A stretch of DNA of 63,477 nucleotides, taken from the NCBI GenBank assembly GCA_913056335.1, contig CAJXLX010000003.1:1-63477 (forward strand), written 5' to 3'. The translations under genes were made by a program, and so were the position numbers. Below the pieces are notes generated by a model, which was not told the DNA's origin, searched no databases, and was given only the letters and a program-made list of their open reading frames with translations. Source of the stretch: an uncultured Rhodothermaceae bacterium. Its GTDB lineage: Bacteria > Bacteroidota > Rhodothermia > Rhodothermales > Salinibacteraceae. Positions 1 through 63,477 of this stretch are shown one piece after another. Within the stretch, counting starts at the first letter, position 1, and each line of letters begins with the position of its first letter.

Positions 1-326
1 TGGATGCCGTACTCCTGCCGGATCTCCTTGACGTCCGCGACGAAGTCGTCGTTCGGGACGCGGTACCCGCCCTCGCCCTGCACGGGCTCGAGGATGACGT
101 ACGCGACCTCGTCGGGGTGCACGTTCCCGCGCTCGGGGTGGAGCTTGTCGGCGAGCACGTTCCCGCCGGGGCCGTTCGTCTGCCACCCGCACTCGCACTC
201 GCCCGAACACGAGCAGTACGGGACGCTCATGATCCCCGGCACCTCCGGGTAGCCCTTCCGGTGCACGGTCTTCGAGCGGTTCAGGCTGAGCGCGCCGAGG
301 GTGCGTCCGTGGAACGCGCCCTCGAA
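1..326 (-). other. Class-III aminotransferase segment joined in frame (probable assembly chimera)
   Basis: The last ~105 codons before the edge read FHGRTLGALSLNRSK, then a Cys-rich patch (CSCSGECECGW), ADKLHPERG and ILEPVQGEGGYRVP. The GRTLG and EPVQGEGGY motifs belong to class-III PLP aminotransferases of the 4-aminobutyrate/acetylornithine type, and the wording resembles haloarchaeal members as I recall them. Nothing of this belongs in an acyl-CoA dehydrogenase. The switch lies at about 309-326, where both families can encode EGAFHG. A shared stretch of nearly identical DNA is a typical place for an assembler to cross between genomes. Confidence 0.7.
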
Positions 327-1430
327 GGTGGCCTGCAGCGAGGCCATCGTGTCGTAGTGGAGCGGCTTCTCCATGATGGGGGTGCCGAAGGCCTCGCGGT
401 TCTGGCCGAAGTCGCGGGCCAGGGCGAGGCCGCGTCGCATGAGGCCGACGGCCAGCACGCTGTTCCACGTGCGGGCGATGCGCACCATGGGGCCGAGGGT
501 ACGCGTGCCGTCCCCGATGTCGGAGACCGGGCGGGCCACGGCGCCGTCCAGTTCGACCTCGGACACCGGCAGCTTGCGGGCGCCCATCTTGTCCTTCATG
601 CGGTTGACGTGGATGCCGTCGCGCGGGGGCTCGTCGCTGGTTTCGCGGATGGGGACGTAGAAGAGGGCCAGTCCTTTGCCACCGTCGGGATTTCCGTCGG
701 GGCGGGCTAGGGCGAGGGCCATGTTGGCGGTGATGGCGCTCGTGAACCACTTGCGCCCGTAGAGGCGCCAGGTGCCGTCGTCGTCCTCGCGGGCGGTGGT
801 GTTGGATTGCCCCACATCGGAGCCGCCCGCGAGCTCAGTCATCCACTGGCCGCTGGTCCAGGCGGATTCGGGGGTGCGGCTTGTTAGATGCGGTACGGCT
901 TCGTCAATGAGCGCATCGTTTTCGGAAGCGAGGAGCGTGCGCGCAGCGCCGTCGGTCATGGCGAGCGGGCAGCCGTACATGTCGGTCGAGGGGATGAAGA
1001 GGTGCGCCCGCGCAAACTGCAGGGGGCGGCTATGCGGGCCGTACTCTTGCTCATACGGAAGCGCTACCAGTCCGTACTTAGCAGCGAGCGGCGCGGCGGT
1101 CTTCCACACGTCGGTGAGCGTGATTTCGTCGATGCGCTCGCCCCACGGGCTCCACTGCGTGAGTTTGGGCTCGCTGGTGCGGTCGGCCTGCTGCAAGGCG
1201 TAGAGATCGCCGCCAGCGCGCTCGCCCAGCGCGTGCAGCGCGTCGGATTCGGCATCAAGCACTTCGCCGGGGACGGTGCGCTTCAGGTAGCTGGTGAGCA
1301 CACGGTCGCTGGTGTACTGGTTGCCGAGTTCGGGGGCGGCTTGCGTGGTGTCGACCGCGGGATCATTGGGGGTGGACTCTGTGGGCATGGCAGAATCAGG
1401 GGGATGTGACGGCAGTGATTCGGAAGACAT
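1..1430 (-). CDS. AidB-like acyl-CoA dehydrogenase, 3' part replaced by foreign sequence
   Basis: The gene starts at ATG 1430 (a second ATG lies at 1388) and stays open to the window edge. Residues 1 to about 370 read as an acyl-CoA dehydrogenase of the AidB branch, flavoproteins that oxidise acyl-CoA or related substrates. The visible signatures are MTELAGGSDVG in the middle beta-domain, WFTSAIT, RMKDKMGARKLPVSEVELDG, and then LHYDTMASLQATFEGAFH at the start of the C-terminal helical domain. From about residue 374 (base 309) the frame continues without a stop into sequence that is not acyl-CoA dehydrogenase (see next entry). The dehydrogenase therefore lacks most of its C-terminal domain here. 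The gene stands alone, and no promoter or ribosome binding site is evident upstream. The family call is firm. Whether the joined protein exists is doubtful. Confidence 0.85.
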   Translation of the reverse strand, partial: MSSESLPSHPPDSAMPTESTPNDPAVDTTQAAPELGNQYTSDRVLTSYLKRTVPGEVLDAESDALHALGERAGGDLYALQQADRTSEPKLTQWSPWGERIDEITLTDVWKTAAPLAAKYGLVALPYEQEYGPHSRPLQFARAHLFIPSTDMYGCPLAMTDGAARTLLASENDALIDEAVPHLTSRTPESAWTSGQWMTELAGGSDVGQSNTTAREDDDGTWRLYGRKWFTSAITANMALALARPDGNPDGGKGLALFYVPIRETSDEPPRDGIHVNRMKDKMGARKLPVSEVELDGAVARPVSDIGDGTRTLGPMVRIARTWNSVLAVGLMRRGLALARDFGQNREAFGTPIMEKPLHYDTMASLQATFEGAFHGRTLGALSLNRSKTVHRKGYPEVPGIMSVPYCSCSGECECGWQTNGPGGNVLADKLHPERGNVHPDEVAYVILEPVQGEGGYRVPNDDFVADVKEIRQEYGI

Positions 1431-2063
1431 TGTGATAACGTACATGCGCGTTGGATGTGCCGTGGTGGAAGCGCTTCAGGCATTGCCTACGTCTTGCTGG
1501 GCCGTTTCCGAGTGGGTATCGATCCCGTCAGCCCCGCCGGGGACGTCCGCGCCGGACGGCGCTTCCAGTCTCCGGCTACTGGTATGTTTTCTCCTTTATT
1601 GGGAGAGCGATCACTTAATGTCTATCCCACTACTACAACTCCTGCTGTCAACGGTCCTCCGTTGGCAGCGTGAAGCGGCGTCACCAGCGTTCGGCACAGC
1701 AGTCGCCGGGGACGCAAGCGGTTCCCGGCTATGGGTCCCCTTAGCCCGGGATCAGGAGCGGAGCGTATATCCCGGGCGATTCTGAACTTGCAAAACAGGT
1801 ACGTGCCGTATCGCTACGGCTTCGGCTTCCGCACTGCGACGCAATGATGGACGCGCAGCATTTGCTTGTCCTTCGGCACACCAGATCCCTGATGAGAAGG
1901 ATCCAAGCGGTGGGGCGCGGACGGAATAGCCATGCAGGCACGCCCCCTTACTTTCCCCCAAAAGACAAGTGCGGCGGACACGGCGATGCCAAAAACATGT
2001 GAGGGATGCGTAGCGGGTGGCTCTTGCGCGGTGGGCAGCCGTGTATAGGCGTGCGATATTTCC
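1431..2063. other. Gene-free stretch holding one dispersed repeat copy
   Basis: No coding region is convincing here. A repeat of the dispersed family lies at 1532-1635. A weaker relative (CCGGGGACGCAAGCGG followed by TTCCCGGCTA) lies at about 1696-1735. The remainder up to the MATE gene shows only short open frames without recognisable protein sequence. Confidence 0.6.
1532..1635 (+). repeat. Dispersed hairpin repeat, copy 1
   Basis: It contains the family core, a block reading CCGGGGACGTCCGCGCC then CTTCCAGTCTCCGGCTACTG. This is followed by GGGAGAGCGATCACTTAATG and TCTATCCCAC, the reverse complement of the left end of copy 2 (GTGGATAGACGTTAAGTGAT). The element therefore appears to have inverted terminal sequences. 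Related copies lie at 16318-16500, 25291-25450, 32392-32541 and 40498-40602. Confidence 0.75.
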
Positions 2064-2084
2064 TTGTGCAACCCCCCATTCATT

Positions 2085-3518
2085 GTGCGCACCTTGCTCA
2101 ACCCCATCCGTGCTTTGCTGGAACAGGTGGGCCGCTTGCTGGCCCGCTTAGGATGGATTGATGCGCGGCGCGGCGATGCGATTGCGGAGTTGGCGTGGCC
2201 GCGTATTGTAACAGGCGTGGCGCGCATGTCGAAGGCCACCGCGGATGTGGCGATGGTCGGCATGGCCGTGGGGGCAGCCGGTATTGCGGGCATCGGCTAC
2301 GGCGTGCCGTACTGGACGCTCGCGTACATGCTGGGCGGTGGCATTGCCGGGGGCACGATTAGTGTGGTGTCGCAGCGATTTGGGGCAGGCGAGCATCCGG
2401 GCATTACCACGGCGGTCGTGCAGAGCGGGGCGCTGGGGCTGCTCACGACGCTGCCGCTGGTGGCGCTGTTCACGGGAATGACGGAGCCGCTCATCCGGCT
2501 GATTGGCTCGGGCGAGGCAGCGGTGGCGCACGGCGTCACGTATCTATCGATTGCAAGCTGGGCGATGCCCTTTGCCGCGCTCAATCTGGTGGGCAGCCGC
2601 GCACTGGTTGGCGCCAACGAGGCGTGGATTCCGATGGTGATTCGCGCGGGTGGTGCGATCGCCAACGTTATCCTGAGTGGGGGGCTCATCTTTGTATTCG
2701 ACATGGGCGTGGCGGGCGCGGCGCTGGGCACGGTGCTGGGCGGGGCCTCGGTGACCGGGGTGCTGGCCTGGGGCTTTGTACGCGGACGCCTACCGTATGT
2801 GGGCGCGCTTCCCATTCAGTGGGATGCGCAGGCCACACTCTCGGACCGAGCTACCGCCAGGCGTCTGGTGCAGGTGGGCACCCCGCTGGCGCTGCGCAAG
2901 GTAGCCCAGGGCGGCGGACGCTTTCCGATGATGGCGATTGTGGCGTTCTTTGGTCCGAACGTGGTGGCGGCCTATGTGGTGGCGCTTCGGATGCGCGGTC
3001 TCATGAACACGCCGGGCTGGGGCTTTGGGCTGGCCTCCAGCAGTCTGGTCGGGCAGGCGCTGGGCCGCAACGACGATTCAGAGGCCGAGGCGTACGGTCA
3101 CGACACGCTGCGCTTTACGGTGGCTGTGTATGCACTGGGGGCGCTGGCGATCTTTGTGGGGGCACGCCCAGTGAGCTACCTGTTCGTGCAGGATCCGGAG
3201 CTGATTCCCACAACGGTGGCGCTGCTGCGCGCCACGTGCGTGAGCGTGATCTTCCACGGCCTGCTAAACGGCGCGCTGGGTCCGCTCCGCGCCGGGGGCG
3301 ACACGACCTGGCCGTTCTACGGGCAGCTGGCCGGACTCTTCTTGTTTGCGCTTCCGCTCGCGTATGCAGGCACCGTGACGCCGATTGGACTGTGGGGCGT
3401 CTATCTGGCGCTGGTGTTTGAGACGGCGATTCCGGCGTTTGTGACGTACTACCGCTACCACAGCGGAGCGTGGCTCGCCATCAACCGGGCGTACCGGGCC
3501 GCGCAGGAATCGGCGTAG
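2085..3518 (+). CDS. MATE family multidrug/cation efflux transporter
   Basis: A polytopic inner-membrane protein of about 477 residues with the twelve-helix, two-bundle pattern of MATE exporters, which expel drugs or metabolites in exchange for Na+ or H+. The N-terminal bundle opens with a family-like stretch (WPRIVTGVARMSKATADVAM). A glycine-rich loop follows (GGGIAGGTISVVSQRFGAG), and the second half repeats the pattern (ALRKVAQGGGRFPMMAI and a GWGFGLASSSLVGQALG stretch). The start is uncertain: GTG 2085 is used here, and TTG 2064 would add seven residues. The substrate cannot be read from the sequence. It converges with the response-regulator gene, with a gap of only about 20 bp. Confidence 0.88.
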   Translation: MRTLLNPIRALLEQVGRLLARLGWIDARRGDAIAELAWPRIVTGVARMSKATADVAMVGMAVGAAGIAGIGYGVPYWTLAYMLGGGIAGGTISVVSQRFGAGEHPGITTAVVQSGALGLLTTLPLVALFTGMTEPLIRLIGSGEAAVAHGVTYLSIASWAMPFAALNLVGSRALVGANEAWIPMVIRAGGAIANVILSGGLIFVFDMGVAGAALGTVLGGASVTGVLAWGFVRGRLPYVGALPIQWDAQATLSDRATARRLVQVGTPLALRKVAQGGGRFPMMAIVAFFGPNVVAAYVVALRMRGLMNTPGWGFGLASSSLVGQALGRNDDSEAEAYGHDTLRFTVAVYALGALAIFVGARPVSYLFVQDPELIPTTVALLRATCVSVIFHGLLNGALGPLRAGGDTTWPFYGQLAGLFLFALPLAYAGTVTPIGLWGVYLALVFETAIPAFVTYYRYHSGAWLAINRAYRAAQESA

Positions 3519-3538
3519 GTTGGTGCAGTGGCGCCACC

Positions 3539-4306
3539 TCACACAATACGCGACCGAATCTCAGAGGCGTAGGTGCGGCTGACGCGCAGCCGGGTGCCAT
3601 CATCGAGGCGGACGTGGTAGCCGCCGGAGCCGTCGCTGCGGAGGTGGTCTACCGCATCCAGTGCGATGAGGTGGGAGCGGTGGATCCGCAGAAACCGGTC
3701 GCCCGACAGGTGTTCGTTCAGCGCGCCCAATCCAGCCGACGAAAGGTAGGTGCCGTCGGCGGTATGGATCTCAGAATAGTCGCCCGCCGCTTCAACCCAC
3801 TGAATGGCGCTCGTTTGCACGGGAAGGATTTTCTCACCGTGCCGCACGTAGAGCCGGTCGGGAGCGTCGGCAGACGTGGTCGTCTCTTGCAAGAGCCTCG
3901 CAAGGCGGTCGGCATAATCGGCGGCAGTTTCCTCCCGATCATGTCGGTCGAGGACACGCTGCACGGCTTGCTTGAAGCGATCGCGTTTGTAGGGCTTCAG
4001 CAGATAGTCCACCGCACCGGTTTCGAAGGCTTGGATGGCGTACTCGTCGTAGGCCGTGGAAAAGATGATGTACGGCGGCGGATCCAGATCGAGGCGCTCC
4101 AGCACGTCAAATCCGTTGCCATCGGGCATCTGCACATCCAGGAAGACGAGATCGGGCGTGGTGGCTTCGATCACGCGGACGGCGTCGGCACCGGTGCCTG
4201 CGGCATCCACAATGTCGATGCGCTCGAACGCAGACAGGTACTCGCGCACCAGCTGGCGCGCGGGCGGTTCGTCGTCTACAATGACAGCCGTTAGCGAATC
4301 AGGCAT
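3539..4306 (-). CDS. LytTR-type response regulator
   Basis: A 255-residue two-domain transcription factor. The receiver domain has the acidic pocket (VIVDDEPPARQ), phospho-acceptor Asp57 in LVFLDVQMPDG, and the switch lysine in YLLKPY. The C-terminal half (from about residue 155) is a LytTR DNA-binding domain (WVEAAGDYSEIHTADG, FLRIHRSHLIALDAV). It lies 12 bp downstream of the sensor-kinase gene on the same strand, so the two almost certainly form a cognate pair transcribed together. Its target genes cannot be told from here. Confidence 0.93.
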   Translation of the reverse strand: MPDSLTAVIVDDEPPARQLVREYLSAFERIDIVDAAGTGADAVRVIEATTPDLVFLDVQMPDGNGFDVLERLDLDPPPYIIFSTAYDEYAIQAFETGAVDYLLKPYKRDRFKQAVQRVLDRHDREETAADYADRLARLLQETTTSADAPDRLYVRHGEKILPVQTSAIQWVEAAGDYSEIHTADGTYLSSAGLGALNEHLSGDRFLRIHRSHLIALDAVDHLRSDGSGGYHVRLDDGTRLRVSRTYASEIRSRIV

Positions 4307-4318
4307 AGCGAAGAAGCG

Positions 4319-5461
4319 TCAGTTTGTGTCGAGGGGAAGGGTAAACCAGACCCGAAAGCCGTGCGGGTTGAGGGCTTCGGTGTGAAGGGCGGCCTCGGGG
4401 CCAAAGGCGTGCGTGAGTCGCCGGGCGGTGTTGACCAGTCCTACGCCGGTCTCTTCGTTCGCGGCGTTGTGGGGCGCGGCATCCGTACCGTCTGTGATGG
4501 TTTCAGGCACCGCATGGGGCGACGACGGCCCGGCCCCGGTGTCTTCGACACACACGCACAAGGCGCCGTTGTGCTGCTTGACATGCAGCGTAACCGTTCC
4601 GCCATTGGCCTGCGGGGCGATGCCGTGTTTGATCGCATTCTCGACGAGCGGCTGCAGCACCATCGGCGGGACAGGCATGTCGAGGGCAGTTTCGGGCGCG
4701 TCGATGTGGTAGGTCACCGACAGGCGGTCGGAGAAGCGGCGCGCCTCCAGGTCGAGGTAGGAGCGAACCATCGCGATTTCATCGCGGAGCGGCACGCGGG
4801 CGCACTCGGTGCTGTCCAGGGCGTGGCGCAGCAGGTGGGCCAGGTCGGCAATCATCTCGCGGGCCTGTTCGGGGTCCAGCGGCACGGTGGCGCTGATGGA
4901 GTTCAGCGTGTTGAACAGGAAGTGCGGCTGCACCTGCGCTTTAAGGGCCGCCAACTCACGCTCACGGGCCAGGGCGGCATACTCGGCCGCCTGCTGCTCG
5001 CGCCACCGCAGCCGCTGCACCGAGCGCACCAGGTGGTAGATGGCAAACTGCACCGCGTACACCGTGAGGTTGCCCAACAGAATCCACTGGAAGTTGCTTT
5101 GGATGTCTGTCGTAACGGTCGTGCCAAAGAACGCCTCCATGGTGGCAAGGTAAACGGTGAGCGTCCCCCACGCATAGAGCGGCCCCAATACCGCGTGGGC
5201 CGCAACGGTCCAGCCCCAATGCATGTGGTCCATGCGGTGCACCGTAATCCACCAGGCGGGCACACTGGCTGCGGCCATGACAACAGCAAAGAGCGTCTGT
5301 CCGGCCCAAACCCCGGCGAACGGCGCTTCGGGGGACTGCCGCGCAATAAAGAACGCGTAGAACAGGGCATAGAGCAGCCAGCAGACCGCTGCCATCCCCA
5401 CCCCAGTCCACGTGATCCGCGGGCGCGGCGGGGAATTGGTGACAGGGATATCTATGTCCAT
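4319..5461 (-). CDS. LytS/YehU-type sensor histidine kinase
   Basis: A 380-residue membrane kinase. Four hydrophobic helices occupy roughly residues 18-40, 52-72, 85-107 and 125-147. A linker rich in charged residues leads to the His_kinase motif (LKAQVQPHFLFNTLNS, phospho-His about residue 180) and a GHKL ATPase domain (MVLQPLVENAIKHGI, then a G-box GVGLVNTARRL). There is no separate sensory domain, so the signal is probably sensed in or near the membrane. The gene precedes its response regulator in one transcription unit. Confidence 0.93.
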   Translation of the reverse strand: MDIDIPVTNSPPRPRITWTGVGMAAVCWLLYALFYAFFIARQSPEAPFAGVWAGQTLFAVVMAAASVPAWWITVHRMDHMHWGWTVAAHAVLGPLYAWGTLTVYLATMEAFFGTTVTTDIQSNFQWILLGNLTVYAVQFAIYHLVRSVQRLRWREQQAAEYAALARERELAALKAQVQPHFLFNTLNSISATVPLDPEQAREMIADLAHLLRHALDSTECARVPLRDEIAMVRSYLDLEARRFSDRLSVTYHIDAPETALDMPVPPMVLQPLVENAIKHGIAPQANGGTVTLHVKQHNGALCVCVEDTGAGPSSPHAVPETITDGTDAAPHNAANEETGVGLVNTARRLTHAFGPEAALHTEALNPHGFRVWFTLPLDTN

Positions 5462-5524
5462 GAAGGCAACAAGAAAGTGGAATGCAGGAGGCGTAGCAAT
5501 GTGCGCGTTCTCGCAAGCAGAGGA

Positions 5525-5869
5525 CTACTCGACAGTCGCCAGCTTCGGCATCAGCACGTGCTGCACCCAGCCGTAGCCGGGCCGTACGTCCAGGGCATTC
5601 TCGAACGCGGCGCGGGCCTCGCGCGTGCGGCTGTCGTTTGCATGCGCAATGCCCAGCCACGCATACGCATCAGCGTGTCCCCAGTTGGGCTGGAGCGGCT
5701 CTGTGGTCGATGTATCGGCAAAGCGACGGGTGGCTTCTTGCAAGCGTGTGATGGCCTCCCCGGTATCGCCGCCCCACATGCGGGGCGTGTTGTACAGGCT
5801 GATGCCTTGGGCAAGCAGCACGCGTGGATTATGGGGCGCAGCCTCTCGGGCGCGCTCTACAGATTTCAA
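5525..5869 (-). pseudogene. TPR-repeat protein, 5'-truncated remnant
   Basis: About 114 codons with tetratricopeptide character (VERAREAAPHNPRVLLAQGI, DAYAWLGIAHANDSRTREA, AAFENALDVRPGY) and a natural-looking end. The frame is closed upstream by a TAG within repeated DNA: bases 5849-5952 are a near copy of 6986-7091, which carries the 3' end of mutL. The original N-terminal part, normally including a signal peptide and more TPRs, is missing. It could still be translated from TTG 5869, but a broken gene is the simpler reading. Confidence 0.6.
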
Positions 5870-5952
5870 CCTGCACTATGATTCGGCGCCAGCGGTTTTA
5901 GCCTATTACCTCGCGTATTCCGCCTCCAATCATGCTTTGTTGAGCAGCGTGC
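5849..5952. repeat. ~105-bp duplication, copy A (mutL tail plus downstream)
   Basis: It matches 6986-7091 along its length with scattered substitutions; shared blocks include CCAGCGGTTTTA, TTCGCGTAT/CTCGCGTAT and the last codons of mutL (LLNKA-stop on the minus strand). In this copy the mutL tail is orphaned and the other end abuts the TPR remnant. Confidence 0.8.
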
Positions 5953-6026
5953 TTCGGTGGCGTCTTTGTCGCGGATTTGATAGATTGGTATTGTTTGTCA
6001 TTTTCAGCATATCACTCCCAAGTACA

Positions 6027-6632
6027 ATGCATCAATCCATTTCATGGGCATTGGTGGTTGTGTTCGTTGCGCTTGCGCTGCTGGCTGGATGCGAGTTCAG
6101 CGCATGCGACGATTGCCATCGTGCCGCACCTGTACCCCTGTTCGAGGATGACGAAGCAACCCTTGATATGCCGGGCCTTGTCGCTGATCAGGATACCTTT
6201 ACCGTGACGGTGCGTACGTATCCAATTGTATCGGGGGTTGGGTACGTCCATCTGGTTAGCCAGGCCTACATGCTACGCACGATTACTCCGGTTCAAGACT
6301 CCACCGGATGCTTCCAGAGCAGCGAACCGGCGCTGTGCGTGGAAACGTCTCTTTCCACAGACTCGGCACGGGTTGATTTTGAAGCCGGCCGTCTTTTCGA
6401 GCAATCCTGGCGCGTGGTGCTCGAAGAGGGGCCCATGCGAACCGATTATCCGTCAATTAGCGCGAGTGTGCAGGTAGACTCGGTACGCAATGCAGGTGGC
6501 GATCTCTACTGGGTGCGCTCGCGCGAGGCTCTGCGCATTGTGGATGCCCGTGGCCCCATTGTGCCGGGTGTGAAATCAGATCGCACTGAGCTCGCATTTG
6601 AGCGCAATTGGGGAGGAGAGGCAGGAGATTGA
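6027..6632 (+). CDS. Hypothetical lipoprotein
   Basis: A 201-residue protein starting at ATG 6027 with a type-II signal peptide and lipobox (FVALALLAGC, lipidated Cys22), followed by a Cys-containing segment (SACDDCH). The rest is a soluble beta-rich domain with several Val/Thr strands and a pair of cysteines (TGCFQSS, ALCVE) that could form a disulfide outside the cytoplasm. I recognise no family. It lies alone between the two copies of the mutL-tail duplication, so it may have arrived with that rearrangement. Confidence 0.65.
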   Translation: MHQSISWALVVVFVALALLAGCEFSACDDCHRAAPVPLFEDDEATLDMPGLVADQDTFTVTVRTYPIVSGVGYVHLVSQAYMLRTITPVQDSTGCFQSSEPALCVETSLSTDSARVDFEAGRLFEQSWRVVLEEGPMRTDYPSISASVQVDSVRNAGGDLYWVRSREALRIVDARGPIVPGVKSDRTELAFERNWGGEAGD

Positions 6633-7068
6633 TTGATGGGTAGGGGTTCACCGCTACGTGATAAGGAAGGTATGCGCGTAGTGCTCTGTCAGCCCTCATT
6701 TTGGCGGTTGCTCTGCACGTATCCCTCTCACGATGCCTGTCATGGTGAGCGGAAGGCGACGAAGGAGCCGAGAGCCGAACCATCTCCTTGGCGTTCAGCA
6801 GATACGGCGGGACAAAGGGCCCTGCCAGCCTCGGGGGAGATCTTTCCTCCGACAGGAGTCGAAGCGACATGCGTCGGGCTTCGCTCAAGATGACAGCGTT
6901 TGAGAGGAATACGTTGTCACCCTAAGATTGACAGGTGACACAGCAGTAGCCGGAGAGTTTGGATCGCATGCTATCGGTGCTGGGAACGCGCCCTCTACAG
7001 ACTTCGACCTGCAATATCGATTCGGTGCCAGCGGTTTTAACCCATTACTTCGCGTATCCAGCCTCTAA
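6633..7068. other. Gene-free stretch with MITE-like element and duplication copy B
   Basis: It contains the inverted-repeat element at 6737-6896, a short GTAGCCGGAGA piece of the dispersed repeat family at about 6945-6956, and the non-coding part of duplication copy B from 6986. No gene is convincing. Confidence 0.6.
6737..6896. mobile_element. MITE-like element with 15-bp terminal inverted repeats
   Basis: The left end CTGTCATGGTGAGCG and the right end CGCTCAAGATGACAG are inverted repeats with two mismatches, 160 bp apart end to end. The interior includes GGAAGGCGACGAAGGAGCC and GAGATCTTTCCTCCGACAGG. The end sequence resembles a widespread intergenic repeat type (TGTCAT..TGAGCG) that I know from several bacterial phyla. 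It has no coding capacity, so any movement would need a transposase in trans. Confidence 0.65.
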
Positions 7069-7091
7069 TCATGCCTTGTTCAGCAGTGCAC
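6986..7091. repeat. ~105-bp duplication, copy B (native mutL 3' end)
   Basis: This copy includes the last seven codons and stop of the intact mutL gene and about 80 bp beyond. It pairs with 5849-5952. Because it joins the complete mutL frame it is presumably the original. Confidence 0.8.
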
Positions 7092-9042
7092 CCACTTCGT
7101 CGAGGGAGAGGCGGATGAGGGTGGGGGTGCCGCCGGGGTCGACATAGGGCACCTCGCACTGCCAGAGCGTGCGGATGAACGCGCGCCGCTCCTGCAGCGC
7201 CCAGTCCCCGACCCGGTCGAGGGCCTGGCGGCTGGCCAGGGTGCGCGCCCAGGCTTTGTGGCGCGTTTCGGTGGCGGACTCGGGCGTGCTCTCGTCGTCG
7301 TGGAGGAGGGCGTGGAAGGCATCAATGGCTTTCTCGGTGTCGAGCTTGGGCGGGATGCCGCGCAGGGCCACGGTGCGTCCGCTCAGCGATTCGGCATCGA
7401 AGCCGAGGTGCGTCAGTTCACGCTGCAGCGCCTCAAAGCGATCGGCTTCTTGGGCGGAGAGGTCGACGGTTTCAGCAAAGAGGAGCTGCTGCGACTCGCC
7501 GCTTTCGTGCTGCAAGCGGGCCTGGTAGCGCTCGTACAAAATGCGCCGGTGCGCGGCCCGTGCATCCACCACCATGAGCCCCTCGTCAATCGGCACGAGC
7601 AGGTAGCGTCCGTGCAGCGGCCACACGGGGCCGTGGCCGGGCGTGGACTTGGGGGCGCTTGTGTCTTCGTCAGATGCGTCGGCATCTACTTCGTCTTCGG
7701 GGCGGTACAAGCGGTCGGTGAGGGGGCCGAGCGGACCGTTTTGCGATGGTGTGGACTCTGCATTGGGGCAGGAACTGGTGGGTGCGCTGCCCGATGATGG
7801 GGCGGAGCGCGATCCTGAAGACGACCGTGACGAGGTGCTGGGGGAGGCAGACGGCTCTGCATCTCCAAACGATACGGGCGTGGGGCGTGAGGACGACGGG
7901 GCTCCGGACGCCCCTCCGCTTGTTGCGGATGCGTCGGCCTCGCGCGGGTCGAACTGCGGAGTGGTAAACTGCTTTTTGAGGGCCTCGCGCACGCTGCTGC
8001 GTAGGAGCCCGTAGACGCCGCTTTCGTCTTCGAACTTGACCTCGGCCTTGGTGGGGTGCACGTTGACGTCGACGCGTTCGGGGTCGAGGTCGAGAAAGAG
8101 GATGAAGAAGGGAAACGCTTTCTCGGGCAGCCAGTCGCCGTAGGCTTTGCGCACGGCGTGGCTGAGGTAGCGATCCTGGATGGCGCGGTCGTTCACGAAA
8201 AGGAACTGGTCCTCGCGGGTGGATTTGACGCGCTCGGGGTGCGCTACAAGCCCCCACACGCGCAGATAGCTGGATGCATCGGCGACGGGCAGAAGGTGGG
8301 CGGCGCGGTCTTCGGTCCAGAGCTGGCGGATGCGAAAGCGCAGCCGCTCGTGGTTGTCCTGGGCGGTGGCGGCTTCGCACTGCACGATGGAGCGGTCGTC
8401 GTGGTCGAGTTCGATGTGCACGCCGGGATGGGCGAGCGCCTGCTGGTAGATGGTGTCGGAGATGTGCTTCATCTCCGTGGCGGGTGTTTTCAGGAAGTTG
8501 CGGCGTGCGGGCACGTTGTAGAAGAGGTTGCGCACCGAGATGGTGGTGCCTGCCGGGGTGGCGCACGGGCGATGGGCCTCCATCGTGCCGCCGTTCATCT
8601 GCACGAGCGTGCCGATGTCGTCCTCTACGCGGCGCGTTTTGAGTTCGACCTGCGCCACGGCGCCGATGGAGGCGAGGGCCTCGCCGCGAAACCCGAGCGT
8701 ACGGATACGCTCCAGGTCGTCGATGCCCCGAATCTTGCTGGTGGCGTGGCGCTGGAAGCAGCGCTTGGCATCGGCGCGGCTCATGCCACAGCCATCGTCG
8801 GTGACCTGGATGAGCGTGCGTCCGGCGTCTTTGATGCGCACGGTGATGCGAGACGCTCCGGCGTCGAGGGCATTCTCGATTAGCTCCTTGACGACGGATG
8901 CGGGGCGCTGCACGACCTCGCCCGCGGCAATCTTGTTGGCGAGCACGTCGGGCAGCTGCCGGATGAGGCCGTCGTTGCTCGTGTCTGGGCTGCCCGCGTC
9001 GGGTGTAGCATCTTGGGCACCTGGTGCAGAAGAATGGGCCAT
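7069..9042 (-). CDS. mutL: DNA mismatch repair protein MutL
   Basis: A 657-residue protein, usual length for MutL, which links MutS mismatch recognition to strand incision. The N-terminal GHKL ATPase is complete (IAAGEVVQRPASVVKELIEN, DDGCGM, TLGFRGEALASIGAV, GTTISVRNLFYNVPARR, NVHPTKAEVKF). A Ser/Pro/Asp-rich linker covers roughly residues 355-470. The C-terminal dimerisation domain is present, but the endonuclease metal motifs are altered: DQHA-x2-E becomes DARAAHRR at about residue 490, and CPHGRP becomes DPGGTP near residue 635. This predicts a MutL without its own nicking activity. A small conserved gene lies 9 bp upstream and probably shares its transcript. Confidence 0.96.
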   Translation of the reverse strand: MAHSSAPGAQDATPDAGSPDTSNDGLIRQLPDVLANKIAAGEVVQRPASVVKELIENALDAGASRITVRIKDAGRTLIQVTDDGCGMSRADAKRCFQRHATSKIRGIDDLERIRTLGFRGEALASIGAVAQVELKTRRVEDDIGTLVQMNGGTMEAHRPCATPAGTTISVRNLFYNVPARRNFLKTPATEMKHISDTIYQQALAHPGVHIELDHDDRSIVQCEAATAQDNHERLRFRIRQLWTEDRAAHLLPVADASSYLRVWGLVAHPERVKSTREDQFLFVNDRAIQDRYLSHAVRKAYGDWLPEKAFPFFILFLDLDPERVDVNVHPTKAEVKFEDESGVYGLLRSSVREALKKQFTTPQFDPREADASATSGGASGAPSSSRPTPVSFGDAEPSASPSTSSRSSSGSRSAPSSGSAPTSSCPNAESTPSQNGPLGPLTDRLYRPEDEVDADASDEDTSAPKSTPGHGPVWPLHGRYLLVPIDEGLMVVDARAAHRRILYERYQARLQHESGESQQLLFAETVDLSAQEADRFEALQRELTHLGFDAESLSGRTVALRGIPPKLDTEKAIDAFHALLHDDESTPESATETRHKAWARTLASRQALDRVGDWALQERRAFIRTLWQCEVPYVDPGGTPTLIRLSLDEVGALLNKA

Positions 9043-9051
9043 ACGGAGACG

Positions 9052-9243
9052 CTACAACGAGAAGTAGATAAAGAGCGAGAGCGCCAGCAGTCCGGCCAGG
9101 TAGAGCAGGTCGGTGGGACGGCGACGGCGATCGCGGCGTCCGGTGCGCATGCGGCGCTTGATGTCGTCATCGTCGGACGGATCGTAGCGGCGCGGCTCGT
9201 ACTCGTAGCTGCGCGGCCCTCGCCCAGCGGTAAATAGGCCCAT
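9052..9243 (-). CDS. Small conserved MGLF-type protein with C-terminal membrane helix
   Basis: 63 residues from ATG 9243. It begins MGLFTAGRGPRSYEYEPRRY, continues with a DDDDIKRRMRTGRRDRRRR basic stretch and ends in a hydrophobic helix (LLYLAGLLALSLFIYF). The pattern of MGLF, then RxxEYEPRxYDP, a charged middle and a terminal helix matches a small protein I recall as widespread in Bacteroidota; its function is unknown. A longer frame starting at 9321 only translates a terminator hairpin, so the ATG at 9243 is preferred. It lies directly upstream of mutL. Confidence 0.7.
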   Translation of the reverse strand: MGLFTAGRGPRSYEYEPRRYDPSDDDDIKRRMRTGRRDRRRRPTDLLYLAGLLALSLFIYFSL

Positions 9244-9267
9244 AGCGAAAGCGGAATGCAATGCAGA

Positions 9268-9302
9268 AAACCAGTGCAGGTGTGTTAGACCTGCACTGGT
9301 TT
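9268..9302 (-). terminator. Rho-independent terminator of the TonB receptor gene
   Basis: Perfect 14-bp inverted repeat AAACCAGTGCAGGT / ACCTGCACTGGTTT with a 7-base loop. On the minus strand it is followed by a short T-rich tract, as expected for a terminator about 80 bp after the receptor stop codon. Confidence 0.8.
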
Positions 9303-9383
9303 CGGTGCGTTCCGTGGCCAAGTCGTGTATCCAGTAGGGAGCCGCATGGCCTCGGTGGCTATTACGGCCCTACGGGAATGCCC

Positions 9384-11747
9384 TTAAAACGCATACTGCA
9401 GACGCACGAACAGGCTACGCCCGGGCTCGGGGATGAACGTCTGTCCTTCCTGGGCAGCCAGCGGGTCAAACATGTTCGTGCGGGCGCTCAGATGTTCGCG
9501 ATACGTGGCATCGAACACGTTTGAGAGACCGGCGCGCAGGTTCACGTTGCCGGGCAGGGCGATGCCGGTGCCCAGATCCACGGTCACGAAGCCGTCGGTG
9601 GGAGCTTCGTTACGGAGCGTGGACACACGATCTTGCTCGGCGACTGCACGCAGCGATGCATCCAGGAAGAAGCCGCGCGGGCCGGGCGTCCAGCGGGTGC
9701 CCAGCTGGGCCTGCGCCGGTGCTACGCCGTATGCGGGTTCGTCATCATCAAACGAGGCATCGCGGCCCCACAGGTACTCGCCCGACAGGCGCATCTGCAG
9801 CGTAGGATGCACCTGCACCGAGGCGGCCAATTCGGCTCCTGAAAAGAGCGCTTCGCCATTGGCGTAGGTAAACACGTCTGCGGGCGTCAGTGGCAGAGCC
9901 GAGTCCACACCTGGCGCGTCTACGATTGTGATGTAGTTATCATGGTAGCGCACAAACCCAGTGAGCGATGCACTGAGGCGCGGAGTGGCAAGGTCGAGTC
10001 CAAGATCGGTCTGGTACGTGCGCTCAGGGTCGAGCGTGGGGTTGCCCATGAACTCGTTGCCGCGCTGCGTCCGGGTCGCGCCCACGCGGTCGCCATAGCG
10101 CTCCAGCGACTCAGGGGCGCGAGCCGAGGAGCCGACGCCGAGTGTGAGCGCCAGCGGCTCTACAAGCGGCACGGTGCCACTGGCCGCCACGCTCCACAGC
10201 ACATCGGCCTCCGACAGGTCATTGCTGAGTGCCTGTCCGGTGGCAGTTTCAGCACGGGTGCGAAAGCCCTCGGTGATGCGTTGCGGATCGGCATGCACCA
10301 CGTCGAGGCGCCCGGTGGCGGTGGCTTGGGCGCGCCCGAAGATGCGTTCGATCTTGGCGAATCCGCCTACTTCGGTGGTGCGCACATCGGGCCAGATGAT
10401 GTCGGTGGCCGGAAGCATAGGCGGGGTGGGGCCGTCGTCGCGGCGGTCGCGGAAGCGCGTGGCGGTGCGATAGGCCGAGTATCCGGCGAGGCCCGTGCTC
10501 AGGGTGACGTCGGGGGCAAGCCGGAGATCGGCAGTTACGTCGCCGCCGAAGGTGGCTACTTCCGTATCCACTGTAATGTCGAGCGGAAACGGCGGCATGC
10601 GGTTCGGATCGGGCTGGGCCGAGCGCTTGTTGGCATTGGTCATGCTGTGCAGCGTCTGGTAGCCATATCCTTGCGCCTCAAAGTGTTGCAGCGTGCTGGA
10701 GCCGCTCCATTCATAGCGCAGGGTACCACGCAGCGTCTCAAAGAAGGCTGCATCGAGCGGACGGCCTGGATAGCTAATGTCGCGCTGGTCCTGGTAGCTG
10801 ACTTGTGCGCTCAGGCGCGAGGCATCGTTAAGGTTCACGCCCACGCGGCTGCGTACCTCGGCAGACTCAAACTCGCCGGGCACGGTGGCGTCGTTGCCTG
10901 CGGTGTAGTCGTCGCCCGTGCGGTAGGCGGCGCTCACGTCGTAGAACGTGCGTCCGGCACGGCCCAGCAGTTGCCCATCGAGGTTAAGCGCGTTGCGGTT
11001 GCTGGTGAAGCCGGTGCGTACGGTTCCGGCGAGCGGGGTGGTGGGGACGGACGCCCGCGTATCCACCCGAATGGTGCTCAGGCTGGGTCCCTGAGCCAGC
11101 GCGTAGGGGCCGCGCACGACCTCCATACGCTGCACGCTGCTGGGGTCGACGTGGCTAAGCGGTGTATCCATGCGGGCTGGGCCGCCGCCGAAGCTGCGCA
11201 TGCCGTCTACAAACGTGGAGACTTGCGTGCCGGTGAGGCCGCGCACGTTGGGGTCGAGTGCCAGCGCGCCGCGGCGTTGCAGACGGATGCCAGGCACCGA
11301 AGAGAGCCCTTCGCCCAGATCCTGAAGCGGAGCGCTTTCCATATCGTTTGGGCGGATGCGCGTGGTGAGTCGCTCCTCCAGCGGGGTAGCAGTCACATCC
11401 ACCTGGGCGAGCGCTACGCGGGCCGGGCGCAGTGCCAGCTGTACGGTCGTAGGTGGGCCTGCCTCGATGGTGATGGCTTGCTCGGCAGCCTCGTAACCGA
11501 CTGCACTGGCGCGCACGGTGTAGGTACCCGGTTCAATGTCTTGTATTGCGAACGCACCGTCGTTGTCGGTGGCGGTGCCGCGATTCGTGTTCAAGAGCAC
11601 GACATTAGCTCCGGGCAGGGGCGCCTCGGTGTCGGCACGCACTACGGTGCCGCTAAGGCTACCAGTGGACTGTGCGTGCGCGGTAGTTATGCTGCTCAGG
11701 CCGAAGAAAAGAGCAATAAATAGAGTAAAAACAGAGAGAACGCGCAT
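9384..11747 (-). CDS. TonB-dependent outer-membrane receptor (metal/copper-type suspected)
   Basis: 787 residues from ATG 11747, chosen because it gives a clean signal peptide (MRVLSVFTLFIALFF..., cut after AHA). A carboxypeptidase-regulatory-like domain follows (GTVVRADTEAPLPGANVV), then a plug domain (VPGIRLQRRG, VEVVRGPYAL-like segment MEVVRGPYALAQGP), and a 22-strand barrel ending in aromatic Phe (RLQYAF). Such receptors import chelated metals or other nutrients using TonB energy. The plug segment GGGPARMDTPLSHVDPSSV resembles the CPNRMDPPTSY region of copper-type receptors such as OprC/NosA. The gene upstream encodes a His/Cys-rich protein. Copper or another soft metal is therefore a reasonable but unproven substrate. 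Confidence 0.9.
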   Translation of the reverse strand: MRVLSVFTLFIALFFGLSSITTAHAQSTGSLSGTVVRADTEAPLPGANVVLLNTNRGTATDNDGAFAIQDIEPGTYTVRASAVGYEAAEQAITIEAGPPTTVQLALRPARVALAQVDVTATPLEERLTTRIRPNDMESAPLQDLGEGLSSVPGIRLQRRGALALDPNVRGLTGTQVSTFVDGMRSFGGGPARMDTPLSHVDPSSVQRMEVVRGPYALAQGPSLSTIRVDTRASVPTTPLAGTVRTGFTSNRNALNLDGQLLGRAGRTFYDVSAAYRTGDDYTAGNDATVPGEFESAEVRSRVGVNLNDASRLSAQVSYQDQRDISYPGRPLDAAFFETLRGTLRYEWSGSSTLQHFEAQGYGYQTLHSMTNANKRSAQPDPNRMPPFPLDITVDTEVATFGGDVTADLRLAPDVTLSTGLAGYSAYRTATRFRDRRDDGPTPPMLPATDIIWPDVRTTEVGGFAKIERIFGRAQATATGRLDVVHADPQRITEGFRTRAETATGQALSNDLSEADVLWSVAASGTVPLVEPLALTLGVGSSARAPESLERYGDRVGATRTQRGNEFMGNPTLDPERTYQTDLGLDLATPRLSASLTGFVRYHDNYITIVDAPGVDSALPLTPADVFTYANGEALFSGAELAASVQVHPTLQMRLSGEYLWGRDASFDDDEPAYGVAPAQAQLGTRWTPGPRGFFLDASLRAVAEQDRVSTLRNEAPTDGFVTVDLGTGIALPGNVNLRAGLSNVFDATYREHLSARTNMFDPLAAQEGQTFIPEPGRSLFVRLQYAF

Positions 11748-11950
11748 ATGTGCGCTTCGGATATAGGTATCCATGTGGTACACAAAAAGTAGTTGACGTA
11801 GACCGAATAGGTGTGGGAGCACGGCGGCTCCAAAGAGAGAAGCGGCAGATCGGTGCACGGCATACGGGGACGATACGGCCCGACAGGGCATGGCATCGTG
11901 TGCAGATGCAACGATACATCTGTGCAGTTCACCCGAACCAATCCGCCGGT

Positions 11951-12454
11951 CTACGTGCGGGGTGGGCGGAAAATATCATCGGCCCAGACGGTGGGCGCAA
12001 GAGAAGTGCAGGCGCTCTTCAGCGCGTACGTGTACAGCGGGCGAGCTAACTGACCAGGCGTGGACAGCACGAATTTGTCCAACACGCGCACGGCTTCCTC
12101 CGAGGTGTCGTCGTTATGATTGCATGTGCAGCGCACCTGTGGTGTGTCGGGCGTTGCGTTGGTGTGCTGCGGCATCGCCGCATGGTCCATGCAAAACGTA
12201 GCGCCTTCAGGCGGCGCGGGCATATCGGCATCATGCTTGGTGGCATGGGCCGCTTGCATGGCCGCATGGTGCGGGCAGACGTGCGGTCCGCTACTATGGT
12301 GCGGACACGGTCCGCTTTGTCCGGCACTCAGGTGTGTCACAATCGTGCTCCACCCCGACAGTGGTCCTACCGCAAGCAAGACAACCGTCAGCACCCACAC
12401 GCTCCAGTGTGGAGCGCGCGTTGCGTCGGTATGGATGCGGTGGGACGAGAGCAT
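11951..12454 (-). CDS. His/Cys-rich membrane-anchored protein
   Basis: 167 residues with one N-terminal membrane segment (VWVLTVVLLAVGPLSGW) and a long extracytoplasmic part crowded with potential metal ligands: CPHHSSGPHVCPHHAAM, HATKHDADM, FCMDHAAMPQH and RCTCNHNDD. It ends with a less charged stretch (LARPLYTYALKSACTSL). No standard domain is recognised; the His/Met/Cys clusters are typical of proteins that bind copper or similar metals outside the cytoplasm. It precedes the TonB receptor gene on the same strand (about 200 bp gap), suggesting a shared metal-handling role. Confidence 0.65.
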   Translation of the reverse strand: MLSSHRIHTDATRAPHWSVWVLTVVLLAVGPLSGWSTIVTHLSAGQSGPCPHHSSGPHVCPHHAAMQAAHATKHDADMPAPPEGATFCMDHAAMPQHTNATPDTPQVRCTCNHNDDTSEEAVRVLDKFVLSTPGQLARPLYTYALKSACTSLAPTVWADDIFRPPRT

Positions 12455-12818
12455 GTGCGGTGTGTGTTGCGCGTGGACGCCATTATGTGGTATTGTGCCC
12501 TACGAAATCAGTTCGTGAATGTACTGGCAATCTGCCCAGGATGCAGATAAAAGTCCGCACAGCCCAGTGCGTCTGTCTTCGGCGGTATTGCTTACAAGAG
12601 GAGGGCGCGCCCTACTGTAATCCCTTGCGGTGCGCGCTTCCGGCGCAGGCAGCCCTGTTCAGGCGAAACGAGCAGATTCAGCGGCGGCCTCCTCGATCTG
12701 CGACGCGATCCACTCGGCTTCCTAGTGGTCGGTGATCATAGTCGCGGCCGTCACGCGGTCGTCGGTCAGCCGGATCGGCGGGAGACGATCGCGATTCCGC
12801 TGCTTCGTCGGCACGGGG
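12455..12818. other. Upstream region of the His-rich gene; no intact gene
   Basis: Apart from the degenerate reading frame described at 12659-12814, I see no gene. A palindromic GGGCGCGCCC lies at about 12603-12612. The promoter of the His-rich/TonB unit is presumably in the first ~100 bp, but no operator or riboswitch fold is evident. Confidence 0.4.
12659..12814 (-). pseudogene. Possible remnant of a small DNA-binding (ribbon-helix-helix/MobC-like) gene
   Basis: From GTG 12814 the frame reads VPTKQRNRDRLPPIRLTDDR, meets an in-frame TAG, and continues EAEWIASQIEEAAAESARFA to a TGA at 12659. The RNRDRLPPIRLTD start resembles the beginning of ribbon-helix-helix proteins such as relaxosome components. 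Codon choice on both sides of the TAG looks coding. The match is by eye and short, so this is tentative. Confidence 0.3.
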
Positions 12819-13010
12819 CTATCCGCTACGCCAGAGATAGACTCCAAGGCCGCTACCAAGACCGCCCGTAACCAGCGCAACACTGCCAAGGAACTGCACC
12901 CCTCCCGGGGTGATGTTAGGAGTATTGATGAGGGTTGTAACACAAAGACCAGCAATGAAAAACAGAAAGAGCGCCGCAACCAGGCCACCAATGAGCTTGA
13001 TCCACTGCAT
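12819..13010 (-). CDS. Small hypothetical membrane protein
   Basis: 63 residues from ATG 13010 with two hydrophobic helices (IGGLVAALFLFFIAGLCVTT and GSVALVTGGLGSGLGVYLW) joined by a short NTPNITPGG loop, and a basic end (RSG). No family is recognised. A longer frame upstream adds only unlikely residues. It stands alone between the His-rich protein and the hydroxyacyl-CoA dehydrogenase. Confidence 0.45.
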   Translation of the reverse strand: MQWIKLIGGLVAALFLFFIAGLCVTTLINTPNITPGGVQFLGSVALVTGGLGSGLGVYLWRSG

Positions 13011-13285
13011 ACAACCAACGGGTTGATGTTTGGCGAGCGATGCGCAGTAAACCATCTCAATGGGCCGATGCAACTGGGGGCCGTGTCTCTGATTGGCTCA
13101 CAGCCAATGGGCCAAGCGCGCTGGTAGCCCGATGAGCCGATATGCTTACGATATTACTGGATACAGCTCACCGGAGTTGAGCGCTTATGTATCACCTTCG
13201 TTCATTTTTCGGTGGATCGTGCAGCACCGCATGGCTACGTTGGAGACACATTCGCTGAAACCGCTTCCAACCTTTGCATCCGTCT

Positions 13286-14143
13286 ATGTCTTTTTCGAAC
13301 ACCGCCGTAGTGGGCGCTGGCACCATGGGTAACGGCATTGCCCACGTCCTCGCACTGAATGGGTACACCGTAACGCTGATCGATGTCAACGAGGAGGCGC
13401 TCGAACAGGGCACCAACACCATCGCATCCAACCTGCAGCGCCAGGTCAACAAGGAACGCATCACCGCTGCTGAGCGCGAGGCTACGCTCAACCGTATCCG
13501 CACGCATACTGATCTCGCCCAGGCGGTGTCGGATGTGGAGCTTGTCATTGAGGCCGTAAGCGAAACGACCGACGTGAAAGGGCCCATCTTTGAGACGCTG
13601 GATGCGGCGGCGCCCGACGATGCGATTCTCGCTTCCAACACCTCTTCGATCTCGATTACGTGGCTGGCGGCGCAGACCAGCCGTCCCGATCAGGTCATCG
13701 GGATGCACTTCTTCAATCCGGTGCCCATCATGAAACTGGTGGAGGTAGTGCGCGGCCTCGACACCAGCGACGCGACCTTCGATGCTGTGGAGCGCCTGGC
13801 ACTTGAGTTAGATAAAACGCCCGTTGAGGTGAACGATGCGCCGGGCTTTGTCTCAAATCGTGTGCTCATGCCCATGATTAACGAGGCGGTGTTCTGCCTC
13901 ATGGAAGGCGTGGCCAGCGAAGAGGACATCGACACGGTCATGACGCTGGGGATGAATCACCCGATGGGACCGCTCACGCTGGCCGACTTCATCGGGCTCG
14001 ATGTGTGCCTGGGCATCATGGAGGTGCTGCACCGCGAGCTGGGCGATGACAAGTACCGTCCGTGCCCGCTCCTTCGTAAGATGGTGACGGCTGGCCACCT
14101 TGGACGTAAGTCGGGGCAGGGCTTCTATTCGTACGACGGGTAG
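13286..14143 (+). CDS. 3-hydroxyacyl-CoA (3-hydroxybutyryl-CoA) dehydrogenase
   Basis: 285 residues, the normal length of single-function 3-hydroxybutyryl-CoA dehydrogenases, which oxidise L-3-hydroxyacyl-CoA with NAD+ in fatty-acid breakdown or C4 metabolism. The Rossmann motif VVGAGTMGNGIA is at residues 7-18. ASNTSSISIT and the catalytic-His segment GMHFFNPVPIMKLVEVV are present. The helical C-terminal domain has NDAPGFVSNRVLMP and a typical end (LGRKSGQGFYSYDG). ATG 13286 is preferred over TTG 13274. No neighbour belongs to the pathway, so the physiological substrate is unknown. Confidence 0.93.
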   Translation: MSFSNTAVVGAGTMGNGIAHVLALNGYTVTLIDVNEEALEQGTNTIASNLQRQVNKERITAAEREATLNRIRTHTDLAQAVSDVELVIEAVSETTDVKGPIFETLDAAAPDDAILASNTSSISITWLAAQTSRPDQVIGMHFFNPVPIMKLVEVVRGLDTSDATFDAVERLALELDKTPVEVNDAPGFVSNRVLMPMINEAVFCLMEGVASEEDIDTVMTLGMNHPMGPLTLADFIGLDVCLGIMEVLHRELGDDKYRPCPLLRKMVTAGHLGRKSGQGFYSYDG

Positions 14144-14249
14144 CGCTCTAACGCCTACGATAAGCTGCGCATAGCGGACGTGCCATGCTGCCCCATCGAG
14201 ATGATCCTTGGTGGGGCGGTTTGTATTTAAGGGCGGCCCTGCGCCCTGC

Positions 14250-15254
14250 TCATCCCTCTTCATGCTTCTCGTACGCTGCAATGATGTCGCGCACCAGGCG
14301 GTGGCGCACCACGTCTTTCGGCGTCAGGTATACAAAGTCGATGCCGGTAATGCCTTCCAGGATGTGCTGCACCTGCACCAGTCCACTACGGCGGCGGTTC
14401 TTCAGGTCGGTCTGTGTCACATCGCCCGTGACGATGGTTCGGCTGTTGGGCCCAAGGCGCGTCAAGAACATTTTCATCTGGCCGGTGGTCGCGTTCTGTG
14501 CCTCGTCCAGGATGACGAAGGCCGACTTCATGGTCCGCCCGCGCATGTACGCCAGGGGCACGATCTCCACACGGTTGGTCTCAATGTACTCAGCGAGCTT
14601 CTCATGCGGAAGCATGTCGCCGAGTGCGTCATAAAGCGGCTGCAAGTACGGGTCGATCTTCTCGTAGAAGTCGCCCGGCAGAAAGCCCAACTGCTCGCCC
14701 GCCTCTACGGCCGGACGCGCCAGCACAATCTTCTTAACGCGGTGCTCTTTCAGCGCGGCTACGGCCATTGCCACGGCCATGTAGGTTTTGCCCGTGCCCG
14801 CCGGGCCAATCGCAAAAACGACGTCGTTGGTGCGCGCCGACTCGACGAGCTTGGCCTGGTTGGGCGTACGCGGACGAATGGCCTCGCCGTCGGGCGTGTG
14901 CAGCACCACATCGGCATCGGGCGTGTTCGTTGTCGGAGCCGGATCGCTGTTCGACTGCTCCAGCGCCAGCACCGTCTTCACGTCCTCCTCGGCCAGTGCG
15001 TCGTTGCGCTCCAGGAGCACCATCAGTTCTTGAAAGACCGCATCAACGGCCTCTACCACCTCTTCTGGGCCTTCAACATATACGGTGGTGCCGCGTGCAG
15101 TAATGGATGCTTCCGGAAAAGCCTGCTCCACCGTGCGCAAGTGCGCATCGTTGAAGCCAAACAGGAGGAGCGGATCGGTGTCTTGAATGCTAAAACGTTT
15201 CTCAGCCAAGGACAGTGTAGCAAACCGGGGAATCAGAACACGAAAGGGGCGCAT
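14250..15254 (-). CDS. phoH: PhoH family ATPase
   Basis: 334 residues. An N-terminal KH-like region (residues ~20-90) is followed by the PhoH P-loop domain: Walker A GPAGTGKT at 150-157, ARPAVEAGEQLGFLPGD, Walker B VILDEAQNAT, and GDVTQTDL. This is the PhoH/YbeZ type, a cytoplasmic ATPase thought to work in RNA metabolism, often with the endoribonuclease YbeY. YbeY is not next to it here. It converges with the hydroxyacyl-CoA dehydrogenase gene and is divergent from dapF, whose start lies 48 bp away. Confidence 0.93.
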   Translation of the reverse strand: MRPFRVLIPRFATLSLAEKRFSIQDTDPLLLFGFNDAHLRTVEQAFPEASITARGTTVYVEGPEEVVEAVDAVFQELMVLLERNDALAEEDVKTVLALEQSNSDPAPTTNTPDADVVLHTPDGEAIRPRTPNQAKLVESARTNDVVFAIGPAGTGKTYMAVAMAVAALKEHRVKKIVLARPAVEAGEQLGFLPGDFYEKIDPYLQPLYDALGDMLPHEKLAEYIETNRVEIVPLAYMRGRTMKSAFVILDEAQNATTGQMKMFLTRLGPNSRTIVTGDVTQTDLKNRRRSGLVQVQHILEGITGIDFVYLTPKDVVRHRLVRDIIAAYEKHEEG

Positions 15255-15301
15255 TGGCCCCGCCGCATGTAGTATGTACCGTTTCAGCGTTTGTTTGCCA
15301 T

Positions 15302-16207
15302 ATGCCCGACCTGATTGTATCGTTCACGAAAATGGAAGGCGCCGAAAACGACTTCATCGTTGTTGACAACCGGTTCTTCCACTTTTCCGATGCCGAACTA
15401 CAGGCGCTGGCCCGGCGCTGGTGTCCGCGCCGCCGAGGCGTAGGGGCCGATGGCGTGCTCGCCCTGCATCCATCCGAATCTGCATCGGTACAGGGGGATG
15501 CGAAGGACCGTGCCTCCTCAACACCCGTCCCTGACTTTCGAATGCGCTACGTCAACGCCGACGGCTCGATGGCTACGATGTGTGGCAACGGGGCCCGGTG
15601 CCTGGCGCGCTTCGCTGCCAACGCCGGTCTCGGCACCTCCCACTCCAGCGGCACGCGCCTTACCTTCAGCACAGATGCTGGACGCTACACGGCCGATGTA
15701 CCCAGCAACCCCGACGCTCCCGTGCGTCTGTGGGTACCTGAACCCTCGCGCTACACGGCTCATGTCATGCCGCAGACCGCCGACGCTGCCGGATTCGACT
15801 GGCACCAGGTCTGGTCGGGCACTGAGCACATCGTTGCGTTTGCAGATGCAGCGAACGCGCTGAACGAAGCGCCGCTCGACACGCTGGCCCCGCCCCTGCG
15901 CCACGACGACGCGTTTGCCCCCGAAGGTACCAACGTCAACCTGGCGGCGGTGCTTGATGAACACACCGCCCGGATGCGCACGTACGAGAAAGGGGTAGAA
16001 GCCGAGACCGCTGCCTGCGGCACCGGCGTGCTGGCCGTGGCAGCAGTGGCCTTACAGCAAGAGACGCTCACGCCGCCGATCACCATCCACACAGCAGGGG
16101 GCACGTTTCAGGTTGGGCCCGCATCCGACGAGAAGGCGCCCGCCCCCTGGCATCTCGACGGACCGGCCCGCGCTGTGTACGAGGGCACGCTGAAATGGAC
16201 GCCGTAA
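15302..16207 (+). CDS. dapF: Diaminopimelate epimerase
   Basis: 301 residues from ATG 15302. DapF converts LL- to meso-diaminopimelate for lysine and peptidoglycan synthesis, using two cysteines as acid/base. Both are present: Cys94 in MATMCGNGARC and Cys239 in ETAACGTGV. The N-terminal FTKMEGAENDFIVVDN is typical of the family. It is about 25 residues longer than usual, mainly from a Ser/Asp-rich loop at roughly residues 58-78. It stands alone, with divergent phoH upstream. Confidence 0.95.
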   Translation: MPDLIVSFTKMEGAENDFIVVDNRFFHFSDAELQALARRWCPRRRGVGADGVLALHPSESASVQGDAKDRASSTPVPDFRMRYVNADGSMATMCGNGARCLARFAANAGLGTSHSSGTRLTFSTDAGRYTADVPSNPDAPVRLWVPEPSRYTAHVMPQTADAAGFDWHQVWSGTEHIVAFADAANALNEAPLDTLAPPLRHDDAFAPEGTNVNLAAVLDEHTARMRTYEKGVEAETAACGTGVLAVAAVALQQETLTPPITIHTAGGTFQVGPASDEKAPAPWHLDGPARAVYEGTLKWTP

Positions 16208-16579
16208 GCAGCGCGCAGATAACAGATTGTCCCCAATCCGGTTGTAGCATCACAGTATTGCTTCTCTACGGGGCTCTGGATCTGCTTCGTCAGTCGACCT
16301 TTGGCCTCGCGTTGGGGGAGTGGATAGACGTTAAGTGATCGCTCCCCTGATAAAAATCTTTCCTGGGGCGAACGGTCCCGACAGCAGTCGGGACAGGTTC
16401 CTCCGTTCGCTCCCGTCAGCTTCCCCGGGGACGTCCGCGCCGGACGGCGCTCCCAGTCTACGCCTGATAGTATGTTTAACAGTCACTTAGCGTTAAACCG
16501 CTAACGCATTGGGGATGGCTCTTTGTTCACCCGCTCTCCCTTCCACACCTCCACACCAACGAAGCATGCGGAGTGGGCA
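16208..16579. other. Gene-free stretch with dispersed repeat copy 2
   Basis: A short TTGTCCCCAATC string at about 16228-16239 recurs near 52210. The rest is the repeat at 16318-16500 and flanks without coding sequence. Confidence 0.6.
16318..16500 (+). repeat. Dispersed hairpin repeat, copy 2 (most complete)
   Basis: Left end GTGGATAGACGTTAAGTGAT, then CTCCCCTGATAAA, an internal hairpin GGGGCGAACGG...CCGTTCGCTCCC that also holds an insert (GTCCCGACAGCAGTCGGGAC), the core GGGGACGTCCGCGCC...CTCCCAGTCTACGCC, and a right end TATGTTTAACAGTCACTTAG. This copy defines the order of parts seen in the others. Confidence 0.8.
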
Positions 16580-17251
16580 TCACTCCTGCCACACGTAGTC
16601 GAACAAAAGCACCGCAGCGGTGATGGTTGTGCCGGCGAACCCGATCAGGGTCAGGACCTCGTCTTGGGCGGCGCGCCAGGTGCCCCCTGTGAGGGCGATG
16701 CGCGTGGCCTCGACGACCGATAGCAGGAGTGGCATCAGCACCGGAAGCAGCAGCACGGGCAGGAGCGGACCGCGCTGCCGCGCCCGAGCAATCAGCGCGC
16801 CCAGCAGTGTGGTAGCGCCCGAGAGCCCCAGCGCGCCCAGCACCAGCACGCCCACGAGCAAGCCCGGCGCGCCCACAGACACATCCAGCATCAGCACAAA
16901 GAGCGATACGGCCACCACGTTTAGCCCCAGCACCAGAAGCACGGTAAACAGCAGCTTTCCGGCAAAGACCATGCTGCCGCGCACGTGCAGCTGCAACAGC
17001 AAGAGCGTGCCCGCCTCGGCCTCGCTTACAAACGCGCGCCCCAGTCCGATTGAGGCGGAGAACAAAATCACAATCCACAGCAGGGCCGACTGTACCGCGG
17101 GCGCCAGCGTCTCTTGGCCCACAGCAAACAGCACCAGGGCGAGCGTCGTGAGCACAAACAGTCCAAGCATATTCAGGGCGACCCGCTGACGCAGCTCAAT
17201 CTGCACATCCTTCTGAAATACCGCCCAGGCCCCGACCAGCCAATCGGTCAT
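16580..17251 (-). CDS. ccmB: Heme exporter / cytochrome c maturation permease CcmB
   Basis: 223 residues with six hydrophobic helices and an N-terminal amphipathic stretch (AVFQKDVQIELRQR) typical of CcmB. SEAEAGTLLLLQLHV between helices 2 and 3 and the family length agree. CcmB works with the ATPase CcmA and with CcmC in delivering heme for c-type cytochrome assembly at the inner membrane. No ccmA or ccmC lies in the neighbourhood, which is unusual, because these genes are often clustered. The next gene upstream is divergent. Confidence 0.88.
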   Translation of the reverse strand: MTDWLVGAWAVFQKDVQIELRQRVALNMLGLFVLTTLALVLFAVGQETLAPAVQSALLWIVILFSASIGLGRAFVSEAEAGTLLLLQLHVRGSMVFAGKLLFTVLLVLGLNVVAVSLFVLMLDVSVGAPGLLVGVLVLGALGLSGATTLLGALIARARQRGPLLPVLLLPVLMPLLLSVVEATRIALTGGTWRAAQDEVLTLIGFAGTTITAAVLLFDYVWQE

Positions 17252-17404
17252 GCGTGTACAATCAATTCGTTCAACAAATCCGGTTCAACATAACCCCCAA
17301 TGTGTCGTATAGCAGATGCGTTGTGATGCAGGGAGCATATGCTGCTCTCTACTACACCGATGCCCGCTTCATACGTTGCGCCTATTTATCATCTTCGATT
17401 CTGT

Positions 17405-18379
17405 ATGACTACCGATACCTGTCTGGGCACGCTGCTTGGCACCGCTGTGGGAGACGCGCTCGGCATGCCTGTTGAAGGCCTAAGCCATCAGAACATTCGC
17501 ACCTACTACAAAGGCATCAAGGAGTACCGCGACGACGATGGGCGCGGCGATCTTTCCGCGGGGCAGTGGACCGACGATACGCAGTTCACCTTTGCGGTGG
17601 CTCGTGTGGTGGCCACAGCAGCGCCCGATCAGTGGCCCGCCGAGATCGCATCCGAGTACGTGGCCCTGCAAGACGACGCGCGCCGTTGGGGCCCTACCAC
17701 CACGGCAGCTATTGAGCGCTTGGCCAATGGCACACCGCCGCTGAAGGCCGGCCGCGCCGAACGCGCCACCGATGGCGCCGCCATGCGCGCCGCTCCGCTT
17801 GGTCTCTGGTGGGCAGCCGCTGACCTCGATCGCGATGCCGCCTTCCCGCCCATCCGCGATATCCTTTCGGTGACGCATGCTCATCCTGCCGCGCTTGCTG
17901 CCGGATGGGGACAGGCCGCGGCCACCCGCTATTGTGCCACGCATCCACTCGACACCTTCGACCGCGCGGACTTCTGGCAGCACTTGGTGGATACGACAAC
18001 CTGGGCCGAAGAAAAGCTGGGCGACGATGCCCGCGTATCCGATCGCCTAAAGCAGCTCAGCGACCAACTCCGCGAGTTTCCGCTCGATCTGCGCGATGTC
18101 TGCAATGGCGCGGGGGTGGCTGCCGACGAGGCGTGGCCCTTTGCCGCGGCCATGGTGGCTCGGGCCCCCACCCTGCTCGAAAACACACTGCTTTCGGGCA
18201 TCAACGTGGGCGGCGATGCCGACACCACTGGCGCCATGATGGGCGCCCTGCTGGGCACACTCCATGGCTGGGAGGCCTTTCCTGACGAGTGGAAAACCGG
18301 CCTCGAAGCCGCCGACCACCTGCGCCAGCACGGCGAATCCTTTGCCCGTCGCATTCTGCCTGCGGAGTCCGCCGCGTAG
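17405..18379 (+). CDS. ADP-ribosylglycohydrolase family protein
   Basis: 324 residues from ATG 17405. The fold's metal-binding motifs are visible: GTAVGDALGMPVEG near the start, QWTDDTQ, and INVGGDADTTGAMMGALLG near the C-terminus, whose Asp/Thr ligands hold two Mg ions. Family members remove ADP-ribose from arginine or other acceptors, or hydrolyse related N-glycosidic bonds, in the cytoplasm. The substrate is not readable. The next gene, a PLP enzyme, starts 46 bp downstream on the same strand, so the two are probably co-transcribed. Confidence 0.9.
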   Translation: MTTDTCLGTLLGTAVGDALGMPVEGLSHQNIRTYYKGIKEYRDDDGRGDLSAGQWTDDTQFTFAVARVVATAAPDQWPAEIASEYVALQDDARRWGPTTTAAIERLANGTPPLKAGRAERATDGAAMRAAPLGLWWAAADLDRDAAFPPIRDILSVTHAHPAALAAGWGQAAATRYCATHPLDTFDRADFWQHLVDTTTWAEEKLGDDARVSDRLKQLSDQLREFPLDLRDVCNGAGVAADEAWPFAAAMVARAPTLLENTLLSGINVGGDADTTGAMMGALLGTLHGWEAFPDEWKTGLEAADHLRQHGESFARRILPAESAA

Positions 18380-18424
18380 TGCTCATCGCCTCGACACATC
18401 CCCCTCGCATGCCCCTGCTGCTGT

Positions 18425-19684
18425 ATGCCGTCTTCGATTGCTGACCTTCGCAACGCGTTCGTCCGCCCCGGCCCCGACGATGCCGTCGAGCTGCGCGCCT
18501 TTACGCATGGCCTCATGCCCAAGCGCGTGCCCACCATGATGCAGCGCTTTGCTGAGGACTGGAGCCAGCGCGGCGTGGATGCCTGGAACCACGTCCCCAA
18601 TCACTGGCAGCCTAAGGCCACGAACGGCTCCAATGAGAACGTGGGGTGGTGGACGCTGCCCATGTTTCTGGGCGATGCCTTCATTGCCCCGCTGTTGGGC
18701 GCGCCGCACGGCACCTGCATCATGCAGCCACACGTGCACTGGACGATGCAATGCCTGCTCTCGGCGCCCGAGGTCATTGAGCGCGGAAATGAGGTGGTGC
18801 TCGTTGACAGTGCGTTTCCGTCGGTGAAGCACAGCGTGCAACGCTGGCACGCCCTGAACGGACTCGCACCCGCCGTTGTGGATCGCCCCGCACACGGGCA
18901 TATTGATGTGGAGCGTGTCATCGACCGCATCGGGGCGGATACGGCGATGGTGGTGCTGAGCCATGTTGGGTTTACCACGGGACAGCGCATCCCCGACAAC
19001 AAACTGCGTGCCGTGGCCGATGCTGCTCATGCCCAGGGCGCGCTCTTCGTCATTGATGGCTACCACAGCGCGTGCACGTTTCCCATTCAGGTGGATGCGC
19101 TGGGTGTGGATGCCTACATGGGCGGGCTGCTAAAAGAAGGCTGCGGCTCCTCAGGCAACAGCTTCGTCTACCTGCGCGAGGGGCTGGAGCTCACCCCGCG
19201 GCTTACGGGCTGGTTCGGCAACGCCGAGCCGTTTGCATTCCACGACACGCCGACCCCGCACCCCGACGTGCGCCGCCGCTTTCTGGGGGGCACCACCGCT
19301 GTCGCCTCGCTCTACCACGCCGTAGAAGGCGTGCGCCTGCTCCTGAAAGCAGGGCTCGACGCCGTGCACGCTCACACGCAGCGCCTGAGTCAGATCGTCA
19401 TCGACCGCGCCGACGAGGCCCCCTTTTCCATGCGCTCGCCCCACGATCCGGATCAGCGGAGCACCCTGCTCGTGCTGGAGGTGCCTGAGGCGCACAAGCT
19501 CTGCGAATACCTAAAAACCAAAGACGTTTACACCGACAGCCGCAAGAACCGCTTCCTGCGTATGGCCCCGTTTGTGTGGAACACCGAGGCCGACATGCAT
19601 CGCGCCCTCGACGTGCTCACCACAACTCTCGAAACCGGAGCCTACCGCGACGTTACGCCGGAAACCAGCGGGCCCGTCACGTAG
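18425..19684 (+). CDS. Class-V PLP enzyme, kynureninase-like
   Basis: 419 residues with the class-V aminotransferase/kynureninase plan: ENVGWWTLPMFLGDAFIAPL, VLSHVGFTTGQRIPD, the PLP Asp in FVIDGYHSACTF, and the likely Schiff-base lysine Lys237 in GGLLKEGCGSSG. Kynureninase normally carries a different motif around its lysine, so true kynureninase activity is not assured. A selenocysteine/cysteine-lyase-like or aminotransferase role is also possible. No tryptophan-degradation genes are nearby. It follows the ADP-ribosylglycohydrolase gene and overlaps the convergent MtfA-like gene by 8 bp. Confidence 0.8.
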   Translation: MPSSIADLRNAFVRPGPDDAVELRAFTHGLMPKRVPTMMQRFAEDWSQRGVDAWNHVPNHWQPKATNGSNENVGWWTLPMFLGDAFIAPLLGAPHGTCIMQPHVHWTMQCLLSAPEVIERGNEVVLVDSAFPSVKHSVQRWHALNGLAPAVVDRPAHGHIDVERVIDRIGADTAMVVLSHVGFTTGQRIPDNKLRAVADAAHAQGALFVIDGYHSACTFPIQVDALGVDAYMGGLLKEGCGSSGNSFVYLREGLELTPRLTGWFGNAEPFAFHDTPTPHPDVRRRFLGGTTAVASLYHAVEGVRLLLKAGLDAVHAHTQRLSQIVIDRADEAPFSMRSPHDPDQRSTLLVLEVPEAHKLCEYLKTKDVYTDSRKNRFLRMAPFVWNTEADMHRALDVLTTTLETGAYRDVTPETSGPVT

Positions 19685-20591
19685 CATCGTCTCGGAGCGT
19701 CTCAGGATCTGCATCCGGTTCGGGTTCAGCAGGATGCGCAGGCGTCCAGTTGAACAGCGCCGTCATCGCCTCGAACAGCTCGGGATGCTGCGTGCGCACC
19801 GCGTCGGGCTCCTCAAAGAAATGCTCCACCGCCACCGCAAAGAACTCCGACGGCGCCGTGGCCGCATACGGATCAAGGATCGACGTGCCGCGCTCCACCT
19901 TGCGCATCTCATCTCGAATGAGCTGCTGCCACACCGCTGCCGAGCGCCCATCCACGAGCGAGGGGACGCCATCGGGCCCGGTGTTATCGAAGTCGAAGAG
20001 GTGCGCCAGTTCGTGCAGCACCACGTTGTTGCCATCACCCGGATGCTGCCAGCTGGCCCGCACCGCTGGGGCCGACATGATGAGCGGGCCCTGCTCGTGT
20101 GCCATGCCGTCGTAGCCCGCATCGCGGCTGCCGTCGTATGCGTCGTCGAAGTGGCCCGGGTAAAAGAGCACCGTGCGCGTGCCAGGCAGCTCCCAGTCGG
20201 GTAGACCGTGCAAGAGAAGCGCCGCCGCTCCAGCCACACTCAGGCGCAGATCGTCGGTCACCGTTACGCCGCGGATGCCCTCAAAGTCGAACTCATCCAT
20301 CAGGAAGAGCACGTCGCGTTCAAAGCGCTGCTGGCCCGCGGCATCAAGGGCATTATACGGAGGGACGCGGGTGCGCAGCCACATGCGCCAGTCTTCGGGC
20401 AGCCCCGCTTGTGCGCGCTTCCACCGCTGGTAGGGGCGGCGGAGGCCCAGGTACGCGACAGCACCCGCAGCCCCGAGCCCCACGAGTGCGCCCGCTGGAT
20501 GCACCTGCCACCCAATAGCAGCCAGGCCCGCCCCCAGAATGAACGCGAGTCCAGCCGTAGTCCAGATCGTGGAAGAGCGGAAGGCGCGCAT
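19677..20591 (-). CDS. MtfA-like zinc peptidase with N-terminal membrane helices
   Basis: 304 residues from ATG 20591. Two hydrophobic segments (residues ~9-28 and 33-50) anchor it. The peptidase domain has zinc motif HELAH at 193-197 and the downstream ligand Glu in APSEFFAVAVEHFFE, which define the MtfA (YeeI) M90 family. The E. coli relative modulates the sugar PTS by sequestering the Mlc repressor. Here the membrane anchor and the lack of Mlc nearby make a general peptidase more likely. ATG 20633 would add 14 residues. Confidence 0.88.
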   Translation of the reverse strand: MRAFRSSTIWTTAGLAFILGAGLAAIGWQVHPAGALVGLGAAGAVAYLGLRRPYQRWKRAQAGLPEDWRMWLRTRVPPYNALDAAGQQRFERDVLFLMDEFDFEGIRGVTVTDDLRLSVAGAAALLLHGLPDWELPGTRTVLFYPGHFDDAYDGSRDAGYDGMAHEQGPLIMSAPAVRASWQHPGDGNNVVLHELAHLFDFDNTGPDGVPSLVDGRSAAVWQQLIRDEMRKVERGTSILDPYAATAPSEFFAVAVEHFFEEPDAVRTQHPELFEAMTALFNWTPAHPAEPEPDADPETLRDDAT

Positions 20592-21277
20592 GCGATCGAT
20601 CGTGATTATTGAATAGAAGCCGATGCGCTGCATGTACCCGTAGACGGCGCAGTTATTCCGCAGGGACGTCCTATAGCCGGGTAACTTGTGCCGAATGCTT
20701 TCGGTACCGCTTACGTCTCTGGCAGAAATACGACCGAATAGATGCGACGCTGCGGGTCGGACGCAGGAGCGTCCGCTGCCATTAGACCGACGGGGAGCCG
20801 TCGGTGCCAGGTTATCCCGTAGGGGACGGCGCGCTGTGCTTCGATGAACGCCTGGGGGCAGGGTTCTTTGCTTACAATCGTCGCATGGCTCCGCCGTGCG
20901 ACGCAGGCTGTTCAGGGGCATTACAAGCATGACCCTTCGGGCCCCTCTGCCCCGCTCTAACCTGACCTAAACACCGCCCGGCACAGGTGCACAGGCTACA
21001 TAGTCGCCAGACACGTACGCGCCGTGCGCCCGCCCTGGGAAGGCAGTGCCGTGGGCACCAGGACGCATAAGGCACACCGGATGTACCTTTGTCCAGCGAG
21101 ACATCGATGCGAAGCGGCTCCTGCCGGGCGTAAGCGCGAGCAAAGAACGAAGAACGGATGAGCGCGGCCTGTGCATCCCCAAACTGAAGAACAATTGAGA
21201 GCGGGCTGGGTACGGAGAGGTTGCGCAACAGCCATTGACAAGATCGTCACATCCTCCACACCGACCGACTGGATCGT
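20592..21277. other. Gene-free stretch with tandem hairpins
   Basis: No recognisable gene in about 690 bp. Open frames on the minus strand (e.g. 20872-21228) give Cys/Arg-rich translations without family features. Two strong hairpins lie side by side at 20758-20775 and 20786-20805. The ppiD promoter is presumably in the last 100 bp. Confidence 0.5.
20758..20805. repeat. Two tandem perfect hairpins
   Basis: CGGACGC-AGGA-GCGTCCG (7-bp stem) is followed 10 bp later by ACCGACGG-GGAG-CCGTCGGT (8-bp stem). Neither is followed by a T-run. The GGACGC...GCGTCC wording is reminiscent of the dispersed repeat family core but not a full copy. Confidence 0.55.
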
Positions 21278-23077
21278 ATGGGCGTCATGAACAAGCTCCG
21301 GGAAAACACCGGAGTCATCCTTTGGATTCTCGTTATTTCGTTCGGCGTTATTTGGACGCTGCAAGACTCGGACGTGTTTAACACGGTCGGGCAGCCTACG
21401 GGCAACATTGCCGTGGTGAATGGCGCCGACATCACGTACCAGGAGTTCCAGCAGGCGGTGGAGCAGCAGATGCAGCGCATGCGCGAGCAGATGGGCGGCG
21501 ATGTAACGCCGCAGATGCAGGACATGGTGCGCGAGCAAACCTACACGCAGCTTGTAAACACGCAGCTCATTGAGCAGGAGATGGACCGCCTGGGTGTCGA
21601 CGTGACCGATGCCGAGGTCATGGACATGGTCTACGGCGACAATCCGCACCCGGTAATCCGCCAGCAGTTTTCGGACGACTCGGGCCAGGTCGACCAGCAG
21701 CTTATCGCCAACCTGGCGCAGAACCCCGATATGCGTCAAAGCTGGCTGCAGCTTGAGGACTTTCTGCGCGAGGAGCGCCGCCAGAATAAGATGAACACAC
21801 TCTTGCAATCGACGGTGCATGTGTCTGAGCGCGATGTGCAAGATGCGCACTTCCGCCAGAACGCCGCGGCTGATGTGCAGTACGTGGCCCTGAATTACGC
21901 CTCGGTCAGCCGCAACGATGTTGAGATTGCCGAGTCGGATCTGCGCGACTACTACGACACCAACCGCGAGGACTTCCGCCGCGAGCGCACTTACGAAGTG
22001 CAGTACGCGTCGCTTCCCAAAGTATCTACGACCGAAGACTCGGCAGCCGTTATTCAAGACCTGGAATCCCTGCGCTCTGAGTTTGCCGCCACCGACGACG
22101 TGGCTGGCTTTCTGGATCGCAACGGATCGGCTGTGTCTTACGCCGAGGAGTTCGTCGAAGCATCGTCGCTGCCGACTCCGGTAGCCGAGGCGGTGTTTGC
22201 GGATCCGACACCGGGGCGTGTGACCGACATTGTGGTAGCTGGCGGCAACGCGCAGCTTATTCGCATTGTGGGTACGGAACCAGTTGAAGAACCAGAAGAC
22301 GGCGCGCCCAACGTGGCTGTTGACATTGCCCAGATGGCGCTGGAGATTCGTCCCAGCGTGGCCACCCTGCGCGACCTTGAGGATCGCATGGACGATGTGG
22401 CGTTCTACGCCGACGAGGGCGACTTTGAGGAGGAAGCCGCGAACCAGAATGCGCCCGTGGATCAGCTAACCGCCCAAGACGGCGATGTCACGTTCCCCGG
22501 GCTCGGCCAGAGCCGCGCGCTGCGCGACTTTCTGTCGAGTGCCGAGGAAACGGGCATCATCAGCGATGTGATTGAACTCGACAATCGGTTCGTCGTGGCG
22601 CACCTCACTGGCATCCAAGACGCAGGCTACCGCTCGTTTAGCGATGTTGAGGACCAGATTGAGCCGCGCGTCTTGCAGGAGAAACGGAAGGCCGTGCAGG
22701 TGCAGCGCATGCAAGATGCGTATCAGGGCGCTGCTTCGCTGCAAGAGTTGGCCGATGCCCTCGACACGCGCCTCCGCACCCGCGATGGCGTGGGCTACAA
22801 CGACAACGTTATTCCGGGCCTGGGTCGCGACCTCGCCTTTACCGGCACCGTCTTCGGCCTTGAATCGGACGAGCGTTCCGGCGTTGTGGGGGGCGCTAAT
22901 GCCGCCTACGTTGTTGAGGTCACCAACTGGAACGACCCCGAGCCGCTCACCGACGCCCAGCGCACGCAACTGCGTGAGCAGCTCCGCGCCCAGCGCCAGC
23001 AACAGGTCGTGAACCAGTGGATCGAGTCGCTCCGCGAAGGGGCCACCATCGACGACAACCGTGCAGCCTACTTCTAA
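21278..23077 (+). CDS. ppiD: PpiD/SurA-like peptidyl-prolyl isomerase, membrane-anchored
   Basis: 599 residues. An N-terminal membrane anchor (VILWILVISFGVIW, residues ~12-26) is followed by a SurA_N-like helical region with a VNGADITYQEFQQAVEQQ start, a long alpha-rich middle and a C-terminal parvulin-like tail (TNWNDPEPLTDAQRTQL). The layout matches PpiD, a periplasmic chaperone facing the Sec translocon. A classical parvulin active site is hard to see, so catalysis is uncertain and a chaperone role more likely. A second ATG lies at 21287. tilS follows on the same strand. Confidence 0.85.
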   Translation: MGVMNKLRENTGVILWILVISFGVIWTLQDSDVFNTVGQPTGNIAVVNGADITYQEFQQAVEQQMQRMREQMGGDVTPQMQDMVREQTYTQLVNTQLIEQEMDRLGVDVTDAEVMDMVYGDNPHPVIRQQFSDDSGQVDQQLIANLAQNPDMRQSWLQLEDFLREERRQNKMNTLLQSTVHVSERDVQDAHFRQNAAADVQYVALNYASVSRNDVEIAESDLRDYYDTNREDFRRERTYEVQYASLPKVSTTEDSAAVIQDLESLRSEFAATDDVAGFLDRNGSAVSYAEEFVEASSLPTPVAEAVFADPTPGRVTDIVVAGGNAQLIRIVGTEPVEEPEDGAPNVAVDIAQMALEIRPSVATLRDLEDRMDDVAFYADEGDFEEEAANQNAPVDQLTAQDGDVTFPGLGQSRALRDFLSSAEETGIISDVIELDNRFVVAHLTGIQDAGYRSFSDVEDQIEPRVLQEKRKAVQVQRMQDAYQGAASLQELADALDTRLRTRDGVGYNDNVIPGLGRDLAFTGTVFGLESDERSGVVGGANAAYVVEVTNWNDPEPLTDAQRTQLREQLRAQRQQQVVNQWIESLREGATIDDNRAAYF

Positions 23078-23176
23078 GCGAGTTGCTTCACACTCCCCGA
23101 TGGCACTCGCACTGCCTGCGCGAAGCCCTGTTGTCCATCCTATGGCAAGAGGGCTTCGTGCGTTTGGGGGCTCGCT

Positions 23177-23206
23177 TCTGCTTTGCTCGCCTCTGCTTTG
23201 CTCGCC
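23177..23206 (+). repeat. 15-bp tandem repeat upstream of tilS
   Basis: TCTGCTTTGCTCGCC occurs twice head to tail, ending 17 bp before the tilS start. It may affect translation initiation or simply be slippage-prone. Confidence 0.7.
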
Positions 23207-23223
23207 TCATACGTGAATGCATC

Positions 23224-24597
23224 ATGTCGATTCGTGAGGCAGTGGCTTCGGTTCTGGCGGATGCGGAGGGGCGCGCTGCGCCAGTGGTTGTGGGCGTAAG
23301 TGGCGGCATCGACTCGATGGTGCTGACGCATGCGCTGGCCGCAGAAGGCGCACGCGGCGTCATTGTGCACGTCAACTATGGGCTGCGCCCCACTGCCGAT
23401 GCCGACACCGCGCTGGTGCAGACGTGGGCGGAGGAGCACGTGCCCGACTGGCCGGTCGTGGTGCACCATCCCGCCACGCTCAGCGGCAACACGCAAGAGG
23501 CCGCGCGCCGAGTGCGCTACGCTGAAATGCATCGCGCGGCACACGCGCATGGCAGCCGGGCTGTGCTCGTGGCCCATCATCAGCGCGACCAGGTTGAAAC
23601 CGTGCTGCTGCACCTGCTGCGCGGCACCGGACCGCGTGGACTGGCGGGGATGCCACACTCGCGTCCGCTGCACAATGACCCCGATGTGCGCCTGTGGCGC
23701 CCGCTTCTGCACACCCCGAAGGCGGACATCGAAGCCTATGCCGAGACCCACCGCGTGCCGTATCGCGCCGATCCCACCAACACGCGCGCTGCCTACACCC
23801 GCAACCGGCTGCGTCACGAGGTGCTGCCGGTGCTGCGCGACATTGCATCGGACGCGGAGGCTCGCATCGACGACACTGCCCGGCTGCTGCGCTCGTATGT
23901 AGACGAGCACTGGACGCCTGCACTGCGCGCGCGCTTCGATGCCGCTTACACGTCTACCCCGCACGGCGGGCGTCTGGACCTGACGTCCATGCGCGATGCG
24001 GCCCCGGTTATGCAGACGGCTCTGGCACGCACGCTATTGCGCACCGCCTGCCCCGACGCGGCCCACACGCAGGCTGTGGCGGAAGCCGTTGCGGATCTGA
24101 CGGATGCCCAGGTCGGGCGTCGCGTGGAGGCCGGAGCCGCAACGGTGTGGCGCACACGCACGCACCTGGAGGCCGTTGCCGACCCGCCTGCACTCCCCAA
24201 TGCGCAGCCAGTCTCGCTCGCAGATCCGCCCGTACAGCTACCTACGGGCACACTCCACTGCGCCAAGACCACTGTGCCGGTGCAACGCGCGCTCCGTGAA
24301 AGCTCGAACACCGCCTACGTGGATGCAGCGCAGTGGCATCCCCCCGTAACCGTGCGCCCGTGGCGCAGTGGGGACCGCCTGCAGCCGCTGGGCATGACCG
24401 GTCATAAATCCGTGAGCGACCTCCTCACCGACGCAAAAGTACCGCCGCATCGGCGGGGTGAGCAGTTGGTTGTTGTGGATGCGACGCGCATTCTGTGGGT
24501 CGTGGGCCATCGCATCCACCACGCCGCGCGTGTAACCGCTTCCACAAATTGCGCTGTACAGATGCGTTGGAAACCGCGCCCGAACGCGGGTGAATAG
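23224..24597 (+). CDS. tilS: tRNA(Ile)-lysidine synthase
   Basis: 457 residues from ATG 23224. TilS attaches lysine to cytidine 34 of the AUA-reading tRNA-Ile, an essential modification. The N-terminal PP-loop ATP motif is SGGIDS (residues 26-31), followed by HVNYGLRP, ARRVRYAEM, the AHHQRDQVETVLLHLLRG block and TRNRLRHEVLP. The C-terminal tRNA-binding domains include VRPWRSGDRLQPLGM and LWVVGHRI. The start is set by the family N-terminus; a longer frame exists upstream. It lies between ppiD and hpt, and a tilS-hpt pairing is common in bacteria. Confidence 0.95.
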   Translation: MSIREAVASVLADAEGRAAPVVVGVSGGIDSMVLTHALAAEGARGVIVHVNYGLRPTADADTALVQTWAEEHVPDWPVVVHHPATLSGNTQEAARRVRYAEMHRAAHAHGSRAVLVAHHQRDQVETVLLHLLRGTGPRGLAGMPHSRPLHNDPDVRLWRPLLHTPKADIEAYAETHRVPYRADPTNTRAAYTRNRLRHEVLPVLRDIASDAEARIDDTARLLRSYVDEHWTPALRARFDAAYTSTPHGGRLDLTSMRDAAPVMQTALARTLLRTACPDAAHTQAVAEAVADLTDAQVGRRVEAGAATVWRTRTHLEAVADPPALPNAQPVSLADPPVQLPTGTLHCAKTTVPVQRALRESSNTAYVDAAQWHPPVTVRPWRSGDRLQPLGMTGHKSVSDLLTDAKVPPHRRGEQLVVVDATRILWVVGHRIHHAARVTASTNCAVQMRWKPRPNAGE

Positions 24598-24687
24598 TCG
24601 GTTTGCCGCTACCATTTCACCGTCCGTCTGTGTATGTTGACGCGTGTTGCATCGACCCACCCTTGTTCACAGTTGACGACGATCCCG

Positions 24688-25275
24688 ATGTCTTTGACCC
24701 GCGATTTGACCGACACGACCCCCCAGGCGCCTGATACGACGCTCACCTGCCGGGGCGAGCAGTTCCGTCTGTATCTGACCGACGAGGCTATTCAGGAGCG
24801 CCTGCAGGAGATTGGCGCTGCCATCAGCGAGGAGTACGAAGGCCGCACGCCCATTCTGGTAAGTGTGCTCAACGGCGCGTTCATGGTGACGGCGGACCTG
24901 ATGCGCTACATCACCATCGACTGCGAGATTGACTTCATGAAGCTGTCGTCGTACGGCGATGAGAAGGTCTCCAGCGGCGAGGTCACCGAGCTGAAGCGCA
25001 TTGACGCGAACCTGGAAGGCCGCGATGTGATTGTCATCGAAGACATCGTGGACACCGGGCTCTCCATGCAGTTCATCTTGAACATGATGGAGTCGCACCG
25101 GCCGGCCTCGTTGCGCACCGTGACGCTGCTCCACAAGCCCACGTCGAACGACACCGATGTGCCGCTCGATTACGTGGGCTTCAACATCCCCGACCTGTTC
25201 GTGATTGGTTACGGTCTGGACTACGGCCAGATTGCCCGTAACCTGCCGGATATCTACATCCTGGATGAGGAGTAA
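24688..25275 (+). CDS. hpt: Hypoxanthine phosphoribosyltransferase
   Basis: 195 residues from ATG 24688. It joins hypoxanthine (or guanine) to PRPP in purine salvage. The PRPP-binding loop is VIVIEDIVDTGLSM; LVSVLNGAFMVTADLMR and FMKLSSYGDEKVSSGEV are the usual flanking elements, and the C-terminus has FVIGYGLDYGQIARNLPDIY. It is 90 bp downstream of tilS on the same strand. Confidence 0.95.
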   Translation: MSLTRDLTDTTPQAPDTTLTCRGEQFRLYLTDEAIQERLQEIGAAISEEYEGRTPILVSVLNGAFMVTADLMRYITIDCEIDFMKLSSYGDEKVSSGEVTELKRIDANLEGRDVIVIEDIVDTGLSMQFILNMMESHRPASLRTVTLLHKPTSNDTDVPLDYVGFNIPDLFVIGYGLDYGQIARNLPDIYILDEE

Positions 25276-25290
25276 CAGATTATGGTAGCG

Positions 25291-25450
25291 GCTCAATGCT
25301 AAGTGATGGACCAAATATACCAGTAGCCGGAGACTGGGAGCGCTACCCGGCACGTACGTCTCCGGCGGGGCTGATGGGAGCGAATGGGAGACCGTTCGCC
25401 CCAGGGAAGGTTTTTATCAGGGAAATGACCACTTAACGTCTACCCACTAC
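25291..25450 (-). repeat. Dispersed hairpin repeat, copy 3
   Basis: Reverse orientation: CAATGCTAAGTGATGGA (right end of the element), then GTAGCCGGAGACTGGGAGCG, CGTACGTCTCCGG, the hairpin arm GACCGTTCGCCCC, TTTTTATCAGGGAA, and ACCACTTAACGTCTACCCAC (left end). It fills the gap between hpt and the terminator of the reductase gene. Confidence 0.8.
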
Positions 25451-25451
25451 C

Positions 25452-25486
25452 AAAGCAGCCCGCTCCATATCGGAGCAGGCTGCTTT
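25452..25486 (-). terminator. Rho-independent terminator after the quinone-stress operon
   Basis: AAAGCAGCCCGCTCC and GGAGCAGGCTGCTTT form a 15-bp stem with one mismatch around a 5-base loop, about 30 bp past the reductase stop codon on the minus strand. Confidence 0.75.
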
Positions 25487-25515
25487 CGTGATCTTGTACG
25501 ACGTCCGCGAGGCGC

Positions 25516-26142
25516 TTACAGTCCCTTCAGACGTGCGGATACGTTAGCTACGCGGCGGCCGAGGTTACGGGCCGAGAGCAGCTCCTCTTCCACCGGCTGA
25601 CGCGAGCCATCGCCGCCCGCGAGGGTGGACGGGCCGTACGGCGATCCACCAATGCCATCGGTCGTCAGGATCTGCGGATTTTCGCCATACGGCAGCCCCA
25701 CGAAGATCATCCCCAGATGCAAGAGGGGCACCAAGCTCGTCAGGATGGTCGTCTCTTGGCCGCCATGAATCGTAGCGGTCGAGGTGAACATGGCGGTGGC
25801 TTTGCCTTCCAGCTCGCCGTTCTGCCAGAGCGCACCGGTGCTATCGAGAAACTGCTTCATCTGCGCGGTCATGTTACCGTAGCGCGTGGGCGAGCCCCAG
25901 ATGATGCCGTCGGCCCAGCGCAGGTCGTCGTGCGTCGCCTCGGGATGATCGCTCATGGCCTCCTGGGCCTGCACGTAAGCATCCTGACCGCTCATGGCCT
26001 GGCGGGCGCCCTCCAGCTCCGGAATGCGCCGCAGTTGCACATCGGTGTCGTCGACGCCTTCGGCTCCTTCGGCCACAGCCTGGGCCATCTGATACGTGTG
26101 TCCGTACGAGGAGTAAAACGGGATAAGAACGTTAGTAGCCAT
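25516..26142 (-). CDS. wrbA: WrbA-type NAD(P)H:quinone oxidoreductase
   Basis: 208 residues from ATG 26142. A flavodoxin-like FMN enzyme that reduces quinones by two electrons, avoiding semiquinone radicals. The FMN phosphate loop is FYSSYGHTYQMA; GSPTRYGNMTAQMKQFLD and TSTATIHGGQETT are signature blocks of type-IV quinone oxidoreductases. It is the last gene of a three-gene unit with a VOC-family dioxygenase and a MarR regulator, which supports a role in quinone or electrophile stress. Confidence 0.93.
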   Translation of the reverse strand: MATNVLIPFYSSYGHTYQMAQAVAEGAEGVDDTDVQLRRIPELEGARQAMSGQDAYVQAQEAMSDHPEATHDDLRWADGIIWGSPTRYGNMTAQMKQFLDSTGALWQNGELEGKATAMFTSTATIHGGQETTILTSLVPLLHLGMIFVGLPYGENPQILTTDGIGGSPYGPSTLAGGDGSRQPVEEELLSARNLGRRVANVSARLKGL

Positions 26143-26208
26143 ATCAAAATCGGTTGGTTGTGCAAAAGAAAATAGAAGGATGCGCAGAGCAGGACCCCGC
26201 ACACGATG

Positions 26209-27225
26209 CTATGCTACAGGTTCTGAAGCCGCTTCAATCGGTGTGAGTTTGTCCTCAATGGAGGCCCGGTCGGGCTCCAGTGCCGGAGGCAGCGTGACTT
26301 TGCCGGCGTCGGCTTCCTCCACAGGGAATGGGGCCCCCGTATCGGTTGCAATTTCGATGAGAATGCCGCCGGGCTCGCGCACATAAATCGACGTAAAGTA
26401 GTGCCGGTCGATGATGGGCGAGACGTTCAGCCCCGCGCTCGTAATGCGTTCGTGCCAGTCGGCAATGGTATCTTCGTTGGGTGTACGTAGCGCCACATGG
26501 TGCACGCCGCCTTTGCCCAGCCAGCCGCGCCCGGCGTCCGATCGCTCAATCAGGTGCAGTTCCGCCGCCGACCCGCCATCGCCAATCGAAAAGACGGTGG
26601 CGGTGTCAGGGGGATGCGGGAGGTCCCCGTCGGAGTCAGGCGCCTCAACGGTGTAGTCGCGGGTCGGCGCCAGGCCGAGCACGTCGGTAAGCACCTTTCG
26701 GGTAGGCGCATCGGCATCCACCGTAATCTCGACGGGCCCGAGGCCCTGAATGGCGTACTCGGGGGCCACTGGGGACTGCGTCCATGGTGTGGTGTCGGGC
26801 AGGCGATCTACATCAGGTGCGTCATCGACCAGGTGCAGCGTCTGGCCCTCGGCATCATAAAACGTGATCGCGGCGCGCCCGGCCCGCTGGTGGATGGGCG
26901 TACGCCGCACGCCCACCGCATCCAGATGCTCGGCCCACGCCTGCAGCGCCGCCTCGCCCCGCACCCGCAGCGAGGTGCCGGTGATGAGTCCGGTGCCGTC
27001 GCGCTGATCGCGAGCGCGGGCAATGTCGAAAAACGTGAGATCGGTGCCTGGCGAGCCATGCGTATCCGCATAAAACAGGTGATACGACGACGTATCATCC
27101 TGATTCACGGTCTTCGCCACCAGGCGCAGCCCCAGCGTCTGCGTGTAAAACTGCACGTTGTAGCTGGCACGTGCGGTAATGGCAGATACGTGGTGGATGC
27201 CCTGGAGTGTGTCGTTGGAAGCCAT
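26209..27225 (-). CDS. Ring-cleaving dioxygenase, VOC family (MhqO/LinE-like)
   Basis: 338 residues made of two vicinal-oxygen-chelate halves. Metal ligands are visible as HHVSAITA near the N-terminus, GVHHVALRT in the second half, and Glu in GGILIEIATD. This is the type of B. subtilis MhqO and LinE, Fe(II) enzymes that open hydroquinone rings. Downstream lies the quinone reductase and upstream the MarR regulator, which together make a hydroquinone-detoxification unit. The exact substrate is unknown. Confidence 0.88.
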   Translation of the reverse strand: MASNDTLQGIHHVSAITARASYNVQFYTQTLGLRLVAKTVNQDDTSSYHLFYADTHGSPGTDLTFFDIARARDQRDGTGLITGTSLRVRGEAALQAWAEHLDAVGVRRTPIHQRAGRAAITFYDAEGQTLHLVDDAPDVDRLPDTTPWTQSPVAPEYAIQGLGPVEITVDADAPTRKVLTDVLGLAPTRDYTVEAPDSDGDLPHPPDTATVFSIGDGGSAAELHLIERSDAGRGWLGKGGVHHVALRTPNEDTIADWHERITSAGLNVSPIIDRHYFTSIYVREPGGILIEIATDTGAPFPVEEADAGKVTLPPALEPDRASIEDKLTPIEAASEPVA

Positions 27226-27260
27226 GAGAGTACAGAGTCAGTTCGTGTGTAGAAACGCGC

Positions 27261-27692
27261 TTATGCAGCGCTGTCGCGCAGGCGGTGGAGCAGCCGGAAG
27301 AGGGTCTCCTTGTCGGGCGTGGAGAGCGCGTCCATTAGAGACTGCAACAACTGAGCGTGCTCAGGAAACACCTGCTCCACGAGCGTGCGCCCGGTATCGG
27401 TCAGCGCCACCTGCTGAATGCGCCCATCACTGGGATCAGTGCGGCGAACGAGCAAGCCGTCGTCTTCCAGCTGGTCGAGCACGTAGGTCATACTGCCGCT
27501 GGTAAGGAGCACGCGCTCGCCCACCTCGCCCACCGGGAGCGGTCCTTTGTGCAAGAGCACCTCAAGCACCGCAAACTGCTTCATGGTGAGGCCGTGCGAC
27601 TCCACCTGATGACGCAGCGGCGCGTCAATGGCGTGCTGCGCACGGTTCAACGCAATCCACACCTGCAGCGCTCGGCGGCGGTCGCGGTTCAT
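27261..27692 (-). CDS. MarR family regulator (MhqR-like)
   Basis: 143 residues from ATG 27692, the usual MarR size. The winged-helix core reads LTMKQFAVLEVLLHKGPLPV, LLTSGSMTYVLDQLEDDGLL, and a wing VRRTDPSDGRIQQVALTDTG. It has no cysteine, so sensing by thiol oxidation (as in YodB) is unlikely. It heads the three-gene unit with the dioxygenase and reductase, and a palindromic operator lies just upstream, which suggests it represses its own operon. Confidence 0.9.
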   Translation of the reverse strand: MNRDRRRALQVWIALNRAQHAIDAPLRHQVESHGLTMKQFAVLEVLLHKGPLPVGEVGERVLLTSGSMTYVLDQLEDDGLLVRRTDPSDGRIQQVALTDTGRTLVEQVFPEHAQLLQSLMDALSTPDKETLFRLLHRLRDSAA

Positions 27693-27716
27693 AACGCGTA
27701 TTATCACATGATTATT

Positions 27717-27734
27717 TATCTTTATATCAAGATA
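27717..27734 (-). promoter_or_regulatory. Palindromic operator upstream of the MarR gene
   Basis: On the minus strand the sequence is TATCTTGATATAAAGATA, perfect half sites TATCTT/AAGATA spaced by six bases, 24 bp before the marR start. It has the outline of the B. subtilis MhqR box as I recall it (TATCT...AGATA). The surrounding 50 bp is AT-rich, as expected for a promoter. Confidence 0.6.
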
Positions 27735-27774
27735 TTGGAATACGAAGCACATAAATCGTTTCTTGCGTTGCATA

Positions 27775-27848
27775 GTCGTTACGGGCGGCGCCCTGCCGCG
27801 TCGGCGAAGACATCCAGGCCGCGCGGTTCCGTCTCTGGCTACCGGTAT
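27775..27848 (+). repeat. Degenerate dispersed-repeat copy overlapping the asparaginase 3' end
   Basis: GCGAAGACATCCAGGCCGCG followed by GTTCCGTCTCTGGCTACCGG aligns with the family core (GGGGACGTCCGCGCC...CTCCAGTCTCCGGCTACTGG). Its last bases encode the end of the asparaginase (LAGYR-stop). Confidence 0.5.
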
Positions 27849-28927
27849 CCAGCCAGGCGCTGCCGCGAGCGGCCCAGGTTTGGGGGCACCTCATCGGGCG
27901 GCGTGAGCTCGCCGCGCAAGTTCTCCTGCATCAGGCGGCGGACCTCCTCGGGCGCGTGGCCCTGTTCGAACAGGTAGTAGAGCTTCGCCAGGGCGGCCTC
28001 AGTGGTCAGGTCGTAGCCGCTCACCACGCCCGCCCGGGCCAAGGCATGGCCCGTAGCGTACAGATCCAGGTCGGCGGTACCATGCAGCGGCTGCGTGACG
28101 TCTACGATAACGGTGCCCTGTTCAGTAGCGGCCCGAAGCGCTTCCAAAAAGGCCTCGTTGTTACTCGGCGCATTGCCCGCGCCATAGCACTCCAGCACCA
28201 CGCCCTGCACCGGCGGCGCCAGCACATGCGTCAGGTACGAGGCATCGAGCCCCGGAAATACCCGGAACGCCGCCACGGTGGCGCTACCCAGCGCCACCAC
28301 GTCGGGCATACGTGGCGATTCGTTCGGCGCGGGCACCAGCGGCCAGTTGATCTCTACATTGATGCCCACCGTGCCCACGGGCGGAAAGTTGGGCGAAGCA
28401 AACGCATCAAACGTATCCGCATTCACCTTCGTAGCGCGCGTGCCCCGCAGAAGCCGATCGTCAAAATACAGGAACACCCCGCTCATGCGGTCGGCATACG
28501 CCCCCAGAATCAGCAGCGCCGTTAGCAGATTGCTCTGCGCATCCGTACGCGTTTCCACCAGCGGAATCTGCGACCCCGTAAAGATGACGGGCTTATCCAG
28601 CGGATCCAGCATAAACGACAGCGCCGACGCCGAAAACGCCATCGTGTCGGTGCCATGCACAATCAAAAATCCGTCGTAGTCGTCGTAGTGGTCGCGGATC
28701 GTCGTCGCCATCGCCAGCCAGTCCTGGGGCGTCATGTTGGCGCTGTCAAGTAGCGGATCGAACTCGTAGATGTCGTACGCGGGCACATGCTCTCCCCGAA
28801 ACGCCCCACGCGCCTCAATCTGTGCCCGCAGATGACCCGGCTGCGTGTCATACTCGCCCGAGGGCTGTCGGGCCATACCAATCGTTCCTCCAGTATGCGC
28901 CACAAAAATGCGAGGCGAATCAGCCAT
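27839..28927 (-). CDS. ansA: L-asparaginase, type I
   Basis: 362 residues. It hydrolyses asparagine to aspartate and ammonia. Both catalytic threonine segments are present: FVAHTGGTIGM near the N-terminus and IVHGTDTMAFSASALSFML about residue 90. ECYGAGNAPSN in the C-terminal domain is also typical. No signal peptide, so it is cytoplasmic. The last few codons coincide with a dispersed repeat fragment. No asparagine-related neighbour. Confidence 0.93.
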   Translation of the reverse strand: MADSPRIFVAHTGGTIGMARQPSGEYDTQPGHLRAQIEARGAFRGEHVPAYDIYEFDPLLDSANMTPQDWLAMATTIRDHYDDYDGFLIVHGTDTMAFSASALSFMLDPLDKPVIFTGSQIPLVETRTDAQSNLLTALLILGAYADRMSGVFLYFDDRLLRGTRATKVNADTFDAFASPNFPPVGTVGINVEINWPLVPAPNESPRMPDVVALGSATVAAFRVFPGLDASYLTHVLAPPVQGVVLECYGAGNAPSNNEAFLEALRAATEQGTVIVDVTQPLHGTADLDLYATGHALARAGVVSGYDLTTEAALAKLYYLFEQGHAPEEVRRLMQENLRGELTPPDEVPPNLGRSRQRLAGYR

Positions 28928-29200
28928 GCGTTCAGCAGTTCGTACTCAAAAATAGTGGGTCCGACTGTACGACATGCGCTGCAGGGCGATCCGCGTTCGC
29001 ATCGGCTTCGCACTATGCGATTTTAGAGGGAAGCGAAGGAACGTGCTTCGTCGCACCATCCCCACCGCGCCCCGCACGCTGCAGCGAAGCATGCATTTGC
29101 CGAAGGCCCGCGCAACGTGGTGTCGTGGGTACATCACCAGTCGCGCGCGGTGCAAGGTCGTGGGAACGGACCGCTTGCAGAGGACATCAGCGTGGGCACG

Positions 29201-31579
29201 TCAGTCAGAAGAGGGCTCTGCGTTAATGTGCTGCAAGGCGGCCTCAAGGTACCGGTCACGTCCCTCAGCGACGCTTTGGCGCGTCGGCTGTACGGGAATA
29301 GTGGGCTGAACACCAATGAGATGATGCTGCGAGCGGTCGTGCTTCAAGACCCGCATTCCGGTCCACCTAACGCGGTAGTTGCCGGGGACCGAGAACGGGT
29401 TCACGTTGCCGTTGGCACCGGCCGTCGGTCCGCCAATGATGGCGCCAAGCTCGTAGTGCTCCACAATGCCCATAGTGATCTCGGCCAAGCTAATGGCCCG
29501 CGCATCTGTAAGAAACGCAACGGCTCCGCCAATGGTGGGCATTTGCGGCGGAAGCTGCCAGCGATCGGGCGTGTAGTAGCCCACCCGGCGCTCCTGGTCA
29601 GGATAGATGAACTGGGGCACCTGCCACCGCGGCGACTGCAAGGTGTCGGACGTCAGGTGCTGAAGCACCCGGTGGTTGCCGCTCTCCGGATAGCCGCGCA
29701 TGTCGAACACCACACCACGCGCTGCCGCCAGCTGGTCGATCTGCTGCTGAATGGCCGAAGGTTCAACACGGGTCAGGTCAACATAGTACACGCCGGGCTC
29801 GATTTCTTCGATCCCCTCCGGGCCCGGCGGCTGCACGGAGCGATTGGTGGTACGGGCAATCGTGCATGTGGCAGTGCCTCCATCCGACATGCGCGGCACC
29901 GCAAGGGTAGCGTCGGTGCCGCGCGGGCCGCGAGCAAATCCATTCAGCGCCCGGTACTCTCTCCACTGCGGCGAGCCCGAAATATACGTTTTGCGCGTGT
30001 CAATGACGTCTGCACTTGGCGTGCCGTCGACCGCGGTGATGACGTCGCCCGGACGGATGCAGGGGGCCTCGGCCTCCCGCAGCGAATCGCTCACGGCAGC
30101 GACAACGGCCTGCCCGTCGATCCAATCGACACGAAGTTGAAGACCCGCGCGCTCGCGCAGAAGGGGATGGGAGACCTGTCCGTGTCCGTCATCCAGCGCA
30201 GCCATCATGCGCTGCATGACGCGAAGCCGGGCCAGCGGGGTGTCGGCATCTTGCATGGCGCGCAGCGTGCGCGGGAGCATGCGTTCCCAGTCCGTATCCA
30301 CCACATCGAAGTACGGATAGAAGTGCTGCATCACGTTCCACGCCATCACAACAGCAGCCATGTGTGTGGCCCGGTTGCTGCCTAAGGCGGTGTCAGAGGC
30401 GCTGTTGGCAAGGAGCGTGTCGAGACGGGCGGGCGCTGGAGCATCGCCTGGGCGCAGCGTGTGCCCGTTGCGGCTGTACAGCGCAAGAGGCATCTGCACC
30501 GCAAGTCCGCGCCCAATGGACGTGTTGACGACCGCTCCGGCATCAGGGCGTGCGGCGAAGAGGGGCTCGGCCATGACGGGTTCGGGGGAAGGCGGCGCGG
30601 TGATGCGCATGGCCTGTGTGCCCTGCGCCGCCTGCTCGCGCACCGTTGCCGCCCGGTATTCGCCGGCTTCGCTCCAGTTGGGCGGCGTGCTTCCCGGCTC
30701 GCCCGCTTCAAACCCGGCATTGGGCAGCGCAATGGGCGTCCAAGACGAGTCGGGGTGCGGGCGGACGTGCAGTTCCACGCTGTCGAACCAGGCTTGGCCG
30801 CGGCCTGCGAGCATTCCGCCCATCATAATGCGTGTGGCATCCTCCGCGATGGGGCCCGTAATGGCGTAGGTGTCCCATTCGGCAGACGTAATGGGCCGGT
30901 TGCCCATGTTATCGCCGAAGCCGCGCTCGCCTCCCGAGCGATCTACGCGAAGCCAGAGTCGCGCCTGGTTTCCCGTGCCTTCGACATCGGCCCGTACGGC
31001 GGCGCGCAGGCGCACCTGTTTGCCCTGGTGCGGAGTAGCATCGATCTGCTTCACGCTCGTCCCAAACGGGGGGCCGTCATTGCGTTCCTGCGTGCGGCGG
31101 TTGAGGCGGACGCTCTTGTAAGGCCCCGGGTTGCCGAGCCCGATGCCTCGATGCTGCCACACCACCAGACGGAGTCCGGCGGTGTCGGGCGGCGTAAGCA
31201 TGTCGTGCGGATTCGGAGGCCCTGCATCAGCGCTGTACAACTGAACGGTAGGGGCAATTGGTGCAAACAGCGTGCGCAGGCGCTCGCGCAATACGTCGGG
31301 CGTGGGCGCGTCGTACACATGGCGCACGCCGTGCACCACAAAGCGATCCCAGTTCAGGTCGGCAGCGGCATCGCTCGGGTGAAAGAAGCGGACGTATCCG
31401 TACAGCCGCGCAAAGGCTTCTACATTAGCGATCGCGTCCGAGGAATCAGCCGACGCACGCGGTGCATCGGGGGCGGTATCGGAGGGAGACTGCATGCCCA
31501 GCAGGGCAAGGCTGCCTGCAAGAAGCGCGCATGTGCAAACGAACGTGAGGAAGCGCGTGGAGGTGGAACGTTCCATCAT
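29201..31579 (-). CDS. S41 family peptidase with PDZ domain, exported
   Basis: 792 residues from ATG 31579, with an N-terminal signal sequence (FLTFVCTCALLAGSLALLG). The N-terminal ~400 residues contain a beta-rich region; a helical segment (MAAVVMAWNVMQHFYPYFD) precedes a PDZ domain (CIRPGDVITAVDG). The C-terminal S41 protease domain contains the serine nucleophile in FLTDARAISLAEITMG and IGGPTAGANGNVNPF. It probably processes or degrades envelope proteins. It stands alone, and 28928-29200 next to it holds no gene. Confidence 0.9.
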   Translation of the reverse strand: MMERSTSTRFLTFVCTCALLAGSLALLGMQSPSDTAPDAPRASADSSDAIANVEAFARLYGYVRFFHPSDAAADLNWDRFVVHGVRHVYDAPTPDVLRERLRTLFAPIAPTVQLYSADAGPPNPHDMLTPPDTAGLRLVVWQHRGIGLGNPGPYKSVRLNRRTQERNDGPPFGTSVKQIDATPHQGKQVRLRAAVRADVEGTGNQARLWLRVDRSGGERGFGDNMGNRPITSAEWDTYAITGPIAEDATRIMMGGMLAGRGQAWFDSVELHVRPHPDSSWTPIALPNAGFEAGEPGSTPPNWSEAGEYRAATVREQAAQGTQAMRITAPPSPEPVMAEPLFAARPDAGAVVNTSIGRGLAVQMPLALYSRNGHTLRPGDAPAPARLDTLLANSASDTALGSNRATHMAAVVMAWNVMQHFYPYFDVVDTDWERMLPRTLRAMQDADTPLARLRVMQRMMAALDDGHGQVSHPLLRERAGLQLRVDWIDGQAVVAAVSDSLREAEAPCIRPGDVITAVDGTPSADVIDTRKTYISGSPQWREYRALNGFARGPRGTDATLAVPRMSDGGTATCTIARTTNRSVQPPGPEGIEEIEPGVYYVDLTRVEPSAIQQQIDQLAAARGVVFDMRGYPESGNHRVLQHLTSDTLQSPRWQVPQFIYPDQERRVGYYTPDRWQLPPQMPTIGGAVAFLTDARAISLAEITMGIVEHYELGAIIGGPTAGANGNVNPFSVPGNYRVRWTGMRVLKHDRSQHHLIGVQPTIPVQPTRQSVAEGRDRYLEAALQHINAEPSSD

Positions 31580-31883
31580 GGGATATAGAAAACGTAGTAG
31601 AGAATTGAGCATGATACACAGTAAACGCAGGCAACACGTGCACTGTTACAACTGCGGGCGAGCCGGGGCGTGGGCCCCATTCACCTGCGATTCGGGAGAC
31701 GCCGGGTCGCGCGGATCAGGCGCGGGGTCGAAGCGTGCGCTGGCGCCCGTTTGCGTCTCTCGTACGATTGGCTTCGTACCGCTGCCACTCTGTTTCCTGC
31801 GCAACGCCCGCTCGTGGAGTACGTTACGACAGACAACGCTATAGAATATAATCTTTCGCTCTCCCACGTTTCCGAAGTGCCCC
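31580..31883. other. Divergent intergenic region
   Basis: The region lies between the S41 peptidase and the following small gene. A TATAAT-like string (GAATATAATCTTTCG) lies at about 31846-31860, 25-35 bp before the ATG at 31884, and could be its promoter. Nothing else is recognisable. Confidence 0.35.
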
Positions 31884-32207
31884 ATGAGTCAAAAGGATGG
31901 TTCCCCCCATACTCCGCCTTCCTCCGAATCCAACCGCACCCCGGTGCGGGGAAAACAATTTACCAGCAGACAGCTCGCAGTGGACGGTAAACACTTTGAA
32001 GACTGCGAATTCGACGCCTGCACTTTTGTCTACAGCGGGGGCGTTCCGCCCAACTTCGTGCGCTGTGAGTTTGCCGCGCCGCACTTCGTATTCAAAGAAG
32101 CCGCGCAGCGCACCATACAGCTGATGAGCGCCATCTATAACGGCATTGATCCGCGCATCATCGAGATGACGTTCGACGAGATCCGCAAAGAGCCCGGTTC
32201 CAGATAG
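31884..32207 (+). CDS. Small hypothetical protein, pentapeptide-like beginning
   Basis: 107 residues. A Ser/Pro-rich head is followed by HFEDCEFDACTFVYSGG and NFVRCEFAAPHFVFKEAA, a spacing that recalls pentapeptide or beta-helix strands. It ends with a helical region (AAQRTIQLMSAIYNGI, IEMTFDEIRKE). Good codon use and a clean ATG make it likely real. Function unknown; soluble. Confidence 0.65.
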   Translation: MSQKDGSPHTPPSSESNRTPVRGKQFTSRQLAVDGKHFEDCEFDACTFVYSGGVPPNFVRCEFAAPHFVFKEAAQRTIQLMSAIYNGIDPRIIEMTFDEIRKEPGSR

Positions 32208-32793
32208 TGCCACGCCAATCCTCATTTTGATGACGCCCCTCATATCAGCCCCTAACGAGCCCTGTGAGGGCGTGCGTCCTGACCGGAGGGAAAAAGTATT
32301 CTTTCGGGTACATGGTTGCCCGATCTCCTCGGTGCGGTAGGCGTCCCGTACGCGCATCCGCGCAATTCGTATCGAGCAGATCAATGGCGCGGTAGTAGAT
32401 AGACGTTATGTGATCGCTCTCCTAATAAACCCGTTCCTGAGGCGAACGGTCCCCCCGTTTGCCTCCGCCGGAGACGTCCGCGCTGAGGGTGCTCCCAGTC
32501 TCCGGCTACAGACCCATGCCTTCCATCACTTAGCATTGAAACGCCACCAATGGCGCGAGTATACTGGTGGAGCGGTTTGGGCACAGGAACTGTTCGAACT
32601 GCGACAGCAGTGCGCATTGACGGATCCACTGAGCCGACGCGAAAGGCACCAACTCGGACACGCATTTCGACAGGTGATACAAGAAACCGGCACGGTGAGC
32701 TGGTCGCACTTGACTTTCAAGCAGCGGACAGCCTACAACGTATTTCGGGACGTGATATACCGGTAGGGGGCGCGTTGCCACGCGATTGCGCTC
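32208..32793. other. Intergenic region with repeat copy 4 and a possible gene remnant
   Basis: It holds the repeat at 32392-32541. Directly after it, on the plus strand, comes a protein-like frame (32546-32766: WAQELFELRQQCALTDPLSR, GHAFRQVIQETG, FKQRTAYNVFRDVIY) that lacks its own start and runs in from the repeat. It may be the tail of a disrupted gene. No family recognised. Confidence 0.4.
32392..32541 (+). repeat. Dispersed hairpin repeat, copy 4
   Basis: TAGTAGATAGACGTTATGTG at the left, CTCCTAATAAACC, GGCGAACGGTCC...CCGTTTGCC, the core GCCGGAGACGTCCGCGC...CTCCCAGTCTCCGGCTAC, and CCTTCCATCACTTAGCATTG at the right. It has all parts, although the right end lacks the GATC. Confidence 0.8.
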
Positions 32794-33210
32794 CTACGCA
32801 ATCAGGATGTCGTCGTGGACGGTATCATCGCGCACCGTACCGGGCTCTTCAGCTTCGACCTGCTCCTTCGGGTCGTTGTTTTCGCCAACAAGAATCACGT
32901 TAGGGGTGTGATCTTCCGCCTCCTCGGGCGTCATTTCGGCGTAGGCGATGACGATCACCTGATCGCCTTTCGCAGCAAGACGGGCCGCGGGACCGTTCAA
33001 GCACACCGTGCGTGAGCCCGGGTCGTCGGCAATGGTATAGGTTTCGAGGCGCGCCCCGTTGTTCACGTTGACCACCTGCACTTTTTCGTGCGGCAAGATG
33101 CCCGCCGCATCCAGCAGCTCCCGGTCGATCGTAATTGACCCTTCGTAGTAAAGATCAGCTTCGGTAACGCGGAGCCGGTGCAGTTTCGACTTGAACATCG
33201 TGACGGTCAT
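32794..33210 (-). CDS. panD: Aspartate 1-decarboxylase (pyruvoyl enzyme)
   Basis: 138 residues. It makes beta-alanine for pantothenate. The self-cleavage site Gly24-Ser25 is intact in DLYYEGSITID, where the serine becomes the pyruvoyl cofactor. FKSKLHRLRVTEADL, Lys9 and NNGARLETY are typical, and the C-terminus is somewhat longer and acidic (KEQVEAEEPGTVRDD). It lies 59 bp after panC on the same strand, so both steps feeding pantothenate are encoded together. Confidence 0.96.
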   Translation of the reverse strand: MTVTMFKSKLHRLRVTEADLYYEGSITIDRELLDAAGILPHEKVQVVNVNNGARLETYTIADDPGSRTVCLNGPAARLAAKGDQVIVIAYAEMTPEEAEDHTPNVILVGENNDPKEQVEAEEPGTVRDDTVHDDILIA

Positions 33211-33269
33211 ACAGGGGGCGCGGGGTGGGTCAGCGTAGAACGAGGACGAATCCTGTCAGGCAGATGCAG

Positions 33270-34151
33270 TCAGGCAGACGATGGAACGTGCACAAATGCA
33301 TTATCAATGAGCCGCGTATCGCCAAAAAAGACGGCGACGGCGATGAGCACGTCGTCACCTGGATGTAAGTGGGTAACGGGCTGGAGCGACGACGCATGGA
33401 CCACTGAGGCGTACTGAACGCGGGCGTGCTCCGCCTGGTCGAGTGGTTTTTGCATCGCTCGAACCACCGCTTCGGCATGCTGTTCCCCATTGACAATGGC
33501 CTGCTCACCGGCCTGAATGGCGGCATACACCTGCGGGGCTTCGTCGCGCTCCGCGTCGCTCAGATACGCGTTGCGCGAGGAGCAGGCCAGCCCGTCGTCT
33601 TCGCGTACGGTGGGCACCCCTACGATCTCGACATCGAACAGAAGGGATCGGGCAAGGTGTTTCAAGATAACGAGTTGCTGCGCATCCTTCCGCCCAAATA
33701 CCGCCACATCGGGCTTGCAGGCGTTCAGGAGTTTGGTTACGACCGTGACGACGCCCTCAAAGTGGCCAGGACGATGCGCGCCGCAGAGATGATCGTTTAA
33801 CGTATGCACATCAACCGAAACGTAGGGCTCTTCGGTGGTCGAGGCGCCGAACGGGTACATCGCCTCTACCGTTGGCGCAAAAACCGCATCCACATCGCGG
33901 GCGGCGAGTATCTCGCGGTCGGTATCGAGGGGGCGCGGGTAGGCGTCGTAGTCCTCATCGGGGGCGAACTGGGTAGGATTCACGAAAATGGAGGTAACCA
34001 CCGCATCCGCCCGGCGCTTCGCTTCGTCCACGAGGGCCAGATGACCGCTGTGCAGCGCCCCCATGGTGGGGACCAGCGCAATGGTGGTGCCACGCTGGTG
34101 CTGGGCATCGGCCCACTCGTGCATTGCGGTAACGTCGGTGATGGTGGTCAT
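33270..34151 (-). CDS. panC: Pantothenate synthetase
   Basis: 293 residues from ATG 34151. It joins pantoate and beta-alanine with ATP. Class-I-like nucleotidyl-transfer motifs are visible: ALVPTMGALHSGH, VTSIFVNPTQFAPDEDYDAY, GHFEGVVTVVTKLLN, VAVFGRKDAQQL and the KMSKS-like ACSSRNAYLS. panD follows, providing the beta-alanine. panB and panE are not in the window. Confidence 0.96.
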   Translation of the reverse strand: MTTITDVTAMHEWADAQHQRGTTIALVPTMGALHSGHLALVDEAKRRADAVVTSIFVNPTQFAPDEDYDAYPRPLDTDREILAARDVDAVFAPTVEAMYPFGASTTEEPYVSVDVHTLNDHLCGAHRPGHFEGVVTVVTKLLNACKPDVAVFGRKDAQQLVILKHLARSLLFDVEIVGVPTVREDDGLACSSRNAYLSDAERDEAPQVYAAIQAGEQAIVNGEQHAEAVVRAMQKPLDQAEHARVQYASVVHASSLQPVTHLHPGDDVLIAVAVFFGDTRLIDNAFVHVPSSA

Positions 34152-34407
34152 AAAAGGGGCGGGGTTGGCGATCGATAACAAACCGATAATAAGGCGCATC
34201 GCAACGTAATGGACGCAGATGTAACGCGCAACACGAACCCAGATGGGCCCGCTTGCATGCCTGCGGCAGTTTGGGGGAGGCGCAGCTCTTGCCTGTATAA
34301 ATGACTAAATCTTGTTCTTGACAGATGGGCGACGGCGGCGGCTGTCGGCTATCTTTCGAAGTGGATTTTCAGAGCTCAACCTTTTTTTATCGTTTCCCGC
34401 ATCTGCT

Positions 34408-35811
34408 ATGGCTGATGACTTCCGAACTGAACGCGACTCCCTGGGCCCGATCGACGTGCCTGCCTCGGCGCGGTATGGCGCGCAGACGCAGCGTGCGCTC
34501 GACAACTTTCCCGTGAGCGACCTGCGCTTTCCGCGAGCGTTTATCCGCGCGCTGGGCATCGTGAAGGTCGCCGCCGCCCGCGCCAACAATGAACTGGAGC
34601 TGCTTGACGACGACAAGGCCGCTGCTATCGAGCAGGCCGGACATGACGTAATTTCAGGGCTGCTCGATGACGAGTTCGTGCTCGACATCTTTCAGACGGG
34701 CAGCGGTACCTCGACGAACATGAATGCCAACGAGGTGATTGCCAACCAGGCGTCGGAAATGCTGGGGGCCGATCGCGGAAGCAAGGCTGTGCATCCCAAC
34801 GACGACGTGAACATGTCGCAGTCGTCGAACGACGTCATTCCCACAACCATGCACGTGGCTGCCCGCACGGCGCTGCTGAACGACCTGGTTCCGGCGATGG
34901 AGGCGCTGCACACGACGCTCGTCGCGAAGGCCGAGGCGTTCGACGATGTGATGAAGAGCGGGCGCACGCACCTGATGGATGCCACGCCCATCCGTCTGGG
35001 CCAGGAGTTTGGGGGATACGCGGCACAGGTCCAAAAATGCATTGCGCGCATCCAGCACGGCGCGGATGAGCTCACGGAGGTGGCGCTGGGCGGCACCGCC
35101 ACAGGCACCGGACTCAACCGGCATACGGAGTTTCCCGAACGCGCTATCGAGCACATCAGCGGACTGGCAGGCGTGCCGTTTGAGGAAACAAGCAACCACT
35201 TCGCCGAGCAGGCTGGCAAAGAGGCGTATGTGCAGGCCCACAGCACATTGAACACGACTGCCACCGCGCTGCTCAAAATTGCGAACGACCTGCGGCTGCT
35301 GTCGAGCGGTCCTACAAGCGGAATTGGCGAGATTACACTGCCCACGATTCAGCCTGGCTCCTCCATTATGCCCGGCAAGGTCAACCCGGTGCAGAGCGAG
35401 CAGGTGATGATGGTGGCCGCCCGTGTGATGGGCAACCACACCACGATCACTGTGGGCGGGCAGCACGGTAACTTTGAGCTGAACGTGATGATGCCCGTCA
35501 TGGCCCATGCCATGCTCGAAAGCATCTCCATTCTAACAGGCAGCGTAACGGCCTTTACGGAGAAGTGCATCGAAGGTATCGAAGCGAATCGTGAACGGTG
35601 CCAGGAGCTACTGGAGCTAAATCCTTCTATTGCCACGGCGCTCAACAGCGCCATTGGCTACGACAAAGCCTCGACGGTCGCCAAAACCGCTGTCAAGGAA
35701 GGAAAAACGGTGCGCGAGGTGGTGCGCGAGATGGATCTGCTGACCGAAGAGGAGCTCGACGACTACCTCGACGTCCGTGCGATGACCGAGCCCGGCGTGC
35801 CAGGCGAGTAG
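34408..35811 (+). CDS. fumC: Class II fumarate hydratase
   Basis: 467 residues from ATG 34408, normal for FumC. It interconverts fumarate and malate in the citric-acid cycle. FQTGSGTSTNMNANEV and the flexible active-site loop GSSIMPGKVNPVQ are visible; HPNDDVNMSQSSNDVIPT is the usual B-site/S-site stretch. It is a metal-free fumarase and monocistronic here, with divergent panC upstream. Confidence 0.97.
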   Translation: MADDFRTERDSLGPIDVPASARYGAQTQRALDNFPVSDLRFPRAFIRALGIVKVAAARANNELELLDDDKAAAIEQAGHDVISGLLDDEFVLDIFQTGSGTSTNMNANEVIANQASEMLGADRGSKAVHPNDDVNMSQSSNDVIPTTMHVAARTALLNDLVPAMEALHTTLVAKAEAFDDVMKSGRTHLMDATPIRLGQEFGGYAAQVQKCIARIQHGADELTEVALGGTATGTGLNRHTEFPERAIEHISGLAGVPFEETSNHFAEQAGKEAYVQAHSTLNTTATALLKIANDLRLLSSGPTSGIGEITLPTIQPGSSIMPGKVNPVQSEQVMMVAARVMGNHTTITVGGQHGNFELNVMMPVMAHAMLESISILTGSVTAFTEKCIEGIEANRERCQELLELNPSIATALNSAIGYDKASTVAKTAVKEGKTVREVVREMDLLTEEELDDYLDVRAMTEPGVPGE

Positions 35812-36039
35812 CGTTCACGGGCGAGTCGCGCTCAATTATCCGGTACGACTGTCGAGATGCGCAAGGCCACCCCGCAAACGTAAGAACCCCCAAACGATTG
35901 CGGGGCGGTCTCGCCATATACGAAACAGCGGCTCCACACGTTATTTTTGGGAGAGCGCCTTTGGGGGATTCAACACACGGCCCTAAAGCGCTTTACGTTC
36001 GCCGCAATCACGATCTGCTCATCTTACCGACATTCGTTC

Positions 36040-37602
36040 ATGAGTGTGAAAGGAAAAGCATCAGTGGCGGTCTTGCTCGCCGCTGCATTTATCGCGGGCA
36101 TTCTCTTTACCACGGCCGGCGCCAATCTCTTTGGGTGGGGCGACTCGGTGGGGACCGAGAGCCGCGCCTCAGGCCCCGGCGGTACCACGGCTATCAGCGC
36201 GACGGATTCGGGGGGCTTTCAGCGCGCTGTATCGCTCGAAGACGCCTTTATGGAAGTTGCCGAATCCGTGAATCCGGCGGTCGTTCAGATTCGCTCTGAG
36301 ACCATCCAGGAGCGGCGTAGTCCGTTTCAGGGCACTCCGTTCGAAGAATTCTTTGGACGTCCGCCTGGTGGACAGGGCGGGCAGGGCGGCAATGTGCGCC
36401 AGGGGCTCGGCTCCGGTGTCATCGTGCGCTCCGATGGGCACATCATTACGAACAACCATGTGGTTGAGGGCGCAGACGACCTGAATGTGCGCCTTTTCGA
36501 TGGCGAAGTCTACGATGCCGAGGTTGTAGGCACCGATCCGTTCAGTGACCTCGCTGTCATAAAAATCGATGCCGAGGACCTGCGCGTGGTCAGCTTTGGG
36601 GATTCGGAGCAGATTCGCCCCGGCCAGTGGGTTATGGCGTTTGGATCGCCGCTGGACCAGCGCCTGAGCAACTCGGTAACCGCTGGCATTGTTAGCGCCA
36701 AGGGACGCCTGCAGCCGTCGGGACAGCAAGACTACGGCGTGCAAAACTTCATTCAGACCGATGCCGCGATCAACCCAGGCAACTCGGGCGGTCCGCTGAT
36801 AAGCCTGGATGGACGCCTTGCAGGCATTAACACCGCCATTGCCTCGCGCACCGGGCAGTTTCAGGGCGTCGGATTTGCGATTCCGTCGAACACGGTGCAG
36901 CGCGTAACCGATCAGCTTATTGAAACAGGCCGTGTAGAGCGGGCCCGCTTGGGGGTCGAGTACCGCGCGGCCAGCCGGTCGCTCATTCGGAGCGAAGGGC
37001 TGCCCCGTGGCACCGCACAGGTTGGCAATGTGATGGACGGTACTGCTGCCGAAGAGGCCGGCCTACAACCGGGCGACCTGATCACAGCGATCGATGGCGA
37101 AGAACTGGACGATTCCCTTCAGCTCAGCAATATCATTGGGGCGAAGCAGCCGGGCGATGTCGTGGAGCTGACCATCAACCGTGAAGGCGAAACCATGACC
37201 CTCGAAGTGGAGCTGGGCGGAATTGATGAGCCTTCGATGGCCGAGACCAATAGCGAGTCTGAGTCCGAAGACGGCGCAGCGCTGTCATTGACAGCTGAGG
37301 ATATCCGCGAGGAGCTGGGCCTGGCCCTGACCGACGTGTCAGCACGCGAACTTGAGCGCCTGGGCATTAATGTAGACGGGGCCGTACTCATTGAGCAGGT
37401 GGACGTACGCAACCCGGCCGTGCGCGACTCGGGCTTACAGCCGCGCCAGCTTATTGTGCAGGCAGCAGGCGAACCCACGCCCTCCGTGGAAGCATTCGCC
37501 GCGATCTATGATCAGATTGAGCCGGGGCAGAGCTTTCGCGTACGCGTGATGGGTCCGCAAGGCACGCTGTACGTGACGGCCCTCCAAAAGCCTGCGTCCT
37601 GA
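36040..37602 (+). CDS. degP: HtrA/DegP-type periplasmic serine protease (Do family)
   Basis: 520 residues from ATG 36040. An N-terminal hydrophobic anchor/signal (VAVLLAAAFIAGILFTTAG) is followed by a trypsin-like domain with the triad His in IITNNHVVEG, Asp in DPFSDLAVIKI and Ser in DAAINPGNSGGPLI. Two PDZ domains follow (first near residue 320, second near residue 440). It acts on misfolded envelope proteins as protease and chaperone. A terminator hairpin follows 60 bp downstream, so the gene is probably transcribed alone. Confidence 0.95.
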   Translation: MSVKGKASVAVLLAAAFIAGILFTTAGANLFGWGDSVGTESRASGPGGTTAISATDSGGFQRAVSLEDAFMEVAESVNPAVVQIRSETIQERRSPFQGTPFEEFFGRPPGGQGGQGGNVRQGLGSGVIVRSDGHIITNNHVVEGADDLNVRLFDGEVYDAEVVGTDPFSDLAVIKIDAEDLRVVSFGDSEQIRPGQWVMAFGSPLDQRLSNSVTAGIVSAKGRLQPSGQQDYGVQNFIQTDAAINPGNSGGPLISLDGRLAGINTAIASRTGQFQGVGFAIPSNTVQRVTDQLIETGRVERARLGVEYRAASRSLIRSEGLPRGTAQVGNVMDGTAAEEAGLQPGDLITAIDGEELDDSLQLSNIIGAKQPGDVVELTINREGETMTLEVELGGIDEPSMAETNSESESEDGAALSLTAEDIREELGLALTDVSARELERLGINVDGAVLIEQVDVRNPAVRDSGLQPRQLIVQAAGEPTPSVEAFAAIYDQIEPGQSFRVRVMGPQGTLYVTALQKPAS

Positions 37603-37665
37603 CGAACTTGTGTACGTGAAAACCACGCCCGCAACGCGATGAACTGAACACCCCAAGATCGAGCA

Positions 37666-37700
37666 CGCCCCAGTCTGCTCAATGCAGGCTGGGGCGTTTT
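37666..37700 (+). terminator. Rho-independent terminator after the HtrA gene
   Basis: CGCCCCAGTCTGC and GCAGGCTGGGGCG form a 13-bp stem with one mismatch around TCAAT, followed by TTTT. Confidence 0.85.
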
Positions 37701-37765
37701 GCGTTGCGCGCTCTTTAGGACGTACCTGGGCAGGGGCACCAACGCGACCGTATGCCTGCGCGGGG

Positions 37766-38035
37766 TTACTCCGTTTGCTCAGGACGGTGCTTTGGAGGCA
37801 GCCGGTCGACCAAGTCTTCTGGGAAGTACGCCTGCGGAATGCGGCGCAACGTGGGCGGCGGGCCATCAAACGAGATCTTGATGCCTTTTGTCTCACGCCG
37901 AAGCAAGTTCAGCGCCAGCGCATAGGCCTCGGCAGCTTCAGTATTCTTTTCATTCATGGCATGATCATACAAGATCATAAGCTGCGCGGCGATGCTCGTT
38001 ACCATATCGGAGGTTGGTTTTCTGGAAGATGCCAT
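37766..38035 (-). CDS. Small hypothetical protein
   Basis: 89 residues, soluble. A helical N-terminal half (SIAAQLMILYDHAMNEKNTE, AAEAYALALNLLRRETKG) leads into a Pro-rich C-terminal half (PPPTLRRIPQAYFPEDLVDR). Codon use fits its neighbours. It could be a small helical adaptor, but no family is recognised. It stands alone. Confidence 0.6.
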   Translation of the reverse strand: MASSRKPTSDMVTSIAAQLMILYDHAMNEKNTEAAEAYALALNLLRRETKGIKISFDGPPPTLRRIPQAYFPEDLVDRLPPKHRPEQTE

Positions 38036-38280
38036 CGGTCTTGATCTGCCGTAAAGAGGCCAATATGAAAGTATAAAGGCTACCTGCTTGCGTCAACCGA
38101 GTGAATGGTGAAACAGTTGCACACTGCTCCGCCATGTGCAGCGGGATGCTGTATCGACACAAGGGACATTTGCCCCGATAAACGTGTGCGACCTGCAACA
38201 TTGCACATAGCGGAGAAACTCTCAAGCGTGCATAGAGTGAGATAGTTCGTAATTATGCGTTCATTACAGCAACAGCACAC

Positions 38281-38535
38281 ATGCGGGGCGTAAGCTTTAA
38301 ACCAAAAGGTGAGGACAACTTCTCCTCGGGCGATATCAAGACCTACGGTGGTATCTACGCAGCCACAGCTGCCGATTTTGCGGCTGAATTGGGGTGCGAT
38401 CCGCAGGAGTTTATCACAAAAGTCCACGAGTCCAACATCGAACCGCTCACGGCGGTTGGTAACGAAGAGGAACCGGAGAAGTACAGCCTCTCATTTGAGC
38501 GTGATAAGTTTGAGGAGATTCGTGCACTCTTCTAA
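38281..38535 (+). CDS. Small hypothetical protein
   Basis: 84 residues from ATG 38281: MRGVSFKPKGEDNFSSGDIK, a TYGGIYAATAADFAAELGCD stretch and an acidic C-terminal helix (FERDKFEEIRAL). Soluble and acidic. No family recognised. A likely terminator lies about 120 bp downstream. Confidence 0.6.
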   Translation: MRGVSFKPKGEDNFSSGDIKTYGGIYAATAADFAAELGCDPQEFITKVHESNIEPLTAVGNEEEPEKYSLSFERDKFEEIRALF

Positions 38536-38657
38536 TCTGACGGATCGCTCCCATGAGTGCAAACAGTGGCTGTGTGTTCACGCACGACGTGCGTAGCAGA
38601 CAGCGTACTTTGGGAGCAGTATGAACACATACATCGCACACAGCGGCATTGCACAAG

Positions 38658-38691
38658 AAAAAGCGCTTTCACGTATGGTGAGGGCGCTTTT
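38658..38691 (+). terminator. Probable terminator hairpin
   Basis: AAAAAGCGCTTTCAC pairs with GGTGAGGGCGCTTTT, a stem with a few mismatches around GTAT, then TGACTTTTTGG. It lies in the 308-bp gap before the AbgT gene, where I see no other feature. Confidence 0.5.
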
Positions 38692-38843
38692 GACTTTTTG
38701 GGAAGCCCATACAGAACGAAACGATTTCCGCAAATACCAAATCAGTCTTCCGTGTGTAATTTTCCTGTCTGATTCGTAGGTTGTACCGCATGGTCGCACT
38801 GGCCTGCCTCTGTTCACTTTTGCACTAACCCCTACGCTTCTAC

Positions 38844-40424
38844 ATGGCTGACGATGCTTCCTCTGTTGATACCGAGACCGATACACCAGCCTCTGATCGT
38901 AGCTTATCAAGTCGGTTACTCGCGGCAGTCGAACGAACAGGAAATGCGCTCCCCGAGCCCGTTACGCTCTTCTTTATCTTTATCGGGCTTACGATGCTCA
39001 TATCGCTCATCGTGAGCGCATTGGGCGTTAGCGTAGAACACCCGCGCACCGGCGAGATGATCGCGGTCGAGAGCCTCTTCTCAGGCGAAAATATCCAGCG
39101 GCTCTTTACCGACATGGCCGATACATTTGCCGACTTCCCCCCGCTGGGTCTGGTGCTCGTCGTGATGCTCGGTATCGGAGTCGCCGACAAGTCCGGATTC
39201 ATCGGGGCTGCGCTCGGGTCGTTCATGCGCGCCGTGCCGAACGCACTGCTTACCATGGCGATTGTGTTCACCGGCATCATGTCGAACATGGCCGTAGATG
39301 CAGGCTACGTCGTCGTTATTCCGCTGGGGGCACTGCTTTTCTATGGCGCAGGGCGGCACCCGCTGGCCGGACTTGCTGCCGCTTTTGCCGGGGTATCTGC
39401 CGGGTTTAGCGCCAATCTGCTGCCGTCGGCGCTCGATGTGCTGCTGGCTTCCTTTACCGAGCCTGCCGCGCAGATTATGGCCCCCGACTATGCGGTCACG
39501 GCTCTTGCGAACTACTATTTCATTGTCGCACTGGTCCCCGTGTTCGTCATCGCGGGCTGGGTCGTCACCGATTACGTCGTGGAGCCTTACCTGGGCGACT
39601 ACGAGCCGCCGGAAGACCTTGAAGACGACATGGACACGTCGGAGGAGTCATCGGCCCTTGAAAAGAAAGGGCTGCGCTGGGGCGCCCTGTCCATGCTGGC
39701 TATCGTTGCGGCCGCCTCGCTCCTCGTCATTCCTGAAAACGGGGCCCTGCGCGGTCCTGAGGGCGGCTTCGAGCCCGCCTACGAGGCCATCGTGGGACTC
39801 ATGGTCGTTATCTTCTTCGTGCCCGGATTGGTCTACGGCATCGTGACCAAGCAGATCACGAAAGACAAAGACGTGACCGACATGATGTCGGAGACGATGT
39901 CGGATCTCGGCGTTTACATCGTGCTTGCCTTTGCCGCAGCTCACTTTGTGGCGATGTTTGGCTGGTCGAACCTCGACATGGTCGTGGCCATCACCGGAGC
40001 GGGCGTGCTGGAGACGCTGGAGTCCAGTATCGGATTGAGCGGGATTCCGCTGATTATCGTATTTATTCTCGTATCCGCCTTCATCAACCTGTTTGTGGGG
40101 AGCGCCTCGGCCAAGTGGGCCATTATGGGTCCAACATTTGTGCCCATGCTTATGCTGATGGGCTACTCGCCGGAGCTGACGCAGGCGGCCTACCGGGTGG
40201 GCGACTCGTTCACCAACATCCTGACGCCGTTGCTGCCGTACTTTCCACTCATCATTGTGTTTGCGCAGCGCTACGATAAAAGCGCTGGCATTGGGAGCAT
40301 TGTGGCGGTCATGCTGCCCTACTCGATTGTCTTTGGCATCGTGAGCACGCTCGTGCTCGCTATCTGGATCTTCTTCGGCATCCCGCTTGGCCCCGAAGCC
40401 CCGCTGTTTATTGACGCGCCGTGA
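38844..40424 (+). CDS. AbgT family transporter
   Basis: 526 residues with about 11-13 membrane helices and an AbgT layout: LPEPVTLFFIFIGLTML early, FVGSASAKWAIMGPTFVPML and YRVGDSFTNILTPLLPYFPL late, and an acidic cytoplasmic loop (EDLEDDMDTSEESSALEKKG) in the middle. Family members move p-aminobenzoyl-glutamate or export sulfonamide-like compounds. Which applies is not readable. A perfect hairpin terminator follows 25 bp after the stop. Confidence 0.93.
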   Translation: MADDASSVDTETDTPASDRSLSSRLLAAVERTGNALPEPVTLFFIFIGLTMLISLIVSALGVSVEHPRTGEMIAVESLFSGENIQRLFTDMADTFADFPPLGLVLVVMLGIGVADKSGFIGAALGSFMRAVPNALLTMAIVFTGIMSNMAVDAGYVVVIPLGALLFYGAGRHPLAGLAAAFAGVSAGFSANLLPSALDVLLASFTEPAAQIMAPDYAVTALANYYFIVALVPVFVIAGWVVTDYVVEPYLGDYEPPEDLEDDMDTSEESSALEKKGLRWGALSMLAIVAAASLLVIPENGALRGPEGGFEPAYEAIVGLMVVIFFVPGLVYGIVTKQITKDKDVTDMMSETMSDLGVYIVLAFAAAHFVAMFGWSNLDMVVAITGAGVLETLESSIGLSGIPLIIVFILVSAFINLFVGSASAKWAIMGPTFVPMLMLMGYSPELTQAAYRVGDSFTNILTPLLPYFPLIIVFAQRYDKSAGIGSIVAVMLPYSIVFGIVSTLVLAIWIFFGIPLGPEAPLFIDAP

Positions 40425-40449
40425 GTTGGTGAAGCCCACATCAAAGAAA

Positions 40450-40483
40450 AGACCTGACAGGTCTTGCGAGACCTGTCAGGTCT
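40450..40483 (+). terminator. Perfect-stem terminator after the AbgT gene
   Basis: AGACCTGACAGGTCT - TGCG - AGACCTGTCAGGTCT is a perfect 15-bp hairpin. Each arm is itself nearly palindromic (AGACCTG/CAGGTCT), so it could also act as a protein-binding site. The T-run is weak. Confidence 0.6.
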
Positions 40484-40497
40484 AACCCAACGCAACC

Positions 40498-40602
40498 TCC
40501 TGGGGCGAACGGTTCTCCGTTCGCCCCTCACCGGAGACGTCCGCGCCAGGGGCGCTCCCCGTCTCCGGCTACGGGCCTATTTCCTCCATCACTTAGCGCT
40601 GA
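40498..40602 (+). repeat. Dispersed hairpin repeat, copy 5 (left end missing)
   Basis: It starts inside the hairpin (TCCTGGGGCGAACGG / CCGTTCGCCCC), then ACCGGAGACGTCCGCGCC, CTCCCCGTCTCCGGCTAC and ends with TCCATCACTTAGCGCTGAGC. The left terminal GTGGATAGACG part is absent. Confidence 0.8.
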
Positions 40603-40680
40603 GCCCTACCGACAGGTGGAACCGTTGTGCTGGTTATGAGCCCCTGTATCTAACCTTGTTCAACATGAGTAAAGCGGTCA

Positions 40681-40890
40681 TCATCGGTGCTTCGTTTCCA
40701 GGTAGCGGTAGTGCTCCTCTTTTAGATCCACGTCAACGCGACTTTCCTTATCGGGGTATCCAGTGGATCGCCCAGCATCAGTACCCTTCAAAGATCCAGC
40801 AAGGCGACGGGTAATCGACGACAGCGCGTCGCCGGGCTTTTTGGGGATGCGGTAGACGCCAGCACGGCGGGTAGCGAGTCGCCAGCTCAT
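40681..40890 (-). CDS. Possible small hypothetical protein
   Basis: From ATG 40890 the frame encodes 69 residues: VYRIPKKPGDALSSITRRLA in the middle and a charged helical end (SRVDVDLKEEHYRYLETKHR). The C-terminal part looks like real protein, the N-terminal part less so. No family known. It sits in the 600-bp gap between the AbgT and uvrC genes, where the only other items are the terminator, repeat copy 5 and a GGCGACG...CGTCGCC hairpin near 40804-40834. Confidence 0.3.
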   Translation of the reverse strand: MSWRLATRRAGVYRIPKKPGDALSSITRRLAGSLKGTDAGRSTGYPDKESRVDVDLKEEHYRYLETKHR

Positions 40891-41033
40891 CCATCGTGAA
40901 TGTCTGACATTGCTCCCGTTGGATGTTGCTCCCATTGCATGATTGGTTGCAGGATCCGTACGCTGCGGCTGAATCATGCAGCTCTCGGCGACCGTTTCAT
41001 GCCGGCGTTGTTTGTTGAACGGTGCGTAGCCCC

Positions 41034-42902
41034 ATGACCGAAGCCCTCGAAACAAAGCTCGACCATCTGCCCACCGATCCGGGGGTGTACAAGCATCTCG
41101 ACGACAGCGGATCGGTGCTCTACGTGGGCAAAGCCAAAAACCTGCGTACCCGCGTGCGGTCGTACTTCCAGAACGGGCGCAAGCGCTCCGGGCGCATCGA
41201 GGTGATGGTGAAAAAGATCGCCGATGTGGAGGTGATCGTGACCGACACCGAGGTCGAGGCGCTGATCCTCGAAAACAATCTCATCAAGGAGCTGCAGCCG
41301 CGCTACAACGTCAACCTGCGCGACGACAAGACCTATCCGTACATCTGCATCAAAAACGAGCGCTTCCCCCGCGTCTTCAAAACCCGTTCGGTGCGCAACG
41401 ACGGCTCGAAGTACTTCGGGCCCTACACCGATGTGAAGCAGCTCAACCAGATGATGGACGCCATCCGGTCGGTCTTTCAGCTGCGCACCTGCAAGCTCGA
41501 CCTTGCCGAGCACAAAATCGACGCCGGAAAGTATGAGGTCTGCCTACAGTATCATATCGACAACTGCCAGGGGCCGTGCGTGGGCGAGCAGTCGGAGGCC
41601 GACTACCAGGCGATCATCGACCAGGTGGAGCAGCTGCTGAACGGGCACACCAAGGCGCTCACGGCGCATCTGAAGGAGCAGATGGAGGCCGCGTCGGCAA
41701 ATCTTGATTTTGAGGAAGCCGCCCGCTTGCGCGATCAGATTCAGGCGCTCGAAAAATACTCCGAGCAGCAGAAGATCGTGAGTCAGGACTTTGAGGATCG
41801 CGACATCTTCGGGCTGCATGTCGATCGCGAGGAGGGCGTCGGCTGCGGCGCACTCTTTCGCGTGCGGGAGGGCAAGATGATTGGCCGTCGCCACACCTAC
41901 CTGCACCAGATTGAGGGTCGTTCAGATGAAGAGCTGATGCTCTCGTTCGTGGAAGACTACTACGCATCCGCCCACTTCCACCCCAACGAGGTGCTCCTGG
42001 CCGTCGATCCCAACGATCATCCCACCCAAGACACGGTGCCGTTAGAGGAGCTGCTGCGGCAAAAGAAGGGCCGCCAGGTGCCGATTCGGGTGCCCCAGCG
42101 GGGCGACAAGGCGAGTCTGGTACGGATGGCGTGCTCAAACGCCAAGCTGCTCGTGAACGAGTACAAGCTGCAACGCATGAAGCGCGAGCGCGACCGCCTG
42201 CCCGAAGCCGTGAAGCAGCTCGGCGAGGCGCTACAGATGGATGACCTGCCGAAGCGCATCGACGGGATTGACATCTCGCATCTGGGTGGCACCGAAACCG
42301 TGGCCTCGTGCGTCGTCTTCCTGAACGGCACGCCGCGCAAAAGCGAGTACCGTACGTACAAGATCCGCTCTGTGGAAGACGGTACGCCCGACGACTTCAA
42401 GTCGATGCGCGAGGTGGTGCGCCGCCGCTACAAACGAATGGTCAAGGAGGGCGGCCCCTGGCCCGATCTGCTCGTGGTGGATGGCGGCAAGGGACAGCTC
42501 TCGAGCACCGTGAACGTACTCAAAGAGCTGGATGTCTACGGCCTGTTTCCGGTCATCGGCATCGCCAAGCGGCTGGAAGAGATCTTCCGCCCCGGCGACC
42601 CCGACCCGCTCTACCTGGGCAAAGACCATCCGTCGCTGAAGCTGCTGCAGAATCTGCGCAACGAGGCCCACCGCTTTGCCGTCACGTACCAGCGTAAGCG
42701 TCGCAAGAAGAAGACGCTGCGCTCTGAGCTGCTGGACATCCACGGCATCGGCGAGAAGACCGCGCAGACGCTGCTCCGCGAATTCGGCTCACTCAAGCAG
42801 GTTAAACAGGCGGATACCAAGGCGCTCGCCGACGTGGTGGGCCCCGCCAAAGCGCAGAAAGTGGCGGATTTCTACCGCGAGGAGAAACCGGCAGAGGCGT
42901 AG
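41034..42902 (+). CDS. uvrC: UvrABC excinuclease subunit C
   Basis: 622 residues from ATG 41034. It makes both incisions in nucleotide-excision repair after UvrB loading. The GIY-YIG nuclease domain begins PGVYKHLDDSGSVLYVGKAK. The UVR motif for UvrB binding is LDFEEAARLRDQIQALEKY, the RNase-H-like 5' nuclease domain includes RIDGIDISHLGGTETVASC, and the helix-hairpin-helix repeats at the end read HGIGEKTAQTLLREFG. It is complete and of normal length, and monocistronic by spacing. Confidence 0.97.
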   Translation: MTEALETKLDHLPTDPGVYKHLDDSGSVLYVGKAKNLRTRVRSYFQNGRKRSGRIEVMVKKIADVEVIVTDTEVEALILENNLIKELQPRYNVNLRDDKTYPYICIKNERFPRVFKTRSVRNDGSKYFGPYTDVKQLNQMMDAIRSVFQLRTCKLDLAEHKIDAGKYEVCLQYHIDNCQGPCVGEQSEADYQAIIDQVEQLLNGHTKALTAHLKEQMEAASANLDFEEAARLRDQIQALEKYSEQQKIVSQDFEDRDIFGLHVDREEGVGCGALFRVREGKMIGRRHTYLHQIEGRSDEELMLSFVEDYYASAHFHPNEVLLAVDPNDHPTQDTVPLEELLRQKKGRQVPIRVPQRGDKASLVRMACSNAKLLVNEYKLQRMKRERDRLPEAVKQLGEALQMDDLPKRIDGIDISHLGGTETVASCVVFLNGTPRKSEYRTYKIRSVEDGTPDDFKSMREVVRRRYKRMVKEGGPWPDLLVVDGGKGQLSSTVNVLKELDVYGLFPVIGIAKRLEEIFRPGDPDPLYLGKDHPSLKLLQNLRNEAHRFAVTYQRKRRKKKTLRSELLDIHGIGEKTAQTLLREFGSLKQVKQADTKALADVVGPAKAQKVADFYREEKPAEA

Positions 42903-43121
42903 CGTATCGCCTCGTACAGCATTGATGCACAGCACGCACGCTGCACGCTCTACCGCATCGTACCACATTCAGCCGCACATCAACCATAGGGACGCAGCGC
43001 GCTGTGTCCCTGCCCCCATGTCTTTAATTGCGCCCCGGTAGCGATTGGGGGGCATCGTTCCGTATGCTGTGTGCTGCGCATTCCTGTTAGGCATCTTGTC
43101 ACGCATCTGCCCCACCTGCTC

Positions 43122-44093
43122 ATGCTCAACTACATCTGGGCCGGGCTGATCATCTTCAGTCTGGTGTTTGCTCTTTCGACCGACGTTCAGGAGCTGTCGA
43201 CCGATCGCTACCGCAACGGCGACGCGTTTGAAGTCACGGTCACATTCCCGGACGAATACGACGCGGAGGCTCGCCGCCAGCCGGTAACGGTGGACCTCGA
43301 TACGACCGCATTTCAGTCCTTCTACCCGGAGGCTCCGGCTCCCGAGCCGCGCTACGAGGGGCAGCTGGTGCAAACCCAAGATGGCAACCAGATCGTGCTT
43401 GGAAGCGGTACGGAGCTGCCGCAGCCGTGGCAGGACATGCGCGACTTCTACGGCGACGAAACCAGCGATCCGATTCGCGCCGCGGCCCAGCTCGATGCGG
43501 TAACGGGAGCCGTTACGCAGGCGCGTCTCACGTTTGAGCCGGTTCATTTTCGGAAGCTGAACGACATTGCCGCGGCGGGACTTAACTTTGCTGAAACTGC
43601 AGCCTCGCTGGCGCTGGGACTCATTGGCGTACTGGCGCTGGTGCTGGGCCTCCTTAAGATTGGCGAGGAGGGCGGACTCATCCACTCGCTTACGCGCTTT
43701 GTGCAGCCGGTCCTGCGCCCGCTCTTTCCGGAGCTGCCCAAAGATCACCCGGCCATGGGCACCATTGCGCTGAACCTGCTGGCGAATGTATTCGGGCTGG
43801 GCAACGCGGCCACCCCACTGGGGATCAAGGCGATGGAGGACTTGCAGAAGGCGAACCCATCCGAGGAAACCGCAACAAACTCCATGGTGATGCTGCTGGC
43901 GCTGAACACATCGAGTGTGCAGCTGGTGCCGCCGGTGCTGCTTATTGCGATTATGGGTCTGCAGGTGAATGAGCTGGTATTCTCGATTGCGTTGGCTACG
44001 GCTTGCACCACTGTGGCAGGCATTGCGGGTGCGGTGTTCTTGAGTCGCATGAAGCGGTTTGCCGACTCCAATCCGATGAACGACTCCTCATAG
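43122..44093 (+). CDS. SpmA-like membrane protein (nucleoside-recognition/Gate family) with large insert
   Basis: 323 residues from ATG 43122. The SpmA core is in the C-terminal half (GEEGGLIHSLTRFVQPVLRP, a LNLLANVFGLGNAATPLGIK stretch, and helices to the end). After the first membrane helix comes an extra ~135-residue soluble segment (residues ~25-160, VTFPDEYDAEARRQPVTVDL and onward), so the protein is much longer than SpmA of Bacillus (about 196). It pairs with the SpmB-like gene 50 bp downstream. In non-spore-formers such pairs are of unknown function, possibly transport. Confidence 0.85.
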   Translation: MLNYIWAGLIIFSLVFALSTDVQELSTDRYRNGDAFEVTVTFPDEYDAEARRQPVTVDLDTTAFQSFYPEAPAPEPRYEGQLVQTQDGNQIVLGSGTELPQPWQDMRDFYGDETSDPIRAAAQLDAVTGAVTQARLTFEPVHFRKLNDIAAAGLNFAETAASLALGLIGVLALVLGLLKIGEEGGLIHSLTRFVQPVLRPLFPELPKDHPAMGTIALNLLANVFGLGNAATPLGIKAMEDLQKANPSEETATNSMVMLLALNTSSVQLVPPVLLIAIMGLQVNELVFSIALATACTTVAGIAGAVFLSRMKRFADSNPMNDSS

Positions 44094-44143
44094 AGAAAAT
44101 CCGCTCTGCATCCTCCTGTTTTATAACGTAATAGCGATACCCC

Positions 44144-44692
44144 ATGCTTGAGACGATTCGCAGCATTGTTAGCATCCTTTCGTATTTTGTGCTTCCGGCG
44201 ATTCTGGTCGGCTTCCCGCTGTACGGCCTGATTAAGGGCGTACGGGTCTACGAGGTCTTCGTGGAGGGCGCCAAGGAAGGCTTCGAGATTGCCGTGATGA
44301 TTATTCCGTACCTGGTCGCTATCCTATTTGCCATTGGCATGTTTCGCGCCTCGGGGGCGATGGACTTTCTGGTGGACACGCTCGATCCGGTGCTCGGCTT
44401 CATTGGCATTCCTGCCGAGGTGCTGCCCATGGCCATTATGCGCCCGCTTACGGGATCCGGGTCGGCAGCGCTCGTGGCGGACATGGTGGCGCAGTACGGC
44501 GAGGATGCGCTCATCGTGAAGATGGTGGCCACCATGTTTGGATCGACGGAAACTACATTCTACGTGATTGCGGTGTACTTCGGGGCCGTCAACATCCGCA
44601 AGACGCGGCACGCGGTGCCCGCGGGCCTGTTTGCCGATGGCGTGGGCGTCATTGCTTCCGTGTACGCGGTGCGTTTGCTCTTTGGGGGATGA
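44144..44692 (+). CDS. SpmB-like membrane protein (nucleoside-recognition/Gate family)
   Basis: 182 residues, the usual size of SpmB. Helices include SYFVLPAILVGFPLYGL and VMIIPYLVAILFAIGMF; family-typical blocks are GSGSAALVADMVAQYGEDA and MFGSTETTFYVIAVYFGA. It follows the SpmA-like gene, presumably in one operon, and the two probably form a complex in the inner membrane. A terminator lies about 90 bp downstream. Confidence 0.87.
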   Translation: MLETIRSIVSILSYFVLPAILVGFPLYGLIKGVRVYEVFVEGAKEGFEIAVMIIPYLVAILFAIGMFRASGAMDFLVDTLDPVLGFIGIPAEVLPMAIMRPLTGSGSAALVADMVAQYGEDALIVKMVATMFGSTETTFYVIAVYFGAVNIRKTRHAVPAGLFADGVGVIASVYAVRLLFGG

Positions 44693-44785
44693 TGCATGTT
44701 GGCGCCACACCGCGTGCAAGGACACAGCGCACCGTGTCCCTACTTGATGAAGCAGCATCTGGCCTACGTATCCCCCAACAAAAAA

Positions 44786-44818
44786 GCGCCCCTCCAGCCC
44801 AGAAGGCCCGAGGGGCGC
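44786..44818 (-). terminator. Terminator between spmB and the metalloprotease gene
   Basis: GCGCCCCTC and GAGGGGCGC form a 9-bp stem. On the minus strand it is followed by TTTTTT, so it mainly ends the metalloprotease gene (stop 30 bp upstream), and may also stop the convergent spmB transcript. Confidence 0.75.
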
Positions 44819-44846
44819 GTGCTATGCAGCACACACGACACAATGT

Positions 44847-47291
44847 TTAGGTGTCGAGGATCGACTCGATGCGGCTGAGCGCATCTTGCAGGTGCAGTTC
44901 GGTGCTGCGATCAGTGGTGCGGTTCAGGGCGCGCTGAATGTCTTCCTCCAGCGTGCGCAGTTCGCCCCGCACATATGGGCGAATGTCGGACTGCGCGACC
45001 TCCACCGGGGTAAGGTCGAAGTACTCAGCGAGCGCATCCGACGGCATGTCCGGCTCTTCGTTGAGCAGGTAGTGCATGCGGTCGAGGTAGCCCCGCTGCA
45101 GCGAGCGGCGGTAGGCGTCGATCGATTCGCCCTGTGCCAGCTCCGACCATACGCTGGCGCGCAGGCCCTCGAACAGGTCGAGCGCGGTGTACACCTCATC
45201 GGCGCCGTGCATGGCCTCCGCTTCCACCAGGCGGGCAATGCGCATCGGATCGAGCACATCGTTCACCACGCCGACCTGCACCGTGCGGATACGGTCGATG
45301 GTGCCACTGTTCTCGATGCGGCGCAGCACGCCTTCCTCAAGCAACCACTCGGGCGTGTCGAATGCGTAGGTACCGAGGAACTCCATGGCGCGCTGCTGCT
45401 GCTCAGCAGGCACAACTTCGTATACCATGCCGTCCTGGTCGTAGGACTTGTGCGTTTCGAAGACGCCGCCCAGGTTACGGGTGACGTGGCCCAGGTAGCG
45501 ATTCCACTGCGTCACGACCTCGCCGTAGAGCTCATCGAGCTGTTCGTAGGACTCGCCTTCGCGGTACGTCCAGTCGATCAGATTCGGCACGATGCGCTCC
45601 AGATTGGCGATACCCAGCTCGCCGGCTTCCATGTTATCGTCGCCAAGCGCTTCGCGCTGCGAGCGCGGGTCAGCGCCCATCGAGTTGGATCCGCCAAAGA
45701 AGTACTCAGGCTCACCGGCCCGCTCGCGAATCCATTCGTTGAGCACGGCTTCTTCGGCATCGGGCGAGTCGTACTCGGGCAGGACCGAGTAGCCCCACTT
45801 CACTGACCACGTATCGTACGGTCCCACTTTGGGGTCGAAGCTATCTACGCCATCGCCGGGCTGCGCAATGTAGTTAAAGCGCGCATAGTCCATAATGGAC
45901 GCTGCCGTGCCATGCTCGGCGGTGTAGGTGGGCGAACGGAGCGAGTCAACCGGCACCGCATGCGAGGAGCCCCAGTTGTGCGGAAGCCCCAGCGTGTGGC
46001 CGACCTCGTGGGCGGATACAAAGCGGATGAGCTCGCCCATTACGTCGTCCTCAAAGTTGACGGCGCGCGCATCGGGGTTGGCCGCCGCAGTCTGAATGAA
46101 GTACCAGTTGCGCAGCAGGTTCGCCACGTTGTGGTACCAGCCGATGTGGCTCTTCAGGATCTCGCCGCTGCGTGGATCATGCACGTGCGGACCGTAGGCG
46201 TTCGGAATCTCGGAGGGGAAGTACCGAATCACTGAGTAGCGGATGTCTTCCGGGCTATACTCAGGGTCTTCCTCCTCAGTCGGCGCATCCTTGGCAATGA
46301 TCGCATTCTTGAAGCCTGCTGCTTCAAAAGCCACCTGCCAGTCTTCCACGCCTTGTTTCAGATACTCGCGGTAGCGGTCGGGTGTGGCGCGGTCAATGTA
46401 AAAGACGATGGGCTCCACCGGCTCCACCAGTTCGCCGTTGGCATACGCCTCGGGATCCGACGGCTCCAGGCGCCAGCGGGTGATGTAGCAGCGCTCCACG
46501 GCGCGATGCTCATCGCGCCCATAGTCGACCTGCTCCACGTTGAAGTAACCCACCCGCTCGTCGCAGAGGCGGGCCTGCATGGGCTCTTCGGGCAAGAGCA
46601 CCATCGAGTGGTTCATCTTGACGGAAATGGAGTTGGTTGAGCTGTTTGAGGGGGGCTCCTGCGCATTATACGTGAGTACATTGCGCACCTCGATGTTTTC
46701 GGGATAACTGGCTGCACGCTCAAAGAACGTGCGGTCTCCATCCAGGCTGCGCACCTGATACTGCTCGCGGCGGCTCTGCTGCAAGCCCAGCGCAGGGACG
46801 TCGCTCGTAAACAGCGGCGTGGTGTCAATGACGACCGCCGAGCTATCAGCGTTATGCGCTTCGATGTCGAATGACATGATGATCGGCTCGAAGTTGGCGT
46901 TACGCACCGCCTCGTAGATCGGCTCGTCTTCGTCGGCCACATTCTCATAGCTAACGCGGCGCAGCAGCACGCGGTCATTCTGCTGCTCCCAACGCAGAAC
47001 CTGGGTCTGCGCCTTCTCGCCGCCGAAGCCCATGTCGGTGGCGGTCTGCGCAATGCGCGTTACCATGAGCATCTCGGTGCCCAGCAGCGAATCCGGAATC
47101 TCATAGTAGAGCTTCTCCTCGTTCACGTGCGTTGTGAAGAGGCCCTCGTCGGACTCGGCGTCTGTTACAATTTCTTCATAGGGGGAGGTAGAGGATGATT
47201 CGTCATCAGAAACAGCCGCAGACTGTGAGGAGGCGCACCCGGTAAATACCAGGGCCGCCACCGCACACGCGGCAAGCAGTCGGTGAAGCAT
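44847..47291 (-). CDS. Lipoprotein zinc metalloprotease (DUF5117/DUF4953-type)
   Basis: 814 residues from ATG 47291. Signal peptide with lipobox (ALVFTGC). The ~400-residue N-terminal part has beta-rich modules (EEKLYYEIPDSLLGTEMLMV, VSYENVADEDEPIYEAVRNA). The metzincin-like site HEVGHTLGLPHN and a Met-turn candidate SIMDYARF mark the catalytic domain, and a C-terminal helical region closes it. This type is frequent in Bacteroidota outer membranes and its substrates are unknown. It is preceded by an outer-membrane protein gene on the same strand. Confidence 0.9.
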   Translation of the reverse strand: MLHRLLAACAVAALVFTGCASSQSAAVSDDESSSTSPYEEIVTDAESDEGLFTTHVNEEKLYYEIPDSLLGTEMLMVTRIAQTATDMGFGGEKAQTQVLRWEQQNDRVLLRRVSYENVADEDEPIYEAVRNANFEPIIMSFDIEAHNADSSAVVIDTTPLFTSDVPALGLQQSRREQYQVRSLDGDRTFFERAASYPENIEVRNVLTYNAQEPPSNSSTNSISVKMNHSMVLLPEEPMQARLCDERVGYFNVEQVDYGRDEHRAVERCYITRWRLEPSDPEAYANGELVEPVEPIVFYIDRATPDRYREYLKQGVEDWQVAFEAAGFKNAIIAKDAPTEEEDPEYSPEDIRYSVIRYFPSEIPNAYGPHVHDPRSGEILKSHIGWYHNVANLLRNWYFIQTAAANPDARAVNFEDDVMGELIRFVSAHEVGHTLGLPHNWGSSHAVPVDSLRSPTYTAEHGTAASIMDYARFNYIAQPGDGVDSFDPKVGPYDTWSVKWGYSVLPEYDSPDAEEAVLNEWIRERAGEPEYFFGGSNSMGADPRSQREALGDDNMEAGELGIANLERIVPNLIDWTYREGESYEQLDELYGEVVTQWNRYLGHVTRNLGGVFETHKSYDQDGMVYEVVPAEQQQRAMEFLGTYAFDTPEWLLEEGVLRRIENSGTIDRIRTVQVGVVNDVLDPMRIARLVEAEAMHGADEVYTALDLFEGLRASVWSELAQGESIDAYRRSLQRGYLDRMHYLLNEEPDMPSDALAEYFDLTPVEVAQSDIRPYVRGELRTLEEDIQRALNRTTDRSTELHLQDALSRIESILDT

Positions 47292-47452
47292 AGAGAGCAA
47301 AAACGTGTCAAGGAAAAAAGGTCTACCTTCTATGAAGCCGCAGGGGGCTGGAATCGTTTCCGACGTGGTCCGCCTGATGATATCAGACGCGGCATGGATA
47401 CATGGTTTGGATGCGGGCTTCCACTGCCACACGACTTCAATCCAGAACGATC

Positions 47453-48097
47453 TCAAAACGGCGCCACGATCAGCCCCACGCGCACCTCGGCGTAGTCAAG
47501 TGTGGACTCGTCTGTGTCTTGAAAGCTGGCGGTGGCGGTGTAGCGCGGTTCGAGGAACAGGCTCATCGCATCAAGCAAACGAACGGCAAGTCCGGCGCCA
47601 ACATGCGCGCCGCCAAGGGTAGCGTCGGTTCGGGGAGCACCGAGCCGAGGTGCAAAATCGAACGAAACGTCATCCTCGTTGCGATGAAAGACCCCGAATC
47701 CAGCCGAAAAGTAGGGAATCCACCGGCCTTCTGTGCGAAAGAGGTGCTTCAAGTTTATCGTGCCGGAGTACACCGAAAGAGCACCGCTCACCGAAAACGT
47801 AACTGCCGGAAACGTTGCGCGGTAGCCTGCACTGCTGAGATCGAAGTGACTGTACGACCCGTGAAAAGACAGCTCCCATTCGGGCGTAAGCGTAACGCCT
47901 ACACCACCCGAAACCGTATAACCAACCTCGTAGAGATCGCTGAATTCGGAGGTGCTGTATGGATATGTAGGACTGCCTCCCACATACACCTGAAACCGGT
48001 TGGTTTCAACGTCTTGCAGTTGTCCGTATGCGGGCGCGCTGCCGAGCAGAAGGGCGATCAGAAGCGAACTGAGAAGCGAAAACGGGACACGCGTCAT
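47453..48097 (-). CDS. Outer-membrane beta-barrel protein
   Basis: 214 residues from ATG 48097 with signal peptide (LLSSLLIALLLGSAPAYGQ). The mature part alternates polar and hydrophobic residues as in an 8-stranded OmpA/OmpX-like barrel (FQVYVGGSPTYPYSTSEF, WELSFHGSYSHFDLSS, IPYFSAGFGVFHRNEDD) and ends in Phe. No specific family is recognised. It precedes the metalloprotease gene, possibly transcribed with it. Confidence 0.75.
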   Translation of the reverse strand: MTRVPFSLLSSLLIALLLGSAPAYGQLQDVETNRFQVYVGGSPTYPYSTSEFSDLYEVGYTVSGGVGVTLTPEWELSFHGSYSHFDLSSAGYRATFPAVTFSVSGALSVYSGTINLKHLFRTEGRWIPYFSAGFGVFHRNEDDVSFDFAPRLGAPRTDATLGGAHVGAGLAVRLLDAMSLFLEPRYTATASFQDTDESTLDYAEVRVGLIVAPF

Positions 48098-48272
48098 GCC
48101 AATGCGATACAAATGAAAAGAGCAAACACCGACAATTACGCAATTTGGAGCATGAAACACAAAAAAACGCGAAGCCTGCCCTGGCATTCCCCGAAAACGG
48201 TTGACAATGGATGCACAGCGTGTATCTTGAAGCACTATCTGTTTCCTGCCTTTTGCGTAGCCCCCTCCGCCT

Positions 48273-50180
48273 ATGTCTCGTCTCACCGCCGACCAACGCT
48301 ATCTCTGGAATGAAGGCACCGACTACCAGTGCTACACGTGGATGGGCGCGCAGACCAGCCCGAAGGGGACCTGGTTTCGGGTATGGGCGCCAAACGCCGA
48401 TGCCGTGGCGGTGATGGGCGACTTTAACGACTGGTCGTCGGAAGCGCATCCCATGCGTGATGCAGGAGGCGGACTCTGGGAGGTGCACATTCGCTCGGCT
48501 CAGCCCGGCGCGCGCTACAAGTACCGCCTCAACGCCAATGGCGAAGCGCTCGACCGCACCGACCCGTTCGCGTTTGCGCTGGAGCCGCCCGCCGAGAACA
48601 CGTACGAGGGCATCGCCTCCATCGTGGTCGACCTGGACGACTACACCTGGGCCGATAACGATTGGATGGCCGACCGGTCCGGCCCCGACTCGCTCAATGA
48701 GCCCATTTCCATCTATGAACTGCACTTGGGCTCGTGGCGCCACCAGGCGCCCGGCGAGTCGTACAGCTACCGCGACATTGCCGAGCCGCTGGCCGAGTAC
48801 GTCACCGACATGGGCTATACGCATATCGAGCTTATGCCTGTAGCCGAGCACCCGTACTACGGCTCCTGGGGCTACCAGACGCTGGGCTACTACGCGCCCA
48901 CCTTCCGCTACGGCTCGCCGCAGGACTTCATGCACTTTGTGGATACGATGCATCAGCACGGCATCGGCGTGCTCATGGACTGGGTGCCCGCGCACTTCGC
49001 CACCGACCCGCAGGGCCTGACCTACTTCGACGGCACCCACCTCTTCGCCTACGACGATCCGCAGATGCGCCACCACCCCGACTGGGGCACCTACGTGTTC
49101 GACTACGGACGCAATGGCGTGCGCAATTTCCTCATCGGCAACGCACTCTTCTGGCTCGACTACTACCACATCGATGGCCTTCGGGTGGATGCCGTAGCAT
49201 CGATGCTCTACCGCGATTACTCGCGCGGCACCAACTGGACGCCCAACGAACACGGCGGACGCGAAAACCTCGAAGCGATTCGCCTGCTCCGCGACACCAA
49301 CACACAGGTGTACAAACACTTCCCCGATGCCATGACTATCGCCGAGGAGTCAACGGCCTTTCCGGGTGTCACCAAGCCGGTTGATCATGGCGGACTCGGC
49401 TTCCTCTATAAGTGGAACATGGGGTGGATGAACGACACCCTCGAATACATCGAGAAGGAGCCAATCCACCGCAAGTACCACCACGGCGACTTTACGTGGA
49501 CGCTCAGCTGGGCCTTTTCGGAGCAGTTCATGCTGCCGTTCTCGCACGACGAGGTCGTACACGGCAAAGAGTCGATGTGGGGCAAGATGCCCGGCGACGA
49601 CTGGCAGAAAGCGGCCAACTTGCGTGTGCTCTACACCCATCAGTACGGGCATCCGGGCAAAGTCCTCTCGTTTATGGGCAACGAGTTCGGGCAGCACCAC
49701 GAGTGGAATCATGACGAGTCGATTGAGTGGCACCTGCAAGACAAGCCGCTTCACGCCGGCCTTCAACAGTGGGTGGCCGACCTGAACGCGCTCTACCGCA
49801 GCCGCCCGGCCCTGTGGAACGACGACCGCGACAGCTTCCAGTGGATCCACTACGGCGACCGCGAGCAAAGCGTACTCAGCTACCTGCGCCAGCACGGCGA
49901 CCAAGTGCTCGTGTTCGTCCTCAACATGACACCCGTGGCGCGTACCGACTACCGCGTGGGGCTGCCGCAGGCAGGCACGTGGACCGAGCGCCTCAACAGC
50001 GACGCCGATGTATACGGCGGCAGCGGTGTGGGCAATGCCGGACGCGTAGAGGCGACGGAGAATCCATACCTCGGCCAGCCCGCCTCGGCCTCGATTGTGG
50101 TGCCGCCACTGGGCGCGCTCATTCTTTCTCCTAAAGACCAGGGGGATTGTGATGCCACCCCGAAAACGCCTGCTGGGTGA
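48273..50180 (+). CDS. glgB: 1,4-alpha-glucan branching enzyme
   Basis: 635 residues. It makes alpha-1,6 branches in glycogen. An N-terminal carbohydrate-binding beta-sandwich ([20 protein letters not shown]) leads into the GH13 barrel, with conserved blocks [21 protein letters not shown], nucleophile Asp in [10 protein letters not shown], Glu in [11 protein letters not shown] and transition-state Asp in [10 protein letters not shown]. The all-beta C-terminal domain is present. No glycogen synthase gene is adjacent. It converges with yjbQ across the cassette described below. Confidence 0.97.
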
Positions 50181-50310
50181 GTGGGCGGCGAGGCGTCTCG
50201 CCATGGCTCCAAGCGCGAAGGGAGGCACACAACGCGCCTCCCTTTCTCTGTTTGGGCCCTGCAGGGCGTTGCCGAATACCTCTCTCCGGATCCAACCGTG
50301 CTTCTGCATT

Positions 50311-50350
50311 GGCGCCGGAGACGCCCGCTGCGCTTGCAGTCTCCGGCGCC
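50311..50350. terminator. 12-bp perfect hairpin, probable ancestral glgB/yjbQ terminator
   Basis: GGCGCCGGAGAC pairs with GTCTCCGGCGCC around a 16-base loop. Its CCGGAGAC/GTCTCCGG wording is that of the dispersed repeat core. It sits 130 bp past glgB and 2 bp before the yjbQ stop-codon copy, so before insertion it would have separated the convergent glgB and yjbQ genes. Confidence 0.6.
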
Positions 50351-50351
50351 C

Positions 50352-50400
50352 ATCAGGCGTCTGGGCCCATGAGGGTGAGCATGAGCGTGCGGGGGCCGCC
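50352..50400 (-). repeat. 49-bp direct repeat, copy 1 (displaced yjbQ 3' end; att-like)
   Basis: It matches 51535-51583 at 48 of 49 positions. On the minus strand it encodes the last codons of YjbQ (GGPRTLMLTLMGPDA-stop). The single difference is the third base of the proline codon in MGPDA, so the protein sequence is unchanged. Confidence 0.9.
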
Positions 50401-51534
50401 TCTGATGCGCTCCGACCCCTGTGGTATTACGAGCTGAGCCACGATTACAAGTCTGTGTGAAGGAATAAAGGCATGCTTAATTTACTTAGAAGAGTGCAGG
50501 ACTAAGAAATTTATCTTAGCCCAAACTCAATTTTGTTTTTGCGTCGATTATAGTTCCATGCTTTGACTAAGTCCCTCAAAAAAAGATCTTTGCTATCGCG
50601 CATGGAAACTCGATTTGCTTCGGCGGCTTCGCCAGCCTTGCGTGCGAGTTCCTCTGAGTCAACTTTTTCTTGATTCATTATTTCCATCACAGCAATTATA
50701 AACTGCTTTTTATGCGGTAGGCTATTCGAGGGGGAGTGTTTGCGAACAGACACAACCACCTCCGCAGCCCCATGGATTTTGGAGTCGTCGATTGGCCATT
50801 CGAGACTTCCTTTCTTCACGTCGGGAAGAGACATGCCCAACATGTAAGCTGGAACTCCGTACGGAAACTCGTACCGTTTTACAAAATCTTGGTATTTATG
50901 ATAATCCTCATACCCCTTTTGGCAAAAGTTGTGGACATAGTCCTCCAACCCCCAGTTCTTGCTAGTTATATTTAAAGACCTTACTAGTTCGTCTGAGTAG
51001 TTTTCTGTGTATACGCTATAGTAAATAGACAACCCAAGATCTTTGGCAGCTTCAAATCTGTGTTGTCCATCAATGATTACTCCATTGGGATCTACCGTTA
51101 TATGTTGATGAGGAATAAAGCCTCTAGATTCCATTGATTTCTTAATTTTTCTCACATGGCCTTTGCTAATCTCACGATTTGTTTTTGAGAATTGAAACAG
51201 ATCGTAGTTTTTGGTTTCGCGAACCGAGAACCCAACTGTGTTGGTTTCGAGCAAAGGATTGTTATTTCTGCTCATGACTGTCTTCAAAGAAGATGACTAT
51301 GATTTGGAAGCAAGACTATTGATGTCACGGGATTGATGTGAAGAAATTGATTCTTGCACATCTGTACACAAGGAACTGGTATCCAAGCAGGCGCGACAGG
51401 ATGCAAGTCCACCACTCTACGAGCTCTGAAGAAAAGCATCAGAGATTAGAGAAACATAGAGTGCACAACTAATGCACCCTGTAGTATACCGAGCGGGGCG
51501 GGCAAGCGCAAGGAATAGGAAGCCGCTGGCGGGA
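50401..51534. mobile_element. AT-rich single-gene cassette in the yjbQ 3' end
   Basis: It is bounded by the two 49-bp repeats. The interior is visibly AT-richer than the rest of the window, apart from a GC-rich stretch of about 45 bp just before the right repeat. It carries one ParB-like gene (50511-51275) and no recognisable integrase or transposase. The layout of intact gene, cassette, then displaced gene end is what site-specific integration into a gene's 3' end leaves behind. Confidence 0.65.
50511..51275 (-). CDS. ParB/DGQHR-domain protein, phage-like
   Basis: 254 residues from ATG 51275 (TTG 51287 would add four). The middle holds the ParB-like core, with VDPNGVIIDGQHRFEAAKDL as its signature, after an N-terminal stretch with KTNREISKGHVRKIKKSMES. 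The second half is helical (NITSKNWGLEDYVHNFCQKG, LRDLVKAWNYNRRKNKIEF). Proteins of this build are found in phages and mobile elements, where they are thought to bind DNA or act as ParB-type nucleases/CTPases; no function is proven. It is rich in Lys and Asn with AT-rich codons, unlike the acidic neighbours, so it is recently acquired. Confidence 0.8.
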   Translation of the reverse strand: MSRNNNPLLETNTVGFSVRETKNYDLFQFSKTNREISKGHVRKIKKSMESRGFIPHQHITVDPNGVIIDGQHRFEAAKDLGLSIYYSVYTENYSDELVRSLNITSKNWGLEDYVHNFCQKGYEDYHKYQDFVKRYEFPYGVPAYMLGMSLPDVKKGSLEWPIDDSKIHGAAEVVVSVRKHSPSNSLPHKKQFIIAVMEIMNQEKVDSEELARKAGEAAEANRVSMRDSKDLFLRDLVKAWNYNRRKNKIEFGLR

Positions 51535-51583
51535 ATCAGGCGTCGGGGCCCATGAGGGTGAGCATGAGCGTGCGGGGGCCGCC
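51535..51583 (-). repeat. 49-bp direct repeat, copy 2 (within intact yjbQ)
   Basis: This copy forms the current 3' end of the complete yjbQ frame, including its stop codon at 51536-51538. It pairs with 50352-50400. Confidence 0.9.
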
Positions 51584-51964
51584 GTGGTTGCGGTGTTCGC
51601 ACAGGTAGAGGCCCTGCCATGTGCCCAGCGCCAGTGCGCCGTCTTGGACGGGCAGCCACAGGCCGGGGCCGATCAGCACGGCCTTGATGTGGGCGGGCAT
51701 GTCGTCGGGGCCTTCGAGGGTGTGCTGGTAGTAGGGCTGCTCCTCGGGCACCATCTTGTTAAGGTGACGCTCCAGGTCGCCGCGCACGTCGGGGCTGGCG
51801 GCTTCGTTCAGGGCGAGCGAGGCGGAGGTGTGCTGGATGAAGACATGCAGCATGCCCTGCGTGCACTCTTGCAGTTCGTGTAGGGCGTTGGTCACGGTGT
51901 CGGTGATGAGGTGAACGCCGCGAGGATGCGGGTCGAGCGTGAGCGTGCGTTGCGTCCAGTGCAT
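51536..51964 (-). CDS. yjbQ: YjbQ/UPF0047 family protein
   Basis: 142 residues from ATG 51964. A compact family with GVHLITDTVTNALHELQ, a conserved HTSASLALNEAASPDVRGDL block and LGTWQGLYLCEHRNHGG, the His/Glu residues being the likely metal site. E. coli YjbQ has a weak thiamine-phosphate synthase activity; the true role is uncertain. The 3' end has served as an insertion target: a second copy of its last 49 bp lies 1.1 kb downstream. It remains full length. Confidence 0.9.
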   Translation of the reverse strand: MHWTQRTLTLDPHPRGVHLITDTVTNALHELQECTQGMLHVFIQHTSASLALNEAASPDVRGDLERHLNKMVPEEQPYYQHTLEGPDDMPAHIKAVLIGPGLWLPVQDGALALGTWQGLYLCEHRNHGGPRTLMLTLMGPDA

Positions 51965-52386
51965 GCGACGGTTGGTCTGAATGCGGAATGAGAATGGGCA
52001 ATGGGCCTGCGGGAGCCCACACGAAACGAGCCAACGGCGTGGGCACGGGGGCACGGACTGGGCGCGCTGCATCGGGATGATGGAAGCGGAGCCGCCGACC
52101 TTTGGTTTTCCTCTGACTACATGTGAGATGGTTTTAGAACCTGTTTTGATTTCTTAATTTGGGCTCTGAGCGGCTCCGCTGGGCTGGGGCCGAAGGTCAT
52201 GCCCCTGGTGCAAATTGTCCCCAATCTCGGCCCGTAGCCCCGGATACGAACCTTGATCGTGGTCCAATTTTCGCCTCAGCGGCACTCGCTCTCGCCGTCA
52301 AACCAAACCCCAAACAGGTTATTAGAAGATGCCGCACGTTGAACGGGGGACGGTTCGACGCAGAGGCAGCCGTTGGTGCGATTCGG
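51965..52386. other. Gene-free stretch
   Basis: No gene recognised. A TTGTCCCCAATC string near 52210 recurs at 16228. An AT-rich patch (TTTTGATTTCTTAATTTGG) lies near 52142-52160 and may contain the yjbQ promoter. Open frames here give no family match. Confidence 0.4.
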
Positions 52387-53619
52387 TTACTCGGTGCCGG
52401 GGGGGCGGATGTCGATCCAGACGGGGAAGTGGTCGCTGGCGCGGACGGCGCCGGGGTCGAGCGGGCGCCAGATGCCACTGTCTTCGACATCGAGCGAGCG
52501 GGCGGGCAGCACGTAGTCCACGCGGCGCTCCCACTCGGCGGTGTGGCCGGGCGAGAGGTCGGAGAAGGCGCGCTGCCCCTCGGGCGTGGCCATCGGCGTA
52601 ACGGCGTTGATGCGCACGTGATCGAGCACCTGTTCGATAGCGCCGTCGACACTGCCACCGCCATCGGGGTCGGCGTTCTGGTCGCCCATGAGCACAAAGT
52701 GGGCATCGCCAGAGAGGCCGCCGGTCTGGGTGGAGTCGTCGTAGATGTAGGGCGCCTGGTCGAGGTAGTCGGCCCAGAAGCGAATCTCGTCGTAGTTGCG
52801 GAGGCCGTTGCGGTCTTCGGGGCCGTCGAAGCCGGGGGGCGTGGGGTGGCTGGCCAAGATGTGGAGCACGCTGCTATCGGGCAGCATGACGGGCACGTCC
52901 CAGTGGCTTTTGGAGCTGAGGCGCATGTCGGCCCAGGTGTCGTCGTCGTACCACGAGAGGCCGGTTTCGGGTGTGGTGGGGCGCCGCGCGCCCGGCATGT
53001 CGCTCCACTTAAAGAGGCGGAAGGTGCGCACGTCATCGGTCTGGATGCGCAGATCGCTCCGCACGAGCAGGGCCATGCCATACTGGCCGGGGAAGGTGCC
53101 AAAGCTCCAGGCATCTCCGCCGTAGGCACGCCCGGCGTCGTTCTGGGGGGGCATGGCGGTGTCGGAGGGCGCAGGCGGGATGTCGGGGACCGTGGTGACG
53201 GCGGTACCGTCGTTGTTGAGGTCGCGTCCGCTGGCGATGCCGGTGTTGGTGGGTGCCATGAACGCGGTCATCGGAAGCGCTTCGAGCGAATCTGCTTGCG
53301 GGGTGGCCAGGTAGTTTTCGGCAAAGCGGCGGGCGTTCTGTCCGGGGGCATCGCCATCGCTGTAGCCGGGGTCGCCGGGCTGATCGTAGGTGATCTCTTG
53401 CAGCATCAGGATATCGGGCTGCAGATGCTGAATGATGGCAGCAGCACGCTGCATGCGGGCATGATCGGCGCGCTTCAGATCGCTGGTGCGAATGTCTTCA
53501 ACGTTGTAGGTCATTACCCGAATGGGCTCGGGAGGCTCTGGGGAACTGGAGCAGCCGCCCAGGGCGAGCAGTCCGAAGCAGAACAAGCACAGGCCGGCGA
53601 GACGAAGCGGAGAGCACAT
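52387..53619 (-). CDS. Secreted lipoprotein, endonuclease/exonuclease/phosphatase fold
   Basis: 410 residues from ATG 53619 with lipobox (LLALGGC). The EEP fold is complete by motif: RVMTYNVEDI, MLQEITYDQPG, metal/catalytic residues in HFVLMGDQNADPDGG, and SDHFPVW at the end. It probably hydrolyses phosphodiesters, such as extracellular DNA or RNA, outside the inner membrane. It follows lgt on the same strand. Substrate unknown. Confidence 0.88.
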   Translation of the reverse strand: MCSPLRLAGLCLFCFGLLALGGCSSSPEPPEPIRVMTYNVEDIRTSDLKRADHARMQRAAAIIQHLQPDILMLQEITYDQPGDPGYSDGDAPGQNARRFAENYLATPQADSLEALPMTAFMAPTNTGIASGRDLNNDGTAVTTVPDIPPAPSDTAMPPQNDAGRAYGGDAWSFGTFPGQYGMALLVRSDLRIQTDDVRTFRLFKWSDMPGARRPTTPETGLSWYDDDTWADMRLSSKSHWDVPVMLPDSSVLHILASHPTPPGFDGPEDRNGLRNYDEIRFWADYLDQAPYIYDDSTQTGGLSGDAHFVLMGDQNADPDGGGSVDGAIEQVLDHVRINAVTPMATPEGQRAFSDLSPGHTAEWERRVDYVLPARSLDVEDSGIWRPLDPGAVRASDHFPVWIDIRPPGTE

Positions 53620-53702
53620 AGACGGTGGAAACCAAGAGACTACAATGAGCAACGGCGCAGGGCCGCTGCGTAGCGGAATAAGCGGCGTAGCGGAATAGGT
53701 GA

Positions 53703-54596
53703 TTAGGCCGTGGCGCGGGCCGATTCGGTGCGCTCGCTGGTGTACCAGAGTCCGGCCAAGCCAAGCAGGATGATTCCTACCGAGATGACTTCAGCCTGGG
53801 TGACAACGAGTCCGAGAAGGTCGAACTCGTTATTAACACGAATCTGCTCGATAAGCAGCCGCTCAGCACCGCTAAACACGAGGTAGAGCGAGAAGAGCCA
53901 TCCGGCCTGGAACGGGTGCTTGCGCAGCATCCATAGCCCGGCAGCGAGCACGCTGGCCATGGCCAGTTCGTAGAGCGGGGTGGGATATACCGGCTCAGGC
54001 GGCGCGCCAATGATCGCATTCGGATACGTCTCGGCCCAGAGCCACATCGGGAGCCACTCGGGCTTAGCCGCAAGGTCGGCGGCAATGCCCCAGTCGCCAT
54101 CGCCGGCAAGGTGGCAGCCGATGCGTCCGATGCCATAGGCCGCCATAATGCCGGGGGCTCCAGCATCGGCAAAGCGTGCGGGGGGCAGGTCGTAGCGCCG
54201 CAGGTACCAGACAATGACCGCGCCCGCCACGATGAATCCGCCGTAGAAGGTGAGTCCGCCCGTAGCGAAGATCATCCCACTCGGATCCAGCCAGAAGCGG
54301 TCCAGGTTTTCGAGGATGTGGAAGATCTTTGCGCCTACGATGCCCGCCACCACCACGATAATGGCGATGGTGCCGAGCAGGACCGACGGGGAGACTTCTT
54401 TGCTTCGGCGTCGCCCTTCCTGGGGCATCTGCACGCCGGGGATGATGCCCGTGTTGTACAGGCGATCGATTTCGCGTCCGGTCAGCCAGATGGCAAAGAG
54501 CACCGCCACGGCCACCATGGCGCCAAACGAGTAGATGGGGAACGGGAGTTGGATCCCGAACAGATCAGCAAAGAGGTCGCTGAGGCGAGGGTACAT
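53703..54596 (-). CDS. lgt: Prolipoprotein diacylglyceryl transferase
   Basis: 297 residues with about seven membrane helices. It transfers diacylglycerol to the lipobox cysteine of prolipoproteins, here of several lipoproteins in the same window. The Lgt signature is visible as AYGIGRIGCHLAGDGDWG, with conserved FYGGFIVAG before it and SGAERLLIEQIRVN after it. It lies 33 bp downstream of hisS, same strand, probably co-transcribed. Confidence 0.95.
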   Translation of the reverse strand: MYPRLSDLFADLFGIQLPFPIYSFGAMVAVAVLFAIWLTGREIDRLYNTGIIPGVQMPQEGRRRSKEVSPSVLLGTIAIIVVVAGIVGAKIFHILENLDRFWLDPSGMIFATGGLTFYGGFIVAGAVIVWYLRRYDLPPARFADAGAPGIMAAYGIGRIGCHLAGDGDWGIAADLAAKPEWLPMWLWAETYPNAIIGAPPEPVYPTPLYELAMASVLAAGLWMLRKHPFQAGWLFSLYLVFSGAERLLIEQIRVNNEFDLLGLVVTQAEVISVGIILLGLAGLWYTSERTESARATA

Positions 54597-54629
54597 ACCG
54601 GCAGAGACGTTGGAGACACAAATGCGGGG

Positions 54630-55928
54630 TTACGCAGCAGGCGGGGTCGACAGGTAGTTGGCCAGGTCCTGGAACGACACGGCGGTTTGTTCGCCGGTGG
54701 CCATAGTTTTGACCTGGGCAGCGCCGTCGGCCAGTTCGTTGCCGCCGATGATGACGGTGTACGGGGCATCTTGGCGGTTGGCCTCGCGCATCTGGGCTTT
54801 CAGCGAGCGGCCCTTCAGGTCGTGCGCGGCGTGAATGCCTTGCTGGCGCAGGTCGTGTACCGTTTTGAAGACCCAGGCTTCGGCGTCTTCACCCAGGGCC
54901 GCAAAGAACACGCGGGGCGTTTCGGGAACGGGATAGTCGTAATCAATCGCATCAAGCGCGAGGAAGAGCCGCTCCATGCCCGCGGCAAATCCGCACGCCG
55001 GCAGCGGACCGTCGTGGCCAAGGGCCGGGGCGAGGCCGTCGTAGCGTCCGCCGCCTGCCAGGGCACTCTGTGCACCGAGCGCGTCGTGCTCCAGTTCAAA
55101 GGCGGTGTGCGAGTAATAGTCGAGCCCGCGCACGAGCATCGGGTCCTCCTCAAACGCAATGTCGAGGCTCTTCAGGAGTTGCTTTACGGCGTCGTAGTGT
55201 GCGAGGGCCTCGGCATCCACATGATCGAGCAGGGTGGGCGCATCGTTGAGCAGAGCGCGCTCGTGTTCGACTTTGGTGTCGAGGAGGCGGAGCGGATTCG
55301 TGTCGAGGCGGCGCTGGCTCGTTTCTGAGAGTTCGTCCTTATACGGGGTGAGGTAGTCGACCAGCGCATCGCGGAAGGCAGCGCGGTGCTCCGGCTCGCC
55401 CAGCGTGTTGATGCGCAGGCGCGCGCCGGTAAGTCCGAACGCCCGATACACTGCAATCATGGTGGCGATGGTCTCCGCATCCGCCCGTGGATCGGTGGCA
55501 CCGATGATTTCGACGCCAAACTGGTGGAACTGGCGGTAGCGCCCTTTCTGCGGCTGTTCGGCGCGGAAGCAGGGTCCGATGTAGAAGAGCTTCTGCACGC
55601 CGCCGCGCTGTTCCAGGTGGTGCTCCAGGAAGGCGCGCGTAACGGGGGCCGTGATTTCGGGGCGCAGGACATAGTTTGTGCCACGCCGCTCGAAGGCGAA
55701 CATTTCCTTGCTCACAATGTCGGTGTGCTCGCCTACGCCGCGCGCCACCAGCTCGGTAGGCTCCAACATGGGCGTGCGGATCTCCTCCAGGTTGTGCCGG
55801 GTCATCACCTCGTGTAGCACCGTTTCAACATGACGCCACTCGTGCGAGGCCGCAATGCGCGTGTTGCCGATGGTGTACGCATCGGGCAGGATGTCGAAGG
55901 TGCCTTTAATGTGCTGAAAAGTGCTCAC
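54630..55928 (-). CDS. hisS: Histidyl-tRNA synthetase
   Basis: 432 residues from GTG 55928, which gives the usual N-terminus (STFQHIKGTFDILPD). Class-II motifs are present: motif 2 YIGPCFRAEQPQKGRYRQFH, motif 3 ACGFAAGMERLFLAL, and the histidine-binding blocks GLDYYSHTAFELEH and LAGGGRYDGL. The anticodon-binding domain forms the last ~100 residues. It heads a group with lgt and the EEP lipoprotein. Confidence 0.97.
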   Translation of the reverse strand: MSTFQHIKGTFDILPDAYTIGNTRIAASHEWRHVETVLHEVMTRHNLEEIRTPMLEPTELVARGVGEHTDIVSKEMFAFERRGTNYVLRPEITAPVTRAFLEHHLEQRGGVQKLFYIGPCFRAEQPQKGRYRQFHQFGVEIIGATDPRADAETIATMIAVYRAFGLTGARLRINTLGEPEHRAAFRDALVDYLTPYKDELSETSQRRLDTNPLRLLDTKVEHERALLNDAPTLLDHVDAEALAHYDAVKQLLKSLDIAFEEDPMLVRGLDYYSHTAFELEHDALGAQSALAGGGRYDGLAPALGHDGPLPACGFAAGMERLFLALDAIDYDYPVPETPRVFFAALGEDAEAWVFKTVHDLRQQGIHAAHDLKGRSLKAQMREANRQDAPYTVIIGGNELADGAAQVKTMATGEQTAVSFQDLANYLSTPPAA

Positions 55929-56104
55929 AGGAGAAAACGGAGGATTCGGAAACGAACGAGAATGTAGCAGAGCGCGAATCACGTCTGCCTATGTGCCAAC
56001 AACGCGTACAGTTGGCAATGCATGGCACGAGCGCAAGCCCGGCCCCCAGCGCATGTGGTCAGATATCGCCAGATGTCGGAAGCGAGATATACGAGCATCG
56101 ATCG

Positions 56105-56575
56105 TTATAGAGTCGCTTCTGCACGCTGCAGGGTGTCAACGACGGCTGCGGGCGTGTCGGCACTGGTGAGGGCCTCGCGCAGGGGGACCTGGTGCACCAG
56201 CCGCGAAATGCGCCCCAGCACCTTGATATGCAGCGACGCCTCCGACTCGGGCCCGACGAGCAGGAGCAGCAGTTCGACGGGACTGCTATCAATAGCATCG
56301 AATTCGACCGGCGGATGCAGCGTTGCAAACGCAGCTACCGTCTCCGTTGCGGCATCCGTTTTCGCGTGTGGCAGTCCCAGCCCGTGCCCCACGCCCGTCG
56401 ACATGGTCGACTCGCGTTCAAAGACGGCGCTGCGCACGTCGGGGAGGGAGGTAATTGCGCGGTGGCTGGCCAGGAGGTCGACCATCGTGTTGATCGCATC
56501 GGCTTTGCTCGAACTCGACAGCCGAAGGCGAATGCGATCGGGATGCAGTAAGGTGTGCAAAGTGGGGGTAGGCAC
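56105..56575 (-). CDS. PTS fructose/nitrogen-type EIIA protein
   Basis: 156 residues from GTG 56575. The PTS_EIIA_2 fold is marked by the phosphorylated histidine in GHGLGLPHAKTD and by AVFERESTMSTGVG before it. Bacteroidota often carry such lone EIIA proteins (PtsN-like) that regulate rather than transport. No other PTS component is in the window. A longer frame reaches ATG 56641, but its extra residues do not look like protein. Confidence 0.88.
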   Translation of the reverse strand: MPTPTLHTLLHPDRIRLRLSSSSKADAINTMVDLLASHRAITSLPDVRSAVFERESTMSTGVGHGLGLPHAKTDAATETVAAFATLHPPVEFDAIDSSPVELLLLLVGPESEASLHIKVLGRISRLVHQVPLREALTSADTPAAVVDTLQRAEATL

Positions 56576-56696
56576 GAAACGGAGCGAACGCGTGGGAAGA
56601 AGGAGACCATGAACGAAGGAGCGCAACACCCTCCTATGCATCGACCCGCGTCGGGTTCAACGGGGGGATGCCGCAACAGACGGCCAGTGCGTGCCG

Positions 56697-57497
56697 CTAT
56701 GCGGTTTGAAAGGTAGCCAGGCGCGGGGGGAGCGGTTTCAGGTGGTTGGGATGCACGGCGTTGATTAGCGCTCGGGCCAGGATCTCGGCTGGATCAATGA
56801 GGGGCACCAGATCCATGTCGGCAGCGAGCGGAGCCAGCGGAAGCTCGGTGCAGCCCAGCACGACCGCGTCGGCGCCCTGATCAATGAGATGCTGAATGGC
56901 ATCCAAGAGATTCTGCTTGGCCTGTGGCGTAGCCGGATGGCTCTGCGCTTTGAGTCCGAACGAGGCGTCAAAGATTGTGGTGTTCACCAGTTCGCGCATC
57001 ACTGGGCTGGGCGTAACGACCGAGAATCCCGCCTCTTCGAGCGGAGTGCGGTGCAATTGCAGTTCGTACACGGCCTGCGTAGAGAGCGTGCCGACGGTTT
57101 GGATATGCGGCATGGTGGCCTGCATAAACTGGACCGTCTCTTCGATCATGTGCAAGAGCCGAACCTGATGGCCGGTGCGTGCGGTTTCCTGCACAATCGT
57201 GTCGAATATCGATGGCGCGTGGGCTGTGTTGCATGGCATGCCTGCGACCACGGCCCCAACGTCGTTGAGGCGGCGCAGGATGTCGGCCAGAGCGTACGCC
57301 GGATTGGTATCGATCTCCCCAAACAAAAATGTGCTTCGATCGACAAGACGCTCCGGGTATGAAAGCAGCGCCACCGGCAGGTGCTCCTGATCGGTAGACG
57401 CGTCGGTCTGTGCGATGATTTTATCGACCAGGTCGACGCCAGCATGAGGGCCCATCCCCCCGAGAACGCCGATGACTTGCTTTTCAGAAACAGGCAT
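56697..57497 (-). CDS. Aspartate/glutamate racemase family protein
   Basis: 266 residues. The two catalytic cysteines stand in GMPCNTAHAPSIFD and VVLGCTELPLAP, with VIGVLGGMGPHAGVDLVDKI at the N-terminus. This places it with aspartate racemases (YgeA type) rather than the cell-wall glutamate racemase MurI. It could supply D-aspartate or act on another amino acid. It stands alone, downstream of the lipoprotein gene on the same strand. Confidence 0.92.
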   Translation of the reverse strand: MPVSEKQVIGVLGGMGPHAGVDLVDKIIAQTDASTDQEHLPVALLSYPERLVDRSTFLFGEIDTNPAYALADILRRLNDVGAVVAGMPCNTAHAPSIFDTIVQETARTGHQVRLLHMIEETVQFMQATMPHIQTVGTLSTQAVYELQLHRTPLEEAGFSVVTPSPVMRELVNTTIFDASFGLKAQSHPATPQAKQNLLDAIQHLIDQGADAVVLGCTELPLAPLAADMDLVPLIDPAEILARALINAVHPNHLKPLPPRLATFQTA

Positions 57498-57710
57498 GCA
57501 CAGATAGGGTCGTACGAACGTACTGCGAACGCGCGCTCATACGGGGGCTTGGAGCGAATGTGCCAGACCGGCGCAGAGCCCTTGCATCTCACCTTGTACA
57601 CAGCCCCTTACAGACAGCCCGGAGCAGGGGGGCCTATGCTGCAGGATCTTGGATGTGCGGTTCAATCTGATTGACGTAAAACGTGGGCTGATTGTGATAA
57701 GGCCCGTGCT

Positions 57711-58376
57711 CTACTGAGATTCGCTCTGCGTGGGGGCGCGCAGCGATTCAAGGGCCGATATGTCAATGGCCTGGAGCGCCTGGTCGAGCGCTTCATTTGA
57801 TGTATTTTGCCCTGACACTTTAACCACGAACCGGTTATCCACGAGCACCACCTTTTCGCCGTTTCCGTTTGATCGGTCGAACTTTTCGTAGATCCGATGC
57901 CCCTGGTAGGTGCCCGTCCGCTCGAACCCTGTTGACGACTCTCGGTCGATCTCGATTGCGACCATGCCCAGGCCCAGAACCGACAGGCCGGGGGCTCCGC
58001 CAATATCGATAAGCTCAAGCTCCACACGCTCTCCGCTGGGGCCTTCGAATTGGGCTGAAGCCTGTACGAGCGTAAACCCGCCCATGGCATTGCGAGCGCC
58101 CTCACGGTTGGTTTCCTCCAGTCCGCTAAGGCGTGACGGAATCAAGTCGCGCAGCGCCCGAAAGTCGACCGGCTCAACGGGCTCCGCGTTGTTGTTCTGC
58201 ATGGCCTGTAGGGAGCGCCCCAACTCGCCAGCACCTTGTTGCATCTGCTCAGCATTCTGTGCGAGCTCGGAGATCGACTGCTTTGTGCTTTCATCCAGGC
58301 AACCGGCAGTCAGGAGCGCACAGGCAAGCATAACCGCAGGAATCAGTCGATGGACTGTTGTTGTGGTGAGAGTCAT
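57711..58376 (-). CDS. Hypothetical lipoprotein
   Basis: 221 residues from ATG 58376 with signal peptide and lipobox (MLACALLTAGC). A helical stretch rich in Gln/Glu follows (SISELAQNAEQMQQGAGELG), then a soluble domain with FTLVQASAQFEGPSGERVEL, and LVDNRFVVKVSGQNTSNEAL near the end. It resembles small envelope lipoproteins seen in Bacteroidota; function unknown. Exported by Lgt-dependent lipidation. Confidence 0.75.
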   Translation of the reverse strand: MTLTTTTVHRLIPAVMLACALLTAGCLDESTKQSISELAQNAEQMQQGAGELGRSLQAMQNNNAEPVEPVDFRALRDLIPSRLSGLEETNREGARNAMGGFTLVQASAQFEGPSGERVELELIDIGGAPGLSVLGLGMVAIEIDRESSTGFERTGTYQGHRIYEKFDRSNGNGEKVVLVDNRFVVKVSGQNTSNEALDQALQAIDISALESLRAPTQSESQ

Positions 58377-58863
58377 CACGTCAAAGGAGAAAGCCAAGGA
58401 GAGCGCGAAGGAAGGCATTGCGAGCACGAATGCGCGCGTGAGAAGCGTTTGGACACTATCCGTTCTGTTGTTTATAGCGTGCGGCAGGCCCTACACCGGC
58501 CATTTTGACATCATGAGATTCCTGGCCGTGGTTCCGTCACAAATGACGGGGAACGTCCTTGTAGCCTGCATTAAATGGCTTCTGAGATCATTTCTTCACA
58601 GGGTGCCCACTGTCGAATGCCCTTACTTTGTTCAGCTACACAAGTTGCTATCTATTAGGACCCGAAGCTACACACTTACCCCAATGTTCGTTACGCCGCT
58701 GTAGTGAACGCGACAGCTGGTCCGTCATGAGCATGTAAATCCTATTTGAAAGAAATAGAAGAACTGCTGAACAGCGAACTACGGTCTGCTCTCCAAGTTG
58801 CTTTTTATTGACGAGCGCACTACCATACGAAGCACGCACTTCTGCAGCGCTCCTCTTACATAT
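58377..58863. other. Gene-free stretch before tRNA-Gln
   Basis: About 490 bp without a convincing gene. Open frames on the minus strand extend through the tRNA gene and are not real. It is AT-richer than its surroundings near 58540-58860, as expected of promoter sequence for the lipoprotein and the tRNA-prs unit. Confidence 0.5.
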
Positions 58864-58934
58864 TGCCCGGTCGTCTAATGGCAGGACAGCGGTTTTTGGG
58901 GCCGTGAGTGGGGGTTCGAATCCTCCCCGGGCAA
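58864..58934 (+). tRNA. tRNA-Gln (anticodon TTG)
   Basis: 71 nt. Acceptor TGCCCGG pairs with CCGGGCA plus discriminator A; D-arm TCGTCTAATGGCAGGACA; anticodon stem with loop TTTTGGG, giving TTG; T-arm contains GGTTCGAATCC. The CCA end is not encoded. It lies 150 bp before prs. Confidence 0.93.
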
Positions 58935-59084
58935 CTTGCGCTTTGCTACAGCGCCTCGCATCCTGCACACACCTTCTGTGCAGGATGTTTGTATGTGGTC
59001 CTACCCGGCAGTGCACACCCCCGTCTGCTACTGTGGACTCTTGCCTGTGCACGCTCACCTGTTTCCTCTCGCACTCCCAATTAC

Positions 59085-60032
59085 ATGACCACCGCTCCCC
59101 AGGAAAACCCCGTCGCCATCTACGGCGGTCGTTCGAACCCCGCTCTGGCTCGCAGCATCGCCGAAAGCTACGGCACATCGCTGGGTGAACTCACTATCCA
59201 AGAGTTTGCCGATGGCGAGATCTACGTGCGCTACGAGTCTTCGATTCGTGGTGCGGACCTATTCATCATCCAGAGCACCTGTCCCAGCGCCGAGAACTGG
59301 ATCGAGCTGCTGATGCTCATCGATGCGGCGAAGCGCGCTTCGGCAGCCCGCGTCACGGCCGTCATTCCGTACTTCGGCTACGCCCGCCAGGATCGCAAAG
59401 ACCAGCCGCGCGTGTCCATTGCTTCCAAGCTCATGGCAAACGTGCTCACCACCGCTGGGGTCGACCGTATCCTAACGATGGAGCTGCACGCCCCACAGAT
59501 CCAGGGCTTTTTCGATGTGCCCGTTGATCACCTGTACGGCTCCGGCGTGCTCATCGATTATCTGGAGGCCCTTAACATGGACAACTACATGCTCGTGGCT
59601 CCCGATGTGGGCGCACTGAAGATGGTGCGTGCCTACGCCAAGAAGCTGGGCACAAGCATCGCGCTGATCGACAAGCGGCGCCCGCGCCCGAACGAGGCGC
59701 GCGTGATGAACATCATCGGTGATGTGGAAGACAAAAATGTGATTCTGATCGACGACATCGTCGACACTGCGGGAACGCTGACACGCGCCGCTGAGGCGCT
59801 TCGCGAAGAGGGCGCGCTCGACGTGATGGCCGCGTGCACGCACGGACTGCTCTCTGGGCCCGCATACGACCGCATCGAAGCGTCGCCCATTGAGCGGCTC
59901 ATCATCACCGATACCATCCCCCTGGAGCGCACGTCCGACTCCATCGAGGTGGTTAGTGTGGCCCCGCTCTTTGCCAAAGCCATCCGCCACATCTACACCG
60001 ATAAGTCAGTCTCTACGCTCTTCAAAGATTGA
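59085..60032 (+). CDS. prs: Ribose-phosphate pyrophosphokinase
   Basis: 315 residues from ATG 59085. It makes PRPP, substrate of Hpt and of purine, pyrimidine, His and Trp synthesis. [17 protein letters not shown], the flexible loop with [23 protein letters not shown] and the PRPP-binding loop [13 protein letters not shown] are intact. It starts a run tRNA-Gln, prs, rplY, pth, an order common in bacteria. Confidence 0.97.
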
Positions 60033-60210
60033 CCGGCTGCTTTTCGATTGTCCAGCGGGTTTTAACAGCCCTTTAGCGGAAGAAGAGGAACCCGAAGCCC
60101 CCACCGCAGCTTTCTATTCCTCTGCACACACCGCCCGCCGCTTTATTGTTGTGACGCGGTGCGCGTCTCGCCTGATTTACGATTTGTACGGTATTACGCT
60201 CCTTCGACAC

Positions 60211-60882
60211 ATGGATGCCCCAACCCTCAACGCTGAGCCTCGCGACACCGGAAAGAAAGCGACGCGGGCCGTGCGTAACAGTAACAACGTGCCCTGCATT
60301 CTGTATGGACGCGACACCGACCCGGTGCCGTTTCAGGTGAGTGTGCACGACCTTAATCGCCTCATCTATTCGCGCCAGACCAGTGTGGTCGACGTATCGA
60401 TGAACGGCGACACCTGGTCGTGCGTCCTCAAAGACTTCGATCTGCATCCGATTTCGGATGTGCCGGAGCATGCTGACTTCCAGGTCCTTAAGGAGGGCCG
60501 CCGCGTTACGCTTACGGTGCCGGTAAGCTACGAAGGCATTCCGGAAGGTCAGAAGAACGGTGGCGATACGCAGATTCTGGTGCGTGAAATCACCATTTCC
60601 TGCCTGCCTGAAAATATTCCGTCCGAAATCAACGTCGATATTTCGGATCTGGAGATTGGCGATGCTATTCACCTGTACGACCTCGACCAAGAGGCGTACA
60701 GCTACAAGATGGCACAAGGCCAAACGCTCGTTACCGTTGTGGCGCCGCATCTCGAAGCCCTCGCTACCGAAGACGAAGAGGAAGAAGAGGAGCTCGAAGA
60801 AGGCGAACTGCCCGAAGGCGAAGAAGGCGAACTGGCCGAGGGCGAAGACGGCGAGGCCGAAGACGAAGAGGCCGACGCCTAA
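60211..60882 (+). CDS. rplY: Ribosomal protein bL25, CTC family with long acidic tail
   Basis: 223 residues from ATG 60211. N-terminal 5S-rRNA-binding domain ([20 protein letters not shown]) and the TL5/CTC C-terminal domain ([20 protein letters not shown]). The last ~35 residues are nearly all Asp/Glu/Gly/Ala ([20 protein letters not shown]), probably a salt adaptation. prs precedes and pth follows, the usual order. Confidence 0.96.
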
Positions 60883-61025
60883 TCTGTCACACACTTGCAT
60901 GCGTAACTATCCGCCCGCACTGCCCCGCGCAGTGGGGGCGGGTGTCGTTTAGGGCATGGCGTCCTCTCCGTTCATCGCCCACCTCTCGCCTCGCTGGCCT
61001 TGCATCTACTTGTTCTTGCACTCAC

Positions 61026-61601
61026 ATGGCTGCTCCTGATCTACTCGTTGTTGGACTCGGCAATCCGGGCCCTTCGTACGCGAATACACGACATAACATC
61101 GGCTTTCAGGTTGTGGAGGCCCTGGCCGAACGCCTGGACGCGGCGCTGCGTCCACTTAGCGGGCTGGATGCGCGCGGCGGTCGCGGTCCGTATAAGAACC
61201 AGGTGATTGCGCTGGCTCAGCCGCTCACATACATGAATCGAAGCGGGCGCGCCGTGGCGGCTCTACTCGACCACTTCGATACCCCCGTAGAGCGCCTGCT
61301 CGTCATTGTAGATGATTTGCACTTGGATACCGGACAGTTACGGCTACGCCCTGGTGGCAGCAGTGGCGGACACAACGGGCTCGCCGACATTGCCAAGGCT
61401 CTGGATACGACCAACTTCCCTCGACTTCGCATCGGAATTGGCAAGGATTATGCCCACGGCGAGCAGGCCGACTATGTGTTGAGTCCCTTCTCGTCACAGC
61501 AGCAGCCCGTCATCGAAGAGGCGCGCATTCGCGCCTGTAACGCTGTTCTGCGCATGGCTACGGACTCGCTGGATGTTGCCATGAACCGGTACAATGGCTA
61601 A
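61026..61601 (+). CDS. pth: Peptidyl-tRNA hydrolase
   Basis: 191 residues from ATG 61026. It frees tRNA from prematurely released peptidyl-tRNA. The N-terminal VVGLGNPGPSYANTRHNIGF carries the catalytic His; PLTYMNRSGRAV, IVDDLHLDTGQLRLRPGGSS and GGHNGLADI complete the family signature. It follows rplY with 143 bp spacing. Confidence 0.97.
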   Translation: MAAPDLLVVGLGNPGPSYANTRHNIGFQVVEALAERLDAALRPLSGLDARGGRGPYKNQVIALAQPLTYMNRSGRAVAALLDHFDTPVERLLVIVDDLHLDTGQLRLRPGGSSGGHNGLADIAKALDTTNFPRLRIGIGKDYAHGEQADYVLSPFSSQQQPVIEEARIRACNAVLRMATDSLDVAMNRYNG

Positions 61602-61864
61602 TCCCGCTCCCGAAGCCACCACTCTGCGCATCTCCCTAACACAGGGAGGACATAGGCTACAGGAGCACGTACGCACCTAATTTTGTTGAATCATTGCAAG
61701 AAACGATGGGGGCCGTTGTTTGTGGACGGCGCGTCTGCTACATTGAGGCATCACATGAATCGGTGCGTATCTGCAACCCGGTGAAGCGCTCCCGTGGCAG
61801 CGCTTCCAGTGTGCAGAACCACGCCCCCCATCGACTCCCAGATGCTGAATAGCTGCACTCCGAT

Positions 61865-63477
61865 ATGGCGAAGGTAGACGTCTCAATGCCCAAAATGGGC
61901 GAGAGTATTACAGAAGGTACGGTCATTGTCTGGCATAAACAGCCCGGCGACGAGGTTGAGCAAGACGAAACGCTGCTCGAAATTGGCACCGACAAGGTGG
62001 ATACGGAGGTGCCCTCGCCCGCTGCAGGCACACTCGACGAGATTCTCGTTGAGGAGGGCGACACCGTTGAGGTAGGCACCATCATCGCCCGTTTGGAAAC
62101 CGAAGCCGAGGCCACCAGCGAAGATGCAGCCGCCTCTCCGGTTCCAGACGCTGCCGACGATACCGCCGACAACCCTGATGCGCCTGGCGAAGCTGCGGAG
62201 GATCTTGCTGCAGACGCCCCTGCCGAGCCGCCAGCGGGCGATGGCGCCGCTCCCGAAACCGCCGAGGACATTGCTGAAGACATTGAGGTGGTGATGCCCA
62301 AAATGGGCGAAAGCATCACCGAGGGCACCATCATTGCCTGGTTCAAAGATGTGGGCGACCCGATTGACCTTGACGAAACGCTACTCGAAATTGGCACCGA
62401 CAAGGTGGATACGGAAGTCCCCTCGCCTGCTGCGGGCGTGCTCAAAGAGCGCCTCGTGGAAGAGGGTGACACCGTTGAGGTGGGCACCGTCATTGCTATC
62501 GTAGGTGCAGAAGCGTCGGCAGATGCCGCGGCCCCCGCCGACGGCGGCGACGCAGCACCCGCGAGTGAATCCGAACCGCAGTCCGAACCGGCCCCGCAGC
62601 CCGTGGCCAACGACGGGCGTCCCATTGCGCGACGCGGCGAAGACGGACAGTTCTTCTCGCCGCTGGTGCGGTCCATCGCTGAAACCGAAGGACTGAGCAT
62701 GAGCGAGCTGGAGTCTATCGATGGCTCTGGGCGCGAGGGGCGCGTCACCAAAGAAGACGTGCTCAGCTACCTCGAAACGCGCACGGCCCAGCCCGAACCG
62801 ACCGAATCGAAGCCCGAACCGGCTGCCGACAGCGGGGACACTGCTCCCACGCGCGAATCGGCTCCCGCACAGCCCACGCCCGCCCCGCAGGCTCCGGCAT
62901 CTCGCGCCCCGCAGCGCGGCAGTTACACCGTCGAAGCCGGGCCGAGCGAGGAGGAACTGAAGCAGCAGTACGGCGATCGCATCGAAGTGGTCGAAATGGA
63001 CCGCATGCGCAAGATCACCGCCGAGCATATGGTGCGCTCGAAGGCCACCTCGGCGCACGTCACCTCGTTTGCCGAGGCTGATGTGACCGGACTCGTCAAG
63101 TTTCGCGAACGCCACAAGGAGGCGTTCCAGGAGCGCGAGGGCGTCAAGCTCACGTTCACGCCGTTCTTTGTGCAGGCTGCTGTTGAGGCGCTGCGCGATC
63201 ATCCCACGCTGAACGCTTCGGTGGAGGGCGACAAAATCGTGCAGAAGAAAAACTACCACATCGGCATTGCCGTTGCCATTGGGCAGAAGGGCCTGCTGGC
63301 ACCGGTCATCCGCAACGCCGGCGACCTGAACGTGTCGGGACTGGCCCGCAAAATGGCCGATACCGCCGAGCGCGCCCGTTCGAAGCAGCTACAGCCCGAT
63401 GAATTGCAGGGCGGCACCTTTACCGTCACCAACATCGGCTCGCTGGGCTCGCTGATGGGCACGCCTGTCATTAACCA
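61865..63477 (+). CDS. 2-oxo acid dehydrogenase E2 (dihydrolipoyl acyltransferase), incomplete at window end
   Basis: The gene starts at ATG 61865 and is open to the edge (over 535 codons). It has two lipoyl domains (residues ~1-77 and ~140-215), each with the lipoylated Lys in TDKVDTEVPSPAAG, joined by Ala/Pro/Glu-rich linkers. A peripheral-subunit-binding domain lies near residue 263 (FFSPLVRSIAETEG, GREGRVTKEDVLSYLE), and the catalytic core begins near 370 (VVEMDRMRKITAEHMVRSK). The HxxxDG active site lies beyond the edge. Whether it serves the oxoglutarate, pyruvate or branched-chain complex cannot be told. Confidence 0.93.
   Translation, partial: MAKVDVSMPKMGESITEGTVIVWHKQPGDEVEQDETLLEIGTDKVDTEVPSPAAGTLDEILVEEGDTVEVGTIIARLETEAEATSEDAAASPVPDAADDTADNPDAPGEAAEDLAADAPAEPPAGDGAAPETAEDIAEDIEVVMPKMGESITEGTIIAWFKDVGDPIDLDETLLEIGTDKVDTEVPSPAAGVLKERLVEEGDTVEVGTVIAIVGAEASADAAAPADGGDAAPASESEPQSEPAPQPVANDGRPIARRGEDGQFFSPLVRSIAETEGLSMSELESIDGSGREGRVTKEDVLSYLETRTAQPEPTESKPEPAADSGDTAPTRESAPAQPTPAPQAPASRAPQRGSYTVEAGPSEEELKQQYGDRIEVVEMDRMRKITAEHMVRSKATSAHVTSFAEADVTGLVKFRERHKEAFQEREGVKLTFTPFFVQAAVEALRDHPTLNASVEGDKIVQKKNYHIGIAVAIGQKGLLAPVIRNAGDLNVSGLARKMADTAERARSKQLQPDELQGGTFTVTNIGSLGSLMGTPVIN

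Follow-up and report, generated by a model that had tools for sequence, protein, structure and literature searches.

The 63,477-nucleotide stretch of DNA analyzed here (the window), from an uncultured Rhodothermaceae bacterium, contains a foreign insert of about 1.1 kb and low G+C content at positions 50401 to 51480, to which no strand is assigned. Its extent was taken from the GC profile and from the limits of homology, the right edge being the point at which homology to the flank 3' of yjbQ in G001, the sole genome of the same genus in the sample, ends. The insert contains a single plausible gene, an open reading frame (ORF) at 50511 to 51275 on the minus strand, which encodes 254 amino acids from an ATG codon and terminates at a TAA codon (50513 to 50511); an alternative TTG start at 51287 would give 258 amino acids. 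The frame is uninterrupted and contains IIDGQHRFEAAKDLG and SKTNREISKGHVRKIKKSM, the second strand of the same interval (plus) having many stops. The GC fraction falls to 0.37 to 0.47 across the gene, compared with about 0.60 to 0.68 in the flanking DNA. The list of ORFs contained no second plausible ORF and no recombinase gene between 50401 and 51480, and scanning the insert for consensus promoters yielded weak matches only.

Only host genes lie on either side. Upstream of the DGQHR gene and in the same orientation is yjbQ (UPF0047; 51536 to 52072, minus strand; PF01894, E value of 6e-39), and on the other side lies glgB, encoding 1,4-alpha-glucan branching enzyme (48273 to 50180, plus strand), a convergent gene that is also convergent near yjbQ in relatives. 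An earlier reading made from the sequence only had placed a gene with these motifs at 50511 to 51275; its coordinates, frame, and motifs stand, with the strand now given as minus. The same reading described the gene as complete, alone, and outside a prophage, which agrees with what was found.

Duplicated end of yjbQ around the insert

The insert is bounded by two 49-bp copies of the 3' end of yjbQ in direct repeat, each on the minus strand. The right copy (51535 to 51583) is the end of the intact gene, and the left copy (50352 to 50400) is a detached yjbQ 3' end. The two are identical at 48 of 49 positions, the yjbQ stop codon included, and no such match is expected in shuffled sequence. A direct repeat that duplicates the 3' end of a target gene, as looked for in integrative elements and prophage remnants, is present at this locus. 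Between glgB and the left copy, and adjoining the latter, is a G+C-rich interspersed hairpin (50308 to 50353, no strand; GGCGCCGGAGAC...GTCTCCGGCGCC), with about 40 weak-to-strong matches in the genome. An interspersed repeat was also seen elsewhere in the window, at 1519 to 1589, 16310 to 16503, 25280 to 25454, 32390 to 32550, and 40531 to 40610; it reaches about 170 bp and is 80 to 92% identical to copies on contigs C13 and C27 of G001.

In three related genomes (G009, G016, and G006), yjbQ and glgB are close convergent neighbors, separated by about 25 to 150 bp according to the alignment ends, and the intervening DNA in the window is therefore an addition. About 55 bp past yjbQ are common to the window and G001; some of the right flank must therefore be older than another insertion or have come with it. 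No terminal inverted repeats were found around the insert, and a transposon was rejected on this ground. The core of the 49-bp yjbQ tail was sought in viral contigs as a candidate attP, with no match, and a search of the literature on integration at yjbQ returned nothing useful.

Defined 49-bp repeats around one gene would also fit a minimal nonautonomous mobile element, a unit of about 1.1 kb that attaches at the yjbQ tail and is mobilized in trans. This is very unlikely, as the DGQHR gene is present in single copy in its genome, where a search found no further occurrence of the gene or of its flanks, and the unit has no recognizable recombinase-type ends. The least probable account is an assembly artifact, in which two strains were joined at the yjbQ tail. 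The genome is indeed fragmented (220 contigs, 86% completeness); however, the insert is enclosed by the two repeat copies, each of the flanking genes has its match in G001, and no shared sequence able to mislead an assembler occurs at the 50400 junction.

A divergent member of a phage family with a predicted ParB-like fold

Pfam, NCBIfam, and PDB sequence searches with the window protein returned nothing reliable, and PF02195 did not detect it. The PHROGs family phrog_12305 (ParB-like) was matched with an E value of 3e-24 over residues 21 to 247, nearly the whole length, and judged by this match the 254-amino-acid frame is not a chance ORF. When genomes and viruses were first scanned with a single sequence, no relatives came up, and an alignment-based search was adopted for this reason; among viral contigs it identified at least 418 relatives, and among bacterial or archaeal genomes 30. 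A DNA-level search of plasmids gave none. Each of the 69 aligned family proteins (the window protein and 68 relatives) matches phrog_12305. Residues N33 and R34 and the motif D69-G-Q-H-R73 are invariant among them and are all kept in the window protein, a constancy partly due to the selection of hits, because the search pattern included the DGQHR motif. The relatives are numerous and intact, rather than only degenerate ones with a broken DGQHR, the outcome that the sequence-only reading had named as contradicting it. The window protein shares 21 to 31% identity with the relatives used, keeps 32 of 43 conserved columns, and sits on a long branch whose placement in the tree is uncertain. These comparisons make it a divergent addition to a phage family that was already known. 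GmrSD_N was weakly matched by 21 of the 69 family members and DndB by one, the window protein itself having no Pfam match, and PADLOC gave the window protein a weak type II methyltransferase match (8e-5) over the DGQHR region.

An AlphaFold model made with the family alignment as input (pLDDT of 90.3, pTM of 0.77) has a predicted N-terminal ParB-like domain followed by a predicted C-terminal helical domain. The best solved structures found with Foldseek were Myxococcus ParB, PNOB8 ParB-N, and KorB (probability of 0.93 to 1.00), with E values of only 0.003 to 0.05 and low TM-scores; therefore, resemblance to solved ParB proteins is claimed for the N-terminal domain only. Viral ParB/Srx (sulfiredoxin) proteins match the model over nearly its full length (E values of 5e-13 to 1e-6), several with TM-scores of about 0.7. 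A single-sequence search found no solved structure, and a profile search of solved structures gave weak matches only, with SbnI and sulfiredoxin on top. The earlier assignment to phage-like proteins of ParB/Srx fold was borne out by the phrog_12305 profile and by these structure comparisons.

The members of phrog_12305, annotated as "ParB-like partition protein" in tailed phages, have the size, DGQHR core, and C-terminal helical region of the window protein. Canonical ParB proteins (TIGR00180, KorB) have in common with it the core of the ParB-CTPase fold around SGERR/DGQHR, and a profile alignment with the true ParB of the same order covered 49 columns only, with SGERR corresponding to DGQHR. 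The ParA-binding motif LG[KR]GL, present in the true ParB of the genus, is absent from the window protein, in which no ENxxR box, helix-turn-helix, or dimerization domain of ParB could be aligned; where canonical ParB has ENxxR, the window family has LNxxxKNW (a correspondence drawn by eye). No parA partner adjoins the gene, its neighbors being yjbQ and glgB. The window protein resembles the nucleotide-binding ParB fold and is not a ParABS partition protein. The D-G-Q-[HQ]-R signature is common to the family and to GmrS and DndB, and the DGQQR motif of GmrS, related to DGQHR, has been proposed to bind nucleoside triphosphate (NTP) (PMC4619093); no HNH nuclease domain or partner of the GmrD type, as in GmrSD type IV restriction, was found in the window protein or its neighbors. 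In a survey of orphan ParB-CTPase-fold proteins from mobile elements, the proteins bound CTP, ATP, or GTP (Kaljevic et al. 2025, PMC12704722). Like the window protein, these are orphans with no parA and are linked to mobile DNA; that survey names PF02195 as the model of the fold, whereas the window protein is not detected by it.

Relatives are mostly found in a phage or prophage context, whereas the window copy is chromosomal, with host genes on either side and no phage neighbor. Its position in Streptococcus prophages and the Flavobacterium phage lillamy is within the early region, where it adjoins replication genes, SSB, or primase. Among 120 viral neighbor genes, Erf annealing proteins were the commonest named families, and NinG/Rap, a RecE-like exonuclease, Sak4, Mu Gam, the DnaD loader, and integrases were also present. 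Among the genes next to bacterial copies are those for DnaB helicase, primase/helicase, DnaC, and further ParB-like proteins. A large terminase (TerL) is encoded by 15 of the 24 carrier virus contigs; many carriers are therefore tailed phages and not phage satellites, a setting that the sequence-only reading had named as one to check for homologs. In a phylum sample of 395 genomes, source included, a relative was found in one of the 394 others (G380, 32% identity), close to a C5-methylase gene and a DnaG/primase-type zinc-finger gene in a phage-like early region.

A rival account is that the gene has been domesticated, that is, kept by selection for a stand-alone function such as phage defense, superinfection exclusion, or transcription regulation. 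The complete frame with all invariant family residues would fit such a role, as would the fold held in common with DndB and GmrS (PMC4619093) and the bacterial relative L174 (5854 to 6738), likewise a lone gene, near a tyrosine recombinase, a DUF4011/MTES_1575 helicase-nuclease, and a TraG-like gene. However, no copy was found in any of 59 relatives of the source genome, the window protein has a long branch with only part of the conserved columns kept, and there are no consistent defense neighbors. PADLOC detected mainly methyltransferases among the 120 viral neighbor genes, and with the single case of L174 this indicates no systematic link to defense, a point that the sequence-only reading had named as one to check. 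That a single AT-rich copy lacking close relatives is intact is not enough to demonstrate selection, and the earlier view that the gene has probably been kept for a function is not upheld. We consider domestication distinctly unlikely.

Integron cassettes in the same slot of a same-genus genome

In G001, the slot between yjbQ and glgB holds a different insert, which starts with an attI-like site and continues with nine or more attC-bearing cassettes. The attI-like site and cassette array lie directly downstream of yjbQ (C13, 1 to 7990), with no integrase adjoining. The site matches one beside the intact integron integrase gene of this genome, intI, which is on another contig (C2, 147912 to 148856), and the cassette platform at yjbQ may have been served in trans. 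The glgB-side and yjbQ-side contigs of G001 break at the same repeated sequence. Another array contig carries a 330-bp yjbQ 3' piece with the same attI-like flank among cassettes (C27, 3292 to 3750); over 459 bp it shares 95% identity with the intact locus. A pair recognized by eye, which resembles a nucleotidyltransferase/HEPN toxin-antitoxin system (C16, 3454 to 4034) and is apparently frameshifted, separates the last attC from glgB. In the source genome (G000), intI is truncated, with attI-like repeats still adjoining (C4, 7511 to 8160). The yjbQ-glgB gap is an insertion hotspot for foreign DNA in this genus.

To search for attC, a covariance model was built from the genus's own attC sites. 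In G001 it identified 31 sites; in G000 it identified 12, all outside the window, where default filters gave none. Once the filters were removed, the highest-scoring match close to the insert reached 8.5 bits, inside coding sequence, compared with 31 to 118 bits for the sites listed in G000 and G001. No attI-like site was found in the insert. An integron gene cassette was rejected, no attC having been found downstream of the window gene. The description of the insert as a mobile cassette, made in the sequence-only reading, is not established, because neither attC, attI, a recombinase gene, nor inverted-repeat ends were found in it.

A broader role for integron activity was weighed, in which the slot serves the genus as a cassette platform. 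The ParB-like gene would then be either a cassette that has decayed or a gene captured during rearrangement of an array here, which would have produced the duplicated yjbQ tail. Besides the G001 array and the recurrence of the yjbQ tail with an attI-like site on a second array contig, the cassette orientation of the window gene, first after yjbQ, and the attC sites and truncated intI of the source genome are in keeping with it. It is already weakened by the attC search, the best match lying within coding sequence, and by the lack of an attI-like site in the insert. Taking both variants together, we regard arrival through integron activity as possible though unlikely.

Origin and native role of the window gene

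The best explanation, to which we give about an even chance, is that the window gene is the residue of a phage or other element that integrated at the 3' end of yjbQ, leaving a ParB/Srx-fold protein behind. The element would have entered by site-specific recombination, duplicating the last 49 bp of yjbQ in the manner of attL and attR, and nearly all of it, the recombinase included, would later have been lost, with the DGQHR gene staying in the insertion hotspot. In favor of this are the nearly full-length phrog_12305 match, the many viral relatives with their replication and recombination neighbors, the structural resemblance to ParB/Srx proteins, the 49-bp repeat, the low G+C content, the tight yjbQ-glgB junction in G009, G016, and G006, and the different insert at this place in G001. 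Against this, no integrase, excisionase, or other phage gene is left. Because of that, and because no viral contig was found with the 49-bp core, it is the repeat by itself that suggests site-specific integration. In addition, the duplicated yjbQ piece in G001 measures 330 bp instead of 49 bp, a difference more in keeping with variable recombination than with a single fixed attachment site; together with the shared 55-bp flank, it gives room for an integron-related rearrangement.

The protein's job in the phages to which it is native is probably to bind NTP through the DGQHR pocket and, by means of its helical C-terminal domain, to work on phage DNA with the early replication and recombination machinery, the proposed partners being a single-stranded DNA-annealing protein, an exonuclease, and a helicase loader. 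An NTP-dependent factor acting on phage DNA in replication and recombination is the most likely native role, because of what is known of NTP binding by the ParB fold and GmrS and because of the replication and recombination neighbors in phages. In the present host, the protein may be idle or a minor orphan NTP switch associated with DNA. That an NTPase of ParB fold instead serves the maintenance or movement of its own 1.1-kb mini-element, with a recombinase supplied in trans and the slot also used by integron cassettes, is highly improbable.

The window gene is most likely a largely ordinary one in an unusual but explicable place. It ties an uncharacterized phage family of ParB fold, one of many, to a defined chromosomal insertion site. 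A census based on PF02195 would miss this branch, and the yjbQ-glgB gap stands out as a site where foreign DNA has landed more than once in this genus.
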